Assembly (NCBI RefSeq): GCF_964340395.1
Contig: NC_135552.1
Coordinates: 10,547,194-10,611,193, forward strand
Direction: 5' to 3'
Source: Glandiceps talaboti
Lineage: Eukaryota; Hemichordata; Enteropneusta; Spengelidae
Length of the DNA: 64,000 nucleotides
In this document: one piece after another, positions 1-64,000 of the stretch
Numbering within the stretch: the stretch's first letter is position 1
How the letters are laid out: each line of letters starts with the position of its first letter
Made by a program: the position numbers and the translations under genes
Notes under the pieces: model-generated
What the model saw: the letters and a program-made list of their open reading frames with translations, nothing else
Databases searched by the model: none
Told to the model about the DNA's origin: nothing

Positions 1-1045
1 CGTGTTCAGACGATAATATGCGAAAGGGGTAAAATAAGGAGAGTTTCTATGACCGTATAATCCATCAAACTGCTATATACGATATATATAGTTGAGAGTG
101 TTTTTTTTATATTCCGAAACACATATCTCGGGTCAAACGTATACTGTATTGCGGACATGTCGTTTGACGTACTTTGTAATGGCTGTATGTAAACATTGTA
201 CATACGGAACAAGACAAGTGCTGCTCACCAGTGTTATATATTGTATGGTTAAGTTGGACTAATTCAATTTTACATCAATTACAATATATTAAAAAACAAA
301 ACACAAGTTCAATGTGGCAATATAAACCCAGTGAAAAGTATGTTACATAAATAATAACAACAGTGTATCCATGACATAAATTAATTGATAACATTAACAA
401 TATATACAATATCGCCGGTGAGCCCCGTTAGTAAACATGTAATTTGTTAACGTTACATCTCTGCAGCTGATACGTATCGGCGTACGTTGCCTGGTACCAG
501 CATGCAATTTTTACAGAAATATTTACTGATTTAGGTTAACTAGTACTACTATACCTGTAGAAGTGTCGTCAATATGAGGTATGAAACACCAAAAAACGTC
601 TCACATCGCCAAATGTCCGCCATGATAGCTAGCAGTTAATATTACTTCCTGTTTGCGTATAAACCGTCGTCTCCAGTAGTACGCCCTCTCACTACATCAT
701 GTATACCAGAGTATACTCTAGATCTGAACACATGTCGACGTTTTTCTCATTACTTTCTGCAAATACCGCACTCCGGTGGTAAAAATGCTAATATTTTTTA
801 TGACACTTTGCACGATTATGCACAAGCTTTGTAATTTATTGATTTCTGCAATACAAGGTTTTCACAAATAATATATTGTGAGGGGTAGGGGTGGGTTTGC
901 CAGTCAAAATTGATATCAAGTGCACTCATAAAATAGCAGTCCCCATGAACTCAACAAGTTTCACCCAAACATTTTCAATTTTGGCCAATTTAGTTAGAAG
1001 AGGGGGTGGGGAGGGGGAGGGGGAGTCTGAGGCCTAACTAAAAGA

Positions 1046-1126
<81 letters not shown>

Positions 1127-1716
1127 CTCGGTGAGTATCAATCTGCTAAGACAGTGCTCTATACCGCAGTGGCAGAGCGTAATAAAAACGTGCTCCATTT
1201 TACAAAACTATATATATATATATCCTACATTGAACTATTGATCATCTCGCCCCTAAAACATAAAAACTTGTCCGCTATTACGATTTCAGATACCTGGTCC
1301 GATGGATGCAAATACAAAACTTTGTTTCGTCTAAATTTATTACTGACTGCTCGAAACTTCGGGACGTGAAATCGGAATATTATCTTTATCGTTCACTTTT
1401 CTCAACGTTTTCATTTCTTCGATCATCGACGATATAGTAAGTACACATGTACGGCAACCAAGAAAGCTTATGATATAATTATCATATTTCTTACTCTTAA
1501 AAAAATCACTGGTTTCGTCGAAATTTGTTTCGTATGTTCACATGCGTAATGTATTTGCACTGCAAGGTAGCACTAAAAATATGCAAACGACAGTGAACAA
1601 GCAAGCGTTTCTTGTACACTAAATCACAAAAACGTATATTTCTTTTAATTCTCAAAATGCGTAGTTTCTGATAGAAATGTCACGATAACAAAACCCAAGA
1701 TGGGTGGGTAACTGAT

Positions 1717-1794
<78 letters not shown>

Positions 1795-2310
1795 CCAGAG
1801 TAGAGAACTTGCACTGGTGTTTTGGGTGTTTCTGTTGCAATGTACACTAGTACTTATGAGTACCTCGTTTATGAAATTATGATCACATAACACACCTCAA
1901 GTACTATATAAGTACCCAGAGTACACACATGTACACTGGCATTCACGTACACGTGTCATGGATTTCTTACACTTTTATTCATTTTTATCAGATCATGTAT
2001 CTGTAAATTTATGTACAAAATTTGACACTTTTTCTGCATCAATAATCACATTCAGTAAAATTGCACATTTTTTACCCGGAACACTTACATACAAAACCTC
2101 AATTAAAAATGTAATTCTAGTTCCTGTCGATACATGCCTTATATGAGTGATACGCTAGAGCATGTAGTTCATTGAAAACAGTAAGGATTTCCTCCACATT
2201 TAGTAGATGTATTATATTTCACCGGATCGTGCATTAGTTATATCTTAACGCCAGGTTTATATTTGGTCAATTTGAAAGTATGCTCCAGTAAGTAGAATAC
2301 AACGTAACGA

Positions 2311-2521
2311 CAATCAGATTAAAGTCTGGTGTAGTGAATACGGTTCGATGTCTTTACTTACCTCTATGTCATTCGTTTATTGTCCTTCGTTCTTTTTTTG
2401 TTCCGCTAGTGGGCGTCTCCTTCCTACAGGTGCTCACTCACAGAACAACAAAATCGAAAACAAACGACAATAAACGAACGACATCAAGCCGTAGCCATTA
2501 CATCAGATTGTAATCAGATTG
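2311..2521. mobile_element. Foldback (MITE-like) element, family D copy 1
   Basis: Starts CAATCAGATTAAAGTCTGGT and ends with the near reverse complement CATCAGATTGTAATCAGATTG. Inner segments also pair (CGTTTATTGTCCTTCGTT with AACAAACGACAATAAACGAA). The ends match those of the element at 54616-54855, so it is a dispersed non-autonomous family. There is no coding capacity. Confidence 0.75.
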
Positions 2522-2729
2522 AATGCTACAAGTAACTTTTGAATGTTCAGCAAAAATTACGTCAACCCTAAAATGTTTCAGCTCAGCTTGTTCACACTGT
2601 CATCATACAATTAATCATTGTCATCATACAATTAATCATTCAGACTTTACATAAGTATTGGTTTTCTTTACTTCTTCTGTGACCTTAATATACATATATC
2701 TTGATTATTTCATATAACGAAATACACTG

Positions 2730-2812
<83 letters not shown>

Positions 2813-2995
2813 AACAGATTTGTTGAATTTAGTTCTTTTTTAAATGTAAAACATACAGCTCAGCAGAATCAAAGATTTCTTGTTATTATCAAACATCTGG
2901 ATATTGTTATTTAGAAAATAAATAGTCTATGATATAGACATTACAATACAATGTGATAGGTGTAATACAATACACCCACTAGGATACAATACTTT

Positions 2996-3160
2996 ACTGT
3001 ACAGTACAGTACAGTACAGTAAAGTACAATACAATACAGTACAATACAATGTAATGTAATGTAATGTAATACAATACAATACAATACAATACAACACAAT
3101 ACAATACAATACAATACAATACAATACAATACAATACAATACAATACAATTATAATACAA
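2996..3160. repeat. ACAAT/ACAGT pentanucleotide microsatellite
   Basis: Tandem ACAGT then TAATG/ACAAT pentamers, about 165 bp. Open frames over it on the minus strand (YCIVL repeats) are artefacts of the period. Confidence 0.95.
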
Positions 3161-3404
3161 TACAACTTCGAGAAATTATGTCTGCCAGTAAAAAATGAAA
3201 ATGAGTACTTAAAATGCAAGACCTTTACAAACATATTCTACATACACAGGATAAAAGAACAGAGCAAAAACTCAAAAGGCATTGTGGTACAATAAAAAGA
3301 GTAAAGATAGTTTTAAAACTTAGCATATTGGGCTAAAGTTGAAAAAGTGAGCATATTGAGCTGAAGTCAAGGTCTGTCCATCTGTCTATTTATCTATCTA
3401 TCTA

Positions 3405-3441
<37 letters not shown>

Positions 3442-3442
3442 A

Positions 3443-3477
<35 letters not shown>

Positions 3478-4199
3478 TGGTTGGTTGTGTAAACTGAATC
3501 ATTGTTGATATAAATGAATGCTTGTAACATGTTGTGGTGCCGGGATTGAAGTCTGAGTGTCACTTCTACAACTTTACAACAACAACACACAAATAACTAT
3601 CTTTTGAATACAAACAAGGTCAGTAGCATGAATTTAAAGTCAATATCTACATCATCAATTATTTTGTACATTATTTATCATTAATCAATAAATAATTTAT
3701 AAATACATTATTATAATTGTTACATCGGGTACATCTAGGGAACTGCATAATAAATATATGCTTTGACGGCAAGTTTCTGTTTAAATCAATACACAGTATT
3801 TTAAGGAATAAAAGAGAGCAAACTCTACACATTAATTAGTTTTGACTTATTGCAGCCAATTATCTTATTAAAGGGAACACCACTCCAGGTAATAAAAGTG
3901 TTTTCATCAACTTTGGCTTCTGGGTAGTCATATCATGATTTTACATTATGTGATTTTTGTTTTGTGTTTTGTGTTTCTCAACAATTTAGCAAAATTATAG
4001 AGAAATATATAGATAAAAAAACAAGAACTAAAATATATTGATTGAGTTTGTATATTACACTTAGTGACTAGGCAAGAAACTATAATGATTACAGAAGATA
4101 TAATTATAACCAAATGTTTACATCCTTGATACAAACTGCATTAGTATCATATACCCAGTGTCACTTCCAATTTAATTCAATGGAGAGTGTGACATGCAT

Positions 4200-4345
4200 C
4201 ATTTTCCATATCATGCCCTGGCATAGTCTGTAAGGTACGTCGTGATGGGGCGCCCTCACACATCAGCCAGGGGATGAGAGAAGGCTGGTTAAGGCAGAAT
4301 GACACGATGTATCTTACAGTCTAGCCTTGCCATACTTTGCCCAAA
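4200..4345. mobile_element. Small foldback element near the 3' end of the NB-ARC gene
   Basis: Arms TAGTCTGTAAGGTACGTCGT (4214-4233) and ACGATGTATCTTACAGTCTA (4303-4322) are near-perfect inverted repeats. Outer flanks ATGCCCTGGCA and TGCCATACTTTGCC pair more loosely. The spacer is ~70 bp with a GC-rich centre. Confidence 0.6.
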
Positions 4346-4400
4346 TATAGCTAAGTGATGCACTTGTCAATATCTATTTGCTCAGTGATTCAGTTTTGAT

Positions 4401-4406
4401 TTTATT
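4401..4406 (-). terminator. Polyadenylation signal AATAAA
   Basis: TTTATT on the plus strand reads AATAAA on the minus strand, 100 nt past the stop of exon 15. Its position is consistent with the 3' end of the NB-ARC gene, although such hexamers are common in AT-rich DNA. Confidence 0.4.
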
Positions 4407-4505
4407 TCAGTATTTTTTTTTTCATTTTTGAGCATTAAAATAATGTTTCACTATCAATTAATATGTAATTTATGTGGATATGTGATTTATGATGTTTCCA
4501 TACCA

Positions 4506-4624
4506 CTAAGGGTATATGATAAAACCTTTATGGCTTGGATGCGGGTTTTGTTGAACTTGGTAGTATGGCTTACGAGCCTGCCCCTTTTGCCATACAACCT
4601 TGATCCACAAAACCCACATCTTGG
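4506..4624 (-). CDS. Exon 15: candidate terminal coding exon
   Basis: Acceptor ACATCTTTGCAG. In the phase inherited from exon 14 it reads AKMWVLWIKVVWQKGQARKP and on to a TAG at 4508-4506 (39 codons including the stop). The base composition is richer in G and C than its surroundings. An alternative frame contains CGFCG but needs a different phase. It could instead be 3' UTR or a repeat fragment. Confidence 0.45.
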
Positions 4625-6851
4625 CTGCAAAGATGTACAGTTGAAATTTCTACACAATAATACTGTTAAAATTATTATGTGCATACATGTCAACACACAA
4701 TATAAGTTTATTTTCAGTAACTTTACCAGTTGCCAAAGATCTGTGACAATTTTCTTCACTACGAACAACTGGCCTTTTCATGTACTGTTTGTTCTTTATT
4801 CTAGCATTTGGTGCCATATCACTATAACTTTCAAAAATATCTTCTGACTTGTAAGACTTTCTCATGTGGTCAAGAATCCTAAAACTACCTGGAAGTGTAA
4901 GTATGTTATTCCATTTCTCATACACTTGTACTGACATGTCTGTACGAAGTACGAGCGATCTTGCTGATTCAGATTTCTTGTTCTCTAGGTCTTCATAATT
5001 CTGAGTATTTCTCATCTCATTGTGACTACTTCCTGGTTTATCAGGGTCTTGTTGATGCACTTCTGTATCAACACCTACACATTTCATTCTCCTTTGTTCA
5101 GATGTTGATTCCAATGAACATTTCAAGTTTTCACTCTGACTGACTTTGTCTTCATTCTGGGGTTCGATAGCCGTTGCTTGTCGAACTTCTGGTTTATTTT
5201 CATCATCTGTTATACATGCTTCAAAGAAGAGAATACAAGTAAAATTACATATTAATAGAAGATGAAAGACATCATCTAATTCATTGTAAATTATATACAA
5301 AACAAAGAGAAAAAATGTTTAGTATTATCACTACCCTCAACTCAAACTTTATAAACTTAGATAGAGGAGAGCAATTTAGATATATACTACAATCAAAACA
5401 TAAGGATATTATAACCGCTCTCTACATATACCTGGATGATACATGTAGTCAATAGACACACACTAGAACTACTGTATACTTTAATATTTATATTTCATAG
5501 ATCATTATTAACTTTATTTTGTTTAAATACCAAATTAGAAATGTAAAATTTTCTAAACGGCTAAAATAAAGTGTTATCTTATCTTATCTTTTATCTTTAT
5601 CTTATTAATAAAGGGCAAGATTTGGCTACAGAGTGAACCTTATAATGAGACAACTATGAAACTATGACATAGAAACAAATTATTAACAGTCACTGCATGA
5701 AAAGGTGGAGTTTGTGGTTCCATATACATGACGGTCACTCAACGGAATTGCAGCAATTCTGGATTCGCTGCAATTCCGTTGTGTGTCCATCATGTGTATA
5801 GAAATGGAAATACCACCCATTCATGCACTGTGCCACGATTTTTCATCTTGGGTATATTTCTCTTACAGTGCAATTTTTAGTATACATTACATTTCATGGT
5901 TTTATAAATGGGTCTTTTACACTAAAATATGTACAAACAATAAAATAAACTTTTTCAAATCAAATTATATAAAATGCTGTTGGAAACACTCCATAACGAC
6001 ATACTAAGTAATTTAACATATAACAATAAATTTACTGTAAAGGCTAACAAAAAATTGTGTGGTTCCAATTACGCTGAATTTAGAATAGGTGGGGTAGGTA
6101 GATTTTTTTTGTGAGTGTCAGGTTATGTTTTCAGTTATTTTCATATGGTCTCTGTGTTATTGGTTTCTTCCCATCAGATGTACAGCCATTACAGATTGGA
6201 AGAATAGTTTTATATTATATTGTCTTATATCATATGTCAGTTTCGGCAGCCACTATTTCTCATGAGACTTCACACTTTTCATGATTGTATTTATTTTTTC
6301 TTGAATATGTAAAAAAAAAAGTTTTCGGTTGGCAGTGAAAAACTAGGTGGGGTCAGGTATTAAACCGGAACTGAACAATTTTTATAGGACTAATCCGTAC
6401 ATAATGTCTGTAACTTTGAACTATTCATCATCAATTTGTGCGAGTTGAAAGACATGGCCAACCTTTACATGAAATCACTTATTAATCATTGTAATAAGCT
6501 GTCTACTTGTCATTGGTGGTACTGCATACTTTGGCTTGATGTCCATGTGTAACCAGTTGTGTAAAAAAATATGAACCATTGTTTGTCAACACATTGCAAA
6601 TTTGGGGGATGCTGATAGTGGTGATCATTAGGCAATCATACATGTTTCAGTAAGTGCAACAACATGTCAATATTGAAAATAGGGGACGTTCATTATTTTC
6701 ATATATTATGGAAGGGGGGGGGGGGGGCATTGCAATTGCTTTTCTGAGAGTAGCGGTGTCCTAAAAATTTCAGTTTTGTAAAGAGGATACCTGCTTAGCA
6801 ATTTCTCACTCCTTCCTCCTACCATAAATAACTAAGCTAGAAATTACAAAA

Positions 6852-6894
<43 letters not shown>

Positions 6895-9800
6895 ATATAT
6901 TCCTATTAAGGGTACTGGGACTATATCATTAAAAAAGTGAATGAATCAATTAGCCTGTGAAAATGTCTACCTTTGTGTTGCATCAATCCTTGAAATAGCC
7001 ACCTTGAGTTCGTAACAACTTCTGACAGTAAATTCTGAAGAAATCTACATCTCTCTAAATGGAATAAGACTTTGGGTATGCAATCAGACATCAAAATTTG
7101 ATTCATCGTATCTCTGAGGTCAACTTTGATTCTCAAAGACGAGTTTCCAAAGGAGCCAGCTGACCAGGGAATAACAGCTGTAAAGGAGAGAATGAAAATG
7201 ATAAAATTAATCCATCGTAATTGGTAAATAAAAATCTGTAAGTCTCCAAACTTCAGGAACACTGTATTTCAACTACAGCCCTGTTTCAGTTATGGTACGT
7301 CCCTTATAAAAATGGAAATATCACACAGAGAAATATATTTTATAAGGTAGTTATGATTATTCAACTATATATATAAAAAATTATATATTTTTATACGTAA
7401 CTTTACCACCATTGTTCATTTCTCTGTGTCTAAATATATTGACTTCTCGTGATATTAACTGTAAAATTAATTATTATATTATTATAATAATAATAATAAT
7501 AATGCATATATCCTACCAGGTTCCAAGTTATACAGCTGAGTTGACTGGGAAACTACCGCTGTTTGAATCACTGTTTGCCAAAAGGGGGCGCCACTCAGAA
7601 ACTAATAACAGAGGCAATCTGCAATCTGCAGAAGTTCCAAGATGGCCACTGTAACCATGCAACCATCATGACACCATACACATATACTCTGATAATGAAA
7701 AGCAGTTCTAATTACTTACCTTGGTGTTTCTTTTGTACTTCTTGATCAGCTTTTTCAATCAATTCTGTGGCTTTCTGCTGATGCTCCAATGCATCCGTTA
7801 TCTTGGCAACATCAAAGTACACATTTCCAAGTTTGAAATGAGCTGTTACAGTAATTGAAAATAGAGAATGGAGGAATTTATATGGACCAGACAAGTATAT
7901 ATTTTAAAATTTGTAAATTTAAAACGTTCTTCTTTAACTGTATCCTTGTCAAAAGAAATTTAAATCTGATCATATTCATAATATGTTTCATAAATAAATT
8001 TCCGCTTAAACTTTTGTTATTGTGTATGTCATGGAATTTGTAAGGCATCAATCTTTATTCTCATGAACAATTACTTAAAAACATATTTCATTTATTTCTG
8101 TAATATCCATAGTTTTCCTTGTCATTAAATCTATTGGGTATATGGTTGACCACCTTATCTTCTTTTGCATGGTGAACCACTTTATAAATGGTGGACCATA
8201 TGTGTGCAAATCTAAGTATTGTTGGTCATGCTACCGATAGTAGAACAATCTGTCAATGGTTGAACATCTATGGTGGACCACTATATCTATGATTGACCAC
8301 TTTCTCAATGGTTGACAACTCTATCTATGGTTGACCACTCCGTCAATGATTGACCACTCTATATACAACATGTATAGTAGACCATTCTGTTTGGTTGACC
8401 ACTCTATCAATGGTAGACCACCCTGTCTATGATTATAACCATTCTATCATTGGTTGAAAATTGGTGGTCCACTCTATCTATGGTAGACCAATCTATCAAT
8501 AGTACTCTATCTATTGTGGATCAGTCTATCAATGGTAGACCACCCTGTCTTAGAATAATGGTTGACCACTCAATCTATGGTGCACACGGCCCACTCTATC
8601 ACTGACCACTCTATCAATGTGGCTAACGCCATCTATGGTTTTAATTATACCGGTAAATCAAATCTATCCTTAAAACTATATTTGTCAATGATCAATATCT
8701 GGTCACAAATTAGAATTTAGCAAACACTGCCTACCTTCGGCAAGTTTCTTGTACTTAATATGATCTGGTTTCAATGTAAGCAGGGCCTCCGCAACTCTGA
8801 ATGACGTCTCAAATATAGGTTCAGCGGTCCTCGGTCGTCTCTTCACACTTCGTAAGTAGTAGCCTACATTGTTAAACAGTGGCACTGGGTCTTCCAGATC
8901 TTTCTTCATTGTCTCAACAAACTGTTTGGTGAAGGTGTTTTGTAAGGCTGCTGTATGAAGTATTATTTCTTCCTTTTCTGGTGGTAGTGGCACTGTTAAC
9001 CCAATCATCTCTGACTTCTTTGGAAATGTTGTCTTTAGCACCATCGTGGCATTGTTGACTGCTTGCACATATCTGGAAATCTTTCTCTGAAGGCTTTGTT
9101 TCACCATGTCTTGGATGACCTTGGGAATGCTGAAAACTGATGGCTTTCGGTCAGATGTCAGTGCTAGGTTGTGGTGGCAAAGAATCAATAGTAACAAATC
9201 TATGAAGTTTCTCTCTGATTCCTGATGCTGTCTGGCTCTTTTGTCTTCAGAGCCAACGTAAAGATCTTCTGCCAGCCTGTCCATGGACTCTGTGTGTTTC
9301 ACCAGTAGAGTTGCTCCATTGACCACAACAGATTTAGAGATAGTTGATGCAAAGAAAGACAAGGTGTTTAACATCGTCAAAGCTGCCACACCATTGGGGT
9401 GACTTTTCACATCTCTTCGTACCAATTTCCAAATACAAGTTCTGAATGAGACGACTTGTGGTAGATTGACTGTTATTTCTTGTACTGCTGAACTCTGCTT
9501 TTTAGATTGGTCAGTCACTTCAAAGCTTTCAGTTTCATCATCTGGTTCATCCACATCATTGATCTTCTCATCGCTAACTGTTGTATCATCATTATCCTCA
9601 TCTACACCATTTGAATCCTGTGATAGTATGAGAGACATCATCTGGTACTGCTGTCTGTATGTTACAAAGCTTGATCTCTTCTCCTTTATGTAGCAGCCTG
9701 CTGATTTGATGGCCAGTGGCAAGTTTTCCAGTTCTTCAACCAGTACTTGCAGGGCTTGGTAGTTTTGCCTGTCTTCACCTTCCATCTGTCTCAAAGTTGT

Positions 9801-12800
9801 GTACACTTGTGTTGTTGGTGTTCCCTGGCAACACAACAGTAACTTCATTGATGCAGCCTTTGACAAGGGACCAATAGTGATATCTTCTCGAACACCAGGG
9901 AAATGTTCTTTGAATTTTGCGTGTCTGGTAGTGATGATAATGTGGCCTTTACTTGGAAATACTGGAAAATAGTGTTTGATGAGTTCTAAGTCAGTGACAT
10001 CATCCAAGATAAGTAGCCAGCCTGGATTGGACTCCAACCATGTCAAAGCCTGTGACTTGGTTTGTCTTGCTGTTATACAAGTCTGTCCATCATCCAAAGT
10101 ACTTCCCAGGTTCAGGTTTTGGAACTGTAAGAAAAGTTTCTTTTTCAATTAGATGTTTATTATTCTACTAGTATTAACGTATCCCTGACAGGAAGCATTG
10201 ATAATAAAAATTTGTAATAAAATCTACATTTTTTATGCTGATACATATGAAAAGCTGATTACTTAAACGCATTCATTTATCTTCAAATGGCAATTCATCT
10301 GAGTTTGTAAACCATAGTAGATAAATCCTAGACACTGAGACTAGGCACTTTGAACGAGGGGAGAAGGTAGCTATCTACATCCGGGCACTTACATAATCAT
10401 TGAACAGAGATGGAGGGTGATATAAACTTCCAGGAACCTATGAACCCTTAATAGGCTCACATGTCCACAAGGTCAAGGGTACTGAATAGTGGGTCAATCT
10501 GTTGATGAAGACTGAAGTGTGCAGTTGAAAATTTCAGGTAAAATGTTCAAGTTGTGTTGGGAACAAAAGTTAAATTACAAGCACTCATTGATTTTGGACC
10601 CCCGGTTTAATATTTACACACTACGTACAAAAAAACACCCTAATTTGTGAAAGTGATACAAGATATGTTTTTTCTTCTTGATCTGAAGTCCTTTCAGTAT
10701 GGAATATAATGGACCAAAAATGTAGACTTGACTTTGAAGTCCAATGCAGTCACAATTCTTGGTACCTGCAGTACAATTATACCACCTAGGTATGTAGTAA
10801 AGATTAGGTATAAAAAAGAAAGCTGAACATGTGAAAGTGATGAACACTATATTGTACTTGCAGTACTTTCAGCCTGAAACAATCTGAATTGTAAATATTG
10901 TGTATATCACTAAAACCAATGCTGTCATTGTTATGGGCATACTGGATACCTACCTCAGTTTTACCCATACCACTAAATAATTAGAAGTTGACTTACTATT
11001 GTACTAAATCCATGGTCCAATGCTGTCATTGTGATGGGCATACTGGAGACCTACCTCAATTTTACCCATACCACTAAATAATTAGAAGTTGACTTACTAT
11101 TGTACTAAATCCATGGTCCAATGCAGTCATTGTGATGGGCATACTGGAGACCTACCTCAATTTTACCCATACCACTAAATAATTAGAAGTTGACTTACTA
11201 TTGTACTAAATCCATGGTCTAATGCAGTCATTGTGATGGGCATACTGGAGACCTACCTCAATTTTACCCATACCACTAAATAATTAGAAGTTGACTTACT
11301 ATTGTACTAAATCCATGGTCTATTATGCAGTCATTGTGATGGGCATACTGGAGACCTACCTCAATTTTACCCATACCACTAAATAATTAGAAGTTGACTT
11401 ACTATTGTACTAAATCCATGGTCTATTATGCAGTCATTGTGATGGGCATACTGGATACCTACCTCAGTTTTACCCATACCACTAAATAATTAGAAGTTGA
11501 CTTACTATTGTACTAAATCCATGGTCTAATGCAGTCATTGTGATGGGCATACTGGAGACCTACCTCAATTTTACCCATACCACTAAATGAATAGAAGTTG
11601 ACTTACTATTGTACTAAATCCATGGTCCAATGCTGTCATTGTGATGGGCATACTGGAGACCTACCTCAGTTTTACCCATACCACTAAATAATTAGAAGTT
11701 GACTTACTATTGTACTAAATCCATGGTCCAATGCAGTCATTGTGATGGGCATACTGGATACCTACCTCAGTTTTACCAATACCACTAAATAAATAGAAGT
11801 TGACTTACTATTGTACTAAATCCATGGTCCAATGCAGTCATTGTGATGGGCATACTGGATACCTACCTCAGTTTTACCAATACCACTAAATAAATAGAAG
11901 TTGACTTACTATTGTACTAAATCCATGGTCCAATGCAGTCATTGTGATGGGCATACTGGATACCTACCTCAGTTTTACCAATACCACTAAATAAATAGAA
12001 GTTGACTTACTATTGTACTAAATCCATGGTCCAATGCAGTCATTGTGATGGGCATACTGGATACCTACCTCAGTTTTACCCATACCACTAAATAATTAGA
12101 AGTTGACTTACTATTGTACTAAATCCATGGTCCAATGCAGTCATTGTGATGGGCATACTGGATACCTACCTCAGTTTTACCAATACCACTAAATAAATAG
12201 AAGTTGACTTACTATTGTACTAAATCCATGGTCTAATGCAGTCATTGTAGCAGCATTCATCCAGTACAGTCCTGATGGATAGTCTCTGTGGTACCTGTAG
12301 GCATACTGGATAGCTACCTCAGTTTTACCAATGCCTCCAACACCACTAAGAACCTGAACAAATTTGAAATATGATCACAAATACTTGAATGTCTCCGAAA
12401 CATTAATGATGAATAATTGAATCACTGCCTGGTCAAGGTCCGTCGTAGATGGATCGAAACATTACATTTAATTGTTTCTAATTTATCATTCCAAAGTAAC
12501 TATATTTTACTGTTCTATATATAATGCACAGAGTGGTAATACCTACATGTATCAGGTTATCCTTAGACACGTCTTCCAAGATATCTTGTTTACATACTCT
12601 ATAAGAATTGTATATCCTGTCATGTATAGCATCATTGCCAACAAAGATGTCAGATGGTGGGGGTGATAAACCTAAAGAATAATGAACAGTTTTTTTATAG
12701 TTTGTTAGATTCTGGGTGCCATTTTCCCCACAACTTTAAATCTTTTTAAAATAATATGATAAAACAATATGACAGAACCCCATGATGCATAAGTGCTAGT

Positions 12801-15800
12801 ATGATATACTTGGCAGTGTTTTCTGCGACCACAATTTTACAAGCATAGTGAGTAAAAGTGCAGCTGAGAAGACTACAAGCACAAGGGTGACTACTGTACT
12901 TCTGAGTACAAACGCTGGCACTCACACAGCATGGGTTTTTGTTATTCGTACACTTGTTTCTCCAAAACATCAAATTACCATAAAGAATCACACTGTCTGA
13001 TCATATATTTTTGTGTGCAAAGAAATGGATTGGCCCTTATTTGCATATCATTTGCATTTATCATAGACCCTCCATAGACCCTCCACCAACATTGGTGTAG
13101 GGTCTCAGTATGCATTTATGTATGCAATAATGTTTTGGGGATTACACTGCTATGCAAATACTACCATTGCAAGAAATCTTTGGTACATATATATAATATA
13201 TATGGTAATATCATAACTAGGCAAAGCCCATAAGGTCGCACAGGGTAGATTCATTTGTGATGGCAGCTACGCGGCGCAAGCTAATAATGTTTACTCTGTA
13301 TATCATTATGAGTACTCACCAATGATATCGTCCGTCTCTCGTGATGTGGTGACTTCTGATGTTTCTGCACTGCAATGTTCAAAAGGCACTGGTGACTCTG
13401 TATGTATGAAGGGAAGAAAATCACAAAACAATAATACATTTAGCACTGAGGTGATTTGTGTGAATGGTAATTTTTTTTTTACAAATCATTTACCACGTTA
13501 TAACAATTAATAATATCACACGTTATTGTTTTTATCCAAAAATGAGGCAATATACCATTTCAGATTATAGAATCCTCATGAACATGCATGTAATAACATC
13601 TTTTTTGATATTGCAAACAGTTACCATTTTAGATTAAACAGGAAGTGCTCTTGCTCCTTGTTACATAAATGAATTAATATATAATTATATAAAAAAAAAA
13701 TTTCGAAAAAAGATCAATTAATTCTTACCAAATTCTTTGATTACTTCTGTCAGGTCTTTATCAAAGTAGTTAATCTGGAGAGTGTCAGTTGTTGTTATGA
13801 TTGGCTGAGCTATTCTCCTGATGATGTCATCAATTTGACCACTTTGTAGTTTGTCTAGAAGTTCATCAGCTTCGTCCTGATTGGTCATTTTCAAATCCAG
13901 AATAATGCAGCCTTCCCTTACATCAGTAATCGTGTATCCAAGTGCAGCTGATGCAGCAGCCTGTCCATCTCCAACATGACTACCAGAATCCTTTGCTGTA
14001 GTGCCACCATGACTACCAGAATCCTTTGCTGCAGTATCACCATGAATACCAGAATCCACTGATAAAGTGACACCAAGACCACCAAAATCCTTTGCTGCAG
14101 TATCACCATGACTACCAGAATCCTTTGCTGCAGTGCCACCATGACTACCAGAATCCTTTGCTGCAGTATCACCATGACTACCAGAATCCTTTGCTGCAGT
14201 GCCACCATGACTACCAGAATCCTTTGCTGCAGTATCACCTTGACTACCAGAATCCTGATGATCAGAACTGCCTGATGATAAGTATTGAAGGAGGGCCTGG
14301 ACTGCTTCTTCATTCTCATCATCAATAACTATCCGAACTGTAAAGCCGAATAATTTTAATTAACAAGTATATAATAATAAATCATTTCAATAATGAAGTT
14401 AATTTCACCATCAATTCAAATTTATACAGCATTATATTTCATTCATCTTATTTTTTTAAAAACTTTTTCAGGATGATTTGCCCAAAGGTTACTACAGTAT
14501 AAGAGAGAATAAAAAATCCAAATGAATTGGCAAACTTCTAAGTTTCTGATAAGTTACACACAACGAATCTTCAGGACGCAAGACTTTTTGTGGAAAATTT
14601 GTCCAAATATTCTGATGTGAAACATGAAAAAAGAACTTGATGAATACCAATGGACAATGCTGACAAAAGTTAACCCTAGCTGCAGCAGGTCAACTGCCAA
14701 ATTCCAATAAAATTTTTTATCAACACCAAAATGTTGGAGAAACCCGCAATGCCAAATTTATGTATACGACATACCTGTGCCAGGTCTTCTAGGGTGAGAT
14801 CTTTCCTTCTCTGACAGATACTGTGCTGAACTGCTTTGATCTGTAGAGAAAAAAATTGTAATCCAATATTTACTGTTTTTCTATGGCTATATCAGGGTAC
14901 TACCCAGTCTCAAAGTTGAGTTGGTCAGTCACTGCATATCCACAATTAATTATAAGTATACCAGGCACAAACCAAATAACTGTCTTTGAAAAGTATATGT
15001 CACTGGTTTTGTGGTGCTAGCAATATGAGTCAAAACGTTCTAAATCATCATCACTTTTCCTGATTTCCATACATTATGCATTAAGAGGTATAGTTATATT
15101 ATTCACAAATATTTTCCTTCATTCAACTGAAAAATACTTATGACCTAAAGGTTTGTTGCTACTCATCTAGTGACTCAGTGACATTGTTAGGCCCTTAGGT
15201 AACTTGTATTTTCCTTGGTTGAACAACGAAAAATATTGGGAATATAATAATTATATCAATATACAGGTTAGATGAGTTAGATGAGGCACAAAATTTATAT
15301 GAACCATGATTAATATGGACAATTTATCTGAATTCTCTGAATTCTGATAAAAGAGAACTTTGCTAGTCACAACATCAATATATGTGCCCACTTGGATGAG
15401 AAGGTGACTAAGGAAATATTTGGGTAGAAAATAATTCCCTTACCTAATTCTTTGAAAATATCGACAAAATCTTGCTCAACAGCAACCACATCAAGTCGAG
15501 CACATCTTACATCAGCTTGTTTCAGTATGTCTTCTGTTAACAGCAACTGTCTGAGTCTGTGTGCTAGTTCTCCAGTTTTGGCAATTTTGAAGAGATTCTT
15601 GGCTTTACCAATGTTTGTTGGGAAGGCATGTAAGACAACACAGCCGTATGAGATGTCAACCTTGTAGCAGCTAAGTATACTCAGTAATTGTTGCCATTCT
15701 TCATTCTGTGTTTCCTGGCTAGTGTGCAACATACTCAGCAGTTTCTCTGCCAGTTTCACATGACTGTCTAGGATTATTCTCACTGTAAATTAAGCAAAAG

Positions 15801-17492
15801 AAAACTTTACAATGAGCGAATGCAATCAATTTGAATCATTTTATACAGAATATTTTCATCTTCATGAAAAAATTACTTGCATTTCTTTATTTCAATATCA
15901 AGCAGGTAGTATGAAATGCATGAATTTGTTAGAACAAAAAATATGGGAATTATATCCTAGTTGTTCTACTTCACGACAACACATGTAATGTCTACATCAT
16001 CGGTTTTGCAGTACTCAAAATATAAATGACAGTGTTCAAAATCAGCATTATTTTTCCAGATCTTTCATAAATTATGCTTGCACAGGTGTAATTCTACAAT
16101 ATACGTTATTCCCTAAAGTCTTTCTTCATTCAGCCAAAAAAATACTCATGGCTATGATTTTGTCACTCCTTGACGATGAACAATTTGGCACACTTTAATT
16201 TGGCAGACAGTGCAAGTAGAAAGTATAGACACTTCTTGTAAATAACTCATCCAGTTGGCCTGTTGTATTCAGTGCAACTGGTGGTTACACCTTCCACAAC
16301 AGTTGAATATAGACATAATATTATTGAGACTTACTAACTGCAGAAAAAGCTTTGCACATATTTAGCTGAAATAAATCCAGCGCCAAAAAAAAAAACAATA
16401 AAATAAATCAAATTTAACCCAAATATACCCATGAAGTTACAGCTGATTCCCCTACTGACTCACCAGATTCTTTAACTCTCTTATGTGCACTCAACTTCAA
16501 TTCTTCATACTCTTCTCTAGAGTGAGGCTCCCCTCTATTACTTGCTTTAATGTAAAAAAAACAAAACAGCAATTATATAATCGACAAAAATTTATAGAAA
16601 AACAACGAATGGATGTTGGAGGGAACTGAATGTAATTTTGTACATGTCAACATTTTTGAAACATTACCCTGCTCACGTGCGAAACTAGTTGATGATTCAT
16701 GCCATTTTCATCTACTGCTGATTTCATGAATAACATTGTGCCATTATAGGTCTGTACCACAGGTAATTATAAATCACTTCGAGCACAGTTTAGGAAAGCA
16801 TGATGTAGAAACTACCATAACTATAATACACAATGTACATTGAGTGTCATTTTTGTTTACATGAATTTAATTATATTTTTAGCACTGACAAATAAACTAT
16901 TGAAATTTGCTATTTATTAAAAACAATTTGAGAGTAACTAAAATTGTCTTTTACCTAGTGACAACTGACCACCTGGAGGAACCACAACGACATCAGTAGA
17001 TTCAGGACTTGTGGATGATGAGTTTTGTGTGTCGTCTTCTCCATCAGGACAATCAACTTGAAGATCAGAGTCACTGTCCTGACCATCATCATCTGAAACC
17101 AGGCTATGACATTCTATGGATAACAACACCATGCTACCTGGAAAATGATGAAATGAGATTGGTCATTCTGTGAACTACAGTCTGAGAATTTTTTTTACTG
17201 ATAGCGAGATAACTTAAAGGCATCTTTGATTTTAGATAGTCACAAGAAGTACATTGAAGGCCAGCTAAAACTGATGATGTATACATGACTACCAACTGTA
17301 GACAATAGAATTCCCTAATATCTATACACAAACTGGTGATGTCATTAGATTGTGGTTGCAAAAACCAATGATGTCATATGATGGATTGGTGATCTTTCAA
17401 AATATTGTCTTGCAATATGTAAATCACTGGTCATTGCATGAATCTATATGGCGAATACATGCACAAAATTGATTATATTTGTTAGCCAAAGA

Positions 17493-17536
<44 letters not shown>

Positions 17537-19331
17537 GTGCGTGTGTGCGTGCGTGCGTGTGCGTGTGCGTGTGCGTGTGTGTGTGTGTGTGTAACCACTG
17601 CACCTGGACTGCCAAAAGAGGTATCATTTCACCAACAATGTTATCTTCAGATCTCATTACCTGATGGTATTTGGCAAGCACTATCCTCTTCTGGTTGACT
17701 GATTTGTTCTCCACGATGATTTGTCAACACTGGGGGTGATATCGGCATGGACAAACCATCTTGACTCTGTACATCATCTGAAACTGATTCCCTAGTATTT
17801 GATCTTCTGGTATGATAGGTCAGTATTGCGACCTGTCGCATACTTTCATCGTGGTGCTCAAGTTCTTGTCTTTGCATTTCCACAGTCTTCCTCTCAATTT
17901 CTTCTTTCAGTCGGTTTTCAGTTTTGATCAAATTTTCTTCGTTCCTCACACAGAGTTCTTCTATTTGCTTGCTGAGGTCCTCGTTTACATCACTGACTTG
18001 ACGTGTCAGTTCTTGTTGCTGTCTAACATGGGTTTCTTCACAACTGTGTTGCTGACAACTTTCTATCTGTTTCAAGAACTCATCATGGCGGAGTGCTGCC
18101 TGTTTCTCTATATCCAGACATCTCTGATCAAACCCTTCTACACTTTGCTGCATCAATGCTAACTGTTCACTGTGTCTTTCACTTGACTCAACCACCTGTT
18201 CCTGCACATTGCTACTGATCTCAATCATTCCATCTTTCATAATTTGCTTCAATTGTTCTTCACACTTGGCCTGAGCTGCTTCACAATTCTCTTGTAATAT
18301 GTCTTTGATATTTTGTTGCTTGGATGCTTCTATAATGCTCACTTTCTGACATAAGTCCAACATGGTTTCTTTGCTGGACTTCTGTTCTTTCATAATAGTA
18401 TCAAGCTGTGTACCAATACTCTGGACAATTGTTGTCATCATGGCTGCCAAGCTGTCAAACTTTTGATTGAATTCCCCCTTTAGTTTGTCTACCTCAGTTT
18501 TTATCTCTATCACTTCCTTCTTCACTTGCTTATGATGTTCACCAACATCTTCAACGATAGTTTTTTTGACCTTGTCATGCATGTCTCTGCATTGCCTTTC
18601 ATGTTCAATGGAATGAGACTTGACAACTTCAAAGAACCTTGCTGCATAGCCATCCATTTTCGCTTGAATTTTGTCGACACGTTGATCATGTGTTTTGAAA
18701 TCATCTTCAAGTTTTTTGAGCATGCTTTTTATGTTTGTACTGACCTCAACATCTCTATTTTCAATCTCTTTAATTTCCTCAGGTACACAGTCATCACTTT
18801 GACTTAAAACTGTTGATTTGTTAATATTTTGACTGCTGCATCTGCCTTCACATGCTATGTTTTTTTCCTGCCCTTGTACTGCTAGAGAGTGAAAAAATCA
18901 AATAACAGTGTACAATATCTATATGAATGATGATATTTAAGATAGAGTGCACATCTCAGATGAAAATCTATCCAAACTTTGTCATATGGAAGCTTGTTCA
19001 TAGTCCTTTGAAATAATGAAAGAAATTTGGGGTCCACCATCTTGTTTTCAAGCAAATTCAAATTGATAATCTTTTATTTTTCACGTAAAGTTAACTCTGT
19101 GCATTTGGTGGCCATATTGGATTCTAAAATGACATAGTTTTTGAAAACTTTTGACCTCTATTTCAAAAATTCATTGTCATCTGTCATGATCAACCAATGT
19201 TGGTTCTGTGGCCTACCTTCAGTTTGTGGTAACACTGTCACCTTCACTCTATTCTCTTCTTTCAGTTCAACCCTTTGAAATTCGTCATTTGATGAACTCT
19301 GAGATGAGGTGACTTCCATTTTTTCTGTCAT
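4506..19331 (-). CDS. Multi-exon NLR/STAND-type protein: coiled coil, two TRADD-N-like domains, NB-ARC, TPR (gene-level entry)
   Basis: Coding exons in transcript order: 19331-19217, 18878-17661, 17092-16955, 16544-16464, 15782-15444, 14840-14775, 14337-13729, 13397-13320, 12671-12547, 12353-12213, 10124-8735, 7842-7720, 7177-6971, 5218-4727, 4624-4506. Every junction has AG/GT ends and matching phase; the sum is 5,241 nt, about 1,746 residues plus a stop. By family knowledge, NB-ARC proteins are nucleotide-driven oligomerisation switches in innate immunity and apoptosis, and TRADD-N-type domains mediate adaptor contacts. Visible elements are Walker A (about residues 927-934), Walker B (1006-1013), sensor-like HIIITTR (1031-1037), the LPL motif (1105-1107) and C-terminal TPR-like hairpins. 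There is no signal peptide or membrane segment, so it is probably cytosolic. The domain role is inference from motifs; the last two exons are the least certain part of the model. Confidence 0.85.
4727..5218 (-). CDS. Exon 14: polar C-terminal region
   Basis: A 492-nt, phase 1-1 exon. The acceptor follows TTCTCTTCTTTGAAG and the donor is ACTG/GTAAAG. The ~164 residues are Glu/Ser/Lys/Asn-rich (ENKPEVRQATAIEPQNEDK and similar), with a more ordered stretch WNNILTLPGSFRILDHMRKS. If the donor is not used, the frame runs on to a stop at 4650. No domain was recognised, and it is probably largely disordered. Confidence 0.65.
5719..5812. repeat. Short inverted repeat (hairpin)
   Basis: CAACGGAATTGCAGC and GCTGCAATTCCGTTG are perfect 15-bp arms around a 12-base loop. 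Weaker pairing extends outward through TATACATGACGG and CCATCATGTGTATA. It is probably a tiny foldback element. Confidence 0.7.
6058..6365 (-). mobile_element. Dispersed ~330-bp repeat, family E copy 1 (inverted)
   Basis: Contains GGTTTCTTCCCATCAGATGT, ATTACAGATTGGAAGAATAG, AGAATAGGTGGGGTAGGTAG and CTAGGTGGGGTCAGGTA. All recur in inverse orientation at 37470-37830 and 54105-54440. There is no ORF of note. Confidence 0.8.
6848..6897. repeat. (AAAT)n microsatellite
   Basis: About 12 tandem AAAT/ATAA tetramers just downstream of exon 13. Confidence 0.95.
6971..7177 (-). CDS. Exon 13: unrecognised C-terminal segment
   Basis: A 207-nt, phase 1-1 exon with acceptor TCCTTTACAG and donor AAAG/GTAGAC. 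The translation opens AVIPWSAGSFGNSSLRIKVD and includes CIPKVLFHLERCRFLQNLLS, with amphipathic helical character. No family was recognised. It is placed in the gene because splice sites, phase and strand all fit between exons 12 and 14. Confidence 0.6.
7720..7842 (-). CDS. Exon 12: TPR-like hairpin
   Basis: A 123-nt, phase 1-1 exon with acceptor GTAACAG and donor GTAAGT. AHFKLGNVYFDVAKITDALE and the following HQQKATELIEKA show the TPR pattern (L-G-x-x-Y, A-L-E, A). The first helix is completed by KYKKLAE from exon 11. TPR tails on STAND ATPases usually sense the ligand; that role is inferred here. Confidence 0.85.
8140..8640. repeat. Degenerate ~20-40-bp minisatellite in intron 11
   Basis: Many diverged copies of a unit around TTGACCACTCTATCAATGG (for example near 8280, 8330, 8395, 8465, 8535 and 8595). 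The copies vary in length and some are fused, so this is an old array. It lies between exons 11 and 12 of the NB-ARC gene and has no coding potential. Confidence 0.8.
8735..10124 (-). CDS. Exon 11: Walker B to winged helix and first TPR-like repeat
   Basis: A 1,390-nt exon entered in phase 0 after TTTTCTTACAG and left in phase 1 at GAAG/GTAGGC. In order it has Walker B WLLILDDV, sensor region GHIIITTRH, an ENLPLAIKSAG motif typical of the NB-ARC helical domain, and a ~30-residue run of Asp/Glu (about residues 1140-1172). A winged-helix-like stretch ALTMLNTLSFFA follows, then a helical region ending in TPR-like NNVGYYLRSV...AEPIFETSFRVAEALL. The MHD histidine motif was not identified with confidence. 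The tail KYKKLAE joins exon 12 to complete a second TPR. Confidence 0.93.
10914..12240 (-). repeat. 101-bp tandem array derived from the P-loop exon, filling the downstream intron
   Basis: A CCATGGTC core recurs at about 11011, 11112, 11213, 11314, 11417, 11520, 11621, 11722, 11823, 11924, 12025, 12126 and 12227: thirteen sites, spacing 101 bp with two at 103. Read on the minus strand, each unit has AGTGGT-ATTGGTAAAACTGAG (a P-loop shortened by the nine bases encoding VGG), then the CAGTATGCC segment. About 54 bases of the true exon are then missing and replaced by seven. The exon's last ~36 bases follow, ending at ATA/GTAAGT. The units are intronic and frame-shifted relative to the gene. Confidence 0.95.
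12213..12353 (-). CDS. Exon 10: P-loop (Walker A) exon of NB-ARC
   Basis: A 141-nt, phase 0-0 exon. It reads VLSGVGGIGKTEVAIQYAYR, then YHRDYPSGLYWMNA and ends LDHGFSTI at an ATA/GTAAGT donor. GVGGIGKT is a canonical GxxxxGKT Walker A, and the following AIQYAYR...Y..gLYWMNA is the usual AP-ATPase alpha1-beta2 region. The exon is the evident source of the 101-bp tandem array that fills the next intron. Confidence 0.93.
12547..12671 (-). CDS. Exon 9: N-terminal strap of NB-ARC (FVG motif)
   Basis: Acceptor TTCTTTAG, donor CAT/GTAGGT, entering in phase 1 and leaving in phase 0. The translation GLSPPPSDIFVGNDAIHDRI has the 'PP..D.FVGR.....L' signature that precedes the P-loop in AP-ATPases, here with FVGND rather than FVGRE. 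It ends DNLIH, which joins directly to VLSGVGGIGKT of exon 10. An alternative donor three bases away (GTAG/GTATT) was rejected because it would bring an in-frame stop into exon 10. Confidence 0.82.
13320..13397 (-). CDS. Exon 8: short linker before NB-ARC
   Basis: A 78-nt, phase 1-1 exon with acceptor CATACAG and donor GTGAGT. It encodes ESPVPFEHCSAETSEVTTSR and then ETDDII, polar and probably flexible. It links the second TRADD-N-like domain to the NB-ARC start and joins to exon 9 in frame. Confidence 0.7.
13729..14337 (-). CDS. Exon 7: second TRADD-N-like domain with an internal 11-residue repeat expansion
   Basis: A 203-codon, phase 1-1 exon (acceptor CTTTACAG, donor GTAAGA). The first 30 residues (VRIVIDDENEEAVQALLQYL) match the start of exon 5. 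The middle is about 8.5 copies of an 11-residue unit, DSGSHGDTAAK or DSGSHGGTAAK in near alternation. The last ~95 residues restore the domain with YTITDVREGCIILDLKM, LLDKLQSGQIDDIIRRI and DLTEVIKEFG, matching exon 5 in order and spacing. The repeat therefore sits in the loop after the first helix, where exon 5 has only a short linker. Function is inferred as for exon 5. Confidence 0.82.
13974..14254 (-). repeat. In-frame 33-bp coding minisatellite inside exon 7
   Basis: About 8.5 tandem units of 33 bp encode an 11-residue Ser/Gly/Asp/His-rich motif; GDT and GGT versions alternate. One unit has diverged (residues DFGGLGVTLSV). The period is a multiple of three and no unit contains a stop in the coding frame. 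The shadow frames are also open, which produces spurious antisense ORFs over the same stretch. Confidence 0.9.
14775..14840 (-). CDS. Exon 6: 22-codon linker between the two TRADD-N-like domains
   Basis: A 66-nt, phase 1-1 exon with acceptor CTCTACAG and donor GTATGT. It encodes DQSSSAQYLSEKERSHPRRP and two further residues, hydrophilic and probably unstructured. Being a symmetric phase 1 exon, it could be skipped without frameshift. Confidence 0.68.
15001..15258. mobile_element. Dispersed repeat family F, copy 1 (intron 5)
   Basis: Shares an ordered set of blocks with 15941-16180 and 50853-51155: a TTTTG/CTG..GT..TCAAAATAT start, TCTTTC-like middle, TTCTTCATTCA, then the GTCACT region and an AAAAATATTGGGAA end. 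Similarity is diverged, about what is expected of an old non-autonomous element. Confidence 0.55.
15444..15782 (-). CDS. Exon 5: first TRADD-N-like domain of the NB-ARC gene
   Basis: A 113-codon, phase 1-1 exon (acceptor TTTACAG, donor GTAAGG), so the domain is a self-contained module. It opens VRIILDSHVKLAEKLLSML, followed by a hydrophobic beta segment YKVDISYGCVVLHAF, then FKIAKTGELAHRLRQLL and a final helix DFVDIFKELG. The order helix, buried strand with a G-C/S-V-V core, 'GEL..RL' helix, strand, helix resembles the N-terminal domain of TRADD, where the pattern is an I-V-Q-L strand followed by a 'reGaLr..L' helix. It is also alignable with exon 7 of the same gene at both ends and at the strand core. 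The TRADD-N assignment is by eye and should be read as fold-level. Confidence 0.78.
15941..16180. mobile_element. Dispersed repeat family F, copy 2 (intron 4)
   Basis: Same orientation as copy 1, on the other side of exon 5. It starts ATATGGGAATTATATCC-GTTGTTCTACTTCACGACAAC, which matches 50853 onward (TATATACCC-GTTGTTCTAC-CACGACAACA). Confidence 0.55.
16464..16544 (-). CDS. Exon 4: short charged linker of the NB-ARC gene
   Basis: An 81-nt, phase 1-1 exon, acceptor TACATTAAAG and donor GTGAGT. It encodes 27 residues starting ASNRGEPHSREEYEELKLSA, with high charge and a short predicted helix. It is called from splice signals and frame continuity with the TRADD-N-like exon that follows. No independent function is visible. 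Confidence 0.68.
16955..17092 (-). CDS. Exon 3: acidic/Ser-rich linker of the NB-ARC gene
   Basis: A 46-codon, phase 1-1 exon with acceptor TTTCAG and donor GTAAAAG. It begins DDDGQDSDSDLQVDCPDGEDD and continues with a Ser/Thr run, then VVVVPPGG. The composition is that of a disordered acidic linker between the coiled coil and the globular domains. Multiple SD/DS pairs could be casein-kinase-type phosphorylation sites (inference). No homologous domain was recognised. Confidence 0.75.
   Translation of the reverse strand: MMMVRTVTLIFKLIVLMEKTTHKTHHPQVLNLLMSLWFLQVVSCH
17493..17593. repeat. (GT)n microsatellite in intron 2
   Basis: About 100 bp of GT dinucleotides with GC-for-GT variants in the middle, between exons 2 and 3. 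All ORFs across it are artefacts. Confidence 0.97.
17661..18878 (-). CDS. Exon 2: long coiled-coil region of the NB-ARC gene
   Basis: This is an uninterrupted 1,218-nt exon (406 codons), entered after a CTCTCTAGCAG acceptor and left by a GTAATG donor, phase 1 at both ends. The translation is rich in Glu, Lys, Gln and regularly spaced Leu/Ile/Val/Met (for example KKLEDDF, VKKEVIEIKTEVDKLKGEF and NRLKEEIERKTVEMQRQELE), as expected for a long parallel coiled coil, about residues 80-380 of the protein. The C-terminal 60 residues turn Ser/Pro-rich and are probably a flexible linker. By analogy with other NLRs, the coiled coil could serve as the N-terminal oligomerisation or signalling region; no specific family was recognised. 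Confidence 0.85.
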
Positions 19332-19352
19332 TTTTTCTGAGTGGCTGTTTTT
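19217..19352 (-). CDS. Exon 1 (start codon) of the NB-ARC gene
   Basis: The coding part is 19331-19217, beginning MTEKMEVTSSQSSSND and ending VTVLPQTE plus one base before a GTAGGC donor (phase 1). A likely acceptor TTATTAG ends at 19353, giving about 21 nt of 5' UTR in this exon. The reading frame upstream of the ATG is open within the exon, but if the 20105-20069 leader exon is spliced on, an in-frame TGA precedes it, supporting this start. A second ATG lies four codons downstream. The segment is hydrophilic, Ser/Glu-rich and probably disordered. Confidence 0.72.
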
Positions 19353-20068
19353 CTAATAAAACAAGCTGATACTGATACAGGCTACTAAAATGCAATGAAT
19401 ATGAAAATGAAAAGCGTTGTTTATTTAACATTAGAAATAGGAGAGCTGACTTTGTGAATAATTGTAAATAATTTTATTTGTTGGTTTGAGAGAGAAGAGA
19501 TAACATGGAGAAACAGCAACCATCCAAAGGTCTTCAGTTGAGTCTGATAATTTCTATTTGCTGAAAATTGTGCTCAAAGATTCAAATCATTTGATTCAGG
19601 GTATACGGCTAAAAGAAAATTTAAGACACTGTTGGAATCTTTCAAGTGGGAAACCGTTTTAGATTTGATCTAGCAATTACCACAGGGTAAGTTTGACTGC
19701 TTGTCCTGTTGTCCAATCTGATACTACTATTATCTTGTTATTTATTTTGTATAAGTTCCCATAAACATAAATATGTTCCCAAGTCTGCCAAGAACTACGT
19801 AATTAGTACACTGTTTTCTAGACTGGATGCCAACTGTGTGAGTGAAGGTATAAATCATAACGATACTGTATAGGAACTAGACTAATTGTTTTCAGATGCA
19901 ATGGTTCTTGTCGAGTTTCAAGATTTGCCAACAAAGGCAATAATACTCTTACTGCTACAATAGCAGTATTTGTATATAAATCTTGACCTCAGAGACTGTG
20001 TTTATGATTCTTATCACAACACAAAAATACAGAAAAATGATTTTGGTAGGACTGATTAGATTTCTTAC

Positions 20069-20105
20069 CTTTGTAGAATGACATCAACCACTTCAGTAAT
20101 TCAAC
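20069..20105 (-). other. Candidate 37-nt 5' leader exon of the NB-ARC gene
   Basis: On the minus strand a CATTCAG acceptor and an AAAG/GTAAG donor bracket 37 nt immediately upstream of exon 1. In the frame that enters exon 1 it carries TGA, so it would be untranslated. It contains an ATG that opens a short frame overlapping the main start out of frame, a possible inhibitory uORF. The evidence is splice-site quality and position only. Confidence 0.4.
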
Positions 20106-20779
20106 CTGAATGGTGTGTAGGACCAGTACATCTGGTTAGTTAGACAGCAATCATGTTCATTGTTGCTACCTTCAATATTTCTGTAAATACAAAAGAAGGA
20201 TTTTTCCATACAATGTCTGGCTTCGTGTTCTGAGATATTTTAAAATACTGTACTATAAAGATTTCCTATTTGTTGTGGCAAACTCAAGTTGAACTTTCAC
20301 AGGAGCATATCTTGTATGCAAACATAAATTTATTTTCAACAATATTGAAATGTTTTAAAGGGAGACTGTAGACAAGTACTGAATTTTCTAACAATTTTCA
20401 CTGTGGTATTTCCCCACCCATTTTGAAAAATTTGATTGGGCAGCCTACATCATGTGATCTCTTTTTATACGTACTTGGGAATTTCCCCAAATCGGAAAAT
20501 ATCATTGGATAATATGATCATGTGACTGCAATGACGTGACTCAGTTGGAATGTTTTCATTTGTTGTTTACTAAATATTGCATACTTGTAATACCTATAGT
20601 CCAATACAACAGATATCAAATTAGAAAAGTGTTTGGTAATATGTCATATCCATCTAGCCATTCCTCAACTGCCAATGATAGTACACTAAAGATAACAACC
20701 AATGGGATGAAAGCAACCACTTTTACTTCAACCCCCCATCCACCCTCCTCCACAATATAACAAACACACATGTGCATGT

Positions 20780-20838
<59 letters not shown>

Positions 20839-21135
20839 CAAGCATACACACACAAGTATCATATGCACATGTGTACAGTTGAAAATTTCAGTTAAAATTT
20901 TCATGTTTGTGTTTAAACAAAAAGTTGAATTAGATACTGTCACATGCATGTGTTTTCTGTATGTTAACCATACATTTTGATTTCTCAAAAAGTCAAACAC
21001 CATACATTAAGATTTTTGCTTTACATAGAGGCCTGTTTTATATAGCTCTGCAAAACAACCAGTTTTTACACCTAGATTTTAGATAATCCTAATACAAAGT
21101 GGGCCTTTAATACAAATGTAACCATAGTGATCTAA

Positions 21136-21206
<71 letters not shown>

Positions 21207-22025
21207 CAACACTTGTATCAAAATATGGACTTAATGCTTTATACACAAGCAAAACAGCTCGTTCGTTAATTAATTTTTTTTTAAATTTTAGTAATTTAGA
21301 ATTTGGCAGCTAAGACACAATTTTGAGATTTATTTCTCCAAACATTAATTTACATAGTAGAGAACAGGACAGAACATTGGAAACTTACACTTGGAAGTAT
21401 ACTGTGAACAAATGAAAAGGGAACCCTTCTGGCCTTATTTCAAAATTGTAACTTGCAGGCATTTGGTAGACAAGATTGTTTCCTTTGACTTTTATGTACG
21501 TGTGTACGTACATGAAAAGCAATAGAACACGTGCAGCTCTTTGTTTTAAAGTTACACTAATTTAAGAAAGCTGTTAATGAAATTAATACCAATCTAAAAT
21601 ATAGAATCTGGTATAAATGCACTCCATCTGTGACCAACGCCCAAACAAAACCCCATAGACCGAATTTGTGCATTACCCATGCATTAGTTAGGCGAGAAAC
21701 TTGTCACAAAATTAGGACTTTCCAAATCATGCATGCACTAAATGATACAAAAAAGTGCATACCGCAACACGTCGGTCATAGACGTCGTGATACGTTCTTC
21801 GTTTCTAGCAAACACCCAGAGATCTTCACAGACGGATGATAGTAGAAACCAGAGACGAAACTGTGCTGTCTTGCCTTGTGAGGTCATGACCAGGTAATTT
21901 TAGAGGGGGAATTCCCTGGCCTCGTTTTCATTTATCACGTGACTGTGACTTCCTCGACCGTCGCGTCGACCAAGCTTGTCACATTTACTCTTCCGAAGTT
22001 CGGATGATACTTTTGACACAAAATT
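20106..22025. promoter_or_regulatory. Intergenic region and probable promoter between the NB-ARC gene and the rightward 22.0-kb frame
   Basis: From 20106 to 21580 it is AT-rich with (AC)n at 20783-20837 and (TG)n at 21137-21205. From about 21600 to 22025 CpG becomes frequent (ACGTCGGTC, GACGTCGTGATACG, TCGACCGTCGCGTCGACC). A perfect palindrome GGTCATGACC (21882-21891, nuclear-receptor-like half sites) and an E-box CACGTG (21936-21941) are present. The location upstream of divergent frames suggests a bidirectional promoter; this is inference. Confidence 0.4.
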
Positions 22026-22253
22026 ATGTTTAGTGGACCCGCTAGTGGATTAATGGGGACATTGTGTCACCAGGTCACACGGAGATCAATGCAACTGTAT
22101 GCAGCATCGTCAGTCACACACAAGGTTGACAGTTTTCGTGACAAGAAGTTGGTTAGGACGCCCTCATTATGGAAGGAGGTAGAAAAATTAGCTTCATCTT
22201 CTTCAGTATACGTATGGGCTGGGCCAGGGGTTACAATCTATGATGTAAAATAG
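22026..22253 (+). CDS. Possible small protein or first exon with mitochondrial-like N-terminus
   Basis: A 75-codon frame beginning MFSGPASGLMGTLCHQVTRR, with no acidic residues before position 30 and Arg/Ser/His content like a mitochondrial targeting sequence. It is followed by KKLVRTPSLWKEVEKLASSS and VYVWAGPGVTIYDVK. Codons and composition are less AT-biased than surrounding DNA, and a CpG-rich stretch with E-box lies immediately upstream. No family was recognised. It could be a complete short gene or a first exon read through its donor (GAG/GTAGAA within the frame is one candidate). Confidence 0.4.
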   Translation: MFSGPASGLMGTLCHQVTRRSMQLYAASSVTHKVDSFRDKKLVRTPSLWKEVEKLASSSSVYVWAGPGVTIYDVK

Positions 22254-25200
22254 TCGTGAGTTTATAAATTTATCAACCACCAAATATGATTTGCATTCAT
22301 ATTTACTCCACCCCAAAACTTCAAAAAGCTAGTTTATATACGACACCAGTAGTTTTTATGGTTCACTGGAAGGAAAGTGAGTATCAGAGTAAGGTAGTGC
22401 ACAAAATATGCAATTTTAAGTATAAAATCTTGTATTCGCGTGTATATCACAGTTAACCGTTTACCAGTCCAGCCGGGGGGGGGGGGGGCTTGGTTGATGG
22501 TTTTTGTTTGTCAAAAAACAAACAGCATCAACAAACATTAAAAATGTAAACGACAGTCATATACAGAAATGATCAAAAACCACAAATAAATAAATAAAAA
22601 TACATACAAAATGCCAACGTTTTGTGTTAAAATTCACAAATTGTATCTGTTACTACCGCTCTACCGACCCCAAAAGTCCATGTAACTACTTGTAGTGAGA
22701 TATTCAAATCATTAATTATTAGTTTTATAATGGTTGCTCAAGCCAGTGTACAGGATTTTGTTTCAAATATGACTTGTGCAGTGTAATTTGCATCTTTTGT
22801 GCTATGATGGCTGCATAATTCAAGTGTGAATTTAGCATCATATATTAGGGTGACTGTACTTGATTCTGTCTTTCGAATATTCTCATTAACCGACCCTACA
22901 TTTCATTACTCTGGTGAAATATCTGCATCTGTCTGTATCCGTTAAAATAATGACCAAATACAACCAGTGACAGACAAGCATTTACAAACAGAGAACTTGT
23001 TACAAAAAGAGAAAGTAAACAACTGAATTGGATTAATAACACTTGGCACAGCATGTTAGAAGTACAGAGACACCAAAGGTTGGATTAAGAGAACAGTTTT
23101 ATGGCCTCTTTATGTGTACATGAACTGCCAGGGGAACTTAAAAATTTGTCTGTGAATTTGAAGTATTGTGTAAAGAGGCACCATGAAACTATTCAAATGA
23201 TGGAAGATAATACTTGTCTCTGTACATTTACTTCCAACATATACTGTGCCATGTGTTATTATTGAGGCAATTCATTTATTTACTTCCCCTGTTTATAACA
23301 AGCTCCACTTGTAAATGGTTGCCTGTCACTGGTTGTAATTGGTATATGATTGAGGGAGAGAGAAGGCATGTAGTTGAGCTGGATATATTCTGTACAAAGG
23401 ATGTAGGATAGAAATTGATGAGTGGAAACTTTAATATAAAGAATGAATTATTTTAATGTATCTTTATTTTGATATCCCTCACTCCTGTCATTTACATGTA
23501 TAATTATTGTCAGTTTATCAGGGGTTCATTAATTCTTTCATGTAAATATAGCCATTAATCCCAGGCATTAATCATGCACAGTCTTTCTATCGATATACAT
23601 GTATAGTTATCAACTTTCAAGTAGTGGTGGGCCCTCTTGTGTCAAAGAAGAGAAATGTTACAAGGTGTATGTACGTATTTACAAGTACTTTGGCATACCG
23701 TGACACCAAGTGTGATATCAGGATAACTACCAGTCCAATCCAAACACAGTTTTTCTGGTCATCACTGAGTTGTCAAATTACTGATATCGAATGTAAATAT
23801 ACATTGGCCTTCCATCATATCTTGTGCAGTGAATTTAAAAAAATGTAAAAAAAAAAAAAATGTAATTTTTTTCCAGATGATAACAGGTTTATCATTCACT
23901 TTTAGAATGCATGTACAGATATCATAGTTTCCATATATCTGAGAAGTAGAAACAAATTAACATACATGTTCAATGAATATATGATCTCAAAATGTTTCAA
24001 TTAGTTTCATCATTTATGTATTTGTGTTTCTGAAAATTAGTAATTTACGACACAGATTTTCTAAATACTTTTATCACAAAGGTAAAGAGAAAGACAATGC
24101 CACACAGTTCAAAGAAAAAAACCCAAAGTACCGAAAGTATCAAATTAAAAATGTTATTGCATCCAGTATTCCGTTTGAAAGTTTAGAATTATATTTCACT
24201 GGCAATTTTTTTTGTCAAAATTGTAGTATATTGTTATACTAGTATATATATATATGAGAAATGTTATTGTATTTCAGAGGAAATGATAGGAAACAGTACT
24301 TGAACTTGAAAGGATAATACACTCCCACACATAAAGCCTTGAATGCTCTGAAGTACTGTATATTGATTGGACTATACCATTCACTCATGGGTATCCCCAA
24401 GAGAAGTAAAAAAAATGGAATAATCCATTTCCATCAATGCTTGTATGGGTTAAATATTTATTCTAGTCTGAATAATTCATATCATTGATTTTCACTTGCT
24501 ATGTGGTTTATATCTAGATAACCTGACCACCCCTATAAAGTGAAATGGAATAGTCAAATTGATCCCACTTTATACTCTTACCACTGGTACTTCTTAGTGC
24601 GTGATCCTTGGTGTGTGTATGTGTATAGTCTGCTGGATTCAAAGCTACTGGAAAAAATAACTCACCTGGATGGGATTTAACTGACGAAAGTGAAAAGAGA
24701 AAAGTGAAGATCAAACCTTGTGTGTTGGGAACTTTGTAGCAGAGTGGTGGTGTTTTACATAGGTAAGGAGTACAGCTGTATTAAAGTGTAGCACTGTGTG
24801 CAGTTCAGACTTCCTAGCTGCTGCCTGCCCGGCTAGGTGCTTATAGTGTATTTAGTCTATTGATCAAGTTAATGATGACTTTCTGTTCTTTGGCAGGTAA
24901 CCCCCACACCCCACACCCCACACCCCACACCCCCTACCCATCTCCCAACCCATGGTAATCTCCTCATCATAAGTCTAAGATGACAAGGAGATACTGCTAT
25001 ACCATCAGGCTGTCTACATTCTTTGCAATATTTCCAAGCTTTAAAAATCAATAAATTTAGTTAAAACCTTTTGTGGTATTGTACCATTGAAACAATGGCT
25101 ATTTTCTGTACTGTGGCTTACTAGTGGTATATGTAAACTGTTCCTACAAAGTGCCTTCAGATCAGGATACATGTATATGTGCTTCTTATTTTCTTGTCTT

Positions 25201-27609
25201 TTGACTTATAGACCCAGCTTTGAATTTGATAGTTAATGGTTATAGTGTGGTTTTATTGCACAACTACAAAATGATCCCATAACTTGCAAGTTAGCGAATA
25301 CTTCATGGATGAAAACCATAATTCGTTTACCCCATGACATAGACATTATACTCTATCAACATACCACAGTGACTGGATTGTTTTTTGACTATCTCCTCTC
25401 GTAATTCTTATAATTTTTTTGAGAATTTCAAAAGAAACCTTTCAGATTGACTGTGTCTGCTACCAAACAATATCCCTCATTTTTTTAAAACTTAAAATGA
25501 GTTTATGTTTTTTGTTTTGATCAGACTTTGAAAATTTTGGCTCAGTTTTGAAATGAGCAACCAAGTTAGAGTATACCAGAGAAACATATCTTTTAGCCCA
25601 TTTCATGAAGATAAAAAAAATTCACTCTTGGGATTACAGAAAGGAAATTAACATATTAATATTACACACCTGGTTGAAAGTAATGATTCCTAGGTTTTTG
25701 TACATAAACTAATGAACAAAACAACTTTAACAAGGACATTCTGTCATGACAATGACAGATCACATTGGGCAGGTGGTTTCTATCAGGTGAACTTTTTAAT
25801 GATGAAATTTATTCATCAACTTCAATGAATTACAAAGGTTATAACACATACACAGTTCAACTAAGGAAGGAGAAAACTGAGCCTCCAATCTTCTCTAGTT
25901 AACATTTCTCATCAGAATGTAAGGCGTACTTTCTTTGTCATAATGAAAACAGTATCATCAAGTAGTGTGATGGCATTTGCTCAAATTGAACACGTTTTGA
26001 TCGTGTTCAGGTCGAAAATACTACACTGGCAATTGAGGTCTCTGTTGAGTAAGATTGATGCAAACTAAAACTATCTGTTGTTGTATGTGGTAGATTACAC
26101 AAGTGGGTGATAGTGGTGCCTCTCTTGTAAAATCTATAAAAAGTATAATCACCTCCTGATCAAGATAATGTAAACATTGGAAGTACCCAAAACTGTACAC
26201 TGCAGGCTAGATGATGGAGGTCATCAGACGTGCTACATACCCAATTAAAATTAAACGAAACAATAGCTTGACATGTTGTTATGATAGTTTTGATATATGT
26301 GTGTCTGTCTCAGTGAAACAAAACCTCGATTGCCAGAGTAGTAATAGTAACAATATCATTAGATGACTTTTAGGCCAAATAAAAATGATTGTGTTTTTGA
26401 TAACCCGACTGACCCTAGTTTAAGCCGCCAACCTAAATATTTTATTTTAAACATTTAAAACAAAAAAGTTAAGAAATTCTTTGTGTTCTTGACCTTCATG
26501 TACGTCTGTTTTCTCTACCCAGTGATGTCTTTACATATTTCATCAAACTATCACAGAAGGGGTATTCTGACTGACATTTTGTTTTGTTTTTGGGGTCAAA
26601 GCAATATTTTTTCAAAAAATAAAAACAATTAAGAAGATAATATAAAATAAAATCCCGACCTATCCACCATATTTTCTGAGGCCATGTTATCAGAAACACA
26701 CAATTTTTTTTTCCCCGCATTATTACAAATTTTTTTGTGCCACTGTGGTAATTAAGACATAAATGATGGAACACTTCAATGGCAGTATTACACAATGTAT
26801 GTTAATTATTATAAATTTTCCTTTCATATGCAAATCACCAATCAATCTGTCCATGTCCAAATAATTAAATGTACAAGCATAATTTCATTAGTATGTTAAA
26901 GTGAATAATTCTCAATTTCCTCTATTTTTAGGACTTTTTTAAAATTCTGCCACAATATCACTTAACTAACCAAAATTACCTCGTAAGTACGGATTGCATA
27001 ATTACACATAGTATTTGCAAAGTGCTTCAAGCAAAATTCAAACTGTATTAACGACGCTGTAGCAACATTGTAGTGATGAAAGAAAGTGAGCCTGTGTCGT
27101 TTTTTGGTTTTTTTGTTTTGATTTTGGATGTATTATAGTTACTGTAGTAATGAATAGAGAATTTACATTGATCTGGTCTTAGTGTTGTAATTTTAAGACA
27201 ACTCAGACCAAAATATAGCAGAACTCGGAGATATTTTGACATTTTCTCTTTAACTAATAAATGAACTACATTCGTAGACAGTAAAATATAGTCACTTTGG
27301 AACAGAAAATTTGAAATGATTGTGACTTTTTTTCATGTTTGTCTTCTACAGACCTTGATCACACATTTTCCAAAACCATGGACACTTATTCAAATTGGAT
27401 ATTTTAGAATTTGCTTCTTAGTATATTATAGCAGGACACGGAAGACTTATTTCTATTCCGAATAAAGTCTATGTTATATAAATGAACATTTTCTGTAGAT
27501 CTCATCAGTCTTCTGGCAAATTAACCACACTGAATGGCTGGATCTTTGACTGGAGCAATCGATACAGAGTCAGTTATCAAGCCTAGTGGCCAGTAGACAC
27601 GCTAATGTT
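22254..27609. other. Gene-poor AT-rich stretch
   Basis: No convincing exon on either strand. It holds a poly-G run near 22477-22489, a (CCCCACA)n stretch at 24900-24934 and the MITE-like element at 26018-26345. ORFs present are short and AT-driven. Confidence 0.6.
26018..26345. mobile_element. TIR element, family A copy 1
   Basis: The left end TACTACACTGGCAATTGAGG and the right end CCTCGATTGCCAGAGTAGTA are inverted repeats. Interior blocks GTGGTAGATTACACAAGTGG and GTAAACATTGGAAGTACCC recur in 44932-45275 and, inverted, near 32240-32415. There is no transposase ORF, so it is non-autonomous. Confidence 0.8.
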
Positions 27610-27831
27610 ATGATGGATAAATGGGACGACTTTTTATCTGCAGAGTGTGGTTTTCACACGTTGGAATTAAGTATTTATTGACGTTGCCCAACTTTACAAT
27701 GGAAAGAAACGTGTCATTACCCATCTGTATGTTACAACTAGACGTGATAATTCGTGAAAAACAGTCCATCAAAAGTCAGTTAATGGCTCTTATAACACAA
27801 GGTCTGTGCTTTCTTTCTCTTTCGTTAACGT
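27610..27831 (+). CDS. Weak candidate exon(s), unrecognised
   Basis: Two overlapping open frames look more protein-like than their surroundings: MMDKWDDFLSAECGFHTLEL from 27610, and a second frame from 27696, MERNVSLPICMLQLDVIIRE then KQSIKSQLMALITQ, up to a possible CAAG/GTCTGT donor at 27831. They are not in frame with each other and a joined model could not be made. It may be a degraded or partially sampled exon. Confidence 0.2.
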
Positions 27832-28084
27832 CAAGTCATGTTATAAACTAAGTCAGAGATTTGCAAGCTACGCAGTAAATTAAGTAATAAAATATGTGGG
27901 AAGCAAATGTCAATTTCTGTACTGTATTTTGCTACTTTCTCTAGGGCTGTGTAGAAATGAAAGTGTTTATTTAAAGGGCCATGTTTCAATCCTAGGTCAT
28001 CGCATTAGTGTTATCTTATGATCAGTGAAGCCATATGGATTACATAGGATCATTATTTTTTTCTGGACCAACTTTTCCTTTAGG

Positions 28085-28231
28085 TCTATGTCAGACAACT
28101 GTTTTTCATATGTAAAGTTTAATCCTGGACCGAACGGGCTTTCGGAATCCGTGGAAAGTGACATAATAAAAATTGGTGAGCAAATGGGCATTAAAGTAGT
28201 CATAATGGGAAATGATCGATGGACTCTGAAG
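28085..28231 (+). CDS. Candidate internal exon, unrecognised protein
   Basis: A strong acceptor (TTTTCCTTTAG) and a donor CTGAAG/GTAGGA bracket an open frame: SMSDNCFSYVKFNPGPNGLS, then ESVESDIIKIGEQMGIKVVI and MGNDRWTLK. The amino-acid composition is that of a folded alpha/beta segment rather than random AT-rich translation. No partner exon with matching phase (needs a phase 2 donor upstream) was found with confidence. It may belong to an undetected rightward gene or be a pseudo-exon. Confidence 0.35.
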
Positions 28232-30803
28232 GTAGGATTAAGTTATTTTTAGCTTCCGATGGGGGAGCTTAGGCGATACTGGGCATCTGTCGGTCTGTCT
28301 GTCTGTCTGTCTGTCTTCTGTCTGTCTGTCTGTATCATCAATATCTCAAGAACTCCTGGCTAGTTTGAAATGAAATTTGGTAGAGATTTCTGATACAATG
28401 TGGTAAATCATATGAATAATTAGCATAATGCATTTGCATATATAAATTTTTTCAGTAATTAGGCAATATCATCAGAATGTAAACTTCAAATTTCAGTTTA
28501 AGTTGGTAAATACATTGATGATAACAAAGCACTCATATCCTACAAGCTTGTTTTTGTACATGTAGCGTATAGCTAATGAATCATTTGCACGATTAATGAT
28601 TTTCGGTAATTAGGCAGTATCTTACGAATACTGTGACAAGGTTCAAATCTCAGTACACTTTTATTCATACACATTACTCTACATAGTGCATAATTTTGTT
28701 ACAAGGCCTCAATACAACCTAGTGTTGTGAAACTAACCCAAGAGTCTCAGCACTTTTAGTTTATATCTGGTTAAGTTTTACCGACAACTTGAAATATATT
28801 GTCTCCTTGTTAAAGCCTATTATAATAGGTGAGAATGTAGTCAGGAATTCAAATCGTGATATACACAGTCTTATATATGTACATGCAGGTAAGAAACTAG
28901 TTGGGAATTCAAGTCATTTTTGTACGCAATTGCTACACAAAGTTGAGTACATGATACACATGGTAATGTAATTTCCCGGAATTTCCACAATGTGATGGGA
29001 ATTCCCTGTGACTTTCCATGATGCACACAATGTAAGTGTAAGAATTTCATTGAATTTCCAGAATTAAGTGTGAATCAATAATCTTGTCTTTTGACTTTCC
29101 ATAATTTCCACAATATGAGAATTCCTTGTAAATTTCCACAATATGAGAATTCCTTGTAAATTTCCATTATTTAAAAACCGTATGCGTAAGAATTCCTTTG
29201 AATTTTCAGAATTCACTCCATCTGAGAATTCTCAGTAAATTTCTACAATTCACACTCTGCATATGTAAAGATTTTTTTGTGAATTTCTAGAATTTACTCA
29301 ATGTAAGAATTCCCAGTGTTATTCCAAAATGTCCACAATCAATCCGCTTTGACTAAAAATTTTCCAAGCTTAGCTTTTCTTTTTTGTCCATTATCATGAC
29401 CAGAAACAGGCCCAATTTTTTAAAGTACTTTTATTAAAAAACTATATGATAGATGGGGTGCATATTGTGTTTGTAATTTCCGTAGTCATCAAGTACAGCT
29501 GACAATATTTCACCATTAGCTTTGTAATCTTAGACACTAAAATAACACAAAGGTGTAATGTAGTAATAAATGTATCATTAAGTTGTCAATTTATCAAGTC
29601 TATACAATGCATTGTATTTGATGTTAAACATCTGTCATTATCATTTTGTAGTTTACATTGTAAACATGTCATTTTGTGGCCTTTGTCAATTGCCGAACAA
29701 TTTCTTTTCTTTACAATCAACTTTCATGGTTTATATTATTTTCCTTTCACAAATTCTCAAAATTAGCAACAACACAGAAATTTCCTTTGTTGAAAACTAT
29801 TGCTCTACTGTAAATATACCAGGAGTTTTTAATTAAAAGTTTCTATGCACCAATTTATATTATATAACTTTAATAAGGAAAATTTTTTTCCTTCTAATTT
29901 CGGTTTTCATTAACCATGCCAATACTGTATGATATATATACGTTCAGTATATTTACTGGATCAAGACCCTGTCAATGCATACACCCTGGTTTCTACTTGA
30001 TGAAGACCTCATCAATACTATATACATATGTATACATAAACTGTCATATATTCAGTGTTTTTACTGGACCACTGGCCCTGTACATGTATATGCATACGGG
30101 CTGGGTTTTTTTCTTCAACCAGGATCCGATTAATCAGGCATTGCATGGTTATCTTTACTGGATCCATGCATGTACACATGTACAATACATTAAGTGATTT
30201 TACTGGACCAGGACCCAGTTAATCATCATCACAAACCACGGCCTGTTTTACGGCAGAATGCAGTTACTACGTTGTATATAGTTTCTACTTGACCCAGGCT
30301 CTATCATTACTGTACATGTATACATTCAGTATATTTACTGGACCAGGACCCTGCCAATTATATGCATATACAATCAGTGCCTTTATTTGACCGAGCCTGT
30401 CTACTATCCAAATCTTTGATTTCTTGTATACACTTGTTTGTTATCCCTGGAAACAGTGAACGAATACAGAAGAGAAATGAGTTAACACAGACAGACCAGG
30501 ACCTATCAATGTTGCATTCAGTGTTTCATGAAGGGTTGTAAGTGCAGATCAAATACAGTTGAATTGTGAAGACTTTTTATGATGTTTTGTTCTAAGCTAA
30601 TGGATCAACTTCTTATCTATTAATTTGTTTACTTAACCCTTACCAAAATGGAATGGTGAAAACTATACTATTTCCGTATTAAAAATATACTTTTTCAATT
30701 TCCCTATCTGATCAAGCAAGTATCTTTATTACTTAAAACATTTTTTTTAAGCTGATAGTTTTTTATTGAAAATTATAACATTGCTCTTTTTTGTCTTTTA
30801 TAG
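28232..30803. other. Non-coding stretch with degenerate minisatellites
   Basis: It includes TCTG repeats at 28291-28333 and a degenerate array around AATTTCCACAATATGAGAATTCC at 28960-29335. A further diverged array of about 70-110 bp with TTTACTGGACCAGGACCC-like cores lies at 29935-30400. No exon was recognised. Confidence 0.6.
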
Positions 30804-31011
30804 GATATTTGTGTTCTGTGCAATGTGTTTGGGTTTACTGCGATCGTTCTATTGATAGTGAAACCAAGTTGGAATTATTGTGAAAATGGAGAGTGACAGT
30901 GTCCCTATCCAGAATGCTACTGATACTTCTATCAACAAAGATGTGGCAGATGAGAAGGGAGTTGAAATGGGGTTGATGAAAGATGCTGCCAAGATGCCCA
31001 CCTATGGAGAT
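30804..31011 (+). CDS. First coding exon of an SLC38-type amino acid transporter gene
   Basis: Acceptor TTTTATAG before 30804 and donor GGAGAT/GTAAGT after 31011. The CDS starts at ATG 30886, preceded by an in-frame TGA at 30859, and runs 42 codons: MESDSVPIQNATDTSINKDV and on to KMPTYGD, ending in phase 0. The exon encodes part of the hydrophilic cytosolic N-terminus and joins in phase 0 to the exon at 63595. The presence of a 5' acceptor implies at least one untranslated exon upstream that was not located. The assignment to the transporter gene rests on strand, phase and the downstream exon. Confidence 0.7.
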
Positions 31012-32239
31012 GTAAGTCAAATAATTACATTGACCTTTGACTTTAAATTGCCAAGGTGACTTTCTTTCAGAGAGTGGATGGTTTCTGTAAAATGGCTTGA
31101 ATTCGTCATGACCCATGGTGATCAGTCAGTCACATCCTGAACGCATCTGCATGTAAAATACAAAAGTAGTGGTACATTCAAATAAAACATTGTTTCACTA
31201 CATTTTGGTATTTTGTAGTAGTTTGGAAATATATTGTAAATAATTTCCTGAGAATATTTCAGCCATTTTGTCATCTCACGAGCCAATGACGGCTCAATTT
31301 CTACATGCTATCGTTTGCATGCAGGCACCAAGAATTAGCAGGAGCCATATTTTTATAAGGTCACAGTGTCTTCACTAACTGGTTATAGTTTGTATCCAGA
31401 ACATGCCGAATATTTGCGCTGATGTATATTCTTAGGCATTGAAATGGTGAGCAATATGGCTGCTTTTAGAAGAAGTGATTTGAGATGGGTTGCAATATGG
31501 CTGCCTTTAGAATGCAGCAATTTGAATGTTTGGTTGACAGAGTAAAACCAACTCATACATAGAGATACTAATATAAAAGTATACTTAAGTTTCAATATTT
31601 GAGATGTATATATTTATTTCCTTTTGGCAGAGAAGAACAGTTAGTATGGTGTGCGCTATTATTTTCCATACATTAACATGGCTTCTTTTACGTACTGAAC
31701 CTCATTTAATCCGGGGAGCCAAGTATAAATTTAACAAGCTGTTGTGACACTAGAGTTTCTATACATGTATGAATAATTCTCATGTATGTATCTAAATGAG
31801 TACTGCAGCAATGGTTATAAGAAATTATACTTCTCCCGAAGGAAAAAAAAACAAAGTTGCCACAGTTTTAGTGGAAAAGGATGACATGTATATTTTTGAC
31901 CTGTAAGTTTTCAAGGATAATGAGATTTTCAGTGAGTGAAATAGATAAACAGTGAAGGTAACAGAAGAAGTATCGTCTTATCTACACTTTTTGTCTGTGC
32001 ATAGAATGGTTAAGTTTGAAGAAAAATTGACTGCAGAGATCAATTGCTTCAACCCCATGTATGACCATGGAAACCAAGCTTTCAGCTCAGAATTAAGATA
32101 AATAATAAACTGAAAAACTTAGTGACTGTTGATGCAAAATGTTGAGATTTAAGCTATTGAATTTAATTATACTCACATTGGTTTAATTATACTCACAGTT
32201 GGGTGGCATTTCTGCTGACTTCCATAATCTTGCTGTGTA

Positions 32240-32415
32240 CATTTTAGGTGACTTCCAGTGTTTTTACAATCTTGATTACAGGGTGATTATATCTGCATGC
32301 ACAATGGCGGCACTGCATTCACCCACTTGTGTAATCTTCCACATCAAACATCAATAGTTTTTTAGATCATTGTCTAACTTAGTAAGCTGAAGCTGCAGTT
32401 TCCAGAGTAGTATTT
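32240..32415 (-). mobile_element. TIR element family A, partial copy (inverted)
   Basis: On the minus strand it starts TACTACTCTGG, then has GATGTGGAAGATTACACAAG and TAATCACCCTGTAATCAAGA, matching the interior of the copies at 26018 and 44932. The far end is missing or too diverged. Confidence 0.6.
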
Positions 32416-33169
32416 TGTAATATAGAGTAATCAAAATAAAGAACAAAATGATAAGTTAACGGAATTGATATACTGTTCACGTAACACCAAAGGCAAATGG
32501 TAATAGCAAAATGACCTTACTAAATATTTAAGTTATAGCATCCTGCGAGATTTGACTTCAAATTGAAAGATTAAGTTTGACATTTGAGATACTACTGTAG
32601 TGAGATTGTCAGAATATTTAATTCAATTAATCTAGTGTTATCAGTGACACCAATGGGTCAAAATTTTATTTTTCCGTTGTGGGATGAATATATTTCTGTC
32701 AGCAAAGATAACTTTAAAGCTCTCAGCTGTATAAATAACTGATGTTATGAGCTCAACTCTTCGTAATCACATTTAGCGTTGTGTACCGTTCTGACTTGCT
32801 CCATTTCTTTCGTGAAGTTTGAAAAGTAAAAAATTATTTCTAAAAAGAAATGGAAATACAGAAGTTCTAAATTACGATTGTAAGTTAGTCATCACTGGGA
32901 CTAAATCAAGAAACAAAAAGTAGATTATGCTTTTAAAACAGAAATTTTACCTGATTTTGAATCGCGTTATAGTTTATATTATGTACATACTCTGTCTCTA
33001 TATTCTGTGCACAAATACACAGAGTTAGATAGATAGCACTTGAAGTATTCGATACTCAGACTTCATAATTCATGTACATGTATGCCAAACTTACTTCAGT
33101 GAAGATGAAATAGTAGATGAAGAAAAATAAATGAATGTGGAAGGAATGGATTATATCTTCACTGGGCTA

Positions 33170-34060
33170 CACACTTAACTGTAAACCACTAAATATTGTA
33201 TAGGTTGTAGTATAGCACTAGTAGGCCATAATCTTTTCACTATCCTTTGCATTCTTTATGAATAGCAGGTGTAATAAACCACTCAATACTGTAGGGATAG
33301 GTTATATCCTAGCACTGGGAGGTAAGATCTTTTGACTGTACTCAATGCACTCTATTCTCAGTCTGATATCTGGAAGGGATGACCCAATGTATCGTTACAG
33401 CAGGTGTGTAGGGATAGGTTTAATAAATCCTAGCACTGGGAGGTATGATCTGTACACCATACTGAATGCATTCTATTCTCAGTCTGATATCTGGAAGGGT
33501 AAGGACCAAAGTATCAATAGCATGTGTTAATCATTAAATATTGTAGGGATAGGGTGTATGTATTCTACATTGTACACTTGCAGGTATAATCTTTTCAATG
33601 CAAATCGAATTCCCACCCCTGATATCTTGAAGGGATGAACCGAAGTATCAATGGCAGGTGTAAATCATTAAATATTGTAGGGGATATGTTACATCCTTAG
33701 AGTACTGGGAGACAGACTTCTTGCTGTAGTTTGCATCACTGTGAATTAATTATTATAGGCTTATATCTTTAAGGGATACACCAAAGTGTGAATAGCAGCA
33801 GGTATAAACCACTCAATATTGTATAGGTTATGTTCTAACAATGGTACATCTACTTCTCTTCATTGTACTTTGCATTCTCCTTGTAACTGGAAGGGATGGA
33901 TGAAAGTATCAATAGCAAGTGTGAACCACTGAATATTGTAAGGATAGGTTATGCCCTCGTACTCAGGAGACACAAACGTTTCACTGTAGTTTGCATTCTA
34001 GTAGTATCCTGGTAAATAGTAGAGATGGGCCAAAAAATGAACAGCAGGTTTTGATTATTA
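33170..34060. repeat. Degenerate ~120-bp tandem repeat
   Basis: About seven diverged units share AATATTGTAGGGATAGGTTA, CTAGCACTGGGAGGTA, CTGATATCTGGAAGGG and AAGTATCAATAGCAGGTG in this order. Divergence and indels indicate age. Confidence 0.8.
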
Positions 34061-34583
34061 TATAAACTAGCTCACACCTAAAATTTGCACCATATTTTTG
34101 ATGGTATTATGAATACTAACATAAGATAATAAATAATACTTGTCTTCACATCAGGATGTCTTGTTTGTAAAGCTCTTACACTAATATTTAACTACACTGT
34201 ATACCTAATAAACCTTGTGATAGATGATGCATGTACATTGTATCTGTTGATACTAAGCAGACTACCTGTATTATGACAATTGACCAAATGAAAAAAAAGA
34301 TAAATGTTTGCCTTTACCATATTTCATAAATTCTGAAGCTATTTATAGTCTAACATATCTCCCTTCCAGAAGAATCACATGACTGTTATTACATATATAT
34401 GTATAAAAAGAAATCTTCCAATTTGATCTCATTCTAAATTTAAGACATTTGACTTTACCTTAATATAAGATTTATTATTATTTTTTTTATTCACAAATAA
34501 TCATATGGTCATTATTTATCATACATAATTCTCTTGATGATATAACTCAATACAATTCTGGTGTATATTTTGTGTTGAGTCAT

Positions 34584-35730
34584 GTCCAGTGTATTTTTAG
34601 TAGGGATGTGAATGTCAATTTGTATGTCCAGTGTATTTTTAGTAGGGATGTGAATGTCAATTTGTATGTCCAGTGTATTTTTAGTAAGGGATGTGAATGT
34701 CAATTTGTATGTCCAGTGTCTTTTTAGTAAGGATGTGAATGTCAATATGTATGTCCAGTGTATTTTTAGTAGGGATGTGAATGTCAATTTGTATGTCCAG
34801 TGTATTTTTAGTTGGGATGTGAATGTCAATTTGTATGTCCAGTGTATTTTTAGTTGGGATGTGAATGTCAATTTGTATGTCCAGTGTATTTTTAGTTGGG
34901 ATGTGAATGTCAATATGTATGTCCAGTGTATTTTTAGTAAGGGATGTGAATGTCAATTTGTATGTCCAGTGTATTTTTAGTTGGGATGTGAATGTCAATT
35001 TGTATGTCCAGTGTATTTTTAGTTGGGATGTGAATGTCAATTTGTATGTCCAGTGTATTTTTAGTAGGGATGTGAATGTCAATTTGTATGTCCAGTGTAT
35101 TTTTAGTAGAGATGTGAATGTCAATTTGTATGTCCAGTGTATTTTTAGTAGAGATGTGAATGTCAATTTGTATGTCCAGTGTATTTTTAGTAAGGATGTG
35201 AATGTCAATTTGTATGTCCAGTGTATTTTTAGTAGGGATGTGAATGTCAATTTGTATGTCCAGTGTATTTTAGTAGGGATGTGAATGTCAATTTGTATGT
35301 CCAGTGTATTTTTAGTAAGGATGTGAATGTCAATTTGTATGTCCAGTGTATTTTTAGTAGGGATGTGAATGTCAATTTGTATGTCCAGTGTATTTTTAGT
35401 AGGGATGTGAATGTCAATTTGTATGTCCAGTGTATTTTTAGTAGAGATGTGAATGTCAATTTGTATGTCCAGTGTATTTTTAGTAGAGATGTGAATGTCA
35501 ATTTGTATGTCCAGTGTATTTTTAGTAAGGATGTGAATGTCAATTTGTATGTCCAGTGTATTTTTAGTAGGGATGTGAATGTCAATTTGTATGTCCAGTG
35601 TATTTTAGTAGGGATGTGAATGTCAATTTGTATGTCCAGTGTATTTTTAGTAGAGATGTGAATGTCAATTTGTATGTCCAGTGTATTTTTAGTTGGGATG
35701 TGAATGTCAATTTGTATGTCCAGTGTATTC
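34584..35730. repeat. 42-bp minisatellite, about 27 copies
   Basis: Unit GTCCAGTGTATTTTTAGTAG plus GGATGTGAATGTCAATTTGTAT. Variants differ mainly at AGTAGGG, AGTAAGG, AGTAGAG and AGTTGGG; two units lack one T and are 41 bp. ORFs on both strands (LYVQCIFSRDVNVN, HWTYKLTFTSLLKI) exist only because 42 is divisible by three. Confidence 0.97.
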
Positions 35731-36089
35731 ATTTGAATTGTTTGCTGTTGCTAGCAGTACAAGCAGTTTGTGAGGCAGTGAACAAAGCAAAGCATAGATT
35801 GCGACATAAACATATATTTCTGTGTATAAATTTTTTTTTGTAATTATTGACAACATATATCAGTATACGTGTAATACAATGTTGACCTTAATTAACACTC
35901 TGGGAATAAAATTTTAATTAACTATTAAGTTCTCCCAATGATAGATTACAAGAATGGTGACTACTTTGCATAATGATTTGCATAATGATAAGCATATAAC
36001 ATGCATGTCTTCAACATTGAAACATTCTCTGTTTATACATATGGGCATTGGAATCAGTATTATAAATATTGTCATTTAAAAATTACTAA

Positions 36090-36290
36090 AGCTCAAGGAT
36101 GCCAGAACACTTTTGAAGCACATAAGAAACCTGGCAAGCATGGCGGTCTGGGTGGCAAGGATGGTACTGTGCTCTCTCTCTAATAGTGGGGAGAATACAG
36201 CACAGTAGAAATCTACCAAGCATATGGCAGCCTCGGTGGCAAGGACAGTGTTACTGTCATGCTGTACATGCTTTGTCTTTAGTGGGGAGA
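36090..36290. repeat. Two-copy ~100-bp duplication
   Basis: AAGCATGGCGGTCTGGGTGG-CAAGGATGGTACTGTGCTC near 36136 is repeated as AAGCATATGGCAGCCTCGGTGG-CAAGGACAGTGTTACTGTC near 36217, both followed by a TAGTGGGGAGAA block. It has no start or splice context. Confidence 0.5.
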
Positions 36291-37449
36291 ACACTACAAA
36301 TGATTTCGGGAGGAAACAAACTATTATTAGAAAGTGAAGAACAGTGTCTTTCTAGTTATGTGATGGATTGAATTCACTTCATTATATCTCTCCAAAATGA
36401 CATAATTAATTAATTTACTTTTGTATATACAACAGTTAATGATCTAATGATGAAATAAACAGTATTTATTTGAATGACAAAAAACTTGATCGTAAATTCT
36501 TTATCATATACAGGCACACCCCTTCCCACCCCCTCCCCACCCCTCACAAATAATTCTGTTTAATTTGAGTAAGATTATTCAGTGTCAGAAATTAAGAGTA
36601 GAATTTGACTATTTATTATTTTGAGGGCACACCATTTATAAAAAGAACCTCTTCTTGTAGCTATAAGGCTATTGATTACATCATATCATATCATTTCAAG
36701 ATCCGCAAATTTTTTGCTTAAGAATTTTAATCATGATCACAATTAAATGTCAAAAACTGAAAACATATAAATTGTTAAAAAAACATTTCCAAGTATACAA
36801 ACCGTTTTTATAATAAAGAAGTTGTTACTTCAAATTATTTCTGATTGTTATTAATTGAACTGAATTTCAAACTACATGATAACATGACTAATGTTTATTT
36901 TTACCCTTGGGGGAATACAAACTACTCACCATGCTAATATCTTCTGATTAATTTCGATAACGAGTTCATCAGGAAATTAAACTTCCCCAACGTATTTAAT
37001 GATGAAAAGATAATGTAATAGTATCAATAGTTTATCACAAAGTCATTTCTCTCATCTAATTATCCAGACAAAATGTGTTGACATCCGGTATACTATTGAC
37101 ATTTCATACTTGCTTATCATGATACTCTGTTGAATATAATTTCAAGGGAATGTGATTTTTACTGAGAAGAGAAATGTGCTGTTTTGCCGGGATATAATTA
37201 AAGGGGACGGATATGTTATGAATTCACGTGTTTTGATAAAAACTTTGATGTTTGATAAGATAACATGCATTGGTTTCATTCACTCTCACTTGTCAGTATG
37301 GAGCTGGCATTGATCTGAACTTAGGCGGAAGTGATGCATGAGATGTGTCTATTTGTGTATTAAACAACTTAAAAGTTGAAAATTGCAGGACTTTTGGTGG
37401 TTTAGTTATTGTCAAGTTAGTACATTGTTCAGAACAAACTGATTAATTT

Positions 37450-37850
37450 AGGCCTAAAAAAAAAAAAAATTTCCTTCCAGTTACCTGACCCCACCTAGTT
37501 TTTCCCAGCCGACCCTAAACATTTTTTTATGTATTCGAGAAAAAAATATTAAATAAAATCGCGAAAATTGCGAAGTCTCGTGAAAAATACTGCACGCAGA
37601 AACTGACATCAACTTAAAAAGACAATATAAAACTGTTCTTCCAATCTGTAAAGGCTGTACATCTGATGGGAAGAAACCAATAACACAGAGAGACCATATT
37701 GAAAACAATGAAAAAACATAACAGCCTGAACTAGACACTCACACATGAAAAAAGAATTAAAAAATAAAAATATATAATGTACCTACCCCACCTATTCTAA
37801 AATTGAGAATAATTGGAACCACACAATTTTTTTTGGCCTTATAGTAAATT
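37450..37850 (+). mobile_element. Dispersed repeat, family E copy 2
   Basis: Runs from TTACCTGACCCCACCTAGTT through ATCTGATGGGAAGAAACCAA to CCCCACCTATTCTAAAATTG and CCACACAATTTTTTTTGGCC. It is the same family as 6058-6365 (inverted) and 54105-54440. The flanking TTTAGGCC near 37449 and TTAGGCC near 37849 may be element ends or a target duplication. Confidence 0.8.
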
Positions 37851-38527
37851 AGGCCAAAAGACAGACAGGTTGTAGACAAATGTGCTATCCAATTTGATAT
37901 TTACATTGCAGAATATGTGCAGTGCAAGATGATCAAATTCTGTCATCAAAAAAACCTTAAAACTAATGAATTGGTAGTCAGATAACTTGGTAAAGGTGTT
38001 AATCTCTTTATAGAAGTATAAATCAAGGCAAAGTGAGTGGATCAATACCATATGCAAATTAGATCAGTGCTATGCAAAATTAGACCAATGATATGCAAAT
38101 TAGAGCATTGATATGTAAATTATATCACCACAAAGAAATTTCAGCACAATGAGGTACCTACTTATTTTTTTTAAATTTTGTGTCACTTGGAAAATACTAA
38201 ATAGTATCGGTATGTATTACAATTTCTTTATAAGGAGATCGATATTTATAAACAGAAAAGGTAGAGATATAATATTTTTATTTCCTGTTTAGTTCATTTT
38301 AAAAGTACATGTTATAGTGTATATGCTGTATATGTATGTTTAATATATCATCCCTGCCCACATTCATTGAGGTGTGAAACAAGTCAGACATTCCAGCTGT
38401 CTGTACTACTGTATGACTACAAATCATTTATTAACATCAAAAATATGAATCAAGTCAGATATTTAATAAAGTCTTCATAAAGACTACCTGAAAATTGTGA
38501 AGTGTAAAATCTATATTTTATTTTATT

Positions 38528-38881
38528 AAAAGTGGCCATATGGATGAGAATTGGGTATTTATTTGGGATTTTTAATTTATAACACAATTTTATCATGGCT
38601 TCTTATTTGAAAAATCAATGTGAACCAACATATGCCAAGTCTGTTTGTAACTTAATAACACATTGCAAAAAGCTAAACAAATATGTCAAAAGTTTGTTAT
38701 TGTATGTACTATAACAAACTTTTGACACATTTAGTAATCTTTTGCTATATATTGGGTTATAAACAAGGACTTAGTCTATGTTGTTTCACATTGATTTTTC
38801 AAATAGTAAGCCGTGATGAAATTGTTTTATAAATGAAAATCCAAAATAAATACCCAATTCTCATCCATATGGCCACTTTAA
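38528..38881. mobile_element. Full-length palindromic MITE, family C copy 1
   Basis: The ends AAAGTGGCCATATGGATGAG and CTCATCCATATGGCCACTTT are inverted repeats, and pairing continues inward over most of each half. The centre is CAAAAGTTTGTTAT facing ATAACAAACTTTTG. No ORF; the whole element could fold into a ~175-bp hairpin. Confidence 0.9.
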
Positions 38882-39549
38882 TTCAAATAATAATCTTATG
38901 AAACTTTATAATGATAATGGTGTATACCAATGCTTATTTTGTTCCATTTTTCTAGAATTCATTTTGATTCCCACACTGATTCTAAAAATGTGAGGGATCA
39001 ATGTATTTATCCAAATACATCAGTATTATTCGTCAACTTTTATTGGAATGAGAACAATACTTTAATATAAAATATTACACTTTCCCATGTATCGTTCACA
39101 GCTTTCTGACTGTAAATATTACTTTATGATTAATTGATAATTTTGAAAGATTGTTCACAAATGAAACTGAAAGAAATGAAGCCCACAAAAGATGATTTTA
39201 ACTTATTTATGACAGACATTATTTAGATATCTACTTGTCCGAAATGGACATTAAAAATTCATATTTTTATTGTATCCATAAATAAAATTGTTCAGAAATG
39301 AAACTGAGAGACGAGAATCTCCAAAAAGATATATGTAACTTTAATATGTAAGTTGAGAAATATTGTTTAACATGTACAAAATAATTTGTAAGTTCAGATA
39401 ATTACAATATCACATTTTTATAATGATAATCCAAGCTACAGAAGCATGACAAATTGTCTTATCAAAATTATATGAAATTGTGTATCCAGCTGAGAAAAAA
39501 TAATTAATCACACTGAAATTACACCTTGTCAAAAATTCTGTAAAAGTAC

Positions 39550-39910
39550 AATTTATGATTTGTGGAATTTAACCCGAGGGTTTGCCATGTAATTGGTTTG
39601 ATATCTCCCTGGGCCCCATTTCTCCAAATATTAGTCTTAAATATTTAATTATACCCCTATGACTGTATGTACAATATTCATGATTTCGGCCTCTCTCTGT
39701 GAATATTAATATCCCCTGTCTTTCTGCTTGACATAGTTTGGCATGTCTTTATCACACTAAATCACATCTCCAATGCACCGTAAGACCATCAGATTTCCTG
39801 CTCGGCCTACAGGGAATTAACGCAACTTTATTTTTGTCACTTTCTGACCTGGAAATCGTACTCCTCAATATAGCTAATTAATGAGTGTACAGCTTGACTG
39901 GTTTAAAGGG
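39550..39910. other. High-complexity intronic block (possible regulatory element)
   Basis: Unlike its neighbours this stretch is free of simple repeats, has mixed composition and carries homeodomain-type cores (TTAATTAT, TAATTAATGA). No ORF. Regulatory function is only a suggestion. Confidence 0.25.
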
Positions 39911-41299
39911 CTATGAATATTTTGTCCATTTCAATAAAATCAATGTCCCAAGTTAAAGTAGAAACGTATCGATGTGTTTCCTGAAAGGTGTCGGTTCAAA
40001 CTATTGTAAAGTGATTTTTATGTAGTAAAGAAGACATATAGTCAAAAGTCACAGATACTAAAATTTTATGTTGTATATGGAGACCTTGTTAGTTGTAACA
40101 TCAGTGTGTGGATACTATGTATTTCTAAACGTCCTTGGGGAAAATTTGACATACGTGTACTCAGTGTAGTGACCCTAAGATAGCCCAGAGATTTCATTGT
40201 TGTCGGTTTTCAACTTCATTCATTCCTAAATTAGGGACTTAGTCTCATCGTAAATTTTTTATTTTTAAAAAAAAATTGTTTGCAACAGAGGATAAATAGA
40301 TTTGAAGACCAACTTCAAGTCTCTGAGCTATGCCCCAGGCTATCCAATGACATAAATGGGGATCTGGTAGGACAAGGATAGCTGTATTTAACTTTTCCTT
40401 TATTTTACTTTTACTTTACCTTTGCAGTTTTGAAGCTTCGTGATGACGTCAATGGGATTTCAGTAGTAGTTAAAAAAAGAGTACTTTACCTTTGGGGGGT
40501 TTCCAAGTTTCAATTTAATTGGCATGAAATGTTGTTTTTGAGATTATGAAATGAAGGCTGTCAAATGGAATCAGGCAGAAATACAACAATTGGGGAATTT
40601 TGAAGTGAATTTATAAATAAATCAGTCAGACACTAATGTAGACTGGCTGTATGAGTCGATGCCAATTCCTGCATTTCAGCCATTAGGAAGAGCTAAGATC
40701 AAAGTATGAACTGTGACTAATTTGAGATGTACTCTTTGCCTTTTATACAACTGACTGACTGATTCATAGATATTTGTTCAGTTGCTCGTTTCAGATTTGA
40801 TAATATATTCTGGTTATTTCAGGGTTAATGATAACAAGGCATGTCTAAATTGTGACTTCAGAATTTAAATAATCTTAGAAAAGAACTACAAATCATTTAG
40901 ATTGTTAGTATGTGAGTGATTAATACTACCGGTCTAATATTGAATTAATTATGATGTATGAGTTAAGTTGTAACTGAATTTATGGTCATAATTAAACATT
41001 AAATTTTCATTTCAAATTTGTCATTTATCAATGATATAAATTATAACGTTCAGCAGACCAAGCCCACTTTCGTTTATTTGCTTATTTAAACAGCTGAGAA
41101 TATGGTGAAGAAGATGTTGTGAAATTGATTGAAATATTGCTTCAATTTTGTGTTTGAAACAAAATTACTTTGATACAAGAATATCATGAATTTGATGTAG
41201 TATGACTTTCCTGTTAGTTAGTATAGTCTGTCTACATACCTGTCTGTCTGTCTGTGTCTGTCAGTCTTTACTTCACCTATCCATGGTATCCATCATTAG

Positions 41300-41390
41300 A
41301 CCGATGGATTTATGGGTGAGTGGATAGGTGGGTGTGTGGTTGGGTGGATGGGTGGGTGGATGGGGCTGGATGGATGAATGGGGATGGATG
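41300..41390. repeat. Degenerate GGGTGGAT/GGATGGAT microsatellite
   Basis: Irregular tandem TGGG/TGGA tetramers, about 90 bp. Confidence 0.8.
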
Positions 41391-41693
41391 GAAGACATAA
41401 TATGATCACAATAGTAAGAGGATAATCTTGTCAGGAATACTTTTATTAAATTTCATATTTGTTTTGGTATAACCCTGTTATTGTCATGATAATGTGATGT
41501 GGCTGGAGTGTAAGAGATAAATAAAACTCGTTTGAAAAGAAAATCCACCACCATGTGTTTCAAATGAGATAGATAACTGAATCTGAATCTAAATTTAAAA
41601 ATGAAATATTATAATCAATATAGATGATGAATTTATAGCTTTCTTGGTTTCTTACTGATTAATTGTTGTGAATTGTTAATTGTGGACTTTTAA

Positions 41694-41757
41694 TAAAATA
41701 AAATAAAATGAAATAAAATAAAGTAAAATAAAATACATGTAAAATGAAATAAAATAG
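41694..41757. repeat. (AAATA)n microsatellite
   Basis: About 12 imperfect AAATA pentamers with G substitutions. Confidence 0.9.
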
Positions 41758-42569
41758 TGATCGATGTATAAATTTTAGTTTGCCTAGTATACCCAAAGAC
41801 TCGTCCTCTCTGCCCAAGTGATAATGGTATGTTCCACTTAGGAAGCATAAAAGTCTCATGTATGAGAGTACTTCTCTTTTATAGAATGGAATCTTCCTGT
41901 GTGACATTTCACTATAATAACCCCAAGGTTTCCCCTACTAACAAGGTGATTTTAGTGAAATTCAGTAAGTTTGATAATTTCATGGCTAAACCTAGCACCA
42001 TTTGATGAGTGCATGCACCGTGTTGGAAATTTGCTTGTAATGAGTACCGCACAAGTCGACAGTGATAACGCTTGACTCATCAAAAGCATACCGTTGCTTA
42101 GGACTTGCATCGTTATGGCAACAGGCAGAATGGAACAGGATGAAAAACAGTGTATAGTGGCTAAGAAAAAGGTACTTGTACAATGGATTCAAACTGCTAT
42201 GTTTTTTTTTTTAATTTTTACAAAAAGATTGTTAAATTATCATTGTCATCATAGTGTTATTTTCACATCAAGGATTTATATATTTTTGCCCAAAGTAAAC
42301 TCATTTTTTTCCCCTCGTGGTTAATTTAACGAATTCAACTATTTCAATACATTAAAAATTAATATCAGTTGTAGTGTTCATTTACTTTGATAAAACAAAC
42401 AGATTATGGAAATTTTTTAGCATGTTTGTATGCATTATTCAAACTCTTAGTATTTCAAGATTGCACAACCTCTAACATTCAAAAGAAATATCTTAAACAG
42501 TAACACACTTTCTCATATTTACTACATGCATACTATTATAAAATCTTGATGTTTAAGAAGCCGTTTTTC

Positions 42570-42785
42570 ATCTCGTGGCAGATCTCACGAGACCCCACGT
42601 GAGCCATTGCATTCATATCAACCACACACGAGGGTGGTCAAGCTGAAAGTGTCAAATGCTTTACATTATTGTTCTCAACATCATCCCACATGGCCGTGGC
42701 GAAAGCTTGACCACGATCACATGTTGAGAACTCAGTGTTGTTGCTAGGCATATTTACATAACTCGCGAGATCTGCAACGAAACAT
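42570..42785. mobile_element. Nested inverted-repeat (foldback) element
   Basis: Three nested arm pairs are visible: TCGTGGCAGATCTCACGAG with CTCGCGAGATCTGCAACGA, GTGGTCAAGCT with AGCTTGACCAC, and TGTTCTCAACAT with ATGTTGAGAAC. It is CpG-richer than its surroundings. Confidence 0.6.
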
Positions 42786-44727
42786 AGAATCACTTATCGT
42801 ATATCTACAGCCATTCACTTATATCAAATTTCTTGGACGCTTGATGATTCGTAATCATGCATACCGGTAACATTTTTCAAAAATTTTCAAAATTGAAATT
42901 TCTACTCAGTCATACATTTTTAGAGGCAAATCCCAAATACACCCCTAATGGTTAGTGTTTTGCAGAAATTTACTTCCAAAATTTTTTGACTGAATAAAAA
43001 TTTTCAAAAAAATTCATTTCCAAATATGTTTGACCATGTGATTAGAATTTTAATTTGTAGAAAATAACTTGGTTTTCCTTTTCAGATGGATGTAGAGAAT
43101 TTTATGAACACTGCTAAAAAAAATTTCATGTATGGAATTTTGTCTTTCAAGTAGTGTATTGATTAGTTTATAAGTGAGACGTGATATTTAATAGAATATT
43201 CAACATGTTATTTCGAATATCTTATGAATAATTTACAATTACACGGAAAAAATAAAATAAATACTATTAAATCTACAATAGCTGTAACTTGAGTTGTATT
43301 TTTCCGACAATCTACTAGTACAATACATTTACTGAAAATGTTTTTGAGTCAAAATGACAAAAACTAATTTCTTGTGAGTCACTACATTGTAAGAAATAGG
43401 GTGTGTTAATAGTGACATGCAAAACTGGTTGAGAGGGCAAACTGGTTCAGATTCCTACCAGTGTTTTTGCCAAGCACTGTGAAAGTATAGGTAAATTTTA
43501 CTAAAATCCTTAGTAGGTACTTTTCCAAGATTCCCCACCAAAATTACAGTGTACTGGACACTTCAAGTGCCAGTTTTACTGTATCCCTCCTTCCCTTTTC
43601 TGTTTAATACCAGGGTTCCAAAATCTTAGCAAAAACACTGGGAAAACAAGTCATGCTGTATTCAAATTTATTAGTTAATATACATGTAACCTATAAGATT
43701 GGTATTGTCGTAAATTTTTGCTTTATGTTGCATTTTTGTCGCTATTTTAATATACATGGAGTTGTAGGTTATAAAAGCCAAAGGCAAATTACAGGCAACA
43801 CGAACATCATGAATTCATGCATTTTTTCCATAAAAACACTATAAATGAGAGCAGACACATAGACGAACAATAAGCTGGAAGTAAAGTATCCATATAAACT
43901 ATAGAATATTTTGTTGATTTGGGCTAATCTTTGTCAGATCATGATCTCAGTTTACACCAAGAGATCCATTTGTTCTATATGCTTCCTTTCACCATTCTGT
44001 AATACATCCATTTGTGTCATATATATTGACACATAGCAATAAAAATCAATGTTTCTACTAAAGGAGTGATTGCGTGGCCCTTTGTTTGGCTACAAATCAA
44101 TACACAGAATGGAAGTCTCAACAATGATATCCTGGAAGTACTTGTTTGTACAGTCTGGAATGAATAGAAAAATACATCAACTAGAAATATGATTGAGTAT
44201 GTACGTACATTGTATATGATATTCATACGATGTAGTTGTACTGTAGTGATAAATTGAATTTCTAAAAAAACTGTGAAAAATTGTATTTGAAATATGCAAA
44301 TATTGAAAGTAGACCATTATTAAATATTATTTGTCAATATTTTATTTCTTTGTTTTAGCCAAAATATGATTGAACTAAGGGGCCTTATCACTACGAGTCG
44401 CTAGACAAACAGTGACAAACCCCTCAGTGTTTTCCAACTATTAAAGTGAAGAAAATTATACCTCCGCAAGTATTATTTATCAAAAATAAGGAAAAATATT
44501 TGTTGATTTGAAATTTTGACTCATATTTCAAGGACGGCAGATACAAATATTCATGACCAGAGGGTATATCCATATTTTCTGTTCAAACTTGCATGTTTGT
44601 GGTATACTGATTTACATATCAACAGCTTGTTTGTTGAGAATTATAATATGGCATGCTTGCTAGAATTAATGGTTTGAATGGCATGATCACAACAAGGACT
44701 ATACAGTTTTGCTTCATGCAACTCACA

Positions 44728-45275
44728 TAATACTACTGTGGCATTTGAAGTCTCAGTTTTAATACTACTGTGGCATTTGAAGTCTCAGTTTTAATACTAC
44801 TGTGGCATTTCAAGTCTCAGTTTTAATACTACCGGTACTGTGGCATTTCAAGTCTCAGTTTTAATACTACTGTGGCATTTCAAGTCTCAGTTTTAATACT
44901 ACTGTGGCATTTCAAGTCTCAGTTTTAATACTCTGATAGACATGCTTTAACTAAAACTATCAATTGTTGTTTGATGTGGTAGATTACACATTCAGGGGGG
45001 ATGATAACGGTTCCTCTGTTGTGTAAATATATTCACCCTGTAATCAATATAGGGTAAACATTGGAAGTCCCCAAAAAACGTGCTCAGCAAGATCCTGTAA
45101 GTCATGAAAAATGACACCATCATACTGTAAGTGTATACAATCAAACCAACATTCATTCGGTAGCTTTTGAAATTTATTCGTTAGGAAAAGCTTATATGCG
45201 CATGTGTCAACAATAGTTTTAATTTGTGTCAGTCTTAGTTAACCAAGACCTCAAATGCCAGAGTAATAATATTGC
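44728..45275. mobile_element. TIR element family A copy 2, with its left end amplified in tandem
   Basis: Six tandem 32-bp copies of TACTACTGTGGCATTTGAAG plus TCTCAGTTTTAA occupy 44728-44931. The interior follows, similar to 26018-26345 (GATGTGGTAGATTACACA, GGTAAACATTGGAAGTCCCC). The right end ACCTCAAATGCCAGAGTAAT is the inverse of the amplified unit. One unit carries a CCGG-containing insert. Confidence 0.82.
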
Positions 45276-45427
45276 TGTATATATTAATTTTAGTGATTTC
45301 ATACAAATCCATAAAAAATATAGTAGATTTAATTATTCATTCATATTCTGATAGAATCATTATTGTTGATCACAGTTTCCTAAGACAAAAATGAAAACTT
45401 ATGATAGTTTTGTTATGAAAGTCACTT

Positions 45428-45774
45428 AAAGTGGCTATATGGGTGAGGATTGGGTATTTATTTTAGATTTTGAATTTGTAAAACGATTTTATCATGGCTT
45501 CCTACTTTAAAAAATTAATGTGAAGCAGCATTGTTTAAGTTATGTAACTTACTACATTGCAAAAAGACAAAAACTGTGTAAAATGTTTGTTATTGTACGT
45601 ACAATAACAAAACATTTTACACATTTTATTAATCTTTTGCACTGTATTGAATTACAAACAAGGACTTGGCATATGTTGTGTCACATTTATTTTTCAAGTT
45701 TGAAGCCATGGTAAAATTATTTCACAAATTAAAAATCCAAATTAATACCCAATCCTCATCCATATGGCCACTTA
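45428..45774. mobile_element. Palindromic MITE, family C copy 2
   Basis: The ends AAAGTGGCTATATGGGTGAG and CTCATCCATATGGCCACTT, and a palindromic centre TTTGTTATTGTACGTACAAT. It is colinear with 38528-38881 (ATCATGGCTTCCTA, CATTGCAAAAAG, AATCTTTTGC, AAACAAGGACTTGG). An ORF at 45520-45714 is incidental. Confidence 0.9.
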
Positions 45775-45854
45775 TATATAATAATATGTAGTTATATATG
45801 CAACACTTCAAATGATATGAACACTAGACATTTCTAGCCTGATCGATATGAAGC

Positions 45855-46290
45855 TATAAAAATTATTTAAATACAGGAAATTTAGATAATTATTGCTAAC
45901 GTGAAAGTCATCGGATAACGGAATCTCGGAGGACGGTCTCAGAGAATCGAGGATAAGCAATATGAAGCATTGAAATGTCTGTAAATCAAGGATGTATTAG
46001 ACATTTGTTGGCAGACGTGCAAAGCAATAACAGAAAGTGGGTCAAGAGATCACTTGAAGTCATTTAATAAACATTGACGGTACTATATACTATACAGCAA
46101 AGATCAGAGAATATCATGAGCTGTGAAATTGTCACCCAAAATGGAATGTGAAAGTGTTTCATCAATAAATGCATTTGGCTATAAATCAGCTCTCATTCCC
46201 ATCTATTTCATTACATACCTTTCCCAGGAGAAAAGGAAACTGCAATGATTGTCAGATTCCATTTCCATGGAATATTGTAGGGATTCGTAA
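45855..46290. other. High-complexity intronic block next to the large satellite
   Basis: About 430 bp of repeat-free, compositionally mixed DNA ending about 25 bp before the 49-bp array. No coding frame. It could be a conserved non-coding element; only comparison with a relative could tell. Confidence 0.25.
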
Positions 46291-46315
46291 TAAATTGTAC
46301 GTTTATTGTAGTCAA

Positions 46316-48966
46316 TCTACAAGTTGATTAGTGTTCAGTCAGTAATTTTATCCGATATCTTCTAGCTTGACCTTGACATGTGTACAGTCAGTGATTTTAT
46401 CAGATATCTACAAGTTGACATCTACATGTCTATAGTCTGTGATTTTATCAGATATCTACAAGTTGACATCTACATGTCTATATAGTCAGTGATTTAATCA
46501 GATATCTAGAAGTTGACATCTACATGTCTATATAGTCAGTGATTTAATCAGATATCTACAAGTTGACATCTACATGTGTATAGTCAGTGATTTTATCAGA
46601 TATCTACAAGTTGACATCTACATGTCTATAGTCAGTAATTTTATCAGATATCTACAAGTTGACATCTACATGTCTATATAGTCAGTGATTTTATCAGATA
46701 TCTACAAGTTGACATCTACATGTCTATAGTCAGTGATTTTATCAGATATCTACAAGTTGACATCTACATGTCTATAGTCAGTAATTTTATCAGATATCTA
46801 CAAGTTGACATCTACATGTGTATAGTCAGTGATTTTATCAGATATCTACAAGTTGATTGACATCTACATGTCTATATAGTCAGTGATTTTATCAGATATC
46901 TACAAGTTGACATCTACATGTCTATATAGTCAGTGATTTTATCAGATATCTACAAGTTGACATCTACATGTCTATAGTCAGTAATTTTATCAGATATCTA
47001 CGAGTTGACATCTACATGTCTATAGTCAGTGATTTTATCAGATATCTACAAGTTGACATCTACATGTCTATAGTCAGTAATTTTATCAGATATCTACAAG
47101 TTGACATCTACATGTCTATATAGTCAGTGATTTTATCAGATATCTACAAGTTGACATCTACATGTCTATATAGTCAGTGATTTTATCAGATATCTACAAG
47201 TTGACATCTACATGTGTATAGTCTGATTTTATCAGATATCTACAAGTTGACATCTACATGTCTATAGTCAGTGATTTTATCAGATATCTACAAGTTGACA
47301 TCTACATGTCTATAGTCAGTAATTTTATCAGATATCTACGAGTTGACATCTACATGTCTACAGTCAGTGATTTTATCAGATATCTACAAGTTGACATCTA
47401 CATGTCTATATAGTCAGTGATTTTATCAGATATCTACAAGTTGACATCTACATGTCTATAGTCAGTGATTTTATCAGATATCTACAAGTTGACATCTACA
47501 TGTCTATATAGCCAGTGATTTTATCAGATATCTACAAGTTGACATCTACATGTCTATAGTCAGTGATTTTATCAGATATCTACAAGTTGACATCTACATG
47601 TCTATATAGTCAGTGATTTTATCAGATATCTACGAGTTGACATCTACATGTGTATAGTCAGTGATTTTATCACATATCTACAAGTTGACATCTACATGTC
47701 TATAGTCAGTGATTTTATCACATATCTACAAGTTGACATCTACATGTCTATATAGTCAGTGATTTTATCAGATATCTACAAGTTGACATCTACATGTCTA
47801 TATAGTCAGTGATTTAATCAGATATCTACAAGTTGACATCTACATGTGTATAGTCAGTGATTTTATCAGATATCTACAAGTTGACATCTACATGTCTATA
47901 GTCAGTAATTTTATCAGATATCTACAAGTTGACATCTACATGTCTATATAGTCAGTGATTTTATCAGATATCTACAAGTTGACATCTACATGTGTATAGT
48001 CAGTGATTTTATCAGATATCTACAAGTTGATTGACATCTACATGTCTATATAGTCAGTGATTTTATCAGATATCTACAAGTTGATTGACATCTACATGTC
48101 TATAGTCAGTGATTTTATCAGATATCTACAAGTTGACATCTACATGTCTATAGTCAGTGATTTTATCAGATATCTACAAGTTGACATCTACATGTCTATA
48201 TAGTCAGTGATTTTATCAGATATCTACAAGTTGACATCTACATGTCTATAGTCAGTAATTTTATCAGATATCTACGAGTTGACATCTACATGTCTATATA
48301 GTCAGTGATTTTATCAGATATCTACAAGTTGACATCTACATGTCTATAGTCAGTGATTTTATCAGATATCTACAAGTTGACATCTACATGTGTATAGTCA
48401 GTGATTTTATCAGATATCTACAAGTTGACATCTACATGTGTATAGTCAGTGATTTTATCAGATATCTACAAGTTGACATCTACATGTCTATAGTCAGTGA
48501 TTTTATCAGATATCTACAAGTTGACATCTACATGTCTATATAGTCAGTGATTTTATCAGATATCTACAAGTTGACATCTACATGTCTACCGGTATAGTCA
48601 GTGATTTTATCAGATATCTACAAGTTGACATCTACATGTCTATATAGTCAGTGATTTTATCAGATATCTAGAAGTTGACATCTACATGTCTATATAGTCA
48701 GTGATTTTATCAGATATCTACAAGTTGACATCTACATGTCTATAGTCAGTGATTTTATCAGATATCTACAAGTTGACATCTACATGTCTATAGTCAGTGA
48801 TTTTATCAGATATATCTACAAGTTGACATCTACATGTCTACCGGTATAGTCAGTGATTTAATCAGATATCTACAAGTTGACAGCTACATGTCTGTAGTCA
48901 GTGATTTTATCAGATATCTACAAGTTGACATCTACATGTCTATATAGTCAGTGATTTTATCAGCAG
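46316..48966. repeat. ~49-bp satellite array, about 54 copies
   Basis: Unit TATAGTCAGTGATTTTATCA-GATATCTACAAGTTGACATC-TACATGTC. Length variants come from TATA/TATATA and from AAGTTGA/AAGTTGATTGA. Substitution variants (GTAATTTT, GATTTAATC, CACATATC, CTACGAG) recur in blocks. Each unit holds the palindrome AGATATCT. The array decays at 46316-46400 and stops abruptly at 48966. Confidence 0.97.
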
Positions 48967-49425
48967 CTCACAAGGTAATGCCACTATATCATAGTTCTGT
49001 CATACAGTTGATGATTTCAACTGATGCGATATAAGACACAGTTGATGTGGATAATTTGATTATCTTACTAAAACAGTCATATCTACCAAAGAATCATGAA
49101 CAAAGATCAAATAACACATATCATATTGCAATCATCTGACTGCCTCAAGGTGGCTAGCTGTATCAATTCAAGGAATTCTCCATTAACAGTCTTTCCCTCC
49201 TATTGAATGGCTTCTGTCTTGCAGGCTTGAATGTTGAATATATCATCTCAGTGTGATTAACAGTGTCTCATCACAAACAGATGATATCAATGAAATGCAA
49301 ATTGTCAGACTCTTGGTTGTCATATGAATAATAATGATATTTTCATTTATACACAGAAATATTAGATACAGTGTACTACATGTCAGTAAACAGGTTTTCA
49401 AGGTTGGAACTTCAATAATATAATA

Positions 49426-49566
49426 ATGTTCTTTGATACACAACCAAGTTACTTTTGTTTAGTGGAGAACAGTAATCGTTGTCAGTTTGTCCTGCAGAAG
49501 GTAACAGTCACATAGCCGAAATGTAGATATGAACAAAAGTATCTTGGTTGTGTATCAAAGAACATA
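49426..49566. repeat. Short foldback with ~34-bp arms
   Basis: ATGTTCTTTGATACACAACC (from 49426) and GGTTGTGTATCAAAGAACAT (to 49565) are perfect inverted arms extended inward through AAGTTACTTTTGTT and AACAAAAGTATCTT. The spacer is about 70 bp. Confidence 0.85.
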
Positions 49567-50852
49567 CATTACTATATTTAGTGTACTAAATGGTAAATGA
49601 TTATGTGTTACCACGTACGTGTAAACGTGTAAAAGGGACTCTAAGTAACTAATTGAGTCCAACCTCTGTAAACATATATTTTTAGATTTAGACAAAATAC
49701 AATATCTGAGCTTTCTACACTGTTAAAATACACAGATACAAACACAAGCACCTATATTTTCCCACACGAAAGGTAATGAAAAGAACATGAGAATGTCCAG
49801 TTTACCTGTATGCCAAAATAAAAATTACAATTAATGCCTGACATACATTGCAACTATAAGACTCAGTGTATTTTGCACTGGTTTGGCACTTCAACCAAAA
49901 AATAATTATGGGAAAACTCACCAATTTGTGCTTTAAAGTAAACCAATCCCAAAATGCTATTAAGAATTATCATAAAATTTAATCATAATTAATATGCTTT
50001 TTTTGGTATTTCAATTAAAAGTCATATTTTGTGTAGTTTTTGTGGTTTATTTTATTTTTTATATTTTTATTAAAATAACACTTTTTATTTTGTGTTCACT
50101 GAGTTAAATTCAAATCTGTTATTAAAATATAATATATGAGAAACACAAATTTTTGTAGTGCATTTTGAATTTCAACAAAAATAAACAGAAAATTCAAATA
50201 AGAATTAAGAATATTTCTAGAATCAATATACAAGTCTTTTAGTTGAAGTGTGGCTGTATAATGTACTTGATACAGCAACTGGATAACAGGCCTGCGTCAT
50301 TTGCTTGATATACTTAGTTTTAAATTCTAAACCTAACTATTTATGAAATCCGATCTAATCCACCTCTTTCCTGACATTTTAGCTCTCTCAAAGTACGTCA
50401 CACAACACAGAATGTATTATTCATCTGATCTCCTTTGCTTGCATTTCCTTGTAAATCCTTCCATGTGTGAAGGCAAAAGCTTAAAGCAAAAACACGGTAT
50501 GCTATTTCTAGATGGAAATCGTGAATATTTCATGGAACTGAAAGTCGCTGTTTTTTGTGTTAGATAAAGATGAAAGTGTCTTAATGCGCATTGGTACTGT
50601 GATATTGAGCATGTTAAAGAGACTCAAAGCCATCAGCATGTAGCATAGTACCATAGCTGACAGTCAAATAGAAGCTGTGATACAATGTAGCACGCTAACT
50701 GTGTGACATTTTGTTGCGGGATTTTAAGAAAAATATTCATCCCCCAAATAATGTTTTTACAAGCACTCATAAATCCCTTTTAAATACTGTTTTTACATGA
50801 GCTCATCAAATAACAGGCTTTATATCATGCACAAGCCAGGTTCAACAAAAAA

Positions 50853-51155
50853 CTGTGGATTATATACCCGGGTTGTTCTACATTGTACGTCACGACAACA
50901 CATCATTGGTTCTGCTGTATTCAAAATATGAGTCAAAATGCTCAAAATTACTATTTCTTTCCTTGATTTTTAAAATATTACTGGTGATGGTATTATTAAA
51001 AAATTATTCGCCAATATTTTTCTTCATAATTAGCAGGACATTATTCGTATCCTAAGGGTTGTCACTACGTGTCTTATCTCATAGTGACAAGGACCCCTTA
51101 ATAGGTCACTTAATGTATCTTCCTTGGATGAACGAAGAAAAATATTGGGAAATAA
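50853..51155. mobile_element. Dispersed repeat family F, copy 3
   Basis: GTTGTTCTAC, CACGACAACACATC, TTCAAAATATGAGTCAAAAT, CTTCATAATTAG, GTCACTACG and GAACGAAGAAAAATATTGGG follow the order seen in introns 4 and 5 of the NB-ARC gene. Confidence 0.6.
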
Positions 51156-51570
51156 TATCTAAATATTTCGTTCTAAAATACTAAAATATTACTCTGAATT
51201 GTCTTACAATATGGTGCATATTTATCTTCACACTTTCTTAACAGTGCCATCTGTTGTGTATGACACCTATTTTAGATAAAACAAAGAAATTAATAAATTT
51301 ACATTATTTTATAAATTGTCACCTCAGTCCATTATTTTTTAGTTTAGTGTGTTTTTTTGTTCTATAAATACTTGGTTTCCAGGAAGCCAAGACTAGAATT
51401 ATACCCTAGGAAATGTTAGGCTATGTATGATTAAAAAAGAACAAACAAACAAATATCTAAAATATCATTTATTTGGAAATTACAACATTTTGCAAGGTAA
51501 TGTATGGATGTTTGCAAGGGAACGAAAGTAAAGGAATTTGTTATATTATATTAAATTGGAAATACATTGT

Positions 51571-51775
51571 ATTGATGAGAAATGGGCAGTTAGTTTGGAT
51601 TTTAATTATATTTTTAAAAAAATATAATAATATCCATACATATTATAAACATTTCACTTTTTTCAATTATTGAGTTACAAACGCAAACTCGATATATATT
51701 GTTTCATTTCATTTTTTTAAGTATTTTTTTAAACATCTGAAATACCCATTTTTCATCCATATGGTTGGTCACTTT
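51571..51775. mobile_element. Family C MITE, degraded copy 3
   Basis: Left half GATGAGAAATGGGCAGTTAG-TTTGGATTTT and right end GAAATACCCATTTTTCATCC-ATATGG-TTGGTCACTT match family C ends. The centre is shortened. Confidence 0.65.
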
Positions 51776-52760
51776 GATTACTAGTTAAAACTTACATAAT
51801 GTAAAATATTTTATGAGTATAATAAAGATTAAAAGGAAATTCATAAATATGAAGAGAAAAAAAGAAAAAAGAGACCACAATATTTGTATTAATTTCAGGC
51901 ATATAACACACGCACACACTGAATTAATTCACATACATGTAATTCACATTCTGTTTCTTTGTACCAGTACATTAAATGTGGAAATTTCATAGTGATGACA
52001 AACACACCTGTTGTATTGAGTGTAAAAAAATTGCTTGAATTTCCTGACTAGTTTCACCTCAAAATATTTGTTCGTGCAAAAAAAGTATAGATATGAACCC
52101 TAACAACTTACATGTATTTCATATGAATAAGTAAACAAGAGGAAATTCATATCTATGAAGAAAAGAGAGAGACCAGATAATATTGTATTAATTTTTTGGC
52201 TTGAATTTTCAGACTAGTTTCACCTCTACATGTTTTTTTTTTCTTGGAGGAAAGTAAATTTTAAACCATAAATGTGATAAAATTCAAAAGAATGAAAATA
52301 ACAGAATACATGAAAATGCGGACTATTATAGTATATGGCTTACTCACGGTCAGTTACAGTACGTTAATCGTTAAGTAAAATTTATGTGTTTGTTAATGTA
52401 ATTTGTAAGGTTATACTCGTTCATTAAACTCCTAGCAATAAAATGCAATAAAACACAATTATTTGTCGTCATTAGTTAGGGACAACTAGTCTACATAAAA
52501 AACAAAACAAATTAAAATGTTGTAAAGTGCATGAACAAGTGTTTTTAATCATCTGTCAATTTATTCATACTTGTAGATCTCTCTAGAGATAAACAGTGCC
52601 AGAGGACCGACTTCTTAAAATGCATACTTCATTACATTCTGGTTATCTGATGACACATCAGTAACTGTATCTATTATGTCTTAAGGATGAATAAAGCTTT
52701 AGTTCCAGTATTATTATCGTTTGTGTGGAAGAATCCTACGTTCATTGAATCAGATGTGTG

Positions 52761-53503
52761 TACTACCAAACCACACTATAGAGTTTCAATTACTACCAAA
52801 CTAGAGTGACTATAGAGTTTCAGTTACTACCAAACTAGAGGGACTATAGAGTTTCAATTACTACCAAACCAGAGGGACTATAGAGTTTCAATTACTACCA
52901 AACCAGAGTGACTAGACTTTCAATTACTACCAAACTAGAGTGACTATAACATTTCAATTATGTGGTATAATGTTTTTTTTACATCTCACACAACGTTTTT
53001 ATGTTACGAATTACACGTAAAAATACAGGCACTGATAGCAAGCATGCACATGAATAATGTTTTACATTTTATTTCACTGTAAAAACAAGTATATCATTGA
53101 TTCGTTTTTGCTTTGCTGTACATTTATTTCACCGCAGGACTGTGTGTTCTTTACCCTACCACTTGCATTGTGTATTTTTAAATTTTGCATATTCTTTTTA
53201 GAGTTTCTGAACATCGCACTGTGACGTATGTGTAGTGCGTTTTCTAAGAAATTAAAATAATAATAATAATAAAAGTATTATACAATGTAAACAGTTTAAA
53301 TTTGTGTTTGAATCTTCCTTGTTTCCACCAACTGTGATTTTGATTTGTGTTCACAGTGAGATAAAATGTATCGTTTTTAATACATATATGCCTGCATGCT
53401 ATCAGTGTCTATATTTTCTTTATAATTTGTAACAAAAACGATGTGCAAGACGTAAAAACATGTTGCTTAATTGAATCTCTATAGTCACTCTGGTTTGGTA
53501 GTA
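52761..53503. mobile_element. TIR element family B copy 1, left end amplified in tandem
   Basis: Six 34-bp tandem units around TACTACCAAACTAGAGTGAC-TATAGAGTTTCAAT fill 52761-52965. The right end TTGAATCTCTATAGTCACTC-TGGTTTGGTAGTA (53471-53503) is the inverse of one unit. Interior blocks CAGGCACTGATAGCAAGCATG and TTTGTGTTCACAGTGAGATA recur in the element at 61724-62072. There is no transposase frame. Confidence 0.85.
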
Positions 53504-54104
53504 CATTGGGTCAATGTAAATTTTGAAAATTTATCACATTTTCATTTATTAAAGCATGGTCTTGGTAACACTAACATGTGTTTACTTCCTGTATCAAAAC
53601 TAAGTGCGTGCGGTACCACAATCATATCTATTTATATATTGAAAACCAAATTATGTGTAATTGATCAATCATATATTGAATGAAACAGAGAGGAAAACAT
53701 TTTCAACTTCATACACAAGTATATCACATGAAAATAGTTCAGAATTGAGAATATCTTGTAAGGACAGCCCTATATATTTCTATGTTCCTTGTATGACTTG
53801 AATTCTTCAATCAAGCAAAATAATGAAAAAAATCAATGCCCTCTATGGCAGGATTAGGAAAATATCACAAAATTACTGATTTTAAAGATGGCAACCCCAC
53901 AAATGTTTATCTGGGTGAAAATAGTTGTTCATTGCTGAAATTCTGAAAAAGAAATGGCTTACAGTTTCTGTCTGATTTTGATTGTCGATTCATAAGTCAT
54001 GTAGACTGGTTAATATGATTATGAATTGAAAATGTATACATGTACACATACAGTTTTTAATTTTTTTTTGTATTTCAAACCGACCAATCAAAATTGTTTG
54101 GTTC

Positions 54105-54440
54105 TGGTTACCTGACCACACCTAGTTTTTCACGCCAATCCTAAATGTCAAGAAAAAAATAATAAAATTGCAAAAATTGTGAAGTGTCGCAAGAAATAGT
54201 AGATGCAGAAACTGACATCAACTTAAAAAGAAAATATTAAACTGTTCTTCCAATCTGTAATGGCTGTACATCTGATGGGAAGAAACCAATAACACAGAGA
54301 CCATATGGAAAACAATAGAAAACATAACTACCTGAACTAGACACTCACATATGAAAAAAAAATTTATAAAAAAAAATTAAATAAAAAATCTACCTACCCC
54401 ACCTATTCTAAAATTGAGCGTAATCAGAACCACACAATGA
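54105..54440 (+). mobile_element. Dispersed repeat, family E copy 3
   Basis: Colinear with 37450-37850: TTACCTGACCACACCTAGTT, GAAACTGACATCAACTTAAA, ATCTGATGGGAAGAAACCAA, CCTACCCCACCTATTCTAAA, CCACACAA. Confidence 0.85.
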
Positions 54441-54615
54441 GAAACACAAATAGGACTGCCCTAAGGAAAGAATGTGATAAATCTCAGCTATCCTAAGTTT
54501 GACCAGGGTTTCAAGCAAGTAGACATTTTGATTACAATGTACAGTAACCTTTTTCCCAAAAATTTGATATTCTTATTTGCAAATGTAAATGTTGTTATAG
54601 TACTAGCATGTAACA

Positions 54616-54855
54616 CAATCTGATTAAAATCTGATGTAGATGACAGCTAATCGTTCATTGTTATTTTACCGCTACTCAGTAGTTTTGCTTGAATTGACCT
54701 CGTGATACATGTTTATGTTTTTTCGTCTTGATGGCTGCCTCTACTATCAAGACGAAAACGTAAACATATATCACGAAGGTAATATAAGCAAAAGTACTGA
54801 GGTAAGATCACAATAAACGATTAGCCGACATCTACATCAGATTTTAATCAGATTG
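54616..54855. mobile_element. Foldback element, family D copy 2
   Basis: CAATCTGATTAAAATCTGAT at the left and ATCAGATTTTAATCAGATTG at the right are perfect inverted 20-mers. Pairing continues inward (TCGTTCATTGTTATTTTACC, TTTTCGTCTTGAT with ATCAAGACGAAAA) nearly to the centre. Ends match 2311-2521. Confidence 0.9.
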
Positions 54856-55481
54856 CATGATATAGTGCTTTTGGGAACACTGGTAACAGAGGAGGGAAAT
54901 TTGTTCAAATTTGCAAAGTTTGTCATACCATGTACAATAATTATGGTGTCGAACCCTGGTAAAATACCTGGGAACTCAAGTGGATTTTAAACCCTGATTA
55001 ATAACAGAACTGTGTGTCATGAAAATTCTCTGAAGGTGTTTATATTGTGAACATACTCAATCACCTAAAATAACAATCCAATTGCTGTCAATGGTTATGC
55101 CAGCAAACAATATTACAAAGATTTACACATACAATAAATAAGTAGTTTGTTATATACAATAGCTGAATAAGATCTCATCCAAAGGTATATTGCACTATTT
55201 CAAAGCCCGATAATTCTCGTTGATAGATCGAGTGCTTTCATGTTCACGCAGTTTCAAAGAGAAGATGATTTATTGTGACATACTTGAAGAATAATTTATA
55301 GCAGGGCTGTTAAACCATGTCCGATGAGGATATTACCAAGGAAATGGATACAACGGAAGGAAAGCATGCAGTGATTTTCGAAGTACAGTTATTTTCGAAC
55401 AAGATGCTGATTATTGTCGGCATTGCTTTCATAACGTCAGATTTTGATCTGTCTGAATTAGGCATCCTCTGAGATGCTTCT

Positions 55482-55495
55482 GTTGCCATGGCAAC
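55482..55495. promoter_or_regulatory. Perfect RFX X-box palindrome
   Basis: GTTGCCATGGCAAC is the full symmetric RFX-family binding consensus, about 510 bp upstream of the ATG at 55991. The surrounding 55200-55560 region is repeat-free and compositionally mixed, as expected of a promoter or enhancer. Weaker half-sites occur at 58846-58861 (GTTTGCCATGGAAAC) and 58934 (GGTTGCCATG). Confidence 0.5.
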
Positions 55496-55990
55496 TCCTG
55501 CATATCAGATGAACTGTCATTATCATCAATGACGAGTCTAGCTTTGGAGGGCTATGACTCAAATAAATCTCTCTAAAAATCTTTTCAACAAATTTCGGTA
55601 TTATCAAAAAAAAATTTGAGGGATGCATTTTAATATATAGTTTGTTCTTTTTAGATAAGTAGAGCATATGCTTATGAGTACATGTACTATTTATACGGAC
55701 AATTTCATATTTTCTCACTTATCAGATCAAGATTTGTTGAGATAGATTAGCTGAGCTTTAATGGACAATCCCTGTAACTCTTGACAAGTAACAATTCATC
55801 ACTTTTTTTCAAGATTAGACTTAAACATTTTATGACACAAATCCTCTGATGAATCCATCATCACAAGAAAATTCCTAATTTGTAATTTAAATTCACCACA
55901 CACCCAAAGTCATTTCCATTTACTTGGACCACCTGCTGATGAAATGGAATGGACTGTTATTATGAAACAATCACTGCTTGCATTTCCAAC

Positions 55991-56128
55991 ATGGCCGACC
56001 ACAACAAGGCAGCTGAGGCTACCATAGCGACCATTTCAGAGGCTGTGTCAGTGGCAGTTATTGATGCCTTTCAGGTTCAAGTGCCCTACCCTTCTTACCA
56101 GACTAACACTACGTTTAATTACAGACAT
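55991..56128 (+). CDS. Candidate alternative first coding exon of the transporter gene
   Basis: ATG 55991 has a good initiation context (AACATGG). Forty-six open codons, MADHNKAAEATIATISEAVS, then VAVIDAFQVQVPYPSYQTNT and TFNYRH, end at CAT/GTGAGT in phase 0, the phase needed to join the 63595 exon. A shorter cassette reading (acceptor CCTTTCAG, exon 56071-56128) is out of phase by one; a 54-nt form from the alternative base is possible but less likely. An in-frame upstream ATG at 55949 also exists. The exon is richer in G and C than its surroundings. No transcript evidence is available. Confidence 0.5.
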
Positions 56129-56649
56129 GTGAGTTTGTATTTAATTGTTAATTTCAAGGTTATTTTACCATATACATGTGCGTCATCTAAGATACAAACT
56201 CATCATGACCATTGAATAAATTTGTGTAGAGTAAGAACTCTCAAGATGCCTGTGTATGTCCCTGTTTCATAATGACTTCACATTAGAATACGGTGACTCA
56301 GATTATTGTGAATGAGTCTGTGTGAGCTTGAGCTGAGGTGTATTATCAATTTTTAAGTTCATTTTCATTAACAGCAATATTTATTTAACTTAAAGTGATA
56401 CAATGATTCAATTCAGACTATATCCAGCATTCATCAAATCTAATTTGCCTGGTGTTTAGTACATTATGATGTATCAAAATTACATACTGGTTGATTATGG
56501 TGCAAAGGAAGGCAAATGATGGAATTATTTACCAACAATGATTGTATACACAATTTATTTATTTTAACACATACATAGGAAGTATCTATAAAATTGACAT
56601 TTGCTCATACATGTGCAATGTATCTATTTGACATTGTATATTTTGACAT

Positions 56650-57005
56650 TACATACATTACATACATACATACATACATGCATGCATGCATACATACATA
56701 CATACATACATACATACATACATACATACGTGTACGTAATACGTACGTACATATGTAAGTACATACATACATACATACATTCAGACAGACAGACAGACAT
56801 ACATACATACATACATACATACATACATACATACATACATACATACACACATACATCATACACACATACATACATACATACATACATACATACATACATA
56901 CATACATACATACATACATACATACATACAAAGTATCCATTTTAATGTTAAAAGTACATGACATAGTTTGACATTTGTACAAAGTAACTAGTCTGACATT
57001 TATAC

Positions 57006-57038
<33 letters not shown>

Positions 57039-57064
57039 CATACATACATACATACATACATACA
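56650..57064. repeat. (CATA)n microsatellite in three blocks
   Basis: ACAT/CATA tetramers at 56650-56760, 56768-56933 and 57007-57064, interrupted by a short CAGA run and a ~75-bp unique spacer. Long YVCM and THTYIH frames here are artefacts. Confidence 0.97.
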
Positions 57065-57079
57065 GAGTATCCATTTATA

Positions 57080-57545
57080 CCCTGTAATATTAATACATAA
57101 TACAATGTATCTATTTTCTTGATATTTGTATAATAGAACGTATCTATTTATAAGCAAAGTACATACAAAATGTGTAGTTTGATATAAATACATACAATGT
57201 ATCTATTTTTGATATTAGTACATACAAAGTATATATTCTAATATCAATACATACAAAGTATCTGTTTTAATATTAGTATATACAATGTATCTGATTTAAA
57301 ATTAGTACATGTACATACAAAGCATCTATTTTAATATTAGTACACATGATACAAAGTATCTATTTTGATACTAGTACATACAATGTATCTGTTTTAAAAT
57401 TAGTATATGTACATAAAAATTATCTTTTAATATTAGTACATACCATATATCAGTACATGTACATACAAAGTATCTATTTTAATATAATAATACATGGCTG
57501 TAATGTATCTGGTTTCATATTAGTACATACAAACTGTTGATTTTG
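57080..57545. repeat. Degenerate ~35-bp repeat downstream of the CATA array
   Basis: More than ten diverged copies of TTTTAATATTAGTACATACA-AAGTATCTA, possibly an old derivative of the adjacent microsatellite. Confidence 0.8.
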
Positions 57546-57862
57546 ACTTGTACATATATACTAATGTAATACATTATACCCAATAATTGAGAACGAAAAG
57601 TCTTAGCGCAATAGGAATGAAGATGTGTTTACAGCTAGTTTTAACATTCAAACTCTCTTTCACAATGACAGCCCATATAACTAATTAATGTACATGCAGG
57701 CTGATGAATAGATAACCCCTGAGTTTAAATCATCTTCATTAATATTTTAAATTAAAATTAAATACATTTTTTATTAGATGGGAAGGAGGTGGGAAATGAG
57801 AACTGATGAAAGTGTTTGTATTTTCTCAGCAGCTGCAAAGGAGATTATTTAAAAACATGGCG

Positions 57863-58000
57863 TGTAGGCTGAAATAAAATGAGACTTAATTGTGCTGATG
57901 AGTTTTTGCACATGTCTGCACATGTACACATGGCGTGTACAAATGTAGGCTGAAATAAAATGAGACTTAATTGTGCTGATGAGTTTTTGCACATGTATGC
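57863..58000. repeat. Two-copy direct duplication (~54 bp each)
   Basis: GTGTAGGCTGAAATAAAATG-AGACTTAATTGTGCTGATGA-GTTTTTGCACATGT at 57863 is repeated almost exactly at 57947, separated by ACATGT-rich sequence. Confidence 0.9.
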
Positions 58001-59384
58001 ATCATCTAATTTACAAAAACAGTAAACAATCAAGAAAATAATCCAGAATATCAAAATATGAATTGATAGTCATTCAGAATATACACACAGCTAAAAGTCC
58101 ACATGCCTGTTTTTGGATTAACCTGACGCATGTATGCAACAGGGCTGCCACAGCCCTGATGAAACTAGCATGCAGGCCTAACAAGATAAATTAATAGCTG
58201 TGTATATATTCTATTATTATTTTTATTATGTACATTATTCATTTTAAAATGCATTTTCAATATATTCATTTTTATGTCTTCCACTAATGACATTTAAGTG
58301 AAATTACTATTTGCATATACATTTACTTCACTTATAATATTAATCTCTTAATAATAATAATTATTATTATTATTAATAATGTGTATGCATGTACATAAAC
58401 ATGGCAAAATAACTCCAGACATATACCTTTAAACTATTATAATTTGAAAATTTAGGAAAGGCAATTTGCAAGAAAAGAAATCAGCATAATGTTGAATTAA
58501 TTATATTATAGTTATATTAAAAATTTCAGCTTTTACAAATATTAATCAAGGAATGTCTAAGAAACAAGGAAAGACATAATTGTCAGTCCAGCTATATCCA
58601 TTGTTTTACCCATATCACCAAAAGTAATTTCAAGTAAACATATACAATGTAATAACATTGCATGCAAACAGTTCCTAATGACTGACAACAAATTTGTCTT
58701 CCTGGAAATGAAGTCTAGTATCGTACAACTTTGATTAAAATTCACATCATACTAAGTCACACCTTTAATATTTCATGGTAAATTTACTGTGTTTCGTTGT
58801 TGATGTATCTGTATGCATGTCATTGAAAAATACTTCACTTCGCTAGGTTTGCCATGGAAACACTTTACATCTCAAAATATCGATGTATTAATAAACATTG
58901 ATTTCATCATGAATATTTGATCAAGTATTACTGGTTGCCATGATGTCTGTCTTTATCAAGGTTTCATTAAAGATTGTTAATATTGAACTGTACTGATAAT
59001 ATGTCTGGTGAAAGAAGTGAGCAGATGTTGGGGCTCAAAGCCCCCTCAGGGTGCAGCAACATTGGTTCATAGCAGATATAGATATCTCTCTGAATGAAAA
59101 CAGTCTGTCGGTGTTTATGCATAAATGTAGAAAGATAAGGATAATACATACATTAAAACATTGTAAACTGTTTGGTGTATCATAGTTTCAAATTAAAGTA
59201 CTTTACAAAATATAAGTGCCATGTGATATGCGCACAATGAAAATGCAAATATGTCTTTGTAATGTTTTACCTTTGTGCAAGGTTTGCAAACAAAATTACA
59301 TGTCACAAGATCACACTTCTTCTAATTCAGTTGTTTGCAATATGTGGATGTGCAAATATGAACTTAATTAGTCTGTGTTTTGCT

Positions 59385-59461
59385 TATTGCTTTTCAATAT
59401 AGTTTTAACAGTTAAATAAAATGTCCAAAAATAAACCCATTTCTCATCCATATGACCACTA
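59385..59461. mobile_element. Family C MITE, right-end fragment
   Basis: AAATGTCCAAAAATAAACCC-ATTTCTCATCCATATG-ACCACT matches the family C right terminus. The left half was not found. Confidence 0.55.
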
Positions 59462-60289
59462 GAAATAGGTTCTGGATTTACATTTTATTTGATGAGACTC
59501 ACTGCCTTAACGTGCAATAAATGTACAATGAAATTAACTATATCTACCATCTTTATCAAAACATTTAAAGATATTAAAAAATATTTACTTGTCGCATCAG
59601 GAAGCTTATAAACTCAACATATACGGGACTATTTCGTGTGAAATCAAGTCTAAAATTGACTGTCTCAAAAGTAATTTATTGTTCATTTTTTACCACCTAG
59701 TTCTGCCTCGAATATTACCATGGTCTCAGCTGTTGAGAATTCTGACTTAAAACCTGTAATAAATGAAGCAAAGTAACATAAGAGCCCACATTGAGATTCA
59801 AACATTAGGGGAATTATAAATGACTCATGGGTGTTTGCTATATACCAAATTGTCATAAATTAAAGTTTGGCATTTAATTTTCTCTCTTCGAAATTAACTT
59901 AATTTGTGTATCTTTCCCTTGACAATATAGGACTGCTAATATTGATAAATGACTTTGCACTTTAAAGTATGGATGAAACATGTAACATAGACTTATTACC
60001 AATAGTCACCGTCTGTATAGAATGTCTAATTAAGTTGTTGGTAACAGTAGAACATTTCACTTTTCCTCTCTAGGGAATTAGTTTGAGATGGACGTCTGAT
60101 TGCTCAAGCTGTACCTTTTAGATATTAAAAAATATAGAGGATTGTGCATGGGCATCGTCATGGTAATCTATGCTTATCATGGTTTTAATCATTTCCACGC
60201 ACAATTTACTGCCAATCAGGGTTTGTGATCAAAATACGAACTGGCGTCAGCCTGTAACAATATGATTTATGTTCATTATATGTACTTTG

Positions 60290-61090
60290 ACAGTTGGACA
60301 CAATTTGTGTCCTCTGAGTTTAAGATATTGGATTTGTGTATTTTGTGTTCACTGATGGTGTGGATATGATTTATGTTAGTATTGTTACAATTTGTGTCTC
60401 AATGACTGTGGACACTATTTGAATACTTTGTCTTCACCAGTGTGCTCTATAATGATAGCCAAATTTTGTTGTGAGTCAAAATGACAGATTTCTTGTGAGT
60501 CACCACATATAAAAGGTAGGGGGAAAACAAATTTTGGTGCTTCACTAGAAATTGTGTGCGTCAATGGTGCGTCAAATTAGCTTTATAGAGGGCACACTGG
60601 TCTTCACCAAGAATGTGGACATGATTTCAATTTGTATACTTGTGTCCAATGACACAGTGTGGACATGATTTGTATACTTGTGTCCAATGACACAGTGTGG
60701 ACATGATTTTTATGCTTGTGTCCAATGGCACAATGTGGACATTTCTTGTGTTCTTGTGCATCAGTGATATGTAGACATGATTGGTGTATTTTGTTTTAAA
60801 TAAATGTACATAATGTGGGCACAATTTGTGTATTTTATCGTCACCAAGAGTGTGGACACAATTTTGTACTTTTTGTCCAACACTAGTGTGGACACAATTT
60901 GTGGACACAATATTGTACTTTTTGTCCAACACTAGTGTGGACACAATTGTGTACCTTGTGTCCAACACCAGTAAGGACATGATGTGCACTTTAATTGTGT
61001 TCATGCACCAATGGTGTGGACAAGATCTGTGTAAACGTGATTGGTGTACATGTACTGCATTCAACAACACTGTCACAGTGTGGACAGGAG
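60290..61090. repeat. Degenerate ~45-bp minisatellite
   Basis: Repeated GTGTGGACACAATTTGTGTA and CTTGTGTCCAACACCAGTGT motifs, 12 or more diverged units, best conserved at 60610-60740 and 60850-60960. The antisense 179-codon frame here (rich in TLCHWTQVYKSCPH) is a by-product. Confidence 0.85.
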
Positions 61091-61723
61091 TAGAAGTGTG
61101 ACTGATTACACACTCAGAGAAATAGTAGTTGTGTAAATAGTGATTCATGTCTGTACACCTGCTCAAAGATCAATACAGCAACATTTAAATTTAGGAGGCC
61201 TCAGATGGAGTTTAAGGGAGATGACCCATAATCAAATAGACTTAAGGCTATGCACAGATCAATATTGTACAGTTCAGTGAAGGCCACAGATGGACTTGGA
61301 TGGTAATCCCACCTTAGTCAAACTTCAAACCTTCCCTAGAGAAGGCATACCTAGATTCCTCATAGAGTTAAATTCATATGGCATGCTCAAGGGCAAACAA
61401 GATAGTATCCTAATTTGTGCAGTCTTGTATACATTAACTGCTTATCTTTGGTGCAAATGAATACATCGTCAAGCCTTAATGAACTGTTTATACATGTAGT
61501 ATTAATCAATAGGTAGTTAAGGCAGGCATCATTCTAGACAATAAAAATGGCGATTTTGTCCCTTGCTCTGATTGAAGGTAATTGCAGTAGTAATGGGAAT
61601 TGTAAACTATGTCGTTCAACAATTTTTTTAAAAAGCTGTCATTTAGTTTGTTAGGTCATTCTTTTAAAATTTGTATTTTTGTTTCAGCTACTTGTTAATC
61701 ATATAATGTAATCTATACAAAGA

Positions 61724-62072
61724 AACTACCAGACTAGACAGATTATATAGAGTTTCGATTAGGTGACATGATGTTTTTTATGCCTCACACACGGTATTTT
61801 GTTATGAGTTTATATTTTATAGATGAAAAGGCAGGTACTGATGGCGTGCAAGCGTAGGAAATGATACATATTATCGCACACAAATTAGCATTACTGCACT
61901 GCCATATTAGACAAAGGAGTCAAACACAAATCTGTTTATTTGTGTTCACAGTTAGATAAAATTTAACTATCACTGTCTGTATTTTTGGGCATAATTTGTG
62001 ACAGCGTTGTACAAGAAGTAAAAAAAACAAATGTGCTGCCTAATTGAAACTCTATTAAATCTGTCTCTAGTT
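61724..62072. mobile_element. TIR element family B copy 2 (single-copy ends)
   Basis: The left end AACTACCAGACTAGACAGAT-TATATAGAGTTTCGATTA and right end TAATTGAAACTCTATTAAAT-CTGTCTCTAGTT are inverted repeats. The interior CAGGTACTGATGGCGTGCAAG and TTTGTGTTCACAGTTAGATA match 52761-53503. Confidence 0.85.
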
Positions 62073-62379
62073 TTTGTAAGTTATCCCAATCAAAGTACAT
62101 GTATATGTTTACATGCATGAGCTATGTACAACTGTAGCACAAATTAGAACTTTAATACAAAGTAACATGTCAATTCATCGTGGTTATATTGTACATGTAA
62201 GTGTGACATATACAGCATGACAAGCATCACGACAGTGCTCTGTGTTGAAATGATGCACTTTGGTCAGCACTTTGGTCAATGTGAATGCCCTCAGACCCAA
62301 TATAAAGGAAATGAATGTAGTGAAATTAGTTATAATGATATATGTGTGGAGATGTGACTGTGACTGACTTGAACTTTTC

Positions 62380-62890
62380 TAGTGAAATAAAGTGTGTAGC
62401 TTAGTTTAATAGAATGCATGTATCTATGAATAAATTATAAACATAAATATACACAGATAGAACAAAATCATAGTAACCACTGTGAATTTATATAAATTTG
62501 ATAATTTCTTGTAAAATTAAAATTTTTGCGCTCTGTTTGTTAGAATGCATGTGGAGATGTGACTGGATGTATTTATGGATAAATTATAACGTAAATACAC
62601 ACAGAATCATAGTAAACTGTTTCTTATTTAGTATGAATTTGAAGTAATTTTAAAATATAAATTTGATCTTTTCTGATAAAATTAACACTTTTTAACTCAG
62701 TTCATTATAGTGCATGTGGAGATGTGACTGAATTTATTTATGAATAAATTGTAAATATAAGTACACACAGATAAAAGAGAATCATAGTATAAAACTGATT
62801 CTTAAGTATGAATTTGAAGTAATTTCAAAATATAAATTTTGATCTTTTCTGGTAAAACTAACACTTTTTACCTCAGTATCTTAGAGTGCA
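62380..62890. repeat. Three diverged ~180-bp direct repeats
   Basis: GAATGCATG/TGCATGTGGAGATGTGAC, TATGAATAAATTATAAA, ACACACAGAT, AGAATCATAGTA and GAATTTGAAGTAATTT recur in order from about 62410, 62540 and 62705. A fourth, weaker start is near 62885. There is no coding potential. Confidence 0.75.
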
Positions 62891-63082
62891 TGTATCAACT
62901 TGAAGTAAGTTCAAAACATAATCTATCCTGTACTTTCTGTGGACAATATTACAGTAATTTCATAGGTTGTGATACAGGTTACTTTTGAAATGGATATTTC
63001 TTTTAACTTTTCTCGTAAAAATGAATAGTTTTTAGCTCAGTTTCTCAGAGTACAAATAATGTAAGAGTAGTGATTTGTACTT

Positions 63083-63084
<2 letters not shown>

Positions 63085-63115
<31 letters not shown>
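63085..63115. repeat. Poly-T tract
   Basis: About 31 consecutive T residues, 480 bp upstream of the transporter exon acceptor. Confidence 0.97.
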
Positions 63116-63117
<2 letters not shown>

Positions 63118-63594
63118 CACCAAGGGAGCACAAATTGAGGGATATGCACAATTTCCTACTAAAGTATAACTCCAGAAGAGAGGTGTATGCATTGAATACA
63201 AAATATCATATTTTGACTCATACTAATGTTACATTAAATAGTACAGTGTTTCTCTCATATGTACAGTTAAATTATAATTTTCACTCGGAATCCGAAACTC
63301 TGAAATCAATCATTGTGTTTGTTTGAAGAAAGTATCCTACAGGGGTGATATGCTCCAACCTGGAAATTAAAAAATGTGATCAACTTCTTGAAATTCCTGG
63401 AAAATTGATCAAACTGAGTGATTGATGTACTGTCATTTAAAGTATAAATTTTGGAGGAAAAAAAATGTTTTGCCAAAATGTTTTTTGTATATTTTGCTGA
63501 CCAATGCTCCTAGAAATGATAAGTTTATATATTAATAATCTGAATACTCCTGTCAGTTACTAAATCAGCCTGTACTTTCTGTTTTGTTTCACAG

Positions 63595-63727
63595 ATGGAA
63601 ACCACAGATGACACAGCACAACTAGTAGATAATGAAAAGGGACTCTCTGATGAAGACAAAGACCGTAGTAGTTTATCAGGAGCTAGTCTCAATACAGTCA
63701 ATAGTATTATTGGATCAGGTATATTAG
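63595..63727 (+). CDS. SLC38-type (SNAT11-like) amino acid transporter, exon entering TM1 (gene continues past window)
   Basis: Acceptor TTTGTTTCACAG, donor TTAG/GTGAGT, leaving in phase 1. It encodes METTDDTAQLVDNEKGLSDE, then RSSLSGASLNTVNSIIGSGILG. The last 14 residues are the start of TM1 in SLC38/AAAP transporters: (F/L)NxVNSIIGSGI(I/L)G is the unwound, substrate- and sodium-binding part of helix 1, and the form is nearest SLC38A11. The family carries neutral amino acids across plasma or lysosomal membranes. Because the exon begins with ATG at its first base, transcripts with alternative leaders could start translation here. Confidence 0.85.
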
Positions 63728-64000
63728 GTGAGTTCACCCTTATCTTTACTCAGGAAATGACACAGTCCATTTTAGAGAGGGGATATCAGCATGTATGATA
63801 CATGATATGAAGATGAGCAAGTTGGGATTTAATGCAATATGTATCATAATGTCTGTCTCTCACACCTTATTTAAATTATCTTCTATCTATTGGCAGTCTA
63901 TACCTGAGGTCCCATTACATAGGTCAAGAATGTAAAATGATAATAGGTCAGGATTCTCTTCAACACAAAATATCACCAGTTTCATGGAGGTGATGTCAGT

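Follow-up and report, generated by a model that had tools for sequence, protein, structure and literature searches.

A tandem array built from the exon-intron boundary of a P-loop exon repeats splice donors inside a predicted NB-ARC gene

How does a spliceosome settle on one donor when a single intron offers the same donor many times over? In the 64-kb stretch of DNA analysed here (the window), the intron that follows a predicted Walker A exon holds a tandem array whose units were copied from that exon together with its 5' splice site, and the locus would make a clean natural test of this choice: one of 13 identical donors has to be selected within one intron that also holds 13 stronger-looking decoys. 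An initial annotation had read the array either as a copy-number-variable splicing brake on an immune switch or simply as an exon-derived minisatellite. Below we ask how the array is built, where its units come from, what use of their splice sites would do to the transcript, and which of these readings the evidence favours.

The host gene is predicted to encode an NB-ARC STAND NTPase with a Walker A motif on the minus strand (Table 1). When the predicted exons A and B and part of exon C are joined, the product matches the Pfam NB-ARC family (PF00931) with an E value of 6.1e-9 and 35.9 bits, against a cutoff of 23.5; exon B by itself, queried without its final base, gives no Pfam match. The end of exon C is predicted from GAAG/GTAGGC (here and below, a slash marks the splice point). 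A search of 6,779 candidates for protein relatives of the 481-aa open reading frame (ORF) at exon C gave one hit (E 7e-6), with 34% identity over 27%. Upstream of the NB-ARC exons, an ORF weakly resembles TRADD-like_N (E 0.013), and the TPR matches of a downstream ORF are also weak (best E 0.0033); every one of these falls under the curated Pfam cutoff. Together with the NB-ARC match, these hits make the gene look like one of the animal NB-ARC-TPR type. Within the open frame of the TRADD-like_N ORF lies a 33-bp minisatellite (13971-14256, 8.7 copies) of GSHGGTAAKDS-type repeats. Further upstream, a 416-aa open frame on the minus strand (17647-18897) has a coiled-coil look and a weak, below-cutoff Pfam match to MetOD2 (E 0.00077); it may or may not share the NB-ARC gene.

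Table 1 Predicted exons of the host gene and parts of the array-bearing intron, in positions of the window
Feature	Position	Strand	Remarks
Exon A	12547..12671	minus	upstream exon, LSPPPSDIFVGND...NLIH, phase 0 end at CAT/GTAGGT
Exon B	12213..12353	minus	47 codons, Walker A GVGGIGKT; array parent
True 5' splice site of exon B, GTAAGT	12207..12212	minus	in-frame join (phase 0) to exon C
12 full exon-derived units	10975..12190	minus	each with ATA/GTAAGT and GAG/GTAGGT
Unit 13, truncated	10916..10974	minus	GAG/GTAGGT present; breaks off before the ATA/GTAAGT donor
Remaining intron	10125..10915	minus	one 14-nt exact unit match at 10739-10752
Exon C	8735..10124	minus	remainder of NB-ARC (ILDDV, ITTR) and following region; phase 0 start at 10124

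TRF places the array at 10916-12248, with a period of 101, 13.2 copies and 97% matches. Read along the minus strand, it resolves into 12 full units, ten of 101 bp and two of 103 bp, plus a broken-off thirteenth, running from 12190 to about 10916. By both approaches, then, the 101-bp tandem units reported in the initial annotation are real. The intron is not almost wholly made of them, as had been thought, since they account for 1,297 of its 2,088 bases (62%). The first unit begins at 12190, 22 intron nucleotides past the end of exon B at 12213, and the two 103-bp units (11278-11483, minus strand) carry an extra AA. The tail of unit 13 bears a weak likeness to the unit (P 0.017, in a test made after the likeness had been noticed), and there is perhaps a degenerate unit tail beyond it. 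In the rest of the intron (10125..10915) TRF found no tandem array, and alignment of that stretch to the unit was no better than chance, with 110 of 300 shuffles scoring as high; its 14-nt exact match (minus strand, E 0.002) is possibly a remnant of an older unit. In the window outside 8700-12680, a search for copies of the unit returned a single 13-nt match (E 0.20), and a search for copies of exon B returned two matches (E 0.29).

The length of such an array could be a product of assembly, either wrong or collapsed. Assembly is difficult for tandem arrays of about 1.3 kb, and one comparable array in a lancelet appears mis-assembled in the genome draft (PMC3087553). The units described here, however, differ from one another by 0-5 substitutions between pairs, their variants fall in blocks, and two of them have a 2-bp insertion, which is unlike simple stutter. 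We consider an assembly artefact highly improbable, although this variation does not in itself confirm the copy number.

The origin of the units can be followed nucleotide by nucleotide. The parent segment of 157 nt opens with AGTGGT in codon 3 of exon B and includes the first 22 nt of the intron; removal of GTTGGAGGC (9 nt), a 22-nt piece and a 25-nt piece from this segment leaves exactly 101 nt. Compared with this deleted exon copy, each of the ten 101-bp units shows 2-7 substitutions; if the 2-bp insertion is scored as a single change, the two 103-bp units show 4 and 6 changes. Local alignment of the exon segment with unit 1 scores 155, and the best of 300 dinucleotide shuffles reaches 24; the units thus align to the exon as the initial annotation had it. 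The initial annotation correctly saw an exon copy without the nine bases for VGG, but what it described as a fused 3' end of the exon was made by two further deletions, of 22 and 25 nt. By inspection, the 9-nt loss sits where GGTGTTGGA and GGCATTGGT nearly repeat, and slippage therefore fits; the exact point of this loss is uncertain because MAFFT shifts the first six unit bases slightly against the exon.

Divergence within the array is ordered along its length. Relative to the deleted exon copy, units 1-12 carry 3, 3, 2, 2, 3, 6, 5, 4, 6, 5, 6 and 7 changes, which correlates with distance from the exon (Spearman 0.82), and the mean number of differences is 1.8 between adjacent units and 3.9 between units at least six apart (P 0.005 versus random order); both tests treat the units as independent, though they are related by copying. 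Local homogenisation and a truncated unit at the distal edge are both present. This is the pattern of ordinary tandem turnover, with new or converted units near the parent and older, frayed ones far from it. We infer the following course of events: a stretch that begins at the third codon of the P-loop exon and reaches 22 nt into the intron would have been duplicated in tandem into the intron, the copy would then have undergone three internal losses (9, 22 and 25 nt), and its units would have been amplified and partially homogenised through slippage, unequal exchange or conversion. On such a course the splice sites of the array would have been inherited through copying, and selection would not be needed to explain them.

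Copied splice signals are nonetheless abundant. A count of the string ATAGTAAGT gives 13 instances on the minus strand, of which one is the true donor and the other 12 belong to the array; a single plus-strand instance sits at 1434. The array therefore adds 12 donor copies to the true one and not the 13 or so attributed to it earlier, though each is indeed identical to the true donor, ATA/GTAAGT. A second donor had escaped the inventory that recognised ATA/GTAAGT: the stronger-scoring GAG/GTAGGT, found in 13 of 13 units. Its string, GAGGTAGGT, occurs 13 times, once per unit, at the place where the parent exon has GAGGTAGCT, and the C-to-G change that separates the two is common to all 13 units (12172 down to 10956, minus strand). 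Scored with matrices of generic human-type frequencies that were not trained on this animal, the true donor reaches 5.59, the internal site of the exon 6.49 and the second donor of the unit 10.53. GAG/GTAGGT thereby falls in the top 0.32% of the 7,905 GT sites on both strands, a class of about 25 sites of which 13 are the array's own copies. Across the window, 206 minus-strand GT sites equal or exceed the score of the true donor; 35 of them, the true donor included, fall in 10916-12212 and 39 elsewhere in 5000-19400. On its plus strand the array has 0 such sites.

Acceptor-like ends give a more mixed picture. With a matrix of the same human-type origin, 12 units were scored, of which 5 reach 4.3-4.7 and the other 7 reach 2.0, and the acceptor string of unit 13 is the same as in the lower-scoring class; the real acceptors score 7.5 (exon A), 5.7 (exon B) and 3.9 (exon C). 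The acceptor-like end had been called pyrimidine-poor, which it is not especially: it beats the exon C acceptor in five units and loses to it in seven. Judged by these motifs, the array's splice signals appear credible as sites. Some use of the array donors seems plausible, because they are identical to the true one and GAG/GTAGGT scores higher.

What would such use do to the transcript? Included as a pseudo-exon, a unit would contribute 77 nt in 10 of 12 cases, in agreement with the earlier estimate, and 79 nt in the remaining two, where that estimate fails. In the gene frame after the true donor, all 12 pseudo-exons would read WYW or WYG and then stop at codon 4, so that inclusion would, as anticipated, ruin the ATPase. 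Extension of exon B into the intron would add VSQLLFI and then stop. The two 79-nt pseudo-exons have an open P-loop-like frame (GMGKTEVGIQYAHHNDCIIDHGFSTI and a variant), in a phase that the upstream exons do not supply. From the true donor, the distance is 24 nt to the first unit acceptor and 125 nt to the second, and from the second donor it is 82 nt to the next acceptor, a combination that would leave a 19-nt exon. An intron of 24 nt is too short, and adjacent units with this spacing therefore could not both serve as 77-nt exons.

The units could also be viewed as intron or exon birth in progress, in which they would be the raw material for a new exon or a shifted intron. Each unit has an AG/GT at CTGAG/GTAGGT (or TTGAG/GTAGGT) together with an AG-ending stretch, and models of this type have been put forward for lancelet globins (PMC3087553) and for dual-specific AGGT sites in tandem repeats (PMC10809524); boundary repeats in human genes may likewise form new introns (PMC2812944). 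Against this stand a 101-bp unit that is not a multiple of three, the stops at codon 4 in the gene frame, and an AGGT site that has no pyrimidine tract in the sequence for use as an acceptor; the open frame of the 79-nt pseudo-exons would need a phase that is not supplied. We give intron or exon birth very little credence.

The same sites could instead act as a splicing brake, in which the true donor meets competition from the donors and acceptors of the array and a stop-bearing share of transcripts grows with copy number, thereby setting the dose of NB-ARC protein. Such competition could draw on 12 exact copies of the true donor and on 13 GAG/GTAGGT sites with higher scores, the predicted pseudo-exons and the exon extension would both end in early stops, and workable introns would be left either by non-adjacent units, at least 125 nt from the true donor, or by the second donor (82 nt). 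A precedent exists in human ABCA7, where the repeat length of an intronic VNTR correlates with skipping of exon 19 (PMC5954066). Published lancelet arrays of this kind point the other way, as RT-PCR suggests that they leave splicing undisturbed (PMC3087553). Sequence variation among the units gives the brake no help either: we count 8 variable events along the 103 columns of the 12 full units, and the 9-nt donor would escape all of them by chance with a probability of 0.48, which provides no signal of selection in what is a weak test (12 related units, 8 events). Introns hold many splice-motif matches that go unused. Many such sites can nevertheless be used, as reported in work on tandem AGGT sites (PMC10809524). 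Only the strength of the copied sites would speak for a brake, and from the motifs at hand we judge it unlikely.

A more specific proposal is a poison-exon device tuned by copy number, in which the array donors, among them the strong GAG/GTAGGT site that every one of the 13 units would have inherited from a single gain, would divert some NB-ARC transcripts to early-stop products and allele length would set the dose of the switch; this we hold to be very unlikely. If the array did set transcript dose, a minisatellite would be serving as a rheostat for an immune-type switch. Two further searches for a constrained element in the array gave null results: an invariant run as long as the longest in the 12 full units, 36 columns, can readily arise by chance (P 0.33), and a 330-nt stretch of about three units shows no RNA structure signal beyond that of shuffles (z -0.61, with 25 of 100 shuffles folding as well). 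The C-to-G change present in all 13 units would need one event only if it was spread by copying, but selection on it is possible.

The alternative reading in the initial annotation, an exon-derived minisatellite, is the one supported by the exact derivation, the turnover pattern and the absent donor-conservation signal. In our assessment the array is very probably a minisatellite that arose from an exon-intron boundary, like the mirages of lancelets, and is probably close to neutral. Under the minisatellite reading, the first, exon-defined donor would normally be used and the whole array would be removed with the intron; any mis-spliced transcripts, which would end in a premature stop, should be few.

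Minisatellites are common in the window: 19 stretches with a period of at least 10, merged by hand from TRF rows and including this array, cover 7,002 bp in 64 kb, and six of them measure at least 200 bp. A large one is therefore unsurprising, and the surprising part is that a minisatellite has captured an exon boundary. A scan for other exon-boundary duplications (direct repeats of at least 30 nt in 4600-10900 and 12214-19400) found no further one: the sole repeats that it returned were the 33-bp array at 13971-14256, a GT microsatellite and, at 8221-8557, a repeat with a 19-bp period. The last of these is degenerate, of the CTATCAATGGTTGACCA type, and lies just downstream of exon C. Elsewhere, the longest array of the window is a 48-bp minisatellite at 46337-48963 (about 53 copies, 2.6 kb), and a 42-bp minisatellite at 34582-35729 (27 copies), whose unit length is a multiple of three, has long open frames on the minus strand. 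An ORF at 63544-63795 with METTDD...ASLNTVNSIIGSGIL looks like the beginning of an SLC38-type amino-acid transporter. Searches of the 64-kb window for RNA families and tRNAs returned 0 Rfam matches and 0 tRNAs. The GC content of the window is 33% (0.331), and that of B. floridae is higher.

Several known systems share features with this array. In the human IFI6 (6-16) gene, Turri et al. in 1995 reportedly described a minisatellite with multiple splice donors in an interferon-induced transcript; its short unit is said to sit at an exon end and to be really used in transcripts. Both that minisatellite and the present array repeat a donor, whereas here the unit is 101 bp long and exon-derived and its donors are putative. 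Human duplicated genes have variable internal tandem repeats at exon-intron boundaries, which average 30-bp units in four copies and occur in recent primate paralogs (PMC2812944). These are likewise minisatellite-type repeats at an exon-intron boundary, but the accessible text of that report notes no array of intronic exon-plus-donor copies (PMC2812944). The ABCA7 repeat is likewise a minisatellite within an intron, and its host gene also encodes a nucleotide-binding domain; it differs in that the available part of its description does not call it exon-derived (PMC5954066). In the polyubiquitin gene UBC, tandem dual-specific AGGT splice sites are reported to be in use, and isoforms vary in monomer number (PMC10809524). 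In UBC as in the present array, each tandem unit carries an AGGT motif of the splice type, but the sites in UBC delimit coding monomers, whereas the array here is intronic and out of frame. Intronic minisatellites have also been reported in earthworm metallothionein genes (PMC12783039) and in an abalone gene (PMC6905558), in neither case described as exon-derived in the accessible portions of the reports.

The closest counterparts come from lancelets, and they contradict the statement in the initial annotation that no case of this kind had been described: arrays of exon boundaries are on record there as mirages (PMC3087553, PMC3902484). As far as the accessible parts of these reports go, lancelet globin genes contain minisatellite-like tandem duplications of exon-intron boundaries, for which the name was taken from an earlier Adh3 study (PMC3087553). 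Their units measure 150-160, 157 and 10-72 bp, many have AG/GT signals, and the arrays show length instability, with 6 versus 3 units of the BflGb6 mirage in two haplotypes (PMC3087553). In lancelet PGBD5, repeats with units of 60 and 108 bp are located at splice sites, and one gene model takes nearly all of two 108-bp repeats as exon, without EST or mRNA support (PMC3902484). In the literature searched, with most subscription journals outside the search, the name mirage for such arrays is applied in lancelets only. The array described here shares three features with mirages: its unit holds exon and intron across a splice junction, it adjoins its parent exon, and it displays the turnover pattern. 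Like the lancelet examples (Adh3, BflGb6, BflGb9 and PGBD5), it repeats splice signals in its units and is more uniform in its interior than at its edge. Its 13 units compare with 6 and 3 in BflGb6 and outnumber those of the globin examples consulted. It differs from the lancelet mirages in the three internal exon deletions of its unit, in its NB-ARC host gene and in the GC content of its surroundings, and the evidence gathered on lancelet mirages may not carry over to this host. Exon-boundary mirage arrays were thus known already, and the array reported here is one more, in an NB-ARC gene; if its host is not a lancelet, it would widen the known range of mirages.
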